This document shows positions 1 through 43,851 of a stretch of DNA of 43,851 nt, one piece after another. The position numbers and the translations under genes were made by a program. The notes beneath the pieces were generated by a model that was given only the letters and a program-made list of their open reading frames with translations, was not told the DNA's origin and did no database searches. Source of the stretch: Gammaproteobacteria bacterium. GTDB lineage: Bacteria; Pseudomonadota; Gammaproteobacteria; Acidiferrobacterales; SPGG2. Positions within the stretch are counted from its first letter, which is position 1. Each line of letters opens with the position of its first letter. Location: positions 1 to 43,851 of the forward strand of contig JAOTYM010000020.1 of NCBI GenBank assembly GCA_029861845.1, read 5' to 3'.

Positions 1-735
1 GGTGAGGATGGCGGCGCCACTACGGCCGTTATACGCGGTGGCCATCACCACTTCACCACTCTTGACCAACTCGAGTGGCTGTGAACCGGCCGACCAGAAC
101 ACAACATGGTCCTTGATGGTATCCAACTTTTTGAACGCACGGTCAAGGCCTTCTTTCGTGCCCGCGACCTTATAGACATCCTTGGGCTTTACCCCATCAG
201 CCATTAGCGCCATTTCGATATTCGCATTGGCCCAGGAGTTGATGCCGCGTTTGCCCGGAAACTTCTTGACGTCAAAGAAGTCTTTAATCGTCTTTGGTTT
301 CTTGCCGGGGAACCTGGTCTTGTCATAGAAGGCCGCGTAGCTCCAAAAGATCTGCGGTACCGCACAGTCGTTGGGCAAGGGAACCACCATGTCATCGCGC
401 ATCGATTTGCCATCAGGGGCGGGTACGAATTCATCGATGGGAAGCTCATGAAACAGACCTTCATCGCATCCGACGATGGCTTCGTGTGGAAGCACGTCGA
501 CGATGTCCCACTGTACGTTCTTGGATTCAACTTGGGCACGGACCTCAGCCAAACCACCATTGTAGTTTTCCCAATTAATCTTGATGCCCGTTTTCTTTTG
601 AAACGGTTCGCCATAGGCCTTCTGCTGGCTATTGCTATAGGCACCACCCCAGGACGTGACGGTTACGTCCGCACTGACAGCAGTTGCAAACGCAGCTGCC
701 AGCCCTAGAGTGATTAGTTTTACAATACTTCTCAT
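1..735 (-). CDS. ABC transporter substrate-binding protein, polyamine (PotD)-like, partial
   Basis: The minus-strand frame is open from an ATG at 735-733 to the window edge, giving 245 codons with the C-terminus missing. The N-terminus is a signal peptide (MRSIVKLITLGLAAAFATA, then VSADVTV). It is followed by a family-1 solute-binding fold opening of the VTSWGGAYSNSQQ type and later PNDCAVPQIFWSYAAFYD, as in periplasmic spermidine/putrescine-type receptors. A clean AGGAGG lies just upstream of the ATG (about 744-749 on the plus strand). The protein would deliver a polyamine or other small cationic/organic ligand to an inner-membrane ABC permease whose genes are probably beyond the left edge. 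The DUF1989-like gene lies 168 bp upstream on the same strand. The ligand cannot be told from sequence. Confidence 0.88.
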   Translation of the reverse strand, partial: MRSIVKLITLGLAAAFATAVSADVTVTSWGGAYSNSQQKAYGEPFQKKTGIKINWENYNGGLAEVRAQVESKNVQWDIVDVLPHEAIVGCDEGLFHELPIDEFVPAPDGKSMRDDMVVPLPNDCAVPQIFWSYAAFYDKTRFPGKKPKTIKDFFDVKKFPGKRGINSWANANIEMALMADGVKPKDVYKVAGTKEGLDRAFKKLDTIKDHVVFWSAGSQPLELVKSGEVVMATAYNGRSGAAILT

Positions 736-903
736 TTACACATCCTCCTGTCGTTTAGATGTAACGCAGCTGTAACACATTCGGTTGGCGAGAGTCAACG
801 AAATGGGTATTTATCGGCTATGAACCTGCGGCTGTGCCGCCTCATTTGCTTATGCTTTTCAAGCACTTAGATCCTTTGCGGGCGGGGCCATGGCAGGTCG
901 GCG

Positions 904-1512
904 CTAGCCGAGAACTTGGTAATGCGCGGCTGTGGGTGCGCGCGCCTTGCCATTTATCGGCAGGATGTCCTGCGGGCAGGCCGACATGGCGACGATACAG
1001 TTCGTTTCTGCGCGAAATACGACATAGTCGCCCGGTTTTGACGCTGGCACGCCCCACTGGGTGGCACCATTTTCACCTACTGGGATGTTCATCCACAGAT
1101 TCAGTGGGCTCGGACATTCGGCTGGTCTTTGACCAAGCTGTTCCATGCTGGCATAGAGGTTATCGGTGCAGTTATCGTGGTATTCCGTGCAATTGAGCAA
1201 CCTATAACGGTAGTCGTCGCAGGCGGCCATGAGGGTGTCATGTATGCCTGGCGACGTGTCTTGTATAAAGGTCAAGATTGGGCGGCGCCGATTAGTCACC
1301 ATGGGATCGCCGGCATGTGGAAATATGCGCTCCAAACAAGCCCGCAGGTGCTCCATAGACATGTATTCTGTGAGATCTTCGGCGTTGAATGCCCAAGTAT
1401 CCACAACCTGGCTACCGTAGGTGTTAATGATCTTGACAGATTGCCCCTTGTTGAGCCTAACCGCCTTGCCACTACGCGCTGGAATTGTAAAGTGTTCGCT
1501 TTGCTTGTTCAT
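904..1512 (-). CDS. Urea carboxylase-associated family protein (DUF1989-like)
   Basis: This is a 202-residue protein. It shows family hallmarks by eye: an N-terminal segment with SGKAVRLNKGQSVKIINTYG, then SMEHLRACLERIFPHAGDP, the NRRRPILTFIQD segment, CTEYHDNC and CPSPLNLWMNIPV. Family members accompany urea carboxylase or amine/amide catabolism genes. Their biochemical role is mostly undefined; some relatives are linked to guanidine or carboxyguanidine metabolism. Here no urea carboxylase or allophanate hydrolase is visible. The gene sits upstream of a polyamine-type ABC receptor on the same strand and is divergent from the ectoine-degradation genes, so a link to a small nitrogen compound is plausible but unproven. 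The stop is TAG at 906-904. Confidence 0.85.
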   Translation of the reverse strand: MNKQSEHFTIPARSGKAVRLNKGQSVKIINTYGSQVVDTWAFNAEDLTEYMSMEHLRACLERIFPHAGDPMVTNRRRPILTFIQDTSPGIHDTLMAACDDYRYRLLNCTEYHDNCTDNLYASMEQLGQRPAECPSPLNLWMNIPVGENGATQWGVPASKPGDYVVFRAETNCIVAMSACPQDILPINGKARAPTAAHYQVLG

Positions 1513-1717
1513 CGCCTCAGTTTCCTAAACATTAACGACACGAGTTAAATTTACCGCGAGTAACGATGGTGCGTATATAGCGACCAGGCCGGGACGCTGG
1601 CAGATTCTCGACAATACCCACCGATTGCAACAGAATCAGACGCCGACGAATGTTATGAATCCGAATCAGGGCTATAGATCATTCCTACCGAGTCAGAAAC
1701 AAAAGGATAAGAATGAT
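1513..1717. promoter_or_regulatory. Divergent intergenic region between DUF1989-like gene and doeB
   Basis: About 205 bp separate the start of the minus-strand DUF1989-like gene from the preferred doeB ATG at 1718. The frame of doeB stays open upstream to a TTG at 1625, but the extra 31 residues are low-complexity and unlike the family. I therefore treat this as a shared control region. No clear promoter or operator is identified. Confidence 0.4.
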
Positions 1718-2749
1718 ATGGGCTCCAAGAGAGACAAACCGTCACGTGTAACGAGTGATGTCGACCTTACTGCCGATGGTAAGCAGTTTGGTTATCTCAG
1801 TGTTCCCCATTCACGAAACGATTCAGCCTGGGGATCGGTACGTGTACCGATTGTAGTGGCAAAGAACGGAGACGGGCCCACCGTCTTTTTCACCGGGGGT
1901 AACCATGGCGACGAATACGAAGGGCCGATAGCTCTACTCAAGTTGGCTCGATCGCTAGAGGCATCGCAGATAACGGGACGGGTGATCATAATGCCGGCCC
2001 TCAATTTGCCGGCGGTACGTGCCGGCACACGGCTGTCGCCGATAGATGGCCTCAATATGAACCGTGTCTTTCCGGGTGTCCGAGAAGGTACCGTGACACA
2101 AATGATCGCCGATTACGTTTATACAACAATACTTCCGCACGCGGACGTTGTCGTAGATATCCATGCCGGCGGCAAGACCATGAGCTTAGTTCCGTGCGCG
2201 GTGATGCATCAGCTTGAAGATAAGGCGTTAATGGATCATACGATGGCAGCATTACTCGCATTTGGCGCGCCATTTGGTTTGGTGCTACAGGAACTCGATA
2301 GCGAGGGTATGCTCGACACCGCGGTTGAAGACATGGGTAAAGTATTTATTTCAACCGAACTCGGTGGTGGTGGCACGGTGACTACCGATACCGTGGGCAT
2401 TGCCGACAGCGGAATCCGAAATATACTGTGCCATTTCGGGCTGATTGATGAAACGGTGATAACCCCGCAGGCACGTGGTCTGCCAGCAACACGTTTGATG
2501 CATACACCGGATGAAGATTGCTTGGTGGTTGCAAACGATAACGGGCTTTATGAGATATTGGTGGATCTTGGGCGTGAAGTGGCAGCAGGCACGCCGATTG
2601 GGCGAATTCATTTCTATGAAACCCCAGAGAGGGCCCCTAGCTTATACAAGGCCCGACGCAGTGGCATGATAGTGCACCGACACGTACCAGGGTTAATTCA
2701 AGCCGGCGATTGTTTAGCGCTCATTGCCACTGACTACGATTACTCATAG
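1718..2749 (+). CDS. doeB: N-acetyl-L-2,4-diaminobutyrate deacetylase (DoeB/EutE), ectoine degradation
   Basis: The protein belongs to the succinylglutamate desuccinylase/aspartoacylase zinc-peptidase family. The metal-site motif GGNHGDEYEGP (His and Glu ligands) and the downstream DIHAGG His are present, and GRIHFYETP and a short C-terminal beta domain follow. DoeB removes acetate from N-alpha-acetyl-diaminobutyrate made when ectoine is hydrolysed. Starting at ATG 1718, preceded by AAGGA at about 1703-1707, gives 343 residues, the family's usual size; the longer TTG-start version has an atypical leader. It leads into eutB and eutC on the same strand. The ectoine hydrolase DoeA/EutD is not in this window. 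A related acyl-amino-acid deacylase is the alternative, but the eutBC neighbours favour DoeB. Confidence 0.82.
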   Translation: MGSKRDKPSRVTSDVDLTADGKQFGYLSVPHSRNDSAWGSVRVPIVVAKNGDGPTVFFTGGNHGDEYEGPIALLKLARSLEASQITGRVIIMPALNLPAVRAGTRLSPIDGLNMNRVFPGVREGTVTQMIADYVYTTILPHADVVVDIHAGGKTMSLVPCAVMHQLEDKALMDHTMAALLAFGAPFGLVLQELDSEGMLDTAVEDMGKVFISTELGGGGTVTTDTVGIADSGIRNILCHFGLIDETVITPQARGLPATRLMHTPDEDCLVVANDNGLYEILVDLGREVAAGTPIGRIHFYETPERAPSLYKARRSGMIVHRHVPGLIQAGDCLALIATDYDYS

Positions 2750-2814
2750 GGGTTGGCACGACCCAGGGAACCGGGAATACGATCACCGATGAATAAAGGC
2801 CAACTAAAGCCGGC

Positions 2815-3804
2815 GTGACGTCGCAACTGGCTGTAACGCTACGAGATATCTACCGTGCGCGCCGCACGATTTTACCGTCGGTGCGTGTTACGCCACTGGT
2901 ACCATCGCCCGATCTGTCACACCGTATTGGCGCATCGGTATTTCTGAAGTTAGAAACCCTACAACAAACCGGTTCGTTCAAGATTCGCGGGGCCACGAAT
3001 CGACTTGTCCGTCTTAATGCCGATGAACGGGGGCGGGGGGTAGTGGCGGTATCGACCGGCAATCATGGACGGGCAGTGGCGCACGCGGCCCGTACCTTGG
3101 GTATTCGCACGACTGTCTGCATGTCTAGTCTCGTGCCACAGAACAAACTGGCAGCGATCCGTGATGCCGGCGCTGATGTGCGTATTGTTGGCCACGCACA
3201 AGACGACGCGGAAGAGGAGGCCAAGCGACTCACTCAAGAAGAAAACATGATCGCGGTCCATCCGTTCGACCATCCCCATATCATCGCGGGACAGGGTGTA
3301 ATCGGGGTTGAACTGCTGGAAGACTTGCCGGATATCGATTGCCTGTTGGTCGGATTGTCTGGCGGCGGGTTGATATCGGGTATCGCTATTGCCCTAAAGG
3401 CTGCGTCACCGCAGACTCGCGTCATTGGCGTTTCGATGGAACGCGGTCCGGCCATGTTCCATAGTATCAAGGCCGGTAAGCCTGTACTGGTCGAAGAGCA
3501 AAAGACGTTGGCAGATAGTCTAGGTGGTGGGATTGGGCTCGATAACCGCTACACATTTGCGCTCGTGCAACAGTACGTCGATGACATAATACTTGTCACT
3601 GAACAACAGATTGCAGCCGCAATGGCGTACTTATATCGCTCCGATCGAGTCATCGCGGAGGGTGGGGGCAGTGTTGGTGTAGCTGCGCTGCTGCACGATC
3701 TTGTGCCTAACGTACGTGGCAACATTGTCTGCGTTATCAGTGGAGGCAACATCGACATGGAGCAGTTTACTCGTATCATTAACGGCAAATATACGTTTGA
3801 CTAG
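2815..3804 (+). CDS. eutB: Hydroxyectoine utilization dehydratase EutB (threonine dehydratase-like)
   Basis: This is a PLP fold-type II enzyme of 329 residues. The Schiff-base lysine is Lys56 in the TGSFKIRGA motif, the phosphate-binding loop is LSGGGLISGIA and the C-terminal PLP contact is VISGGNID. It resembles catabolic serine/threonine dehydratases but is short, lacking the ACT regulatory domain, as is usual for EutB. EutB is proposed to act on the hydroxylated intermediate of hydroxyectoine breakdown. The frame opens at GTG 2815; there is no in-frame ATG and only a weak AAAGG about 15 bp upstream, so the start is uncertain by a few codons. Gene order doeB-eutB-eutC supports the assignment. 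A generic threonine dehydratase is the alternative. Confidence 0.8.
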   Translation: MTSQLAVTLRDIYRARRTILPSVRVTPLVPSPDLSHRIGASVFLKLETLQQTGSFKIRGATNRLVRLNADERGRGVVAVSTGNHGRAVAHAARTLGIRTTVCMSSLVPQNKLAAIRDAGADVRIVGHAQDDAEEEAKRLTQEENMIAVHPFDHPHIIAGQGVIGVELLEDLPDIDCLLVGLSGGGLISGIAIALKAASPQTRVIGVSMERGPAMFHSIKAGKPVLVEEQKTLADSLGGGIGLDNRYTFALVQQYVDDIILVTEQQIAAAMAYLYRSDRVIAEGGGSVGVAALLHDLVPNVRGNIVCVISGGNIDMEQFTRIINGKYTFD

Positions 3805-3813
3805 GGAGCGCGT

Positions 3814-4803
3814 ATGTCGGTGTTAGTGCTGACCGAAACTGAACTGCGCCAATGCATTGGCATCGATCAGGAAGCACTCGAGGCGGTGCAACAGGCCTTT
3901 ACTTGGTTGGCCGACGATAAAGTGATTATGCCACCCGTCATGCATATAGAGATGGCCGAGAATAATGGTGATGTAGATATCAAGAGCGCCTTTGTCAAAG
4001 GTCTCGACAGCTTCGCAGTGAAAATGGGCTCTGGTTTTTTTAATAACCACCAGCTGGGGCTACCTAGTTCTAGTGCCATGATGGTATTGCTGAGCGCCAA
4101 GACCGGGTTTTGTCAAGCGCTACTACTCGATAACGGGTACTTAACGGATGTGCGTACGGGACTGGCAGGTGCCGTAGCTGCTAAGTTCTTGGCACCTGAA
4201 GTTGTCGATACGGTAGGCGTAATCGGGACCGGCGCGCAGGCGCGCTATCAGATCAAGAGCCTGAAGCTAGTACGCGATTTTCAGCGGCTTCTCGTTATTG
4301 GGCGTACGTCGGAACGCACGAGTGCGTATATCGATGAAATGCGCAGCGCCCTAGGCATCGATGTTACGGCGGTCGAGAACGTAGAACAGCTGGTGCGTGA
4401 GAGTCAAATAGTCGTTAGCACTACGCCATCGCGAGAGGCACTGATCGAGGCCGAATGGCTTCACCCCGGCCTTCATATTACCGCCATGGGGTCCGACCTC
4501 GCCGGTAAGCAGGAGTTGGCAGCCGATGTCCTGGGATCTGTCGACGTGTTGGCTTGTGATAGAAAAGCGCAATGCTTTTCCATGGGTGAGTTACAGCACG
4601 GCCTCGGTACCGGCATCATTTCTGAAGAATCGGAAATCTATGAGTTAGGCGAACTGACGTCGGGGCGGATAGCAGGCCGACGTTCACCCGAAGATATTAC
4701 TGTCTGTGATCTTACCGGCACCGGCGTACAAGATACGGCGATCGCGTTGGTGGCTTACCGGAAGGCCATACAATCGGGCCTTGGTTCGAAGATCGATAAT
4801 TAG
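3814..4803 (+). CDS. eutC: Ectoine utilization protein EutC (ornithine cyclodeaminase/mu-crystallin family)
   Basis: The protein has 329 residues with the family's two-domain layout. The N-terminal part contains the VKMGSGFFNN substrate region. The NAD-binding Rossmann motif GVIGTGAQARYQ follows, and DLTGTGVQDTAIA lies near the C-terminus. The ATG at 3814 has an AGGGAG ribosome-binding site and begins 9 bp after eutB stops, so the two are co-transcribed. EutC works with EutB in converting hydroxyectoine-derived intermediates to a common ectoine catabolite. Ornithine cyclodeaminase or alanine dehydrogenase are alternative activities in this family, but the doeB/eutB context is decisive. Confidence 0.82.
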   Translation: MSVLVLTETELRQCIGIDQEALEAVQQAFTWLADDKVIMPPVMHIEMAENNGDVDIKSAFVKGLDSFAVKMGSGFFNNHQLGLPSSSAMMVLLSAKTGFCQALLLDNGYLTDVRTGLAGAVAAKFLAPEVVDTVGVIGTGAQARYQIKSLKLVRDFQRLLVIGRTSERTSAYIDEMRSALGIDVTAVENVEQLVRESQIVVSTTPSREALIEAEWLHPGLHITAMGSDLAGKQELAADVLGSVDVLACDRKAQCFSMGELQHGLGTGIISEESEIYELGELTSGRIAGRRSPEDITVCDLTGTGVQDTAIALVAYRKAIQSGLGSKIDN

Positions 4804-4835
4804 GTTTACCAGGCATCGTCCGGGGTTTTGAGTCT

Positions 4836-5858
4836 ATGCCCATCTCGCAAAGGACCGCCTCGGCCCTACGAATCTGTATCGGCACGGCCATGGCCGGCGC
4901 CGCCATTGGCGCCTCGTATTCTGCCATGCTCGGCGGACAGCCGAAACTTGGGGCCACAGTTGGCTTTCTTATCGGCTCTGGCGTCAGCGCCCTCGAGCTC
5001 TTCATTGTTCAACGTCGGATCGGCGAGCCTCTGCGTCGCATGAAGCTTGCGTACTTCATCGGCATCATGACAGTTTTGTGGATGCTGATCATCGCCATCG
5101 GTCTACAGGTCACACCACATCTCTATGGAATGTCGGAGGGTCTCTACCCCAAGGCGTGGACCGGCAGCACATTGTGGCAAGATATAGCCTTCTCCCTAGC
5201 GGTGGCATTCTTGCTGAATTTCTTTGGCCGCATACGCAGCTTGGTTGGCAGCCGTGTCCTATTCAACTTCTTGCTCGGGCGTTATCACCGACCACTACGC
5301 GAGGAACGCGTCTTCTTGTTCTTGGATCTTGCGCATTCGACGATGTTGTCGGAGAAACTGGGCGACATATGCGTACAATCGTTGATCGGACGATTCTTTT
5401 TCGATATCGCGCAACCAATCAGCGAATATGGGGGCGAAACTCACCGATACATCGGCGACGAGATCGTGGTTACTTGGCCGTTAAAAGAAGCGATTAGGGG
5501 AGCACGTTGTGTGCGCTGTGTGTTTGCCATCCAGGACCTTATTGCCGCTCGGGCGCCAACATATCATGCTGAATTCGGCGTGATTCCTGAATGCCGTATC
5601 GGTATGCACGGGGGATCAGTCGTCGCCAGCGAAGTGGGTGATGATAAGCGTGAGATTGTCTATTTCGGCGATACTATTAACACCGCAGCCCGTTTGGAGC
5701 AGATGTGCAAGCAGCTGAAACGGGCATTTCTGGTCTCGGGTGAACTACTCAGCCGGATGAGTCTATCGTCAGACATACTCACCGAAGAACTCGGCACAAT
5801 GGAACTGCGAGGGAAACAACAACAAGTAAGAATTCTGAGCGTCTCGCGCGCTGCTTGA
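4836..5858 (+). CDS. Membrane-anchored class III adenylate/guanylate cyclase
   Basis: The protein has 340 residues. Roughly four hydrophobic segments (about 10-30, 38-58, 70-92, 115-135) precede a C-terminal class III cyclase domain (about 155-330). Metal-binding aspartates are seen in FLFLDLAHST (about residue 163) and RYIGDEIVVTW (about 207). The transition-state Asn/Arg are in FGDTINTAARLE. The usual substrate-selecting residues look altered: Arg replaces Lys in HRYIGD, and Glu sits where Asp/Thr normally stands (REIVYFGD). It should make a cyclic nucleotide from NTP at the inner face of the membrane, but cAMP versus cGMP is not predictable. It starts 32 bp after eutC, so it may be transcribed with the ectoine genes. 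Confidence 0.88.
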   Translation: MPISQRTASALRICIGTAMAGAAIGASYSAMLGGQPKLGATVGFLIGSGVSALELFIVQRRIGEPLRRMKLAYFIGIMTVLWMLIIAIGLQVTPHLYGMSEGLYPKAWTGSTLWQDIAFSLAVAFLLNFFGRIRSLVGSRVLFNFLLGRYHRPLREERVFLFLDLAHSTMLSEKLGDICVQSLIGRFFFDIAQPISEYGGETHRYIGDEIVVTWPLKEAIRGARCVRCVFAIQDLIAARAPTYHAEFGVIPECRIGMHGGSVVASEVGDDKREIVYFGDTINTAARLEQMCKQLKRAFLVSGELLSRMSLSSDILTEELGTMELRGKQQQVRILSVSRAA

Positions 5859-5893
5859 CCGAAGCGAAAGTCGCGTCGGTTGGCGAGACTATT

Positions 5894-6682
5894 TCAGACT
5901 ATCTTAATCAACGCATCAAGTACTTCGTTGGGCCGTTCGGTTAACATGGCGTGGCCGCAATTATTTAACACAACAACCTCGGCCTCAGGGATCAATCCAC
6001 CAATATGTTTACCGATCCGTGACGGTGTCATGACATCACGATTGCCGACAATCACCAGGGTCGGACACTTTATTTGGACCGCACGTTCCGAGCCGTCACC
6101 GTAGTCGTTACATGCCTTAAGATCCGCGTGAATGACGCCAGCGCCAGCGCGCTGCAACAGTTTCATATTGCCACCCGTCATCCATATGCCTGGCGTACCG
6201 ACACCGCCAACTTGTCCAACATGGCTATGGCCCCATATCGTTAGCATGTCGACCGCCGCGTGGTCATCGGCCTTTGCCGCCTCCAGCAGTCGATCATGCA
6301 CAGGCATGGGGGCAGATATACCGAGTAGCGCTAGTGCGCGTGCACATTCGGGGTGCCGCACTACGGTTTCGAACGCAACGAGTGATCCCATGCTATGGCC
6401 AATGATGGCGGCCTGTTCAACACCGGCCGCAACGAGCACGTGTGCTACCCAGTCTGCCATATCTTCGATACTTTCGAGCGGCGGGCCTTGTGAACGGCCG
6501 TGACCGGGCAAATCAACCGCGAGTACGTTACGACCGTGTCGCGCGAAGTAGCGCATTGGCAACGTCCAAACCGTATGGTCGAGTCCGGCCCCGTGAATGA
6601 AGATAGCCGACAGTTTCGCTGGATCGAGCTCGCGACCTAGCGTCGTGGCAAACGCTGTCTTCTCATCTATTTTCGATTCCAT
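5894..6682 (-). CDS. Alpha/beta hydrolase
   Basis: This is a 262-residue alpha/beta-hydrolase. The oxyanion region is FIHGAGLDHTVW, the nucleophile is Ser97 in GHSMGS, the acid is probably Asp216 (GNRDVMTP) and the catalytic His is His244 (NCGHAML). The VDLPGHGRS strand-helix motif is typical of esterases and C-C hydrolases. It starts 7 bp after metY stops and its AAAGG ribosome site lies within the metY end, so the two genes form one transcription unit. It could be a homoserine O-acyl-ester or thioester hydrolase given metY, but nothing in the sequence fixes the substrate. Confidence 0.88.
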   Translation of the reverse strand: MESKIDEKTAFATTLGRELDPAKLSAIFIHGAGLDHTVWTLPMRYFARHGRNVLAVDLPGHGRSQGPPLESIEDMADWVAHVLVAAGVEQAAIIGHSMGSLVAFETVVRHPECARALALLGISAPMPVHDRLLEAAKADDHAAVDMLTIWGHSHVGQVGGVGTPGIWMTGGNMKLLQRAGAGVIHADLKACNDYGDGSERAVQIKCPTLVIVGNRDVMTPSRIGKHIGGLIPEAEVVVLNNCGHAMLTERPNEVLDALIKIV

Positions 6683-6689
6683 AATTGTT

Positions 6690-7985
6690 CTAACCTTTCT
6701 GCGAAACGTACAGCGCCCGACCCAAATCTTCGATCAAGTCATCAGGGTCTTCGAGCCCGATAGAGAGTCGGATGAGCCCTTCAGAAATGCCCGCTGCCTC
6801 TAACGCTACCGCGTCCATGCGATGATGTGTAGTGCTGGCCGGATGGATCGCTAACGATTTGGCGTCACCGACATTGGCAAGATGCGAGAAGATCCGTAGG
6901 CTCTCGATGAATTTTTGGCCGGCAGCGCGATCGCCTTTGATACCGAAACTAAAAACTGCACCGCAGCCACGTGGCAGTAGTTTCTTAGCGAGCTCGTGAT
7001 CGGGATGATCAGGTAACTCGGGATAAGTCACCCAGTCGACTGCCTTGGCTGAGCTGAGATAGTTGACTACCTTCCGTGTATTTTCGACATGTCGTTGCAT
7101 GCGCAGCGACAAGGTTTCCAGTCCCTGCAAAAGGTAAAACGCCGTGGTCGGACTCATGCACGCACCAAAATCACGTATACCCTCTTTGCGCGCACGTGTG
7201 ATAAAGGCAGCCGGCCCGAATTCTTCGACAAACTTGAGGTTATGGAAGCCGTCATAGGGTTCGGTCAATGTTGGAAATTTGCCGGAAATCTCCCAGTCAA
7301 AACGTCCACCATCGACGACCGTGCCACCGATGATTACGCCATGACCACTTAGGAATTTAGTGGCCGAGTGAAAGATAAGATCCGCACCCATATCAAATGG
7401 GCGACACAGATATGGCGTGGTAAAGGTCGAATCGATTAACAACGGGACGCCCGCATCATGGGCAATTTCAGACACCGATGGGATATCGAGCACCTCGAGG
7501 CCAGGGTTTCCTAGCGTTTCACCAAAAAGGAGCCTGGTTTGTGGACGAATGGCGTCCTTAAAGGCGTCCAGATCGCGCGGATCGACGAAAGTTGTTTCGA
7601 TGCCGAAACGCGGCAATGTATACGCAAGTAAATTGTGTGAACCGCCATAAAGTGAGCGCGATGCCACGATATGGTCGCCGGCACCCAAGATAGTCGCGAT
7701 GGCAAGATGCATCGCGGCTTGACCGCTGGCGGTGCAGATTGCACCGACGCCGTCCTCCAACGCCGAGATTCGCTCCTCGGCCACGGCGGTGGTTGGGTTA
7801 GAGATCCTTGAATAAACATGTCCGGCGCGTTCGATATTGAAAAGCCCGACCGCGAAATCGGCATCCCGAAAAACATACGATGCCGTCTGGTAGATTGGCG
7901 CCGCCCGCGCCCCGGTCGCAGGATCGGGTTGCTGGCCCGCGTGTAGGCTTAGCGTATCGAAGCGAAGGTGTTTGGGGTCAGCCAT
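6690..7985 (-). CDS. metY: O-acetylhomoserine aminocarboxypropyltransferase (sulfhydrylase)
   Basis: This is a 431-residue PLP enzyme of the Cys/Met-metabolism family. It opens with RFDTLSLHAGQQPDP and YQTASYVF, carries YSRISNPTTA, and has the PLP lysine at Lys210 in HSATKFLSGHG. Length and opening are characteristic of MetY rather than the shorter MetB/MetC/MetZ. It condenses O-acetyl-L-homoserine with sulfide (or methanethiol) to homocysteine (or methionine) in the cytosol. The start ATG (7985) has a strong AGGAGG. Methanethiol use would be interesting because a DmdA-like gene occurs in the same window. The alpha/beta hydrolase gene follows in the same operon. Confidence 0.93.
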   Translation of the reverse strand: MADPKHLRFDTLSLHAGQQPDPATGARAAPIYQTASYVFRDADFAVGLFNIERAGHVYSRISNPTTAVAEERISALEDGVGAICTASGQAAMHLAIATILGAGDHIVASRSLYGGSHNLLAYTLPRFGIETTFVDPRDLDAFKDAIRPQTRLLFGETLGNPGLEVLDIPSVSEIAHDAGVPLLIDSTFTTPYLCRPFDMGADLIFHSATKFLSGHGVIIGGTVVDGGRFDWEISGKFPTLTEPYDGFHNLKFVEEFGPAAFITRARKEGIRDFGACMSPTTAFYLLQGLETLSLRMQRHVENTRKVVNYLSSAKAVDWVTYPELPDHPDHELAKKLLPRGCGAVFSFGIKGDRAAGQKFIESLRIFSHLANVGDAKSLAIHPASTTHHRMDAVALEAAGISEGLIRLSIGLEDPDDLIEDLGRALYVSQKG

Positions 7986-8204
7986 ATGCCGTTCCTCCTC
8001 AGGTGCATCGGCGTACCATACACAGTAGGACAGACGACGTGCAACGGCCCTGACCGGTACCAGCCGCTAGCGAATCGCGAGCAGTGCTACGGCAAGGCGT
8101 GGTACTATTGATCGACCATCACCGTATCGGGCCTGGTGGTCGTTGCCTCCCGACGAAATTCCGTTTAAGGTGTGCCGACAACGCATTGTAATTGAGACCC
8201 ATTC
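7986..8204. promoter_or_regulatory. Divergent intergenic region between metY and amino acid ABC ATPase
   Basis: This 219-bp gap holds the outward-facing starts of metY (minus) and the ABC ATPase (plus) and therefore presumably promoters for both. Apart from the metY Shine-Dalgarno sequence I recognise no operator, riboswitch or structured RNA in it. Confidence 0.35.
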
Positions 8205-8975
8205 ATGGCCGAATCGGCGATTGTTGTCGAAGACCTACATAAGAGCTTTGGTGCATTGCAGGTCTTGAAGGGCATCTCGCTTCAGGCAAACGAGCAAGAT
8301 GTGGTCTCCATCCTCGGGAGTAGTGGTTCCGGCAAAAGTACCCTGTTGCGGTGTATCAACCTGCTGGAGACGCCGACGTCGGGCAAGGTCTTTGTGCATG
8401 GAGAGCTTATCAAGATGCGCGAAAAGCGTCCCGGTGAGCGGGTGCCCGAGGACCAGAAGCAGGTGGACCGGATACGCTCGAAGTTGGCCATGGTGTTCCA
8501 GCAGTTTAACCTGTGGTCTCATATGACTGTGCTGCAAAACGTGACCGAAGCCCCGATTCACGTGCTGAAGATCCCCAAGAAGCAAGCCCTGGAGCGCGCC
8601 GAGGCCGTGTTGCACAAGGTGGGTCTTTATGATCGCAAGGACTATTATCCCGCGCATTTATCGGGCGGACAGCAGCAGCGCGCAGCCATCGCCCGGGGCC
8701 TGGCGATGGAACCGGAAGTGATCCTGTTCGACGAGCCCACCTCGGCATTGGATCCGGAGCTTGTTGGCGAGGTGCTTAGGGTAATGCGAACCTTGGCGGA
8801 CGAAGGGCGCACCATGCTAGTGGTCACCCATGAAATGGGCTTTGCCCGTGACGTTTCATCGCGGGTCATGTTCTTGCACCAGGGCCTGGTGGAGGAGGAT
8901 GGCCCCCCGGATCAGATATTCAAGCAGCCGAAATCGGAGCGTTTCCGGCAGTTTCTATCAGGAAGCCTAAAGTGA
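8205..8975 (+). CDS. Polar amino acid ABC transporter ATP-binding protein (HisP/GlnQ type)
   Basis: The protein has 256 residues with all nucleotide-binding motifs: Walker [11 protein letters not shown]-loop FQQFNLW, signature LSGGQQQR, Walker [13 protein letters not shown] and H-loop VTHEMGFA. The insertion between Walker A and the Q-loop ([19 protein letters not shown]) is typical of histidine/lysine/arginine/octopine-type ATPases. It powers import through an inner-membrane permease heterodimer. It is the only ATPase in a cluster carrying two permease pairs and two binding proteins, so it presumably serves both. The ribosome site is weak. Confidence 0.93.
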
Positions 8976-8986
8976 CCGGTTTTTTG

Positions 8987-9012
8987 CAAGCCCTGACTCC
9001 CAGGGTTGTTTA
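8987..9012 (+). terminator. Weak hairpin after the ABC ATPase gene
   Basis: A 7-bp stem (AGCCCTG / CAGGGTT, one G-T pair) with a 5-nt ACTCC loop is followed only by GTTT. It could attenuate read-through between the ATPase and the first binding-protein gene. The T tract is too poor to be sure. Confidence 0.3.
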
Positions 9013-9086
9013 GGCATGAATTGGATGGGAGTTATTCAGAATGGGAACAGCGTTAACTAGACCGTGAATTTCAATAGGAGGATGAC

Positions 9087-9869
9087 ATGAAGAGGATTGT
9101 GACGACGATTATTGCCGCAAGTGCGCTCGCATTAATGTCCAGCGCCGCTAACGCGAAAGAATGGAAAACCGTTCGCATCGGCGTCGAGGGCGCGTATCCA
9201 CCTTTTAGCTCCGTGACCCCTGCCGGCGAGCTCGTGGGTTTCGATATCGAGATTGCTAAAGCGCTGTGTAAGCAAATGGGCGTCAAGTGCACCATGGTAC
9301 AGCAGGACTGGGACGGCATTATTCCGGCCTTGCTGGCGCGTAAGTACGACGCGATCATTGCATCGATGTCGATCACCGAGGAGCGTAAAAAGAAGGTGGC
9401 ATTTAGCGACAAGTATTACAACACGCCAGCAAAGTTTGCACGTAAGAAGGATTCTGGTATTGAAATCAGCAAGGCAGGGCTTAAGGGCAAGACGGTTGGT
9501 GTGCAGCGTGCGACTACACACGACAACTTTATCTCAGCGGAGTTTGGCGATTCTGTGGCTATCAAGCGTTACGCCACGCAGGACGAAGCATACCTGGATG
9601 CGGTGGCTGGCCGCCTTGACCTGTTGTTGGCGGATTCAGTGGCTATGACGGACGGCTTTATCGCGACGGACAAGGGCAAGGATTGGGAGCTCGCGGGCCC
9701 CGGTTACACTGATCCCAAATATTTCGGTGACGGCGTCGGCATTGCCATCCGCAAGCGGGACACGGATCTGGTCGAGATGTTTAACAAAGCCATCGCCGGT
9801 ATCCGTGCCGATGGCACTTACAAGAAGATTAACGCCAAGTACTTTGCCTTCGACGTCTACGGCAACTGA
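9087..9869 (+). CDS. Periplasmic amino acid-binding protein 1 (lysine/arginine/ornithine type)
   Basis: The protein has 260 residues. A signal peptide (MKRIVTTIIAASALALMSS, cleavage after ANA) precedes a family-3 solute-binding domain with VRIGVEGAYPPF, GFDIEIAKALC, DAIIASMSITEERK and YFGDGVGIAIRK. These match HisJ/ArgT/nopaline-octopine receptors. The SMSIT-ER segment and the Asp in GFDIEI contact the ligand alpha-amino/carboxyl groups in the family, pointing to a basic amino acid. The ATG has an excellent GGAGG site. It is a paralogue of the binding protein at 13012-13791. A strong hairpin terminator follows it directly. Confidence 0.92.
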   Translation: MKRIVTTIIAASALALMSSAANAKEWKTVRIGVEGAYPPFSSVTPAGELVGFDIEIAKALCKQMGVKCTMVQQDWDGIIPALLARKYDAIIASMSITEERKKKVAFSDKYYNTPAKFARKKDSGIEISKAGLKGKTVGVQRATTHDNFISAEFGDSVAIKRYATQDEAYLDAVAGRLDLLLADSVAMTDGFIATDKGKDWELAGPGYTDPKYFGDGVGIAIRKRDTDLVEMFNKAIAGIRADGTYKKINAKYFAFDVYGN

Positions 9870-9894
9870 TTTGTCATAGATGCCATATAGACCG

Positions 9895-9934
9895 ACGCCA
9901 CTGTCTGACTCATCGGACAGTGGCGTTGTTTATT
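9895..9934 (+). terminator. Rho-independent terminator/attenuator after binding protein 1
   Basis: A perfect 11-bp stem (ACGCCACTGTC at 9895-9905 with GACAGTGGCGT at 9916-9926) is followed by TGTTTATT. It lies 26 bp after the binding-protein stop and 20 bp before the first permease gene, so it probably raises binding-protein dosage relative to membrane subunits. Confidence 0.85.
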
Positions 9935-9953
9935 CACCGTTAAGCTACGGTCC

Positions 9954-10691
9954 ATGACTGAGCTAGCTGCAGTTCTCGATCGTATCCTTATTAAGACGCT
10001 GGGCGGCGTCCTCGACGGATATCTCTATCCGTTCATTCTCAAAGGCATGGTGGTGACCGTTGAACTGGCGTTAGCGTCACTCGCCATCGCGATCGTGCTC
10101 GGCATGATTGGCGCTGTCGCTAAGCTTTCCAACTCCCGCATCGCAAAGGCAGTCGCCGGCACTTACACCACACTCATCCGCGGTGTCCCTGGCATTGTCT
10201 TGATGTTCATTATCTTTTTCGGCGGACAGCTGTTAGTAAACAACATCGGTGACCTCTTGGGCTGGGACTATATTGAGATCAGTGAGTTCATCGCCGGCAG
10301 TGCCACCTTGGGCTTTATCTTCGGCGCCTACATGACTGAGAGTTTCCGCGGCGGCATTCTAGCCGTGCCACGCGGCGAAATCGAGGCCGGCTATACGTTT
10401 GGTATGACTGCGGCCCAGGTATTCTTTCGGATCACCCTGCCACAGATGGTGCGGCACGCGCTGCCCAGTTTCGGCAATAACTGGTTGGTGCTAACCAAGG
10501 AGACCGCCCTAGTATCGGTGATCGGTTTGCAAGATATGGTCTTCAATGCTAGCCAGGCGGGTGGCACGACAAGACAGCCGTTCACCTTTTTTTTCGTTGT
10601 CGCCGTGCTTTATTTGATTATCACCGCCGTATCAAAAGTCGGTCTGAGGTGGGCGGACAGGCGCTACAGCGTCGGCGTACGAAGGGCTTGA
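9954..10691 (+). CDS. Amino acid ABC transporter permease 1a (HisQ-like)
   Basis: The protein has 245 residues and several membrane segments. The start is LYPFILKGMVVTVELALASLAI, followed by the TLIRGVPGIVLMFIIFFGG segment. The EAA coupling loop EIEAGYTFGMTAAQVFFRITLPQ contacts the ATPase. The family is the HisM/HisQ-type permease of polar amino acid importers. It pairs with the next gene, which begins 3 bp after its stop. A nearly identical junction (GCTTGAACTATGGA) recurs in the second copy at 12274-12287. The ATG at 9954 lacks a clear ribosome site; a later start is possible because the paralogue (230 residues) lacks about 15 N-terminal residues. Confidence 0.9.
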   Translation: MTELAAVLDRILIKTLGGVLDGYLYPFILKGMVVTVELALASLAIAIVLGMIGAVAKLSNSRIAKAVAGTYTTLIRGVPGIVLMFIIFFGGQLLVNNIGDLLGWDYIEISEFIAGSATLGFIFGAYMTESFRGGILAVPRGEIEAGYTFGMTAAQVFFRITLPQMVRHALPSFGNNWLVLTKETALVSVIGLQDMVFNASQAGGTTRQPFTFFFVVAVLYLIITAVSKVGLRWADRRYSVGVRRA

Positions 10692-10694
10692 ACT

Positions 10695-11387
10695 ATGGAC
10701 TTAGCGGCCATTACTGACAATATACCGCTGTACTTCAAAGGTCTGTGGGTAACCATTCAGCTGCTTGTCCTAGCGCTTGCATGTGGTCTGGTACTAGCCG
10801 TCCCGATTGCGATGTGGGCAACCTCCAGAAATCCCCTGATCGCGAGCTGGCCCAAGGCCTTTATCTACTTTTTCACTGGGACGCCGCTACTGGTGCAGAT
10901 GTTTATTCTGTACTACGGCATGGCACAGTTCGAGGCGATACGGGAAAGTTTTCTGTGGCCAGTCTTTAAAGAAGCATACTGGTGTGCACTAATTGCTTTT
11001 TCACTGAACACGGCTGGCTATACGGCGGAAATCCTACGCGGCGCCATGAAACAGACCGATTTTGGTGAGTTAGATGCGGCCCGATCCTGCGGTATGTCAA
11101 AAGGCCTGATCTATCGGCGCATCATTCTGCCAAGTGCCTTTCGTCGCGCCCTGCCTGCCTATGGTAACGAAGTCATCTTCATGCTCCACGGTACTGCGCT
11201 TGCCGGCATTATCACTATTGTCGACTTGTTCGGTGCGGCTCGCATTGTCAACTCGCGCTACTTCGTACCGTTCGAGTCATTCGTCACGGCAGCTTTCTTT
11301 TACTTGTGCCTGACTTTCCTCATCGTATGGGGCTTCAAACTATGGGAGAAGCGTTGGCATGCACACTTACACCCACGCGACGCATAG
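10695..11387 (+). CDS. Amino acid ABC transporter permease 1b (HisM-like)
   Basis: The protein has 230 residues and about five membrane segments. It carries LYFKGLWVTIQLLVLALACGL, the FFTGTPLLVQMFILYYG motif and the EAA loop FGELDAARSCGMSKGLIYRR. It forms the heterodimeric channel with the preceding HisQ-like protein. Its C-terminus (KLWEKRWHAHLHPR) is the same as that of the paralogue at 12283-12975, showing a duplicated permease pair rather than independent acquisition. After its stop there are 199 bp before the second set begins. Confidence 0.92.
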   Translation: MDLAAITDNIPLYFKGLWVTIQLLVLALACGLVLAVPIAMWATSRNPLIASWPKAFIYFFTGTPLLVQMFILYYGMAQFEAIRESFLWPVFKEAYWCALIAFSLNTAGYTAEILRGAMKQTDFGELDAARSCGMSKGLIYRRIILPSAFRRALPAYGNEVIFMLHGTALAGIITIVDLFGAARIVNSRYFVPFESFVTAAFFYLCLTFLIVWGFKLWEKRWHAHLHPRDA

Positions 11388-11586
11388 TCCCATCTAGTTA
11401 CGCTGACTGCGACCCACTAGCATCGTCTCGCAAGGGGGTTGTTGCTTTCATCCATCGAGACCTGCACTACATACTCTGGTACCATGGATGCCATCGGCGG
11501 TTCCCGTGTCGGCTGTCGCCGCCGTGGCAAATGGATATTTGTAGACGCGGGCTCAATACAAGAACGCTAACATAGGAGCTTTCCGC

Positions 11587-12279
11587 GTGTTCGACCTTCA
11601 CGGCTATGGCCCGAGCATCCTGGAAGGCAGTTGGCTGACGGTCCAGCTGGCGCTCGCCTCACTGGCGATCGCGATCGTTCTCGGTATGGTTGCTGCGTTG
11701 GCCAAGCTGTCCAAATCGCCCATCGGTCGTGGCATCGCCGGCGGTTACACAACCGTTGTTCGCGGCATCCCCGAGCTCGTGTTGATGCTCCTGCTTTTCT
11801 TCGGCGGACAGCTGGTAATTAATTATCTGGCGGCCGAGGTGATCGGCTATGAAGAGTATATCGACATCGATCCGTTCACGGCGGGCGTAGCGACAATTGG
11901 GTTCATCTATGGCGCTTACATGGCCGAGACGTTCCGTGGCGCCATCCTCGCCGTCCATAGTGGCCAACTCGAAGCGGGGGCCGCTTACGGGATGAATAAA
12001 TGGCAAGTGTTCCATCGAATCCTGTTACCGCAGATGATCCGCTTTGCGCTACCCGGTTTCGGCAATAACTGGCTGGTCCTGCTCAAAGCCACGGCGTTGG
12101 TGTCCATCATCGGCCTTGACGATGTGCTGCGCAAGGCGGCACTTGCCGCCGGCGCAACCCGACTACCATTCACTTTCTACCTTACAGTCGGGGTCGTTTA
12201 TCTCGTGCTCACTACCGTTTCTATTATTTTGTTGCAGTGGGCTGACCGTCATTACAGTGCCGGCGTTAGGCGGGCTTGA
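11587..12279 (+). CDS. Amino acid ABC transporter permease 2a (HisQ-like, paralogue)
   Basis: The protein has 230 residues and starts at GTG 11587 with a good AGGAG about 8 bp upstream. It shares VTVELALASLAIAIVLGM-like openings and the RGIPELVLMLLLFFGG motif with the copy at 9954. The EAA loop is QLEAGAAYGMNKWQVFHRILLPQ. It is an inner-membrane channel subunit of a second polar amino acid importer lacking its own ATPase in the window. The following gene starts 3 bp after its stop, in the same junction sequence as the first pair. Confidence 0.91.
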   Translation: MFDLHGYGPSILEGSWLTVQLALASLAIAIVLGMVAALAKLSKSPIGRGIAGGYTTVVRGIPELVLMLLLFFGGQLVINYLAAEVIGYEEYIDIDPFTAGVATIGFIYGAYMAETFRGAILAVHSGQLEAGAAYGMNKWQVFHRILLPQMIRFALPGFGNNWLVLLKATALVSIIGLDDVLRKAALAAGATRLPFTFYLTVGVVYLVLTTVSIILLQWADRHYSAGVRRA

Positions 12280-12282
12280 ACT

Positions 12283-12975
12283 ATGGATTTCTCGATTATC
12301 AGTGACAATATCGGATTGTACCTTAACGGCTTGGTCATCACGGTCGAGCTGGTCGTCACGGCGCTGGTTCTGGGTCTGATGATCGCGGTACCGCTGGCCC
12401 TTATGAGGACATCCCGCAACCCGTTCATTTGGGGGCCGGTCTGGCTTTTCATATATGTTTTCCGCGGGACACCGCTGCTAGTGCAATTGTACGTGATCTA
12501 TTATGGGTTTGGTCAATTTGCTGCCGTACGCGAAAGTTTTTTGTGGCCTTATCTAAAGGAAGCGTACGTTTGTGCGCTAATTGCTTTTGCCCTCAATACG
12601 GCGGCCTACACGGCCGAAATCTTGCGGGGTGCAATCGAAGCGACCTTCCATGGCGAGGTCGAGGCGGCCAAGGCCTGCGGCATGTCAAGGTCGATGATGT
12701 TGCGACGTATAATCCTGCCGAGCGCGTTTCGCCGGGCGCTGCCTGCGTACAGCAACGAGGTGATCTTCATGTTGCATGGTAGCGCCATCGCCAGCGTGAT
12801 TACCATTCTCGACATCACTGGTGTCGCGCGGCTCATCAATTCACGCTTCTACAGCCCATACGAGGCATTTATCGCTGCTGCTTTATTCTACATGGCGCTT
12901 ACTTTTCTAATCGTATGGGGCTTCAAGCTGTGGGAGAAACGCTGGCATGCACACCTGCACCCGCGTCAACAATAG
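12283..12975 (+). CDS. Amino acid ABC transporter permease 2b (HisM-like, paralogue)
   Basis: The protein has 230 residues. It carries LYLNGLVITVELVVTALVLGL, FRGTPLLVQLYVIYYGFGQF, the EAA loop EVEAAKACGMSRSMMLRR and the same KLWEKRWHAHLHPR tail as its copy at 10695. It is the second half of the duplicated permease pair and should dock on the shared ATPase. Only 36 bp separate it from the second binding-protein gene, so expression is coupled. Confidence 0.92.
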   Translation: MDFSIISDNIGLYLNGLVITVELVVTALVLGLMIAVPLALMRTSRNPFIWGPVWLFIYVFRGTPLLVQLYVIYYGFGQFAAVRESFLWPYLKEAYVCALIAFALNTAAYTAEILRGAIEATFHGEVEAAKACGMSRSMMLRRIILPSAFRRALPAYSNEVIFMLHGSAIASVITILDITGVARLINSRFYSPYEAFIAAALFYMALTFLIVWGFKLWEKRWHAHLHPRQQ

Positions 12976-13011
12976 CGATGTATGGGGCATGACGAACACG
13001 AGAGTGGTGAC

Positions 13012-13791
13012 ATGAACATTCGAGCGATCGTATTGGCGACATTCGTGGCCGTAGTAGTCGGTGTCGTTCCCGGTAGAGATGCAGAACCGGCAGAAAGAAT
13101 AGAAGTCCGAATCGGTACCGAAGGTGCTTACCCGCCGTTCAACTACACGGACGAGGGCGGCGAACTCAAAGGTTTCGACATCGATATCGCGAACGCCCTG
13201 TGTGAGGCGATGCAAGTCGAATGTAAATTCGTGACCTCCGCCTGGAACAGTATTATCCCTGGGCTGCTACGCAAGAAGTACGATGCCATTATCGCCAGTA
13301 TGTCGATCACTGAGCAGCGCAAGCTGATTGTTGACTTTACAGACAAGTACTATCAGACGGGGGGCCACTTTGTGGCCAAAAAAGGATCAGCGGTAGAGAT
13401 TTCGAGGGAAGGTTTGAGGGGAAAGGTTATTGGCACGCAACGGTCGACCACGCATCAAGAGTATTTGTTGGATAACTTCCAAGACGTTGCAACGGTCAAG
13501 ATTTATGATACTCAAGAACACGTCAATCTTGATCTCTTTAGTGGGCGTCTGGATGCGGCCTTGGCCGATACCCTAGTCTTGCTGGAATGGGTAAAGCGAG
13601 ATGCCCCAGACTTCGAGCTTGTGGGGCAGCCCATTAGCGATCCAAAATGGTACGGCGATGGTATCGGCATCGCGGTACGCAAGGAAGATACTGATCTGCG
13701 CGATCGATTTAACAAGGCACTAGCACAGATCTTGGCCGATGGGACCTACCAGAAAATAAATTACAAGTACTTCCCGTTTAATATCTACTAA
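13012..13791 (+). CDS. Periplasmic amino acid-binding protein 2 (lysine/arginine/ornithine type)
   Basis: The protein has 259 residues from ATG 13012. An upstream ATG at 12982 is in frame but would place a charged MGHDEHESGD before the signal peptide, so I reject it. The MNIRAIVLATFVAVVVG signal peptide precedes VRIGTEGAYPPFNYT, GFDIDIANALC, DAIIASMSITEQRK and YGDGIGIAVRKED. It is clearly paralogous to the receptor at 9087 but its ligand loops differ (SAWNSIIPG versus QDWDGIIPA), so its ligand range may differ. Its end is 5 bp from the convergent oxidoreductase gene, with no terminator visible between. Confidence 0.91.
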   Translation: MNIRAIVLATFVAVVVGVVPGRDAEPAERIEVRIGTEGAYPPFNYTDEGGELKGFDIDIANALCEAMQVECKFVTSAWNSIIPGLLRKKYDAIIASMSITEQRKLIVDFTDKYYQTGGHFVAKKGSAVEISREGLRGKVIGTQRSTTHQEYLLDNFQDVATVKIYDTQEHVNLDLFSGRLDAALADTLVLLEWVKRDAPDFELVGQPISDPKWYGDGIGIAVRKEDTDLRDRFNKALAQILADGTYQKINYKYFPFNIY

Positions 13792-13796
13792 TCGGA

Positions 13797-14906
13797 TCAG
13801 CCATCCATAGCCTTGCCCTGCATCCAACGCACAAACGCATCGGCGTCGCCTGCACCCGTCAAGAACTCGGCCAGTTCTAGGCCAAAAAGCGCACCAAACT
13901 TGAACATGTGTCCAGAACAGCCGGTAATAGCAACGGCTCGTTTTGTTGTGTTGACGACAAAACGCTCATCATTACTGCAGCCGTAATAGCACACTCGGCC
14001 CTCTACGATACGGTACCGTTCTAGGTTTCTTAGGTGTGATTGAAAATAGGTAAGCACCTGAGTAGCCTCATTCGCCTCCAGCGTCCGCGGCGCCGAAGGA
14101 TCGCCGCCACGACGATGTACCCCGGCCCCAAGCTTTAGCCCGGTATTGGCCACCGGTGGTATCGCCCAGGTCTCATTGGTGCCGCCAAAGTCGACGATCA
14201 CCGGCGAGTTTCGCCATGCCTCAAGGTCGCGGGTCCGGGGTTCTAGATAGACGACGACTTGCCGTTTCGGTTCAACTATGGATGTAAGATCGGGCACCAA
14301 CTGTGGCGTCCAGGCACCGGCCGCGACCACCAAGGCATCGGCTTCGTGTTGTGTATCGTCACTGAGGGCGATGATTGCATTGTGAAAGTCGGCACCTCGT
14401 ACCGTCGTTAGAGGATATATTTCAGTGCCTTGACTTCTCAGCCAGGCAGCCAGGGCATTGACGATACGGTCTGCGAGCAGTACCCCGCCCTCGGTGTTGT
14501 AGAGGCCCCATGCATTGCCGCCCAACCGTAGGAATGGGCACAGCCCTTCGACAGCCGCCTTATCCAACTCGTCATAGGGTATGCTCAGACGATCAAAAGA
14601 TGCGCGCGACAACGTGGCGTAATCATCAGCGTCGCTACCGATTAATAATGTACCGGTCTCGACATAATGCTGTTCCCCCAAGTCATGCCAAAGTCTCCGC
14701 CAGGCCTGGAAGGCTGGCTTTACCATTCGACAGTAACCGTCTCGCTCACCGTAGGCCAGTCGAATGATTCGGTGTTGATCGTAGGACGCCGCCATTGGAT
14801 TAGGGACTGCACCCTGGTCGTATACCACCGGGGTGTGGCCGCGACGGGCAAGGGCCCAGGCAGTCGAAAGCCCAACTATTCCGCCGCCGACGATGAGTAC
14901 CTTCAC
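13797..14906 (-). CDS. FAD-dependent oxidoreductase, monomeric sarcosine oxidase/SolA-like
   Basis: This is a 369-residue DAO-family flavoenzyme. The dinucleotide motif is VLIVGGGIVGLSTAWALA at the N-terminus. Cys306 in GRVCYYGCSNDERF sits where monomeric sarcosine oxidase binds FAD covalently, and CSGHMFKFG matches the family's C-terminal SGHGFKF signature. It would oxidise an N-methyl amino acid or secondary amine, producing formaldehyde and peroxide, in the cytosol. The GTG start overlaps the rarD stop by four bases (14903-14906), so it is translationally coupled. The methyl-amine context of the operon (MttB-like, GcvT-like) supports a sarcosine-like substrate; N-methyltryptophan or pipecolate-type substrates are alternatives. 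Confidence 0.88.
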   Translation of the reverse strand: MKVLIVGGGIVGLSTAWALARRGHTPVVYDQGAVPNPMAASYDQHRIIRLAYGERDGYCRMVKPAFQAWRRLWHDLGEQHYVETGTLLIGSDADDYATLSRASFDRLSIPYDELDKAAVEGLCPFLRLGGNAWGLYNTEGGVLLADRIVNALAAWLRSQGTEIYPLTTVRGADFHNAIIALSDDTQHEADALVVAAGAWTPQLVPDLTSIVEPKRQVVVYLEPRTRDLEAWRNSPVIVDFGGTNETWAIPPVANTGLKLGAGVHRRGGDPSAPRTLEANEATQVLTYFQSHLRNLERYRIVEGRVCYYGCSNDERFVVNTTKRAVAITGCSGHMFKFGALFGLELAEFLTGAGDADAFVRWMQGKAMDG

Positions 14907-15862
14907 GATACCAACCCCTTACGTCGGGCACCGATTATTTTTGTAGCTCGGGAGAACACGTCAAAGCTATAGATGGCTAACGCTACCCAAATACATGCGA
15001 ACGTGATCAAGTGCGTCCTTGTGAATGGTTCACCGTATACCAGGACTGCTAGCAGAAAATTCAAGGTTGGGGCGAGATACTGCATGAGTCCAACCGTGGA
15101 TAAGTGTAGGCGCCGCGCCGCCTGCAGAAAACAGACTAGCGGTATGGCTGTAACAATACCGGCAAACACCAATAGCACGTCGGTGGTTAAATTTATGCGG
15201 CCAAAGGCGCCCCCGCCGTGTAGGGCAAGGGTGCCAAGAAAGATGAGCGCTATCGGCGTTGCTAACAAAGTTTCTATGCTTAGCCCGCGAATCGCATCAC
15301 CGCCCGCGCGCTTTCGCAATAGCCCATAGAGGCCGAAAGTAAGGGCAAGGGTCAGGGCAATCCATGGAAAACTGCCAAACCTAATAATGAGATTAAGCAC
15401 GCCAACCGCCGCTAACGCCACTGCTAGTACCTGTCGACCGTTTAGGCGCTCGCGCAAGAACAAGACACCCAATACAACGCTGACTAGTGGGTTGATGTAG
15501 TAACCGAGGCTAGACTCAAGTAGCCGATCATTGTGTATCGCCCAGATGAAAATCAACCAGTTACTACTGACGAGCACAGTAGTGATGAGATAAAAGACAA
15601 GGTTACGTAAGTTTCGTAGTTCACTGACAATGATGCGGCCTTGTCGCTTAACCAGCACTAAGATGAATAATGCCACCATCGCCCACACCACCCGGTGTGC
15701 CACGATTTCCAATGATGACACGTGACCCAGTGCCTTATAGTAAATTGGTACTAATCCCCAGATGCCAAAGGCAGTGATACCATAAAAAACGCCGGCCATC
15801 GCGGCATCTCGGCTGGAGTCTGATGTGAGTGTCGCTGTCTTCATTTCAAAAATGGATGCCAT
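14903..15862 (-). CDS. rarD: RarD-type EamA family transporter
   Basis: This is an inner-membrane DMT-superfamily permease of 319 residues from the ATG at 15862, chosen because AGGG lies 6 bp upstream. The frame stays open to 16006, but those residues are polar and overlap the probable hairpin. About ten membrane segments are seen, with family-typical AFGIWGLVPIYYKAL, EIVAHRVVWA, NWLIFIWAIHNDRLLESSLGYYINP (split here) and LQYLAPTLNFLLAV. The substrate is unknown for the family, although metabolite efflux is expected. It sits between malonyl-CoA decarboxylase and the sarcosine-oxidase-like gene in one minus-strand operon. Confidence 0.9.
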   Translation of the reverse strand: MASIFEMKTATLTSDSSRDAAMAGVFYGITAFGIWGLVPIYYKALGHVSSLEIVAHRVVWAMVALFILVLVKRQGRIIVSELRNLRNLVFYLITTVLVSSNWLIFIWAIHNDRLLESSLGYYINPLVSVVLGVLFLRERLNGRQVLAVALAAVGVLNLIIRFGSFPWIALTLALTFGLYGLLRKRAGGDAIRGLSIETLLATPIALIFLGTLALHGGGAFGRINLTTDVLLVFAGIVTAIPLVCFLQAARRLHLSTVGLMQYLAPTLNFLLAVLVYGEPFTRTHLITFACIWVALAIYSFDVFSRATKIIGARRKGLVS

Positions 15863-15901
15863 TGGTTTCCCTAACGGGAGTCTAGAAAACGCCTTGCGCA
15901 G

Positions 15902-15922
15902 GCCACCCCTAAGGGTGTGGCT
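15902..15922 (-). terminator. Hairpin between malonyl-CoA decarboxylase and rarD
   Basis: On the minus strand GCCAC(A)CCC pairs with GGGGTGGC around a TTA loop (one bulged A). A short TTTT occurs only some 15 bases later. It could be an intragenic-operon attenuator or an RNA processing site; it is not a convincing terminator. Confidence 0.3.
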
Positions 15923-16026
15923 ACATAAAGAGGTTTGATTCTGTAAAGCGTAGCTAAGCGCGCACGTCGGACACTGGCTTGGCCAGTGTAAGTGTTCCAG
16001 CTTCACGCACCAAGGGCGAAGTGCAC

Positions 16027-17448
16027 TTAATTTGTGGGTTGCAGCAGCTTCCGTACCGACGCAGAAATGCTGGCTTCTCCGCTTTCCCGGTAAGTTTCAT
16101 GATTCGTTTCGATATCTTTTCGTTTGTAACGATAGTTGACCATTAACCCACTCGATTGATGGATGCCCTTGGGGGAAATATCGCCGAGCCAGTTAATTCT
16201 CTCGATTCGCGCGCCATTGCTGAGATGAAAGTGCGCGACCCGGTCTCGCGCGTGACCTGCCGTTTTCTCGTGCGCGAGATAATGCGCGCAAAGACGCATA
16301 AGTGGTGCTTTAAGTGCTTGCGCCACGCGCCGGTCCTGATACCAGCTGGGGGTAGCGAGCAGATCATAAATGGGATGGCCGCTGTCGGTAACGGGTAGTA
16401 ATGGTTGTAGGGCATCGCGTTCAGACCGCGTCAATAATTGATCGTCTTGCTGTGTCAGTTTCTCCTTAAGGTAATGTCGAAAGCCAGGGATGGGTGATAA
16501 CGTCGCGAATGTCTTGATATTTGCCACCTCCCGAGCCAATCGATTAACAACCCGTTTGATAAGAAAGTCTCCGAAATTTACGCCATGTAAACCAGTTTGC
16601 GTGTTGGAGATCGAATAGAATATGGCGGTATTTGAGGTAAGCGGATCGCGCGGCGGTCGCGTTTCATCTAGCAGCGCCTGAATGCTGTTCGACATCCCAG
16701 AAACCAAGGCCACCTGCACAAAGATAAGCGGTTCATCGGGCATCCGCGGGTGGAAGAACGCATAACAGCGACGGTTGGGTCCCAGGCGATGTTTTAGATC
16801 ATCCCAGGACTTGATTTCATGCACCGCTTCATGGGCAATCAATTTCTCCAGGAGTGCAGCGGGCGCATCCCAGGTAATGCGCTTGAGGTCCAAAAACCCG
16901 ATATCAAACCACGAGGCAAGCAAGTCCTTAAGATCGTTGTCCAAGTTGTGCAGCCACAAGTCGCTGCCACTGTAACGCATGAGATCGGCGCGCATGTCTA
17001 CCAAAAACTTTACGCCGGCCGGCAGTGAGTTAAATTGCGTCAGTAACCGACGACTCGGTGGAGTCAGCACACGTCGCAGGTGCGCCTGTGCCGCGAACGC
17101 ACGTTCCGGGTTGTCGATTTCATGAATATCGCGTGTAGCCTGATAAAGCTCTTGGCGATCTACGACGAAGTCTTGGGCTAGGATCTGCAAAAAGCGCTTG
17201 CGTCCATGCTCATTGAGACCGAGGTAAGATTGCCCTAAGGCCGCCGCTCGTGCGCGCGCCGATACTTCGCCACCCCTCGCCAGCAAGCACGCACGCATCT
17301 GTGCCCGCAAGACGTCAGCATCATCGTCAGGCAGATCGGGTTGTAGCGACGGCGTTTCACCCGCGCGGGCAGACTGGCTAATGGCGCGCCAGGCACTCTT
17401 TAGGTTTACCAAGGTGCGTTGAAAGATGCTGGTCGATGGGGTGCTCAT
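16027..17448 (-). CDS. Malonyl-CoA decarboxylase
   Basis: The 473-residue protein matches the MCD family length. The N-terminal helical domain (to about 190) is followed by the GNAT-like catalytic domain with HPRMPDEPLIFVQVALV, SISNTQTGLHGVNFG (catalytic Ser near 280), LSPIPGFRHYL and FHLSNGARIERINW (catalytic His near 406). It converts malonyl-CoA to acetyl-CoA and CO2, either recycling malonyl-CoA or using malonate or malonate-semialdehyde-derived units. The gene lies 96 bp downstream of the GcvT-like gene, in the same direction, so it may be in the methyltransferase operon. That is an unusual partner; the connection is inferred only from position. Confidence 0.92.
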   Translation of the reverse strand: MSTPSTSIFQRTLVNLKSAWRAISQSARAGETPSLQPDLPDDDADVLRAQMRACLLARGGEVSARARAAALGQSYLGLNEHGRKRFLQILAQDFVVDRQELYQATRDIHEIDNPERAFAAQAHLRRVLTPPSRRLLTQFNSLPAGVKFLVDMRADLMRYSGSDLWLHNLDNDLKDLLASWFDIGFLDLKRITWDAPAALLEKLIAHEAVHEIKSWDDLKHRLGPNRRCYAFFHPRMPDEPLIFVQVALVSGMSNSIQALLDETRPPRDPLTSNTAIFYSISNTQTGLHGVNFGDFLIKRVVNRLAREVANIKTFATLSPIPGFRHYLKEKLTQQDDQLLTRSERDALQPLLPVTDSGHPIYDLLATPSWYQDRRVAQALKAPLMRLCAHYLAHEKTAGHARDRVAHFHLSNGARIERINWLGDISPKGIHQSSGLMVNYRYKRKDIETNHETYRESGEASISASVRKLLQPTN

Positions 17449-17508
17449 AACCTCACGCTTGCAGTTGAAGTCACTGCGTAATGTCAGTTTAGGTCAAATA
17501 GAGCCATC

Positions 17509-17528
17509 GCCCAACCTCTAGGTTGGAC
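17509..17528. other. Short palindrome downstream of the GcvT-like gene
   Basis: CCAACCT (17511-17517) and AGGTTGG (17520-17526) form a 7-bp inverted repeat in the 96-bp gap between the GcvT-like gene and malonyl-CoA decarboxylase. There is no T tract on either side. It may be an operator or RNA hairpin. Confidence 0.3.
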
Positions 17529-17544
17529 GGCGGCGCGCTTAAAC

Positions 17545-18693
17545 TCAAGAGACGGGGATGCTCTTTTCTGGATCATAGAAGGGGAAAGGCACAATCATGG
17601 CCTGTCTTTCTCCCTTGGGTATTTCTACGTCAAGCCTTGTACCCTCGCGGCTATGTTCCAGGTCCACGATCGCGATGCCGATATTTTTTTTCAAACGAGG
17701 TGAGTAAACACTCGAAGTTAGTTTGCCGACATGTCGGTCGTTATGGAACATAGCCCAGGGGTGTTCGTTACCTGCGCCCAGCGATGTGCCATCGATTTCT
17801 AGGCCAACCAGCTGTCGTTTTACGCCTTCGGTCTTAATCCTTTGCAATGCCGGCTTGCCAATAAAATTAGCTTCTTGATCGAGATCAACAAATTTCCCGA
17901 AGCCGAGTTCAAAAGGATTTTCGCTTAGCGTTATATCGGAGCCGTAGGACAACAGGCCGCCCTCGATTCGGCGAATATGTGAAGGTGCGCAGGGGCCAAT
18001 ATTATAGGGCTTGCCGGCCTCCATCACTGTTTCCCAAAGTCTATCCCCATGCTGGTTATCGCGCAGAAAGATTTCATAACCACGCTCGCTACTCCAGCCA
18101 GTCCGCGACACCACTACCGGTATGCCATGCAAATCCGTTTCCTTAAACCAGAAGTAACGAAGATCATTGATCCGATCACCAAACAATGGACGCATTACCA
18201 ATGTGGACTTGGGTCCTTGTACTTGCAGCGGCGATACGTCGGGTTCAGTGATGTTTACATTAAACTCTGAATTCACAGCGATGCCCTGTGCCCACAGCAA
18301 TACATCTGAATCGGCTAGCGACAACCAAAAGTGATTCTCACCCAGGCGCAGCAGAACGGGATCATTGATGATGCCGCCTTCCTCGTTTGTAATGAATACA
18401 TACTTACATTGACCGACCTTGCATTTGGACAGATTCCGTGGCGTCAACATTTGCACAAAGCGTGCGGCATCTGGGCCCGTTACCTCGACCTGACGTTGGC
18501 CGGCAACATCCCATAGTGTGACGTCATTGACCAACCGCCAATAGTCAGTAACACGGTCTTCATAGTACAGAGGCATGTAGGTATGGTTGTAGACGGTGTA
18601 TGCATTACAGCCATAGCGACGGGTGGCATCGAAAAAAGGTGACTTGCGTACGCGTGGTCCAAACGCAGTTAAGGGCTCTTTATCTACACTCAT
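17545..18693 (-). CDS. GcvT-family THF-dependent methyltransferase, DmdA (DMSP demethylase)-like
   Basis: This is a 382-residue aminomethyltransferase-fold protein. Its segments YTVYNH, LWDVAGQRQVEVTGPDA, MLTPRNLSKCK, INDPVLLRL, EPDVSPLQVQGPKS, SRTGWSSERGYEIFL and IEGGLLSYGSD resemble DmdA more than the glycine-cleavage T protein, in length as well. DmdA transfers a methyl group from dimethylsulfoniopropionate to tetrahydrofolate. The gene follows an MttB-superfamily gene by 53 bp, and related GcvT-like proteins may take methyl groups from quaternary amines, so its substrate may be DMSP or a betaine. No glycine-cleavage H or P genes are present. The family call is firm; the substrate is not. 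Confidence 0.82.
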   Translation of the reverse strand: MSVDKEPLTAFGPRVRKSPFFDATRRYGCNAYTVYNHTYMPLYYEDRVTDYWRLVNDVTLWDVAGQRQVEVTGPDAARFVQMLTPRNLSKCKVGQCKYVFITNEEGGIINDPVLLRLGENHFWLSLADSDVLLWAQGIAVNSEFNVNITEPDVSPLQVQGPKSTLVMRPLFGDRINDLRYFWFKETDLHGIPVVVSRTGWSSERGYEIFLRDNQHGDRLWETVMEAGKPYNIGPCAPSHIRRIEGGLLSYGSDITLSENPFELGFGKFVDLDQEANFIGKPALQRIKTEGVKRQLVGLEIDGTSLGAGNEHPWAMFHNDRHVGKLTSSVYSPRLKKNIGIAIVDLEHSREGTRLDVEIPKGERQAMIVPFPFYDPEKSIPVS

Positions 18694-18746
18694 AGCAGCA
18701 GTTCGGTGACTAGTCGACCGAGATACAATTCTCCATGCGGTTTAGC

Positions 18747-20297
18747 CTAAACGTTAGAATCGGGGAAAGCGCTCTTACGGCGTGTCATGAAGTCCTGTAG
18801 TGCGTCGTCCACGGCCGCATCAAGAACTGGTGCCTCGTAGTCTTCGAGCATTTGTTTCCATATCTTATTGGCGCGTTGCGCCGCATCCATATTACCTTCT
18901 GACTGCCATTGCTCAAAGCTATTATTGTCGGCGATATTCGAACGATAGAAAGCCGTTTCAAAATTGGCCTGCGTGTGGGCACAACCGAGAAAATGTTGCC
19001 CGGGCCCGACTTCGCGAATGGCGTCCATGGCCTGACCGTTTTCAGACAGATCTACGCCATTCAAGAACACTTGCGCCATGCCTGCTTGATCAGCATCCAT
19101 GATGAATTTTTCGTAACCCATGGCCAAACCGCCTTCGAGCCAACCGGCGGTGTGAAGAACAAAGTTTACGCCGGCAAGAATAGTTGGCTGTAATGTGTTG
19201 GCGCTCTCGTAGGCGGCTTGTGCATCGGGAATCTTGGATGCGCATAATGCGCCGCCACTGCGAAACGGTACGCCCAAACGTCGTGCCAGGGCCGCCGCAA
19301 TAAACAACACCAAAGATGGTTCCGGAGTTCCGAACGTCGGGGCCCCCGACTGCATTGATATTGAGCTGCCAAATGTCCCGAAAATGACGGGGGCGCCGGG
19401 ACGTACAAGCTGGGTAAAGGCCATGCCGGCCTGCGCCTCGGCAAACAGTTGTGCCACTGTTCCCGCTACCGTAACCGGCGACATCGCTCCCGCGAGTATG
19501 AATGGTGAGATTAAAGTGGCTTGATTGGCACGGGCATATACCTTTGTTGCCGCTAACATTGTGCCATCAAAGGTCATGGGCGAGTTCGCATTGATTAAGC
19601 TAGTAATCACCGCGTTTTTGTCGACAAATTCTTCACCGAAAACAATCTTTGCCATTTCTACGGTGTCTTGGGCGCGCTCAGCCTGCGTTACCGAACCCAT
19701 GAAGGGTTTGTCGCTGTAGCGTATATGGCTATACACCATGTCCAAGTGTCGTTTATTGACCGGGAGATCAACCGGCTCGCAGACGGTACCCCCGGAATGG
19801 TGTATGGCCGGGGATAAGTACGCCAATTTCACAAAGTTGCGAAAATCTTCGATCGTGGCGTAGCGCCGGCCCTCATCGAGGTTACGGATAAACGGCGGTC
19901 CGTACGCGGGCGCGAACACGGTATTGTCGCCGCCGATGGATACGCTGCGGGCTGGATTGCGCGCATGCTGGGTGAATTCCTTTGGCGCCGTTGCCTGGAT
20001 TAAACTGCGACACATACCGCGAGGAAACCGTACGCGCTCACCATCTACGTCAGCGCCGGCATCTTTTAAGATCTGTAGCGCTTCCGGGTCGTCGCGAAAC
20101 TCGATGCCCGTTTCCTGGAGGATGGTTTCGGCGTTGTGCTCGAGCAACTCGAGGCCGTCTTCGCCTAATATCTCGTAAATCGGCAGCTTGCGCGTGATAT
20201 AGGGATTCTGTGCCAGCGGCGGTTTGGCCCGAGCTGCGCGGCGAGCCGCCCGCCCAGCGCCTCGTCTACCCGGCCCTCTATCTTGCACGTCACTCAT
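18747..20297 (-). CDS. Trimethylamine methyltransferase (MttB) superfamily protein, non-pyrrolysine
   Basis: This is a 516-residue protein with an Arg-rich, probably disordered first 25 residues, then PYITRKLPIYEILGEDGLE and a TIM-barrel body (GTFGSSISMQSGAPTFG, LGVPFRSGGALCASKIPDA, GLAMGYEKFIMDADQAGM). These are characteristic of the MttB superfamily. It is read through with sense codons only, so it belongs to the large non-pyrrolysine branch, known members of which demethylate glycine betaine, proline betaine or carnitine using a corrinoid protein. No corrinoid protein or reductive activase is in the window. The adjacent DmdA/GcvT-like gene could supply the folate methyl acceptor. The start has no strong ribosome site. 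Confidence 0.9.
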   Translation of the reverse strand: MSDVQDRGPGRRGAGRAARRAARAKPPLAQNPYITRKLPIYEILGEDGLELLEHNAETILQETGIEFRDDPEALQILKDAGADVDGERVRFPRGMCRSLIQATAPKEFTQHARNPARSVSIGGDNTVFAPAYGPPFIRNLDEGRRYATIEDFRNFVKLAYLSPAIHHSGGTVCEPVDLPVNKRHLDMVYSHIRYSDKPFMGSVTQAERAQDTVEMAKIVFGEEFVDKNAVITSLINANSPMTFDGTMLAATKVYARANQATLISPFILAGAMSPVTVAGTVAQLFAEAQAGMAFTQLVRPGAPVIFGTFGSSISMQSGAPTFGTPEPSLVLFIAAALARRLGVPFRSGGALCASKIPDAQAAYESANTLQPTILAGVNFVLHTAGWLEGGLAMGYEKFIMDADQAGMAQVFLNGVDLSENGQAMDAIREVGPGQHFLGCAHTQANFETAFYRSNIADNNSFEQWQSEGNMDAAQRANKIWKQMLEDYEAPVLDAAVDDALQDFMTRRKSAFPDSNV

Positions 20298-20431
20298 AAC
20301 TTATTCTGACCTTCAAACCTGCCCACATTCTATTCGCTCTGCCATTGTGCCCATAGTCGCCTGGGGCGACGCTCGCATGTGTCTGCGCGTCGTTTGTGCG
20401 TTGCTAAGGACCGTTTTCCGCGCTGGAATGA

Positions 20432-20466
20432 CGCATTGGTGCAAGACACCGTCGCACCGGGATGCG
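20432..20466. repeat. Imperfect inverted repeat in the methyl-cluster control region
   Basis: CGCAT (20432-20436) and GGTGC (20438-20442) pair with GCACC (20454-20458) and ATGCG (20462-20466), leaving a small internal asymmetric loop and an 11-nt apical loop. It has no T tract, so an RNA structure or operator is likelier than a terminator. Confidence 0.45.
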
Positions 20467-20543
20467 CTGGTGGCGCCAGGTCGTGACTACACTCTCGATC
20501 TGCTATCGGGCCAGATTCCTGCTGTGGACTGAATGTGCCCACC

Positions 20544-20567
20544 GCGGCTGGGTACACGCCCAGCCGC
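20544..20567. repeat. Perfect 9-bp hairpin GCGGCTGGG / CCCAGCCGC
   Basis: The arms at 20544-20552 and 20559-20567 are exactly complementary with a TACACG loop. No T-run follows on either strand. Its position about 170 bp before the dehydrogenase-like start makes it a candidate operator or leader-RNA element. Confidence 0.6.
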
Positions 20568-20739
20568 TCATGGTCAGTCCGTTGCCGATGCGACTCGACT
20601 GACGAGGGTAAGGCATTGTGTTGAATGGCACAATCATCGCAAAATGGCCCGTAGGGCGTCATCAACGCGGCCGCCGTTCGATTGGCCGTAGCGGCTCAGA
20701 TAGCCGATAAATAATCAGAAGCGTGCGAGGAGGCTGGGT

Positions 20740-22389
20740 ATGAAAACACATGCACGGGTGGTGGTGATTGGCGGCGGTGTCGTGGGCGTAAGTACGCTTT
20801 ATCACCTCACTAAGAAAGGTTGGTCGGATGTAGTGCTAGTGGAGAAGGCTGACCTTACCCAGGGCTCGACCTGGCATGCCGCTGGCCTCCTTCCCCTGTT
20901 TAACATGAGCTATAGCGTCGGCCAGTTGCACAAGTACAGCGTCGACCTATACAAGATGCTCGAAGCCGAGACCGGCCAGGATGTAGGCTTTCATGTGACC
21001 GGCAACTTACGCCTAGCTACAAATAAAGAGCGCATGGACGGTTGGCAACTAGCCGAGTGGATAGTCGAAGGCGAGCCGGGTATCGACATGCTCGGCGTTG
21101 ATCCACAACGATTCGGTGGATACGCAAACAAACAATACACTAAGCTCAAAAACGAAGAAACCTACGAGCACGTCTTTATCATCCATTATCCCGACGAAGA
21201 GCGGCCGGCGGCGCGCCCGGCCAAGACCAGCCCCTGTCATGACCGCTTGGATGCCCATGGCGCGGTGTGGGGGCAGCGTTATGGTTGGGAACGGCCTAAC
21301 TGGTTTGCACCTAAAGGCGTGAAACGAAAGGACGACTGGAGTTTTCGTCGCAGCAAGTATTGGGAGCATGTCGGCAATGAATGCAAGATCACGCGTGAGC
21401 GGGCTACGATTATCGATATTACTAGTTTTACTAAGCATGAAGTTTCGGGTCCCGGGGCAGAGGCGTATCTCGATCGGGTGGTAGCGCGCAAGTTGCCAAA
21501 GCGCACCGGGCGGGTCAGCCTATCGCACGCATTGACACCCTCGGGTGGTGTGCGTAGCGAGTTCACGACTACACGTTGGGGGCCCAATCGGTTCTATCTA
21601 GTAAGTTCTGGTGCGGCTGAGCGATATGATAACGATTTGTTGGTAAAACAACTCCCCGATGACGGCAGCGTCACATTAAGCAATATAACCACGAGTTATG
21701 GTGTGCTCGTATTAGTTGGCCCGCGATCACGCGATATCCTCAGTAAAGTTACTGACGCAGATCTATCGAATGAAGCATTTCCGTGGCTGACTGGACAGCA
21801 GATCCATGTCGGCGTGGCACCAACGCTCGCGCTTCGAGTGAACTTCGTTGACGAGTTGGGTTGGGAATTGCATCACCCCATCGAATATCAGAACCACATC
21901 TTCGACGCCCTGATGGCAGCCGGCGAGGAGTACAGTATTGGACTTTGCGGTATGCGGGCGATGGATTCCCTCAGGATCGAGAAATCGTATCGCATGTGGG
22001 GTCAAGATCTTACGACCGAATACTCGGCATTCGAGGCCGGCTTGGATCGGTTTATTTATCTCGACAAAGGGGACTTCGTTGGTCGCGACGCGTTAGTGAA
22101 ACAGAAACAAGAGGGTGTGCCGCAGCGTTTTATCACCCTGGACGTCGATGTCGATGACGCCGATGCGCTCGGCAATGAGCCGATATATCAAGGTGGAACC
22201 ATGGTAGGCCGAGCAACAGCAGGGGCCTATGGGCATGTGGTCAAGAAGAGTCTGGCGTTAGCGTATGTTAAACCTGAAACGGCGAATATCGGTACCGCGC
22301 TAGAGATCGAAATCCTCGGCAAGCGGCATCGGGCGACAGTAATTGAAGAGTCACCGTGGGATCCTGAGAACAAGCGACTCAGGGCCTAA
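20740..22389 (+). CDS. Dimethylglycine/sarcosine dehydrogenase-like FAD/GcvT protein with internal in-frame deletion
   Basis: The 549-residue frame begins like a DMGDH-type fusion: VVVIGGGVVGVSTLYHL dinucleotide motif and GSTWHAAGLL covalent-FAD-type segment. It jumps at residue about 100 from NLRLATNKERMDG directly to WQLAEWIVEGEPGIDM. In relatives I know, roughly 260 residues of the FAD-dependent oxidoreductase domain lie between those two segments. The remainder (FAO_M linker, then a GcvT folate-binding domain with SYRMWGQDLTTEYSAFEAG) is complete. Intact enzymes (about 810 residues) oxidise dimethylglycine or sarcosine and pass electrons to ETF, whose genes follow. AGGAGG precedes the ATG. 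The truncated protein is unlikely to bind FAD properly; it may be a decayed enzyme, a folate-only protein or an assembly error. Confidence 0.85.
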   Translation: MKTHARVVVIGGGVVGVSTLYHLTKKGWSDVVLVEKADLTQGSTWHAAGLLPLFNMSYSVGQLHKYSVDLYKMLEAETGQDVGFHVTGNLRLATNKERMDGWQLAEWIVEGEPGIDMLGVDPQRFGGYANKQYTKLKNEETYEHVFIIHYPDEERPAARPAKTSPCHDRLDAHGAVWGQRYGWERPNWFAPKGVKRKDDWSFRRSKYWEHVGNECKITRERATIIDITSFTKHEVSGPGAEAYLDRVVARKLPKRTGRVSLSHALTPSGGVRSEFTTTRWGPNRFYLVSSGAAERYDNDLLVKQLPDDGSVTLSNITTSYGVLVLVGPRSRDILSKVTDADLSNEAFPWLTGQQIHVGVAPTLALRVNFVDELGWELHHPIEYQNHIFDALMAAGEEYSIGLCGMRAMDSLRIEKSYRMWGQDLTTEYSAFEAGLDRFIYLDKGDFVGRDALVKQKQEGVPQRFITLDVDVDDADALGNEPIYQGGTMVGRATAGAYGHVVKKSLALAYVKPETANIGTALEIEILGKRHRATVIEESPWDPENKRLRA

Positions 22390-22443
22390 GATTGACTACT
22401 GGCAAAACGTATCTCGTTGTGGAAAGTTCCTGGGAGGACGGAA

Positions 22444-23196
22444 GTGAAAATATTGGTCGCGGTTAAGCGCGTCGTTGATTACAACGTGAACATACGGGTC
22501 AAGGCGGACGGTTCTGCAGTTGAAACCGCCAATGTCAAAATGTCTATGAACCCTTTCGATGAAGTTGCGGTTGAAAAAGCCATTCGTCTCAAGGAAGCGG
22601 GACTGGCAGAAGAAATCATTGCGGTATCGGTCGGCCCTGAAAAATCCCAAGAAACACTGCGAACCGCTCTGGCAATGGGTGCCGATCGTGGTGTGCACGT
22701 ACGAACCGATATCGACACGGAGCCACTCGCGGTAGCGAAAATTATCAAAGCGATCGTGGAGAAGGAAGAGCCGCAACTTGTTTTATTGGGCAAGCAAGCA
22801 ATAGACGATGATTGTAATCAAACTGCGCAAATGTTATCCGCCCTCCTTGGTTGGTCACAGGGTACCTTTGCGTCCAAATTGGAGATCTCGGGCGGTACGG
22901 CTGAGGTGGTGCGCGAGGTCGATGCCGGGTTGGAAAAGATTTCCATTAAGATGCCGGCCATTGTGAGCGTAGATCTACGTCTCAATGAACCGCGCTATGC
23001 ATCGTTACCCAATATCATGAAGGCCAAGAAGAAACCGATTGACCAATATACCCCAGAAGATCTGGCTATAGATGTCACACCACGAGTAAAAACCCTGAAG
23101 GTCGAGGAACCACCCAAGCGCAGTGCTGGTGTCATCGTCGATAGTGTGGCCGCGCTCATAGATAAACTTAGGAACGAAGCCAAGGTGATTTCATGA
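22444..23196 (+). CDS. etfB: Electron transfer flavoprotein subunit beta
   Basis: The protein has 250 residues from GTG 22444 ([20 protein letters not shown] after initiation), chosen because GGAGG at 22433-22437 is 6 bp upstream and the length equals the family norm. The upstream ATG at 22417 adds nine residues without a ribosome site. Family marks are [37 protein letters not shown] and [20 protein letters not shown] (AMP-binding and interface regions). With EtfA it accepts electrons from acyl-CoA or methylamine dehydrogenases and hands them to ETF-ubiquinone oxidoreductase. It follows the dehydrogenase-like gene and overlaps etfA by 4 bp. Confidence 0.95.
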
Positions 23197-24128
23197 GTAT
23201 TCTTGTTGTTGCCGAGCACGATAACTCGGAGCTCAAAACTGCTACCTTGAACACAATCGCCGCGGCCCAAAAGGTCGGTGGCGATATTGACTTGTTGGTA
23301 GTTGGGCATGAGTGCAATAGCGTCAGTGAAGCGGCAGCGAAGGTTGTTGGCATATCAAGAGTGCTAGCTGCCGACGCGCCTGAACTTGCTCACCACCTGG
23401 CCGAGAATGTTGCACCTATTTTGGTGAATATCGCCAAGAACTACAGCCATATTTTTGCCCCCGCTACGACGTTCGGTAAGAATATTATGCCGCGAGCCGC
23501 AGCACTACTGGACGTATCACAGATATCGGATATCAGCGACGTTGTTTCCGGCGATACATTTGTGCGCCTAATCTATGCTGGTAACGCCATCGCCACTGTG
23601 CAATCGAGCGATGAGCTCAAACTAGTCACCGTACGTACGACCAAATTTGAACCGGTTGGTGCCGAAGGCGGGTCAGCAACGGTAGAGGCCTTGGCGGGTA
23701 GTGGTGACAGCGGATTGTCTAGCTTTATGGGTCAAGAAGTGACCGAATCTGAACGTCCAGAACTGACAACTGCCAAGGTGGTTATATCAGGTGGCCGAGG
23801 TATGCAGAACGGCGAGAACTTCGCGATGTTGGAAAAGATTGCCGATAAGTTGAATGCCGCTGTGGGCGCGTCGCGAGCAGCCGTTGACGCGGGTTATGTC
23901 CCTAATGAATACCAAGTGGGTCAAACTGGTAAGGTTGTGGCGCCCGATCTATACATCGCGGTGGGTATCTCAGGGGCCATACAACACCTGGCTGGCATGA
24001 AGGATAGCAAAGTCATCGCTGCGATTAACAACGACTCCGAGGCGCCAATATTTCAGGTTGCGGATTATGGGCTAGTCGCCGACCTGTTGACGGCGCTGCC
24101 CGAGTTTCTTGTCGAACTCGAAAAGTAG
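23193..24128 (+). CDS. etfA: Electron transfer flavoprotein subunit alpha
   Basis: The protein has 311 residues. It overlaps etfB by ATGA, so it is coupled. The C-terminal FAD-binding domain shows [56 protein letters not shown] and [19 protein letters not shown], all canonical. It binds the redox FAD of the ETF heterodimer. Immediate linkage to the dimethylglycine-dehydrogenase-like gene suggests this ETF was dedicated to N-methyl-amine oxidation, although a general fatty-acid ETF role cannot be excluded, especially as the linked dehydrogenase is damaged. Confidence 0.95.
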
Positions 24129-24140
24129 CCCTCCGCGGCT

Positions 24141-24620
24141 ATGTCAGCCCACGATTTTTCGTTCAAGGACATCGATGGGGAGCTGCTCAAGCTGTCGCGC
24201 TTCGCCAGCCAACCGTTATTGATCGTTAATACAGCATCAGAATGCGCTTATACACCACAATACGCCGAGCTTGAGACGTTGTGGACCCGCTATCGAACGA
24301 AGGGGCTCGCGGTGGTCGGTGTGCCATCGAACGATTTCGGTGCCCAAGAGCCAGGTAACGCGGCAGACATCAAGCACTTCTGCCAGACTAACTATGCGGT
24401 CGATTTCCCACTGACCCAAAAGCAACGGGTTATCGGTGCCGATGCGCACCCGTTCTATCAGTGGGTCGTCGACGAGATCGGGGAAGTGGCAGCGCCTAAA
24501 TGGAATTTCCACAAATACCTTATCGGGCCAGATGGTAGCCTCGCTGGTCTTTGGCCGTCAGACGTCTCGCCGCTAGATCTAGCGATTACTGAGGCTATCG
24601 ACGGCCTACTATCACCCTAG
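24141..24620 (+). CDS. Glutathione peroxidase-family protein (BtuE-like)
   Basis: The protein has 159 residues. The peroxidatic Cys35 sits in NTASECAYTPQY, with Gln69 (NDFGAQEPG) and Trp121-Asn122 (KWNFHKYLI) completing the catalytic tetrad. The Cys form, lacking the selenocysteine of animal enzymes, usually uses thioredoxin. It reduces hydrogen or lipid peroxides. The gene starts 12 bp after etfA and may be co-transcribed, fitting peroxide produced by nearby flavin oxidases. Note ECAY replaces the more common KCGF at the active-site loop. Confidence 0.92.
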   Translation: MSAHDFSFKDIDGELLKLSRFASQPLLIVNTASECAYTPQYAELETLWTRYRTKGLAVVGVPSNDFGAQEPGNAADIKHFCQTNYAVDFPLTQKQRVIGADAHPFYQWVVDEIGEVAAPKWNFHKYLIGPDGSLAGLWPSDVSPLDLAITEAIDGLLSP

Positions 24621-24773
24621 AAAATCGACGCCCAGGCCTTGTTTTAGGCTTGTTTCGGCTGGCATGGCGATGCGCGGATCCAGGGATGGTGGCTCTGGGC
24701 AGCGGCGTCATGGGCGGTGCCCATCAGCTATAGTTATCCCTAGAAAAGCTCGTGGACGTGGGGCCTATAACCA

Positions 24774-24779
24774 TATAAT
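24774..24779 (+). promoter_or_regulatory. Possible -10 element upstream of fimV
   Basis: A perfect TATAAT lies about 50 bp before the fimV ATG. The best upstream match is TGGACG at 24753-24758 with a short 15-bp spacer, so the pairing is weak. This 207-bp gap otherwise shows no gene. Confidence 0.35.
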
Positions 24780-24827
24780 CGATAAGCCATTGACGGCGAG
24801 GCAGGAGGGGGACAACGGGCATACGCT

Positions 24828-27005
24828 ATGCACGAAATGACCATGACCATGTCAAGGTGGGGGCGGCTATGCGCAATAGCTGCCACACTGCTGTTCGTAC
24901 CTGGAATTGCCCACGCAATGGGGCTCGGCAATCTTACTGTTTATAGCGCTTTGAATGAGCCGCTCAAGGCCGAGATCAGGTTCACCTCACTTACCGAAAG
25001 AGAATTCAGGACTCTCGATGCCCGGCTGATCAAGCAGCCACAACAGTTCTATGGGCCCAATCTAGAGAGTGCGGCGCCTTTCTTAGACGTTGGCATCACG
25101 CTTATAGAACGCGAACCGCAGGTATACTCACTGCTACTTCAATCTGAGCAGCCAGTACGCGAGCCGTTCCTGCGCTTGATATTGGAGACTGAGTGGGCCG
25201 GTGGACGGTTGGCGCGTGAATTCAGCGCGCTGATTGACCCGCGTGAACTACGAGCCCCGATCGAAGAGGGTATGCCAGCGTTCCCGCCGGTGGCTAAAGT
25301 CGGAGATCTTGGGAGGCCAGACTCTGATGAGGCGTCGTCTCGTGCGGATTCTAAGCCAAGACCAACCGCGTTAGCCGATAAACCGCGCAAATCGACAGCA
25401 AACACCGAGCCGGCTGAGGTGTCGACGGGGCAAAATGCCAGCGCGCCGCCGCCAGAAACCCAAGCTGCACAAGCACCAATCATCGAAACGACAATATCAG
25501 CGCCGGATGTTGCCATTGATCCAACGGCAGAATCACTACCAGCGACACCGTCGGCACAAGTCCAAGTCGAGGCACAGCGTCGTCTGATTCAGGCCGAAAT
25601 TGAGAACTGGGCAAAAGAGCGTGGATTATCTGTCGACCAAGACCCACAAGAAATTGTCGTCAGCGATATCGATGTTGAAACCCTTCCGCATGATGACGTT
25701 GTAGCTGAAACGCCAGAAATCGATCTCGATCGGCCGATACCGAACGAACCGCCAGCAGAGGTTTCGCTATCAACGGCGACCACGAACGTTGGACCGCTGG
25801 GAAATGACCTTTTGATGGGCTTTATTGGCGTCGTGGTGGCCCTGATTCTTGTCGCTGGCGGTGTATTGATCTACATCTATGTACGTCAGCGCAGGGCTTT
25901 GCGTGAGCATGGGCAGCGCGATGACGAAAGTGAGAGCCAATTTGAGCGCGTGAGTGACGACGATGTCGAAGACCTACCAGAGTATGGAGATAGACGTAGT
26001 GGTTACGGGCGTCGGCAGCAATTCGTACCGGTGGAGGTGGAGAGACGGCAGGGGCCACGTCGCCACCGGGATCAATTCGCCCAGGCATCGGCCAAAGTCG
26101 CTGCCACCCGAGCCAATACCGTGGATGAGTCCGAGGTGTATATGGCTTGTGGCCATGATGAGGATGCGGAACTGCTTTTAAGGGAAGAGCTTGCGAAAAA
26201 CCCGGATCGTCAAGATCTAAAGGTCAAACTATTAGCCGTTTATCAACGCCGCAATAACCCAGAAGCTTTTGATGCGCTTGCCAAGGAACTCTATAGCAAC
26301 GTTAATTCGAAAAAGACGGTCGATGATGACTTCGGTAATATATCCGAGGCGCTGGCTGATGAACACCTGCCTAATAATGTTGCGGAAACCGCTTCCGGTT
26401 TCGACCGCTCAATGGAATTCGATGCGCCTGATAGCAAGCCGGATGAAGTCAAAGATGATGATGACATCCTGGATATTGATTCGCTCGATTCACCTGACGA
26501 CAAGCGCGAGGTAGAAGCTGACATATTCGGACGTGAAATCGAAGCGCTGGCAATGACCATACCAACAACCGACGCCGGTAGCGGGGCACCCGAATCAGGT
26601 TCGACGCCCACCAGCGAGAACCTGGATGACACCAATATGGAGGATTTGCGGGCAGATGACTTTGCCGAGATCAAGCACGCAGTTGATCGCGGCGCAGACT
26701 TGCCCGAGTTTGGTAAGGACTCTGATCAAGATGATACTGATCAGCTGCCATCGACGAACGCTGTGACAGATCAGCCACGAAGAAAACCTGGTAAGCGTTC
26801 GCGTCATAAGGGCGGTAAATCCAAGAAGTCATCGGTCCAAGAGGGTGGAGAGCAGGACGGCAAGTCATCGCCCCAATGGAGGGAACCTAGTACTAAAATC
26901 GATCTCGCCAAAGCCTATATCGCAATGGGCGACACCGAGCGTGCGCGCAACATCTTAGATGAAGTGCTCGAAGAGTGGGAGTCTCCCAACGGCACACAAG
27001 GCTAG
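24828..27005 (+). CDS. fimV: FimV-like pilus/polar assembly protein without LysM
   Basis: The protein has 725 residues. A signal peptide (ending near GIAHAMGLG) leads to the FimV N-terminal domain with LGNLTVYSALNEPLKAEIRF, typical of FimV periplasmic regions. A long acidic Pro/Ala-rich linker follows, a single transmembrane helix (about 326-350, DLLMGFIGVVVALILVAGG), and a very acidic cytoplasmic part with a TPR-like segment and the C-terminal FimV motif KIDLAKAYIAMGDTERARN. The LysM domain that usually follows the N-terminal domain is not apparent. FimV organises pole-associated type IV pili, secretion and cell polarity. AGGAGG is about 19 bp upstream of ATG 24828, so the start is slightly uncertain; ATGs at 24837, 24843 and 24849 are also in frame. 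Confidence 0.88.
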   Translation: MHEMTMTMSRWGRLCAIAATLLFVPGIAHAMGLGNLTVYSALNEPLKAEIRFTSLTEREFRTLDARLIKQPQQFYGPNLESAAPFLDVGITLIEREPQVYSLLLQSEQPVREPFLRLILETEWAGGRLAREFSALIDPRELRAPIEEGMPAFPPVAKVGDLGRPDSDEASSRADSKPRPTALADKPRKSTANTEPAEVSTGQNASAPPPETQAAQAPIIETTISAPDVAIDPTAESLPATPSAQVQVEAQRRLIQAEIENWAKERGLSVDQDPQEIVVSDIDVETLPHDDVVAETPEIDLDRPIPNEPPAEVSLSTATTNVGPLGNDLLMGFIGVVVALILVAGGVLIYIYVRQRRALREHGQRDDESESQFERVSDDDVEDLPEYGDRRSGYGRRQQFVPVEVERRQGPRRHRDQFAQASAKVAATRANTVDESEVYMACGHDEDAELLLREELAKNPDRQDLKVKLLAVYQRRNNPEAFDALAKELYSNVNSKKTVDDDFGNISEALADEHLPNNVAETASGFDRSMEFDAPDSKPDEVKDDDDILDIDSLDSPDDKREVEADIFGREIEALAMTIPTTDAGSGAPESGSTPTSENLDDTNMEDLRADDFAEIKHAVDRGADLPEFGKDSDQDDTDQLPSTNAVTDQPRRKPGKRSRHKGGKSKKSSVQEGGEQDGKSSPQWREPSTKIDLAKAYIAMGDTERARNILDEVLEEWESPNGTQG

Positions 27006-27079
27006 CCCCGTCACACAATAGTAGCCAATTTCGCTGTATGATATTGCCGGTCCAAAGAGTAGACCAGCAAGGGGGAGTA

Positions 27080-27427
27080 ATGTTTGTGGTTACAAATCGC
27101 ATTCCAGTGAGTGACGGCTATGAGGACGCCTTCGAAGATCGCTTTAGGCAAAAGATGTCGGGTATTGAACAGTCTCCGGGGTTTGTAAAAAATCTGATCT
27201 TACGCCCGGTTTCGAGACGCTACGACGCCAAGACTGGCGCGTATCGAGAGTCCGAAGAACAAGGTTACTATCTTGTGCAGACCTACTGGGAAACCGAGGA
27301 GGCTTTCTGGAATTGGACAGCCAGCGACTCATTTCGCGCTGGCCACAGTGATCGACCGCCGGCTGAAATGTTTGCCGGACGTAACGTCCTGGAGATACAT
27401 CAAATAATCCTGGAAAAACAAGTGTGA
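27080..27427 (+). CDS. Antibiotic biosynthesis monooxygenase-fold protein, IsdG/HmoA-like
   Basis: The protein has 115 residues from ATG 27080 with a GGGGAG ribosome site; the longer open frame from 26975 lies partly within fimV. The fold is an ABM dimeric ferredoxin-like barrel. Asn6 (VVTNRI), Trp79 (WNWTASDSFRAGH) and His89 line up with the Asn-Trp-His triad of IsdG-type heme-degrading oxygenases. An insertion of about 15 charged residues around 45-60 separates the strands compared with IsdG. It may degrade or sense heme, or act as another small monooxygenase. The following genes are 66 bp or more away, so operon membership is uncertain. Confidence 0.75.
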   Translation: MFVVTNRIPVSDGYEDAFEDRFRQKMSGIEQSPGFVKNLILRPVSRRYDAKTGAYRESEEQGYYLVQTYWETEEAFWNWTASDSFRAGHSDRPPAEMFAGRNVLEIHQIILEKQV

Positions 27428-27492
27428 TCGGTTTAATGACTACGGGGCGGGCTATGTTCGAACCACTAAACGTAAAAGTGTAACATTGGGCC

Positions 27493-27975
27493 ATGAAATT
27501 TCCTCGCACTATCCAACTCGATGACTCGGACAGTCAGGTCTATGAAAGGTCAGCCATTCCCGGGGAGTGGGCGGTACCGGGTTCATTCGCTTTTCTCGAT
27601 ATGGATCTGAGTGAGATGACAAGCAAGCAACGACAAGCATTTGGTCGTGGCTTCTTAGGCACCGAGAGCTTTGGCTGGTCTACCTTGGTGGAGGTAGCGC
27701 AGATCGATGCGGTGGAATACGAGGGGGTGGTGCAACGCTTAGCGAATCATTTCGTCGATCATTGTGGGGCACCGAATCTGAATGCTGCTTTACCATTGGC
27801 CAACGAAGAAGCCACGTTTGCCGCGAGTATCTGTGACCACCATTTACATACGCTATTGGCGTTGGAGCGCGAGTCGAACGAAGACGGCATAGCAGAACGG
27901 TTTAAAGTGGTACAGCTCCCAAGTGCGGCTGGGCACGAGAACGTGAAGTTATGGACCCTTCTAGACGACGAATAA
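27493..27975 (+). CDS. DUF6505-like conserved protein of unknown function
   Basis: The protein has 160 residues, with no signal peptide or membrane segment. The opening MKFPRTIQLDDSDSQVYERS, the PGEWAVPGSFAFLD and GRGFLGTESFGWSTLVEV segments recall DUF6505 proteins of alphaproteobacteria, from memory. The protein is acidic, with a Cys-Asp-His-His (ICDHHLH) cluster at about 116-121 that could bind metal. It lies upstream of the Asp-box propeller and yqeC genes in the same direction. No function should be assigned. Confidence 0.7.
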   Translation: MKFPRTIQLDDSDSQVYERSAIPGEWAVPGSFAFLDMDLSEMTSKQRQAFGRGFLGTESFGWSTLVEVAQIDAVEYEGVVQRLANHFVDHCGAPNLNAALPLANEEATFAASICDHHLHTLLALERESNEDGIAERFKVVQLPSAAGHENVKLWTLLDDE

Positions 27976-28025
27976 CGCGTAAGCGTTGGTCGTCTGTGCA
28001 TCACAACCCTTCGGATTAGTTGAAA

Positions 28026-29132
28026 ATGAATGAACAGGTCGGTTCTTTAGCGCTTTTTGTGGGCACCCAAAAGGGCCTCTTCATAGTGCGCCGCAGGGGT
28101 GGTGACGCGACTTGGTCGCTGGAAGGACCGCATATAGCGGGCTACGAAATATTGCACGCGTGGCTCGACCCGAACGACAACAAGACTGCATACGCCGCGG
28201 CATACCACACCATTTGGGGAACCCATATCTATAGAAGTGTGGATGCTGGCAATACCTGGCGTTCGCTAGAACAGGTGCCACAACATCCAAACGGTACCTA
28301 CGAACCCACTGTAAAGGCGATATGGTATCTACAACGTGGGCCTGCTGCCTCCCCAAATATACTTTACGCTGGCATAGACCCAGCCGGTCTGTTCGTAAGC
28401 AAGGACTATGGGGCCAGTTGGACTGGTATTGCGGGTCTGAATCAACATGCCACGCGCAATGCCTGGGAGCCCGCCCGTGGCGGCTTTTCAGTTCACTCGA
28501 TCTGCGTGGATCCGCTAGATCCAAAACGCATGTATGTGGCGGTGTCTGCTGGTGGTGTGTACCGTAGTGTAGATGCCGGTGTGACATGGGAGCCGGCCAA
28601 CCGCGGTGTGCGCGCCGAAAACTTGCCGCAACCCTACCCTGAAACTGGACATAATGTTCATCGCCTTATCATGCACACCAGTCGGCCGGAGCGCCTCTAC
28701 CGCCAATGTTATAACGGAACCTACCGCAGTGATGATGGGGCTGAGACTTGGACAGAAATCACGGCCGGCCTGCCTAGCGATTTTGGGTATACCATCGCGG
28801 CAGATCCAGGCGATGCAGACACGGTCTTTCAGATCCCGCAAGAGAGTAGTCACATGCGCACTATGGCCGACGGCAGATTGAGAGTCTATCGTAGTCAGAA
28901 TGCGGGGCAGTCATGGGAAGCGCTCACCAACGGCCTTCCTCAAGAGCATGTGTATGTCAGTGTGCTTCGCGAGGGAATGGATACTGATGGGATGCAGCCG
29001 TGCGGTGTTTATTTCGGTACATCTAGTGGGCATTTATTTGCCAGCGGAGACGCCGGCGAACGCTGGTCATTGATTGCTAGCTTTCTTCCACGAATACTGT
29101 CCGTTAAGGCAGCGTTGTTGCCGACAGCCTAG
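28026..29132 (+). CDS. Asp-box (BNR) repeat beta-propeller protein
   Basis: The protein has 368 residues from ATG 28026; the frame stays open to a TTG two codons earlier. Six Asp-box-like repeats are visible: YRSVDAGNTW, FVSKDYGASW, YRSVDAGVTW, YRSDDGAETW, YRSQNAGQSW and FASGDAGERW, so a six-bladed propeller is expected. The N-terminus LALFVGTQKGLFIVRR resembles WD40/YVTN or sialidase-like propellers. There is no signal peptide, so it is likely cytosolic and not a secreted sialidase; sialidase catalytic residues are not evident. It precedes yqeC by 3 bp, so a link to that gene's pathway is likely. Ycf48-like assembly-factor function is a possibility only. Confidence 0.85.
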   Translation: MNEQVGSLALFVGTQKGLFIVRRRGGDATWSLEGPHIAGYEILHAWLDPNDNKTAYAAAYHTIWGTHIYRSVDAGNTWRSLEQVPQHPNGTYEPTVKAIWYLQRGPAASPNILYAGIDPAGLFVSKDYGASWTGIAGLNQHATRNAWEPARGGFSVHSICVDPLDPKRMYVAVSAGGVYRSVDAGVTWEPANRGVRAENLPQPYPETGHNVHRLIMHTSRPERLYRQCYNGTYRSDDGAETWTEITAGLPSDFGYTIAADPGDADTVFQIPQESSHMRTMADGRLRVYRSQNAGQSWEALTNGLPQEHVYVSVLREGMDTDGMQPCGVYFGTSSGHLFASGDAGERWSLIASFLPRILSVKAALLPTA

Positions 29133-29135
29133 CCG

Positions 29136-29903
29136 ATGGCAGCGGCAGAAAGACTAATAGATGCCTTGCACGCACGAACAGGTCTAATCTGTGCGGTTGG
29201 GGCGGGCGGCAAGAAAACGACCCTCTATCGATTAGCTACATTGCACCCCGGTCGCGTCGCACTTACGTCGACTGTATCTATACCCCCCTTTCCGAAGGAT
29301 CTGCCGATGCCGGTCATCCGTGATAACCACGATCGCCTGCTGCAGTCCTTAGCGCGGGCCGTCGATGGACGTTGCATCGCCTATACACAGCAGTCGTGTA
29401 AACGTGGCCGTTTCGCGGGTGTGCCTGCTAACGTCGTTCAGGACATCCATGAGAAACTCGATTTCGATGTGACTTTTGTCAAAGCGGATGGCGCTCGCAA
29501 TCGTCTTATTAAGGCACCGGCACAAGAAGAGCCACAATTGCCAGACAAGGTAACGACAGTTATCGCAGTTGTGTCGGCCCGTGCAATCAACCGACCGCTC
29601 GATGAACGTATTGCGCATCGGATCGAACAAATCGAACGCGTCACGGGCGTAGAGCGAGGTGGGTTGTTGACCCCGTCACATGTGGCGCGCCTGTGCACGA
29701 GCGAAACAGGTCTCCTTAAAGACACGGGTAATGCTCATGTGGTGCCGCTCATCAACATGGTCGATGATGAGAAAACTAGAGGCCTGGCGCTAGCGACGGC
29801 CAAAGAAGCACTGCGGACATCAAAACGCTTTGACCGCATTGTCTTGGCATCCATGCGCCGCCCTGATCCTATCGTCGAGATTGTAGAGCGGATCCGCTGC
29901 TAG
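29136..29903 (+). CDS. yqeC: YqeC-family protein (putative selenium/molybdenum hydroxylase accessory GTPase-like)
   Basis: The protein has 255 residues. The nucleotide-binding loop VGAGGKKTTLYRLA is present, followed by SIPPFPKDL, FVKADGARNRLIKAPA and the VVSARAINRPLD segment, as in YqeC. Family members occur with selenium-dependent molybdenum hydroxylases and are thought to help insert or mature the cofactor; the biochemistry is unproven. It starts 3 bp after the propeller gene and ends at a strong terminator. No selD, yqeB, XdhC or molybdenum hydroxylase lies in this window, although moaC is 4 kb away. Confidence 0.82.
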   Translation: MAAAERLIDALHARTGLICAVGAGGKKTTLYRLATLHPGRVALTSTVSIPPFPKDLPMPVIRDNHDRLLQSLARAVDGRCIAYTQQSCKRGRFAGVPANVVQDIHEKLDFDVTFVKADGARNRLIKAPAQEEPQLPDKVTTVIAVVSARAINRPLDERIAHRIEQIERVTGVERGGLLTPSHVARLCTSETGLLKDTGNAHVVPLINMVDDEKTRGLALATAKEALRTSKRFDRIVLASMRRPDPIVEIVERIRC

Positions 29904-29925
29904 CCCGACCCTCCCCCTGCCCCTG

Positions 29926-29960
29926 TCCCCTCGCATAAAGCGAGGGGGAGTATTTTTTTG
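29926..29960 (+). terminator. Strong rho-independent terminator after yqeC
   Basis: CCCCTCGC (29927-29934) and GCGAGGGG (29940-29947) form an 8-bp stem with an ATAAA loop, followed a few bases later by seven T (29953-29959). It ends the plus-strand operon before the convergent TPR gene. Confidence 0.88.
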
Positions 29961-30043
29961 AGTGAATCGCGTGACTTACGACAGATGCGGTGGCACTGGT
30001 CCAACCATTGGCCACTAATTCCCTCCGCTGTCATTGGCGAGGG

Positions 30044-31738
30044 TCAGGGCGGGGTGGGGGCGGGTAGTGGCAGAATATCGAAGGCAATGCTGATACGTTG
30101 GGCGTCGTAATTGAACGGCACGGTTCCATGATAGAAATAGGATGGAAACAACAACATCAGGCCCTCCTCGGGCTGAAATAGTTTTACCCTAGCATCCGCC
30201 TTGCAGTGAAAGTGTATGGGCGGGCGGCCGAACTCGATCCACCCAGCCTGAGCATTGCCTGCTTCGGCGAAGACTTCCGGCACCTGTACGTAATAGACAC
30301 CACTTAGCCAGGCGGAAGGATGAATATGCGGGAGTTGATAGCCCTTCGAACCTAATACGATGCCCCACGCGGTAAGAGCAAAATTCTTGGGGCGGCTGTC
30401 GGTAAAAGGATGTTCGAGGTCTGTCGAGAGTTTGCGCATGTAAGTCTTCACTGAACTTCGTATGATTTCTTCTAACACCGCAATCGGGCCTTTCGACTGG
30501 TCCAACAATTCGCCGGAGTGTTTACCGAGCCGGGTAGCGTGACTGGCAGGCGCCGATACTAGCGTCGGGTGCGAACGAACATGATGGGCGAGGGCGGCGT
30601 TAAAATCGGCAACACTGGCATATCCGGCTGGGGTTTCGAGGCGCACTGGTTGAATGAAACGATCGAAGTCAAGCAAGTGATCTACTGATTCCCGATTTCC
30701 GAGTTCACCCAGCGCGGCGGCCTTGAATCCCAACACGGCTGTATTGCCAAAATGCTGTGCGAGGTACTTGTCACAAAGCGCGACGGCGGCCTCGGGCTCG
30801 CCGCGCTCAAGCAAGGCATCCCCCAAGTTGACATGGGTTTGGGCATGATGCGGTTCTATATCGATAGCGCGTTCATATGCGGTAATCGCCTCGTCGAGCT
30901 TTCCAAGCTTTTGCCAGGCGTATCCAAGGTTAATCCGTGCTTCGACATGTTTAGGGTCTAGGTCGAGAACTTGCTGGTACGCCGCCACCGCTCCGGCGAG
31001 CTCATCTTTTTCTTGTAACACAATGCCAAGATTGTAGTGCGCGTCAGCGCGGTTGGAGTCCAACTCCAATGCCCGTTGGTATGACGTTACCGCCTCATCC
31101 GACTTGCCCAGTTCATGCAACACGCTGCCAAGGTTGATATATGCGTCAACATAATTGGGATCACGCTCGATGGTTTGGCGGTAGATTTCGGCGGCCTCGC
31201 CGAACTCGCCTTTTGCTTTAAGAACATTGCCCAGGTTGAATAAGGCAGGCCAGAACTCGGGATTGATTTCGTACGTACGCCGATATGCATCTTCGGCCTC
31301 GGTTAGACGATTCAGCCCTTCCAGCAAAATGCCCTGGTTAAAGTGAGCGTCGAAATAATCTGGGTTTATGGCGAGCGCCTTACTGTAGGCCGTTTCGGCT
31401 TCGGCGAACTTGCCCAACGCTTTAAACACATTGCCGAGATTATTGTGCGCTTCTACGTAGTTGGGTTGTACCGATACCGCATTCTGTAACGATCGAATGG
31501 CCTGTGCTGGTTCGCCAGACTGGAAATAGGCAATGGCGCAAAGATTCAACGCTTCGGCATGTTTCGGGTCCACCGCCAGAATTTGCTGGTACAGACGTAT
31601 GGATTCTTGCGGATAGCCACCTTGCAAGAAAGCAAAAGCTTGCCGCAAGACGTCTGGCACGGAGATGTTGGCAACGGCCTTGGCTTTGCCGGTACGGCGT
31701 GACTGCTTACTGAGCCGGCGACGCTGTTGGCGATTCAT
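30044..31738 (-). CDS. TPR protein with C-terminal 2OG-Fe(II) oxygenase-like domain
   Basis: The protein has 564 residues. A basic N-terminus (MNRQQRRRLSKQSRR) precedes about nine consecutive 34-residue TPRs (roughly 25-340). A linker follows, then a putative 2OG-Fe(II) oxygenase domain (about 440-560). The domain has HIHPSAWLSGVYYV as the first His-x-His metal/cosubstrate region and YHGTVPF followed by RISIAFDI as the distal His and Arg. It could hydroxylate protein or peptide substrates recruited by the TPRs. It is 54 bp downstream of the subtilase gene on the same strand, so the two are likely co-transcribed. The target is unknown. Confidence 0.85.
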   Translation of the reverse strand: MNRQQRRRLSKQSRRTGKAKAVANISVPDVLRQAFAFLQGGYPQESIRLYQQILAVDPKHAEALNLCAIAYFQSGEPAQAIRSLQNAVSVQPNYVEAHNNLGNVFKALGKFAEAETAYSKALAINPDYFDAHFNQGILLEGLNRLTEAEDAYRRTYEINPEFWPALFNLGNVLKAKGEFGEAAEIYRQTIERDPNYVDAYINLGSVLHELGKSDEAVTSYQRALELDSNRADAHYNLGIVLQEKDELAGAVAAYQQVLDLDPKHVEARINLGYAWQKLGKLDEAITAYERAIDIEPHHAQTHVNLGDALLERGEPEAAVALCDKYLAQHFGNTAVLGFKAAALGELGNRESVDHLLDFDRFIQPVRLETPAGYASVADFNAALAHHVRSHPTLVSAPASHATRLGKHSGELLDQSKGPIAVLEEIIRSSVKTYMRKLSTDLEHPFTDSRPKNFALTAWGIVLGSKGYQLPHIHPSAWLSGVYYVQVPEVFAEAGNAQAGWIEFGRPPIHFHCKADARVKLFQPEEGLMLLFPSYFYHGTVPFNYDAQRISIAFDILPLPAPTPP

Positions 31739-31792
31739 TGTTTATCCCATGACCGATCCAGGGTAGATCAGTGATTGTAGCATGTGGCTGAA

Positions 31793-33718
31793 TCAGGATA
31801 GTGGTTTCAATAATTCGCCTTCCATGCCAACGCGTCTCATGGTTTCGCATTGAGTATCGGTGAACTTTATATTCTCCGGCGACGTGTCGGCACGCATCAC
31901 GTTTTGCGTCAAATCAACGTGTTCGCCACTGTCCATGAGGACATGGGCGATTTCGTGCGCAACGGCGATACCGGCATCACCAATACCCTCTGTTATCCAC
32001 ACAGTGTTAGTTAGTATGGGCCGGGTAGTGCTGTTTGCTCTTCCGATTGCCTCGGCCTCGTAAGCATCCGCTTTTAGGGCGTCTCTTACGAAATAAACAG
32101 TGGGCCGGGGGAACGACAAACGACCAGCCAACTGCGCAGCATTCGAGTCGGTGAAGTAAAGAAATATCTCCGGCCCGCGGAGCATATGTAGATCTGCGCG
32201 CGGTATATAGATGCCACATTGACCAAGGAGTTGTGCGGCGTGTTTCAGTATATGTTCGAGGCGCGCGAAATCCCAGGATGTGCGTTCAAAGTATATCAAT
32301 GTGAGGATTAGTTCATGCGTGAATAGATGTTTAGATTCATGGCTGTTGTAGAGCTTGGCAGCCGTCAGTTTGCGCGAGTCTATCTTCTCCAGCTCGACAT
32401 CGCGCGGCACGGTCGAGCGTTGTTCGGCCGTTTGAGGGTCCGGTATAAAGCCTTGTGCAACGTATGGCTTGTGATTACCAATTGGGCGCATCGCCCTGGC
32501 AAGAATTGCAGTCTTCAATTCCGGTGCGCGCCACGTGCGATTTTTCGCCAGTAAGCGGGCGGCCATGGCGGTTATGCGGGCGGCCGCATAGCTCGACCCT
32601 GAGACACGGATTGAGTGGCCTTCGAAACCAGTGACCATGAGGCGCTCGGCGGGTACAAGCAGATCGACTGACGTTTGACCATGGTTGGAGCCCGGCGCTA
32701 GTCGACCATCTATTTCAGAAGACGTGACGCTAATAATGTTTTTCAGGGGCAACGCGGCCGGATAGACCGGCCGTGTATCGATATCGCGCCCGTTATTGCC
32801 AGCAGAGACGACAAAAAGTATTTCCGGGTATTCTTTCGCTACTTGAGCAAAGGCTTTCCAGTCATCTACCTTGTTGCTGCCTAGTGAAAGGTTGACGATC
32901 AATATACCTTTGGCCGCGGCATCACGAACGAGATCGACCATGCGACGCATATCCGGTCGTGGATAGCGGTAAGGGACCAGCCTGGCCTGCGGTGCTTCCC
33001 GTAGCAACAAGGACGCAGTGCGAGTTCCGTGACGTTGTGGAAAGAATGGTGACCGGGCAGGGTTGGCGTCAAATGGGCGCCGGTCAAGGTCCCAGTAGTC
33101 GTAACCCAGAATCGTGCCGTCTCCCGCCCGCGCCAACCCTTGGGCGATGGCTGGAAGTAGATAATTGACGCCGGCATCAACCATGGCAACCAAAACGCCA
33201 TCCCTATCATCCCCCGACGGAACCGCCGGGTTTAACGGTTCTGTGATGCCAGTGGCGGCCAGGGTTCGGTCTAAGTGTTCAAGGGCTATGGCTGCGTCTG
33301 TGGTGTCATCATAAACAAGACGACGTCCAAGCTGTATCGCACACTCGGTATCGGTGATAGCGGTCATGATTGGGCGTATGACGCCTGTTATGGAGGTCCA
33401 ATACTCGGCGCTGACGCGCTGGGGTCGACCGGGCGGTGCCACACGTTGCAACCTAATTTCGCTACCGTCCGCCCGGGTAAACCGGCGTTGCCAGCCAATT
33501 GTAACCGCACCAGCTTTAATCGGTTTTTCTTGCGCCCCGTCTGCATCGTCCAAACGGTTCGCCATTTGCGTTAAATCATCTTGCGGCGAGTTACAAGCAA
33601 CATCAATTGCAGAGCGTAGGAGGACAGCAATACCGTTGTCATTTGCCTGCGCCATCACGATGATCAAGGCCAATACCGTGGCCAAGGCTAACTGCAAGAT
33701 TCGCGTTATGATCACCAT
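31793..33718 (-). CDS. Exported S8 subtilase with C-terminal zincin-like domain
   Basis: The protein has 641 residues with a signal peptide (ITRILQLALATVLALIIVMAQA). A subtilase core follows with catalytic Asp near 180 (VAMVDAGVNY), His near 228 (QRHGTRTASL) and Ser near 374 (SGSSYAAARITAMAA). The oxyanion Asn is probably in VVSAGNNGRD. A separate C-terminal region (about 460-641) contains AVAHEIAHVLMDSGEH (HExxH near 587 plus a third His 8 residues after the second) and NVMRAD...FTDTQCETMR, a layout of small zinc metallopeptidases. Both centres look intact, so the protein may carry two protease activities. The start has GGAAG close upstream. The moaC gene diverges 89 bp away. Confidence 0.88.
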   Translation of the reverse strand: MVIITRILQLALATVLALIIVMAQANDNGIAVLLRSAIDVACNSPQDDLTQMANRLDDADGAQEKPIKAGAVTIGWQRRFTRADGSEIRLQRVAPPGRPQRVSAEYWTSITGVIRPIMTAITDTECAIQLGRRLVYDDTTDAAIALEHLDRTLAATGITEPLNPAVPSGDDRDGVLVAMVDAGVNYLLPAIAQGLARAGDGTILGYDYWDLDRRPFDANPARSPFFPQRHGTRTASLLLREAPQARLVPYRYPRPDMRRMVDLVRDAAAKGILIVNLSLGSNKVDDWKAFAQVAKEYPEILFVVSAGNNGRDIDTRPVYPAALPLKNIISVTSSEIDGRLAPGSNHGQTSVDLLVPAERLMVTGFEGHSIRVSGSSYAAARITAMAARLLAKNRTWRAPELKTAILARAMRPIGNHKPYVAQGFIPDPQTAEQRSTVPRDVELEKIDSRKLTAAKLYNSHESKHLFTHELILTLIYFERTSWDFARLEHILKHAAQLLGQCGIYIPRADLHMLRGPEIFLYFTDSNAAQLAGRLSFPRPTVYFVRDALKADAYEAEAIGRANSTTRPILTNTVWITEGIGDAGIAVAHEIAHVLMDSGEHVDLTQNVMRADTSPENIKFTDTQCETMRRVGMEGELLKPLS

Positions 33719-33807
33719 CTTCCAGGCTTGCCTGTCGTTTCCAGAGGGGGTAGGTTACTCTACCCATTTCGAGCAGGTCTATGGTTCTGCCGGCATATAG
33801 GGCGATT

Positions 33808-34281
33808 ATGGCTAAACTCACCCACTTCAATACTGATGGCGAAGCGCACATGGTAGATGTGGGCGCTAAGGACATTAGCCGACGTACTGCCATTGCCGAG
33901 GGACGCATCTACACAAAACCCGAAACCTTGGCGCTGATTCAACAGGGTGGACACGCGAAGGGCGACGTCTTGGGGGTTGCCCGGGTGGCAGGCATTATGG
34001 CAGCGAAGAAAACCTCCGAACTCATACCATTATGTCACCCGCTGACACTAACCCATATAGAAATCGACTTGCAGGTACTGTCCCAAGAGGGCTGTGTCCG
34101 ATGTCGAGCGACGGTGGAAACGCGTGAGCGTACGGGAGTAGAAATGGAGGCTATGATGGCGGTCGAGATTTCACTTCTCACCATCTATGACATGTGCAAA
34201 TCCGTAGATCGTAGAATGACGCTCAGTGATATTCGTTTGCTAGAAAAGTCTGGTGGTAAATCGGGGAGCTGGAAACGCTAG
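33808..34281 (+). CDS. moaC: Cyclic pyranopterin monophosphate synthase MoaC
   Basis: The protein has 157 residues from ATG 33808 with an AGGGCG site; an earlier ATG at 33781 adds nine non-family residues. Motifs: [46 protein letters not shown] and the [22 protein letters not shown] helix (split). MoaC converts the MoaA product to cPMP, the second half of the first step of molybdenum cofactor synthesis, in the cytosol. moaA is not in the window. It starts an apparent operon with birA and the genes that follow. Confidence 0.95.
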
Positions 34282-34297
34282 ATAGTACCTCATTGGA

Positions 34298-35053
34298 ATG
34301 ACGGCAACACTGAATATCCCGCCGCTGTACGAGTTGGTGACATACGATAGCATCGATAGTGCTACCAGCGAGGCCAAACGACTAGCTTTATCGGGCGCGG
34401 AAGAGGGTACATTGGTGTGGGTTAAGGACCAGACGGCCGGCCGCGGTCGCTTCGACCATCAATGGCTTTCTGAGCCTGGGAATCTTCACTGCGCAATTGT
34501 TCTGCGACCCGATGAGCCAATGGCGATTGCTGGGCAAATCAATTATGTGGCGGCGGTGAGTCTAGCCACTGCAATTGCCGGTCTCGTGACGCCTATGACC
34601 GAGCTTCGATATCGTTGGCCGAATGATTTGCTTCTGAACGACCTTAAAGTAGCAGGGATACTATTAGATCCCTGTGGCGTTAACAATGGCAATATCGAGT
34701 CGCTAGCCTTGGGTGTCAATGTCAATGTTAAATCGCATCCGAAGGACCTAGACGACAGTGCTGCGAACATGCACGCTGATGGCTTCTCGAAGTCGACGGA
34801 CGCCGAGCTCCTCGAAAGCTTTAGCCGAAACTTTCTGTCTTGGATCAATCGTTGGGCCGAAGAAGGGTTCGGTCCGATTGGTAAAGCCTGGATACAGCGC
34901 GCGAACGGTGTGGGTCAACCAATAGAGCTACAGCTAACGAAAGAAGTGGTAAGTGGCGAGTTTGTGGAACTAGATTCGGAGGGCGCGCTCGTTGTTAAGC
35001 TTGCAGATAATGCGAGACGTAAAGTTACTGTTGCAGAGTTCTTTTCTATGTAG
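34298..35053 (+). CDS. birA: Biotin--[acetyl-CoA-carboxylase] ligase
   Basis: The protein has 251 residues, with no N-terminal helix-turn-helix, so it is a ligase only and not a bio-operon repressor. The biotin/ATP-binding segments are ATSEAKRLA, DQTAGRGRFDHQW, RWPNDLLLNDLKVAGIL and the C-terminal SH3-like cap. It attaches biotin to carboxylase carrier subunits in the cytosol. It begins 16 bp after moaC. A lipoate ligase is less likely because the GRGR and WPNDL segments are BirA-type. Confidence 0.92.
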   Translation: MTATLNIPPLYELVTYDSIDSATSEAKRLALSGAEEGTLVWVKDQTAGRGRFDHQWLSEPGNLHCAIVLRPDEPMAIAGQINYVAAVSLATAIAGLVTPMTELRYRWPNDLLLNDLKVAGILLDPCGVNNGNIESLALGVNVNVKSHPKDLDDSAANMHADGFSKSTDAELLESFSRNFLSWINRWAEEGFGPIGKAWIQRANGVGQPIELQLTKEVVSGEFVELDSEGALVVKLADNARRKVTVAEFFSM

Positions 35054-35065
35054 TGCTGGAGTCGC

Positions 35066-35392
35066 ATGACTGACGATTCAGAAAACGATTTGGCGCTTGG
35101 CGTCTACAGTACGGATACCAGTGGTGAGCAAAGACTCGTCCATCAGTATGAAGATGGTGATTATGGGTTGGAAGACATTTACTGCCATTTCGAACTCGGC
35201 GAGCTGGAATCCACAGACCCATCGGAAAACACCATCATTTGGCTGAGTGATACCGAATTGCACCAGCTGAAGGTGATGGCTGACGCGCGTAGCTTTGATT
35301 TCGAAGAGGGTTTCATCGAAATGTGCAAGGACGTGCAACGCTTCGGCGCAGATATGGCAGCCGAAAGAGTGAAATTTATTGCCAATTTTTAG
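35066..35392 (+). CDS. Small acidic protein of unknown function
   Basis: The protein has 108 residues and is acidic (many Asp/Glu). It has no signal or membrane segment and no recognised motif. It starts 12 bp after birA with a TGGAG ribosome site, so it is a real member of the moaC-birA operon. A short helix-rich end (ARSFDFEEGFIEMCKDVQRF) suggests a folded domain. I do not recognise the family. Confidence 0.7.
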   Translation: MTDDSENDLALGVYSTDTSGEQRLVHQYEDGDYGLEDIYCHFELGELESTDPSENTIIWLSDTELHQLKVMADARSFDFEEGFIEMCKDVQRFGADMAAERVKFIANF

Positions 35393-35411
35393 AAAGGGTA
35401 ACGAACGAATT

Positions 35412-36596
35412 GTGATTGCTAGAGGTATCGTATGTTTTCTGATTTTGGGCCTGCTGCTCTGGGTGCCGACATCTACTGCGAGCAGTGAGGCGAAGGAGGC
35501 GAATGATCAAGAGCTGTTAATGGCAGCCGAGGCCGGACGTCTCGATTTGGTGGTAGAGATGTTGGATCGCGGCGCAAAGACTGATGCGCGTGACACGCGC
35601 CCTGAGCGCAACACAGCCCTTATGCTGGCCGCGAAGCGGGGCCATCGAGACATCGTCGCGTTGTTACTTTCTCGTGGAGCGGATATTAATGCGCGCGCAT
35701 CAGACAACTGGACGGCGCTGATGCAAGCTGCCCATGAGGGCTACCTCGGCGTGGTCAAACTGCTTCTCGACCACGGTGCCGACATTGGCGCGCGCGAAAC
35801 TAGATATGGAAATACCGCACTTATATTGGCAGCAGGGCGTGGGCACAGTGAGATCGTGATAGAACTTTTGCGCAATGGGGCTGAGGTCGATGCCGCAGGC
35901 CTGAAACAAGGCAACACGGCACTGATGCAAGCGGCTGCTAATCGTCTTGGTTTGCAGTCAACCATCGAGCTTATTATAAGTGGGGCCGACGTGAATTCTC
36001 GAGCCCATGACGGCTGGACCGCGTTGATGGCGGCGGCGAGAAAGGGCAACCTCAAAATAGTTGAATTGCTACTAGCCAATAAAGCGAATGTCAACGCCCG
36101 TACACAAGATGGTTATTCAGCCCTGCTGTTGGCCGGTGAAGCTGGCCACGTACGTACGGTGGATGCATTGCTAAACGCTGGTGCCGATGTGAATGTGCGC
36201 ACGGATAGTGGGGAAAGTCCTCTCGGCCGAGCGGCCCTGCAAGGTGATATCACGATGTTAAAGCGCCTGCTTGATGCCGGTGCTGAATTGCAAGGTTACG
36301 GTAGGCGCGGGCAGACACCATTGATGTTGGCGACACGTGCCGGCCAAACACGGGCTGTCCTATGGTTGCTCGACCAGGGTGCCGATGTCGATGCGACCGA
36401 CGAACAGGATGGCAATACGGCATTGATGCTGGCTGCCAATGGTGGCCACGTCGATATCTTGAAGTTATTGCTTGCCGCCGGAGCGGACGTACATATAAAA
36501 GCAAAGGACGGATGGACGGCGTTGGCGGCGGCGGAAATGATCGGTGATATAGAAGCTGCGAGTCTAATCAAGAGGGCTGCCGCGAGTACTCAATAG
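35412..36596 (+). CDS. Exported ankyrin-repeat protein
   Basis: The protein has about 394 residues from GTG 35412. A TTG at 35379 would overlap the previous gene, but AAAGGG at 35393-35398 suits the later start better though at 13 bp. A signal peptide (IARGIVCFLILGLLLW) is followed by about ten to eleven ankyrin repeats of 33-34 residues, each with the TALMLAA...GHxxIVxLLLxxGAD pattern. The protein presumably works by protein-protein binding in the periplasm or outside the cell. Ankyrin-rich secreted proteins are common in host-associated bacteria, but also occur in free-living ones. No catalytic domain is present. Confidence 0.9.
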   Translation: MIARGIVCFLILGLLLWVPTSTASSEAKEANDQELLMAAEAGRLDLVVEMLDRGAKTDARDTRPERNTALMLAAKRGHRDIVALLLSRGADINARASDNWTALMQAAHEGYLGVVKLLLDHGADIGARETRYGNTALILAAGRGHSEIVIELLRNGAEVDAAGLKQGNTALMQAAANRLGLQSTIELIISGADVNSRAHDGWTALMAAARKGNLKIVELLLANKANVNARTQDGYSALLLAGEAGHVRTVDALLNAGADVNVRTDSGESPLGRAALQGDITMLKRLLDAGAELQGYGRRGQTPLMLATRAGQTRAVLWLLDQGADVDATDEQDGNTALMLAANGGHVDILKLLLAAGADVHIKAKDGWTALAAAEMIGDIEAASLIKRAAASTQ

Positions 36597-37125
36597 GCTT
36601 AAACGACAACCGATCGAGCGGGGTGTCGGTGCGGTGTAATACCACCTCGAGCTCACCGACACACCACTGAATCTGCAAGAGCGAAACGGCTGATGCCAAG
36701 ATGGTTGGACCGTCCCTTTCAAACCCTGGGTATATTCGAGGCGCTTGGATGCCATGAGGCCGTCGAGGAGAAAGGGAGCGCGCATTTCATTGGGGGCCGG
36801 AGGTCGCCACTCCAATGAGAGCCCGGATATACGCTCGCATCTATCCATTCATTCAAGGCAACGTTTTGCTTGCAGATCGAGACGAGGCCATGTATACGTT
36901 CGCAGTCGCACCTTATCGCTATCAGCCGGATTGCTTGCCAAAACGGAGGCGCCCATATAAGTCCATATGCAGTCGTTCGACGGCTCGAAGAACGACGCAG
37001 CAAGTCCCGTGTTCAAGGCGCGCAGGAGTTTTGCGGGGATCAGTACTGCACGGTCCTGCAAGGTAAGGCAAATTACGCAACGGGCATCCCGGTAGTTGGG
37101 GTCTAAATCAAACAGTTGCAATCTA
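36597..37125. other. Approx. 530 bp without a recognisable gene
   Basis: Frames in this stretch give only unrelated short translations and no known domain. It begins with a hairpin (36622-36662) after the ankyrin gene and ends at the truncated aldo/keto reductase fragment. It looks like an old junction between the moaC-ankyrin operon and the glycan cluster, possibly carrying eroded coding DNA; this is inference. Confidence 0.5.
36622..36663. repeat. Nested inverted repeats downstream of the ankyrin gene
   Basis: The outer arms GTGTCGGTG (36623-36631) and CACCGACAC (36654-36662) enclose an inner pair GGTG (36633-36636) and CACC (36643-36646). No T-run follows, so it is not a classical terminator, but it lies 26 bp after the stop codon and could form a cruciform or an RNA end structure. 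Confidence 0.45.
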
Positions 37126-37374
37126 ATGAACGAACTCATACGCAGGGACAGAACACTCGCTCAGGCTGCTATTCAGTGTGTCCTCGCCAAGGAAGGGGTG
37201 ACCGTGACATTGCCCCGCGCCGTCAATCGCAAGGAGTTGGTGGAAAACCTCGGCAGCCTGACGACTCCATCGGTGTCCGTCGGGGAAATGGCGAAAATCC
37301 ACACCGTCACCATGGACCAGGCCGCGCATCGTTTTCACCGGTCGCAGCGCGGTTCGGACAACTTAGTGTCGTGA
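37126..37374 (+). pseudogene. Truncated aldo/keto reductase, C-terminal remnant
   Basis: About 82 codons from ATG 37126 (MNELIRRDRTLAQAA) resemble the C-terminal end of the intact aldo/keto reductase next door: RDRTLAQAAIQCVLAKEGVT against ENRTLTQAALQFVRQLAGVS, and TLPRAVNRKELVENLGSL against VIPRAINKSQLDEILGTL. The TIM-barrel catalytic part is absent, and an in-frame TAG lies at 37093-37095. The TGA stop at 37372-37374 overlaps the GTG start of the next gene by GTGA, so the remnant may have been a first copy of a tandem pair. A short functional protein cannot be excluded. Confidence 0.65.
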
Positions 37375-38405
37375 ACTACCGGCAGTTCGGTAACACGGAC
37401 TTAATCGTGTCCGAGATTGGTTTGGGTTGCCAATCACTCGGTGGCGGTCTGTACCACCGCGACGACGGGATGGCCTTGCGGACACTCTGGCGTGCGTTCG
37501 AGGCCGGCATCACATTCTACGACACGTCGGATCATTACAGTGTTGGTCACAGCGAAGAGCTCATTGGGCGGGCGTTCAGCTCAAGACGAGATCGGGTGAT
37601 CATCTCGAGCAAAGCCGGGACCCGTTACACCAGGACAGCAAGGCTTGCGCTGCACATGCGACCCGTGCTGCGGCCAGTGAGCGGTCTACTCAGGCCGTTG
37701 AAGCTGACCTTCGGCCGGCTGCGTTCGAGGCAACGGCAGAGCGACTTCTCCCCACAGTACTTGCGCCACTGCGTCGAGCATAGTTTGCGCCGTCTCAAGA
37801 CGGACTATCTCGATCTCTTCCAGCTACATAAACCACCTCCTGACATCTTGCGGGAGGCGGCTTTCCTGCCAACACTCGAGTCATTACGGACCCAGGGCAA
37901 GATCCGCCACTATGGAGTCGCGTGCGACACAGTCGACGACGCGCTGAGTTGTCTGACTATGACCGGCATCGCCTCGATCCAGGTCACCCTGAATCTCCTC
38001 GATCAGGAAGCCATTCCTCGCGTCCTCCCGCTGGCGAAGCAAAGAAACTGTGCGGTTATCGCGAGGAACCCGCGTGGCCAGGGTCATCTCACCCGCGAGT
38101 TCGCCGATATCTTGGCCGAAGATTACGCCCACGACCGGGCCGCATTCGAAGAGATCCAGCACAGGGCCCGCAAGTTTTGCTTCCTGGAGAAGGAAAACCG
38201 CACCTTGACGCAGGCTGCACTGCAGTTCGTGCGGCAACTAGCCGGTGTGTCGGTCGTCATTCCACGTGCTATCAACAAGTCGCAACTCGATGAGATTCTG
38301 GGCACCCTCGAATGCCCCCCACTTTCCCCCGACGAATTGACGGCAATCAGTACACTGAGCAGCCAAATGGCCAAGCCGATACGTCGGTACCGCTACCGCA
38401 CGTAA
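37371..38405 (+). CDS. Aldo/keto reductase
   Basis: The protein has 344 residues from GTG 37371 (VNYRQFGNTDLIVSEIGLG). The frame stays open upstream to 37116, but that part is the shadow of the truncated relative. The catalytic tetrad is Asp51 and Tyr56 (FYDTSDHYS), Lys81 (IISSKAGT) and His153 (FQLHKPP). The usual NADPH-binding tail PRAINKSQLDEIL is present. It reduces a sugar, ketone or aldehyde group, probably in the sugar chemistry of the glycan cluster downstream. It overlaps the previous stop by four bases, indicating coupled translation. Confidence 0.9.
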   Translation: MNYRQFGNTDLIVSEIGLGCQSLGGGLYHRDDGMALRTLWRAFEAGITFYDTSDHYSVGHSEELIGRAFSSRRDRVIISSKAGTRYTRTARLALHMRPVLRPVSGLLRPLKLTFGRLRSRQRQSDFSPQYLRHCVEHSLRRLKTDYLDLFQLHKPPPDILREAAFLPTLESLRTQGKIRHYGVACDTVDDALSCLTMTGIASIQVTLNLLDQEAIPRVLPLAKQRNCAVIARNPRGQGHLTREFADILAEDYAHDRAAFEEIQHRARKFCFLEKENRTLTQAALQFVRQLAGVSVVIPRAINKSQLDEILGTLECPPLSPDELTAISTLSSQMAKPIRRYRYRT

Positions 38406-38424
38406 CGGGTCAACGAGAACGGGC

Positions 38425-39552
38425 TTGAAGATCTTGTGTCTTTGCTACGAATTTCCTCCGTTGGGCGGAGGTGGCGCCCGTGTGGTCGATGGACTCACCA
38501 ACGGATTGGCGGTTGCCGGGGATCGCGTCGATCTGTTGACTATGGCTTACCGGGGTTTGCCCAGGAGAGAAGTCATCGGGGAAATCCATGTCCACCGCGT
38601 CTCGCCGTTCAGATTTCGGCAGAGCGTATGTTCCGCATTAGAGATGATCCCTTACGTCCTCCTGGCAACGGTTCACGCCCGGCGCTACGTGCGCCAAAAC
38701 AGCTACGCGATCATTCATGCACATTTCATCTTTCCGGACGGGCTTGTCGCGTACCTGATCAAAAAGATGACGGGCCTGAGATATCTGATTACCGCGCACG
38801 GATCAGATGTGCCAGGGTACAACCCGGAGCGGTTTCGTACCTTGCACGTTTTGCTGCGGCCGTTGTGGAAGAAGATCACCAGCAATGCGGAATACATCGT
38901 TTGCCCCAGTCAATCGCTCAAGAAGCTGGTCCGGCAATCCGATGCTGAAGCCCGCATTACGATCATCCCCAACGGATTCAACAGCAATAAATTCGTTCCA
39001 AACAGTCAAAAACGCGACCGTATACTCGTGGTGACTCGGATGTTTGCCAGGAAAGGCGTTCAGTACGTTCTTCGGGCCCTTAGCGAGGCGCCGTCGGCTC
39101 ACGAGCTCATCGTCGTTGGTGACGGTCCCTACCTACCTACTTTACGGCGGCTCGCGCAGGACCTAAACGTTCACGCGACCTTCCTCGGCGCGCTCGATAA
39201 TGACTCGCCGAAGCTCAAGGAGCTTTACGAGACTTCGCTCATCTTCGTCTTGGCGTCTGAGGCGGAGAATTTCCCTGTCGTCTTGCTCGAAGCGATGTCG
39301 GCCGGCTGCGCAATCATCACGACTCTTAAAACGGGTTGCGAGGAGGTCGTCGGCGATGCCGCGCTGCTGGTCGACCCAAGAGACGCCACCGCGATTGGCG
39401 CGGCGCTGAAGAAGCTCACAATAGACCGCAACCTCTGCGACCGGCTGGGCCGGGCTGGCCGTCATCGGCTGTGCCAGAATTTCGAATGGCGGATCGTCGC
39501 CGAAAAGTATCGCACCGTCTACCAATCCGTCGTCGACGAGCAGGCGAGTTGA
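38425..39552 (+). CDS. Glycosyltransferase family 4 protein
   Basis: The protein has 375 residues from TTG 38425 (MKILCLCYEFPPLGGGGARV after initiation), a typical GT4 opening. It has a GT-B fold with ITAHGSDVPG, VCPSQSLKKLV and IPNGFNSNKF. The EX7E motif is ENFPVVLLE in SEAENFPVVLLEAMSAGC. It transfers a sugar from a nucleotide-sugar donor onto a lipid- or glycan-acceptor at the inner membrane. It is 19 bp after the reductase and precedes the flippase-like gene. Confidence 0.92.
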   Translation: MKILCLCYEFPPLGGGGARVVDGLTNGLAVAGDRVDLLTMAYRGLPRREVIGEIHVHRVSPFRFRQSVCSALEMIPYVLLATVHARRYVRQNSYAIIHAHFIFPDGLVAYLIKKMTGLRYLITAHGSDVPGYNPERFRTLHVLLRPLWKKITSNAEYIVCPSQSLKKLVRQSDAEARITIIPNGFNSNKFVPNSQKRDRILVVTRMFARKGVQYVLRALSEAPSAHELIVVGDGPYLPTLRRLAQDLNVHATFLGALDNDSPKLKELYETSLIFVLASEAENFPVVLLEAMSAGCAIITTLKTGCEEVVGDAALLVDPRDATAIGAALKKLTIDRNLCDRLGRAGRHRLCQNFEWRIVAEKYRTVYQSVVDEQAS

Positions 39553-39557
39553 TTACG

Positions 39558-40538
39558 ATGAGTGGGAGTGCCCGATTCTTAGTCAAACTCGGCGTTTCGC
39601 TGGGACTGCTGTATTTCATCTTGTCAGTGGTTCCGTTATCCGACATTCTGGGAAACCTGCGAGACACACGTCCCTGGCCGGCGCTCGCAGGCCTTGCTCT
39701 GATGCCTGTTATGTTCTATCTGTTGGCAACGCAAACCCGTGTGCTGGCCACGCAACAGGGCATGAGCCTTTCCGTTGGTCAGATCTTCCGTATTAGCTTC
39801 ATCACTAATTTCTACGGGCTGTTTCTGCCGGGCACCCTGGCGGGGGGCGTGATTCGCTGGTACAAGTACGCACGCGTCGACAACAAGCCGATAGAGGCGC
39901 TTGCTACCATTGCATTCGGCCGGTTGCTCAACACCCTGGTGGCGGTCGCGCTCGGCATGCTCTGCTGGGCGCTTGATAATACCGCCCGTCAAGATGCTGC
40001 AGTCGGCGCTAGCCTCGGCGTTGTTCTCGCACTGCTTGTGTTCATCTATTGGCTATTCTCCCACCAGGACCACGCACGTCAGCTTGCAACAAAGCTCGAT
40101 GCCCGTGCGTACGTGCCAGCGCTGGTGCGCAGCGCAACGGGGCGTATTCTCCGCGCCGCTTCAGAGTTTCACCGTCTGCCAGTTCGTAGGATCCTGTCTA
40201 TTTCCGTGGTGCTGTTGATCTACCATCTGCTTGGCATCGCTTCCTACGTACTGTTTTCTCGGGCGCTGGAGATCGACACCTCCGTGATCAGTCTCGGCTG
40301 GATCAGAACGGCGGTGCTGCTTGTCATCTTGATTCCGGTGTCGATCGGCGGTCTGGGAATCCGGGAAGGAGGTCTGATTTACATGTTGCACGCTTACGGC
40401 GTGTCACCTGCACTGGCGGTTGCATTGTCGTTGCTGCTGTTCGGCCGGAAACTGCTAGCGGGAGCCATAGGGGCGATATTCGAGATGTGGGATGTCCTGG
40501 GCCAGCGTGGCAGTTGGCTCGCGCGGCGACTGCGGTAG
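39558..40538 (+). CDS. Lysylphosphatidylglycerol synthase/UPF0104-type flippase-like membrane protein
   Basis: The protein has 326 residues from ATG 39558, which is 5 bp after the GT4 stop; upstream frame to 39336 lies inside the glycosyltransferase. Multiple membrane segments are seen, with VKLGVSLGLLYFILSVVPL at the start and the GGLGIREGGLIYMLHAYGVS motif of the LPG synthase transmembrane/AglD family. It probably flips or otherwise handles a lipid-linked sugar or membrane lipid. Position between two glycosyltransferases supports a glycan-export role. Confidence 0.88.
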   Translation: MSGSARFLVKLGVSLGLLYFILSVVPLSDILGNLRDTRPWPALAGLALMPVMFYLLATQTRVLATQQGMSLSVGQIFRISFITNFYGLFLPGTLAGGVIRWYKYARVDNKPIEALATIAFGRLLNTLVAVALGMLCWALDNTARQDAAVGASLGVVLALLVFIYWLFSHQDHARQLATKLDARAYVPALVRSATGRILRAASEFHRLPVRRILSISVVLLIYHLLGIASYVLFSRALEIDTSVISLGWIRTAVLLVILIPVSIGGLGIREGGLIYMLHAYGVSPALAVALSLLLFGRKLLAGAIGAIFEMWDVLGQRGSWLARRLR

Positions 40539-40575
40539 CGATGCTGTCGAGCCGCGTTACGCCCCGTTTTCTGCG

Positions 40576-41679
40576 ATGAGAGTTTGCCTGATCTGCGTCG
40601 AAATCTTTGCCTGGGGCAAGTACGGTGGGTTTGGTCGCGCAACCAGGATGCTCGGACGCGAACTCGCTCGGCGGGGCACGGAAGTCTATGCGGTCGTGCC
40701 GAGGCGACGAGGTCAGGCGCCGATAGAACAGCTCGATGGAATTACCGTGCTCGGGTTTCCGATGTATTCTCCCCTGTCAATGACGCGACTGTTCAGGGAG
40801 TGCGACGCTGATATCTATCATTCGCAACACCCTTCATTCGGCACTTATCTGGCTCTGAGAACGTTGCCGTGCAGGCGGCATATCGTGACGTTTCGCGACC
40901 CGAAGGACTACCTCGACTGGAAGATCGAGTTTCAGAATCCGTCGGTCAATAGGCTACAAGTCGTGTTGAATTGGCTCTATGAGGACTGGATCGGTGTTAG
41001 ACGTGCTGTCCGCCAACTCGACGGGCTCTACTCTACGGCCGAGTACCTGAACGACAAGTTGAAACGAAAGTACAGGCTCAATTCAACTCTCGATACGCTG
41101 CCAACCCCAGTGAAACTTCGACGGAACGTCGTCAAGTCAACCGTGCCGACCGTGTGTTGCGTGAGCCGCTTGGATCGACGCAAGAGGCCACACCTTTTCT
41201 TCGAGCTGGCGAAGCAATTCCCACACGTGGAGTTCATAGCAGCCGGTCAGTCCCGTGACAAGACATGGGAGCAGCAACTCGGAGAGCGATACGGCAACGT
41301 GCCGAACCTGAAATTGGTCGGCTTTCTGGATCAGTTTCGGTCGTCGGCGCTGTCGGATCTACTGGCCCGAAGCTGGATCTTGGTCAATACCGCCGCGCGT
41401 GAGGGTCTTCCGACGGCTTTTCTGGAAGGGCTTGCTCATCAATGTGCCATTTTGAGTCACGTCAATCCGGATAGCGTTGCTAGCCGGTTCGGCTATCATG
41501 TGGCCGAGGACGATTTCGCCCATGGGCTCTGCGTGCTGCTGAAAGAGGACGCCTGGCGCGAAAAGGGGGAGGCGGGGTATGAATACGTGCGAGACAACTT
41601 CGAGCTGAACCTGGTGATCGAGAAACATCTCGCGGTCTATCAGGCACTCCTAGGTCAGTCCGTGAGCTCGGCCCACTGA
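40576..41679 (+). CDS. Glycosyltransferase (GT4-like) 2
   Basis: The protein has 367 residues from ATG 40576; the open frame to 40492 is in the flippase tail. The GT-B Rossmann start is MRVCLICVEIFAWGKYGGFGR. Further marks are YSTAEYLNDKLKRK, CCVSRLDRRKRPHLF and the EX7E-type motif EGLPTAFLE in AAREGLPTAFLEGLAHQ. The first-domain glycine-rich GKYGGFGRA loop is characteristic of the family. The gene follows the membrane protein by 37 bp and precedes the sulfotransferase, so both act on one glycan. Confidence 0.88.
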   Translation: MRVCLICVEIFAWGKYGGFGRATRMLGRELARRGTEVYAVVPRRRGQAPIEQLDGITVLGFPMYSPLSMTRLFRECDADIYHSQHPSFGTYLALRTLPCRRHIVTFRDPKDYLDWKIEFQNPSVNRLQVVLNWLYEDWIGVRRAVRQLDGLYSTAEYLNDKLKRKYRLNSTLDTLPTPVKLRRNVVKSTVPTVCCVSRLDRRKRPHLFFELAKQFPHVEFIAAGQSRDKTWEQQLGERYGNVPNLKLVGFLDQFRSSALSDLLARSWILVNTAAREGLPTAFLEGLAHQCAILSHVNPDSVASRFGYHVAEDDFAHGLCVLLKEDAWREKGEAGYEYVRDNFELNLVIEKHLAVYQALLGQSVSSAH

Positions 41680-41691
41680 ACCCTGTATGAC

Positions 41692-42579
41692 ATGACAGAG
41701 GCGATTGATTTCATCGGTATCGGCGCGGCCCGTTGCGGCACAAGCTGGATCGCAAATATCCTGCGGTCACACCCCAAGATCTGCGTGTCCGAGCCCAAGG
41801 AGATCCGTTATTTCAACCGCTATGTCTTGCCCGTCTCAAAGGCGAAAGGCAAAGTGAACTCGAACTGCGACAGGGATCTTGCCTGGTATCTGGATCGGTT
41901 CAGGCACGCGCGCGAGGGGCAACTGAGGGGTGAGTACTCGCCGATATATCTGTACGATGAAGCAGCGGCATCCGCTATCAAAAGCTGTTTCCCTGACGTC
42001 AAGTTGATCGCCTGTCTGCGGAATCCGGCTGACCGAGCCTATTCACACTACTGGCTGCATCGCGGCTCGTCAGTGCTTGGCAACATTGCCTTCGAGCGAG
42101 CCTTGCAGCAGGAAGAAGCCTATGTCGGCATGGGGCTCTACGCGAAGCAACTAAAACGGTATCTAGCGCGGTTCGATCGTGATCAATTGCTAGTATTGAT
42201 CTTCGAGGAGTTGATCCGTAATCCGGCGATCGAGATGCGGCGACTTTTCGAGTTCCTGGGTGTTACCTTGGAGCTCGAGCTCGACTTCTCCCGGTATGGC
42301 ATCAACCAACGAGCCAAAGTACGGTCCAGAGCGCTCAAGCGAGCCGCGTTTTCCGTCTCCTGGCTATTGGTCAATGCGCGGCTGAGCATGGTGGTGGACT
42401 GGTTTCGCAAAATGGGTGTGCACACGCTTTTGACAAGCATAAACTCAGCCCCATTGCGCTACCCCCCGATGGCTGAGGCGACCCGGCTAAGGTTGATGGA
42501 GATCTTCAACGAAGATATCGCCGAGCTCGAAAACCTGCTAGAGCGCGACCTCAGTCAATGGAGAGTGTTGGGAGCGTGA
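41692..42579 (+). CDS. Sulfotransferase domain protein
   Basis: The protein has 295 residues. The 5'-phosphosulfate loop is IGAARCGTSWIANILRSHP and the 3'-phosphate-binding segment is CLRNPADRAYSHYW. The FNRYVLP region and the ELIRNPAIEMRRLFEFLGV tail are typical of Sulfotransfer_1/3 family proteins. It transfers sulfate from PAPS to a hydroxyl of a sugar or lipid. In a glycosyltransferase cluster it suggests a sulfated exopolysaccharide or glycolipid. It overlaps the next gene by four bases. Confidence 0.9.
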   Translation: MTEAIDFIGIGAARCGTSWIANILRSHPKICVSEPKEIRYFNRYVLPVSKAKGKVNSNCDRDLAWYLDRFRHAREGQLRGEYSPIYLYDEAAASAIKSCFPDVKLIACLRNPADRAYSHYWLHRGSSVLGNIAFERALQQEEAYVGMGLYAKQLKRYLARFDRDQLLVLIFEELIRNPAIEMRRLFEFLGVTLELELDFSRYGINQRAKVRSRALKRAAFSVSWLLVNARLSMVVDWFRKMGVHTLLTSINSAPLRYPPMAEATRLRLMEIFNEDIAELENLLERDLSQWRVLGA

Positions 42580-43851
42580 CCGGGCGCGGCGTGCGGCGGG
42601 TGTTGTGGCTCGTTGGCGGTCTAGGTCTGGCCGTATCGATTGCGCTGGTCGTTGCGTGGACGCTGTGGCCTCGGGTGATCGAGCCCGGCTTGCCGTTCGA
42701 AGACCATGCATTTGAGTTGAGAGCCTATAACTGGTTTGATGTGGGCGTCGTCGATGCCAACGGCGATGGTTTTCTGGACGTGTTCACGTCCAACCACAAT
42801 GCCCGACAGAGCCTCCTGCTGGGTGACGGCCGCGGAGGATTCACCGATGTGCTGTCCGATTGGCGTTTCGATCAGGATCCGGATCATCCGGGCCTGGAGG
42901 ATTCGGACACCCCACCTGCATTTAACCGCAGTGGTCTGTACGTCTACTGGCGTGAACGATCCCTAATCCTTCGTAACCTTGGCGCGTCGGATCCGCCGCC
43001 ACCGGCCACCGGCTCGCTCAAGCTCTCGGCCAAAGTTACGGTGCAGCAGCGCAACGGCTTCGAAGTCGAGATCGCCACGAGCCCGACCGAGTCGGGTGCC
43101 GACAGCAGTGTCGTTAAGTTCGCGTCCCTCGGACCAGGTGAACTGGTGCTTGGTATGCAATTCAGGAGTATTCCGATAGCGGTCGAACTAAATCCCGACG
43201 TCCCACTGGATCGAGTCTTCGTCGGTTCGAAACGCGTCCAGCCGCGCTCGCACGGCTTCGAGCTCTATGTGCGCGACCGCCACGGCATGGCCTGGACCGA
43301 CTACAACGATGACGGTGTTTTGGACGTCTTCATTACGAGAGGTGGTCTTTACGGACAGCTGGCACGTCTCGGGAAGCAATTCAGTGACGAAATCCTAGTG
43401 AGCCGGGGTCCGGGGCATTATGAAGAACGGGCGGCGCAGCTGGGCTTCGTCAAAAATACCTGCCCCGGGCGTCAGGTGGCTTGGGTCGACTTCAACGGCG
43501 ACGGAAAACTCGACCTTTACCTCGTTTGCGGCCGACGAGGCGGTGCCCATCCCAATCAACTATATCAACGATTGAGCGATGGTCGGTTCATTGACGTAGC
43601 TGCGCGAGTCGGCCTGGATTTTCTGGAGAACGGGACTTTCTTGTGGTTCGATGCCGATGCCGACGGCGACATGGATCTGCTATGGGCGTCTAGTGCCGGG
43701 CTGTGGTTGTATCGTAGCGAGCTAGGTCGGTTCGAGCCGGAAGCGCTTCACCCCCAGCCCGCTACGCAGGTGCGCCAACTGACCGTCGCCGATTTCGATG
43801 CGGATGGGGATTTGGACGTATTCGCTGCCTCAGCCCTTGACAGCCGATTGC
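42576..43851 (+). CDS. FG-GAP/VCBS repeat protein, partial at window edge
   Basis: The frame is open from GTG 42576 (sharing GTGA with the sulfotransferase stop) to the end of the window, 425 codons. A signal-anchor-like start (RRVLWLVGGLGLAVSIALVVAW) is followed by FG-GAP calcium-type repeats, visible as DANGDGFLDVF, DYNDDGVLDVF, DFNGDGKLDLY, DADADGDMDLL and DFDADGDLDVF. This points to an exported beta-propeller, often involved in surface adhesion or polysaccharide interaction. The C-terminus, possibly with an ASPIC/UnbV domain, is beyond the right edge. Confidence 0.88.
   Translation, partial: MTGRGVRRVLWLVGGLGLAVSIALVVAWTLWPRVIEPGLPFEDHAFELRAYNWFDVGVVDANGDGFLDVFTSNHNARQSLLLGDGRGGFTDVLSDWRFDQDPDHPGLEDSDTPPAFNRSGLYVYWRERSLILRNLGASDPPPPATGSLKLSAKVTVQQRNGFEVEIATSPTESGADSSVVKFASLGPGELVLGMQFRSIPIAVELNPDVPLDRVFVGSKRVQPRSHGFELYVRDRHGMAWTDYNDDGVLDVFITRGGLYGQLARLGKQFSDEILVSRGPGHYEERAAQLGFVKNTCPGRQVAWVDFNGDGKLDLYLVCGRRGGAHPNQLYQRLSDGRFIDVAARVGLDFLENGTFLWFDADADGDMDLLWASSAGLWLYRSELGRFEPEALHPQPATQVRQLTVADFDADGDLDVFAASALDSRL

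Follow-up and report, generated by a model that had tools for sequence, protein, structure and literature searches.

A dimethylglycine dehydrogenase-like reading frame without 261 codons of its flavin domain, beside intact etfBA in a gammaproteobacterial draft genome

Two-domain methyl-group dehydrogenases and the locus studied

Enzymes that remove methyl groups from dimethylglycine and similar compounds may combine a flavin domain with a folate-binding domain. In human dimethylglycine dehydrogenase (DMGDH), residues 46-466, about 420 in all, form the FAD domain, which is followed by a folate domain, and a histidine serves as the site of flavin attachment (PMC5082570). The dimethylglycine oxidase (DMGO) of Arthrobacter globiformis (1PJ5), an oxidase that is not ETF-linked, has the same domain order and carries H225 and Y259 as its catalytic dyad (cited in PMC5082570). 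Stand-alone members of the GcvT family also exist, such as the T-protein (1YX2, 1WOS) and the demethylase DmdA (3tfh). In marine Proteobacteria, dmgdh-etfBA and mttB-dmgdh gene groups are found, and such neighbours are expected in clusters for methyl-group degradation of the glycine-betaine type (PMC12478193).

The window analysed here is positions 1-43,851 of contig JAOTYM010000020.1 (assembly GCA_029861845.1, hereafter genome G000), and it contains a DMGDH-like gene with these same neighbours (Table 1). All members of the marine gene groups that were examined encode the full-length enzyme, unlike the gene in the window. The original prediction described this gene as having lost about 260 residues (about 780 bp) of its FAD domain in frame, with the GcvT half intact and ETF genes directly after it, and Pfam, phmmer and alignment to a sister ortholog bore out the reading frame, the join and the size of the loss. 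The ORF, which is preceded by a plausible ribosome-binding site, matches only positions 1-114 of the 353 in the DAO profile before continuing into FAO_M, GCV_T and GCV_T_C, and thus does not encode a complete FAD domain. On the human DMGDH structure 5l46, query residues 2-103 correspond to chain residues 20-121 and query residues 101-538 to chain residues 381-819 (phmmer), such that the two stretches lie about 260 residues apart on both human and rat structures.

Pfam and the predicted fold identify the C-terminal half as a folate-binding GcvT domain, its fold matching that of the T-protein. In contrast to GcvT itself, however, this half remains attached to what is left of the flavin domain, a broken stub of some 160 residues, and the ORF scores below the GcvT NCBIfam cut-offs (TIGR00528, the GcvT equivalog: 137.9 against 235.85 bits), which sets it apart from a stand-alone GcvT aminomethyltransferase.

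Table 1. Features of the window at and around the DMGDH-like gene
Feature	Position	Strand	Remarks
DMGDH-like gene, internal 783-bp in-frame deletion	20740..22389	+	549 aa; ortholog 810 aa
N-terminal FAD-domain stub, retained, residues 1-100	20740..21039	+	Pfam DAO; GxGxxG, H46
Deletion junction	21039..21040	.	CG 2-bp microhomology; lacks 783 bp of ortholog (L043 residues 101-361, including H225, Y258)
FAD-domain end and FAO_M linker, retained, residues 101-164	21040..21231	+	Pfam FAO_M 110-164
Folate-binding GcvT half, intact	21235..22386	+	GCV_T 166-437, GCV_T_C 463-541; T-protein fold
etfB, intact	22444..23196	+	dN/dS 0.05
etfA, intact	23193..24128	+	dN/dS 0.11
MttB-family methyltransferase, no in-frame stop, divergent neighbour	18747..20297	-	Pfam MTTB
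GcvT-family protein, DmdA-like	17545..18693	-	NCBIfam DMSP-demethylase 415.2 bits against cut-off 410 (narrow pass)

The gap and what it removes from the protein

One genome of the same genus was available for close comparison, namely SPGG2 (G001), a MAG from sediment of the South Pacific Gyre (PMC4959193), in which a syntenic, full-length ortholog (L043) is present. The two-domain architecture of this ortholog is that of mitochondrial DMGDH, with residues 2-799 aligning end to end to the rat (4P9S/4PAB) and human (5L46) enzymes. Synteny and sequence identity (97% for residues 1-100, 92% for those that follow) show that the ORF in the window descends from such a full-length gene, and neither the GcvT half nor etfB/etfA is damaged, with 92-96% identity to the sister. 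The alignment is broken by one clean gap of exactly 783 bp, or 261 codons, which joins D100 to G362. The left match ends in ATGGACG and the right match begins with CGGTTGG; blastn returned two pieces that have only 2 bp in common, the CG at window 21039-21040, and no direct repeat was found at this junction beyond that overlap.

An assembly join across a repeat had originally been offered as one explanation, and it can be rejected, as the junction shares only 2 bp and therefore leaves no repeat for an assembler to collapse. Misplacement of the missing segment onto another contig is likewise rejected: the segment was not found elsewhere in the window's assembly, where the sole match was 86 bp at 71% identity on a contig that bears a paralogue (G000:C204). 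The same two observations speak against other kinds of artefact, in which the short form would stem from a read made chimeric by amplification, from a minority strain or from a shortcut taken by the assembler, and the organism itself would have the full-length gene. Such an origin is nevertheless possible, if rather unlikely. The window's genome is a draft of 275 contigs with 4.2% contamination. The DNA behind SPGG2 was low-input and amplified (PMC4959193), and in that genome, too, a conserved gene has a clean deletion (180 bp, malonyl-CoA decarboxylase). A literature search on internal deletions as artefacts of metagenome assembly found nothing useful.

Some 60% of the flavin domain lies within the gap. 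The sister's H225 and Y258 align to H225 and Y259 of DMGO and are both invariant across 35 homologues, and both lie inside the deleted stretch, such that the copy in the window lacks the catalytic His/Tyr pair of the mitochondrial enzymes and of DMGO alike. The stub keeps the GxGxxG loop (G11-G16) and, like mitochondrial DMGDH, the covalent-FAD histidine, here H46 in the motif GSTWHAAGL, which is invariant among the homologues compared. In an AlphaFold2 model of the short form, built from a 36-sequence alignment, residues 1-161 were of low confidence (block mean pLDDT 24-64), as compared with 63-95 for residues 1-100 of the full-length sister, which served as a control; from residue 211 onwards pLDDT was mostly above 90, and the folate half was modelled with high confidence. 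Foldseek matched the model to DMGDH and T-protein folds, the latter with a TMt of 0.94. The folate domain should therefore fold as modelled, and the first 160 or so residues should not. Given the loss of the dyad and of much of the FAD domain, together with the low confidence of residues 1-161, we strongly infer that dehydrogenase activity has been lost, and ETF-linked oxidative demethylation should not be expected of this protein.

Constraint, timing and the origin of the short form

Pairwise dN/dS against the sister is about 0.05 for the stub, where 5 differences are nonsynonymous and 23 synonymous, and 0.11 for the rest of the retained codons, similar to the values for etfB (0.05), etfA (0.11) and mttB (0.07); the constraint that the original prediction proposed to look for is thus present. 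When amino-acid changes were polarised with seven outgroups, 10 fell on the window branch, 18 on that of the intact sister, and 10 were ambiguous (binomial p 0.18), and the window lineage therefore shows no acceleration. We relied on these pairwise values and on parsimony polarisation, having discarded a three-taxon codon model with branch-specific omega because synonymous sites were saturated to all outgroups and the estimates lay at their bounds.

A stub that is still strongly constrained, in a lineage that has not accelerated, implies that the deletion, if real, is recent. Under neutral drift since the split, the window branch would be expected to have gathered about 49 nonsynonymous changes in the stub, and at most 5 were observed; if the stub became useless at the moment of deletion, the event would, as a rough bound, be no older than about the final fifth of that branch. 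A pseudogene would be expected to show relaxed constraint after its lesion; that no acceleration was seen on the window branch fits a lesion that is too young, one that is artefactual, or a product that has been retained. An artefact predicts the identical pattern, since the remnant of an intact gene would be just as undisturbed, and an open frame with constraint on every retained part would also be given by a functional short protein.

The original prediction had also raised the possibility that homologues of about 549 residues are the norm in this clade, and this is rejected. On the contigs of the 80 closest relatives, the spacing of the two stretches is 260, 261 or 267 residues in every case (80/80 full length), and surveys that took in 4 genomes of the family, 57 of the order, 369 of the class and 398 of the phylum found no other short form. 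At the cut-offs tested, survey matches were broken in two near residue 101, the pattern of a full-length enzyme, and the window alone was matched from 1 to 549 without a break. Among the sequences searched the short form is thus seen in the window only, and it looks like an ordinary recent loss, or a slip of sequencing or assembly, rather than a new kind of protein.

A further reading is that the protein has given up its FAD half and that its GcvT half now works alone, as an aminomethyltransferase or in a regulatory role, possibly with the neighbouring MttB or DmdA-like protein. The preserved frame, the constraint on a GcvT half that is predicted to be well folded and T-protein-like, and the precedent of DmdA are all consistent with this idea. 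We nonetheless consider it very doubtful, as the protein still carries a flavin stub that is predicted not to fold, that stub is constrained just as in an intact enzyme and gives no hint of a new selective regime, and every relative examined lacks the short form. Although it would be tempting to see here how, within one genus, a two-domain DMGDH could become a stand-alone aminomethyl- or methyltransferase once its flavin half was lost, the case for a real, selected folate-only derivative of this kind seems to us exceedingly slim.

Of the three options in the original prediction, then, the repeat-mediated join fails and the folate-binding-only protein gains no positive support, and a recent loss is the best supported, with a normally constrained remnant, one affected lineage and relatives that are all full length. 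We postulate a young loss-of-function deletion in one copy of a DMGDH-type gene, to which we assign a probability of roughly 0.6. A single recent event, probably illegitimate recombination at the 2-bp microhomology, would have removed residues 101-361 of a normal ETF-linked enzyme of the dimethylglycine/sarcosine-dehydrogenase type, the frame being kept by chance (1 in 3). With its ADP-binding loop and flavin-attachment histidine but without the catalytic pair and most of the flavin domain, the product is not expected to bind FAD as it should, or to be able to oxidise substrate and reduce ETF. The folate domain of this product could still fold, but no methylene donor would feed it. Such a young allele would presumably be tolerated because eight more full-length paralogues, with open frames of 808-853 aa, are encoded in the genome. 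Together with several stand-alone GcvT-like proteins, these DMGDH/sarcosine-dehydrogenase-like paralogues (at least eight) make up a large set for a 4.5-Mb genome.

Neighbouring genes and other gaps between the two genomes

Of 88 relatives, about 40 have etfBA directly 3' of the gene for the full-length enzyme, and 29 have an mttB homologue nearby. That etfBA is intact in the window and is commonly found in this position suggests that this gene group was complete until recently, and is no demonstration that the short protein is functional. The MttB-family neighbour, which lacks an in-frame stop, is of the non-pyrrolysine kind, and may have a glycine-betaine MtgB-type role. For annotation, the ORF should not be named a functional dimethylglycine or sarcosine dehydrogenase despite its well-scoring GcvT half, and the adjoining ETF genes are no proof of an active enzyme.

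Across 91 kb of alignment between G000 and G001, four clean gaps longer than 150 bp with 1-2 bp of shared ends were detected: 783 bp (the DMGDH-like gene) and 253 bp are missing from G000, and 180 bp and 793 bp from G001. With three other clean deletions in 91 kb, the 783-bp event is not exceptional. The 180-bp gap lies in the sister's malonyl-CoA decarboxylase gene (L043:1479-2720; intact in the window at 16027-17448), where 60 codons of the conserved C-terminal domain are missing in frame, with 1 bp shared at the ends. The 793-bp gap (counterpart L152, G000:C93, 933-1723) and the 253-bp gap (counterpart L168, G001:C54, about 11400-11651) each share about 2 bp at their ends, and reflect either frequent microhomology deletions or a shared draft-assembly artefact. 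In addition, the sister's DmdA-like gene (L043:2700-4000, minus strand) is a pseudogene, interrupted by a TAG codon in frame and by a frameshift of one base. Gene decay and clean deletions thus belong to the background of this pair of genomes, or of their draft assemblies, and the DMGDH-like gene adds a minor case of clean deletion at microhomology, or of a draft-assembly artefact with the same look, from a genus in which methyl-group dehydrogenases are numerous and redundant.

Elsewhere in the window, four consecutive ORFs of 230-245 aa (9954-12975), downstream of a family-3 solute-binding protein, have the look of doubled pairs of putative ABC permeases; this region does not align to the sister contig, in which the corresponding gap is 2.4 kb shorter.
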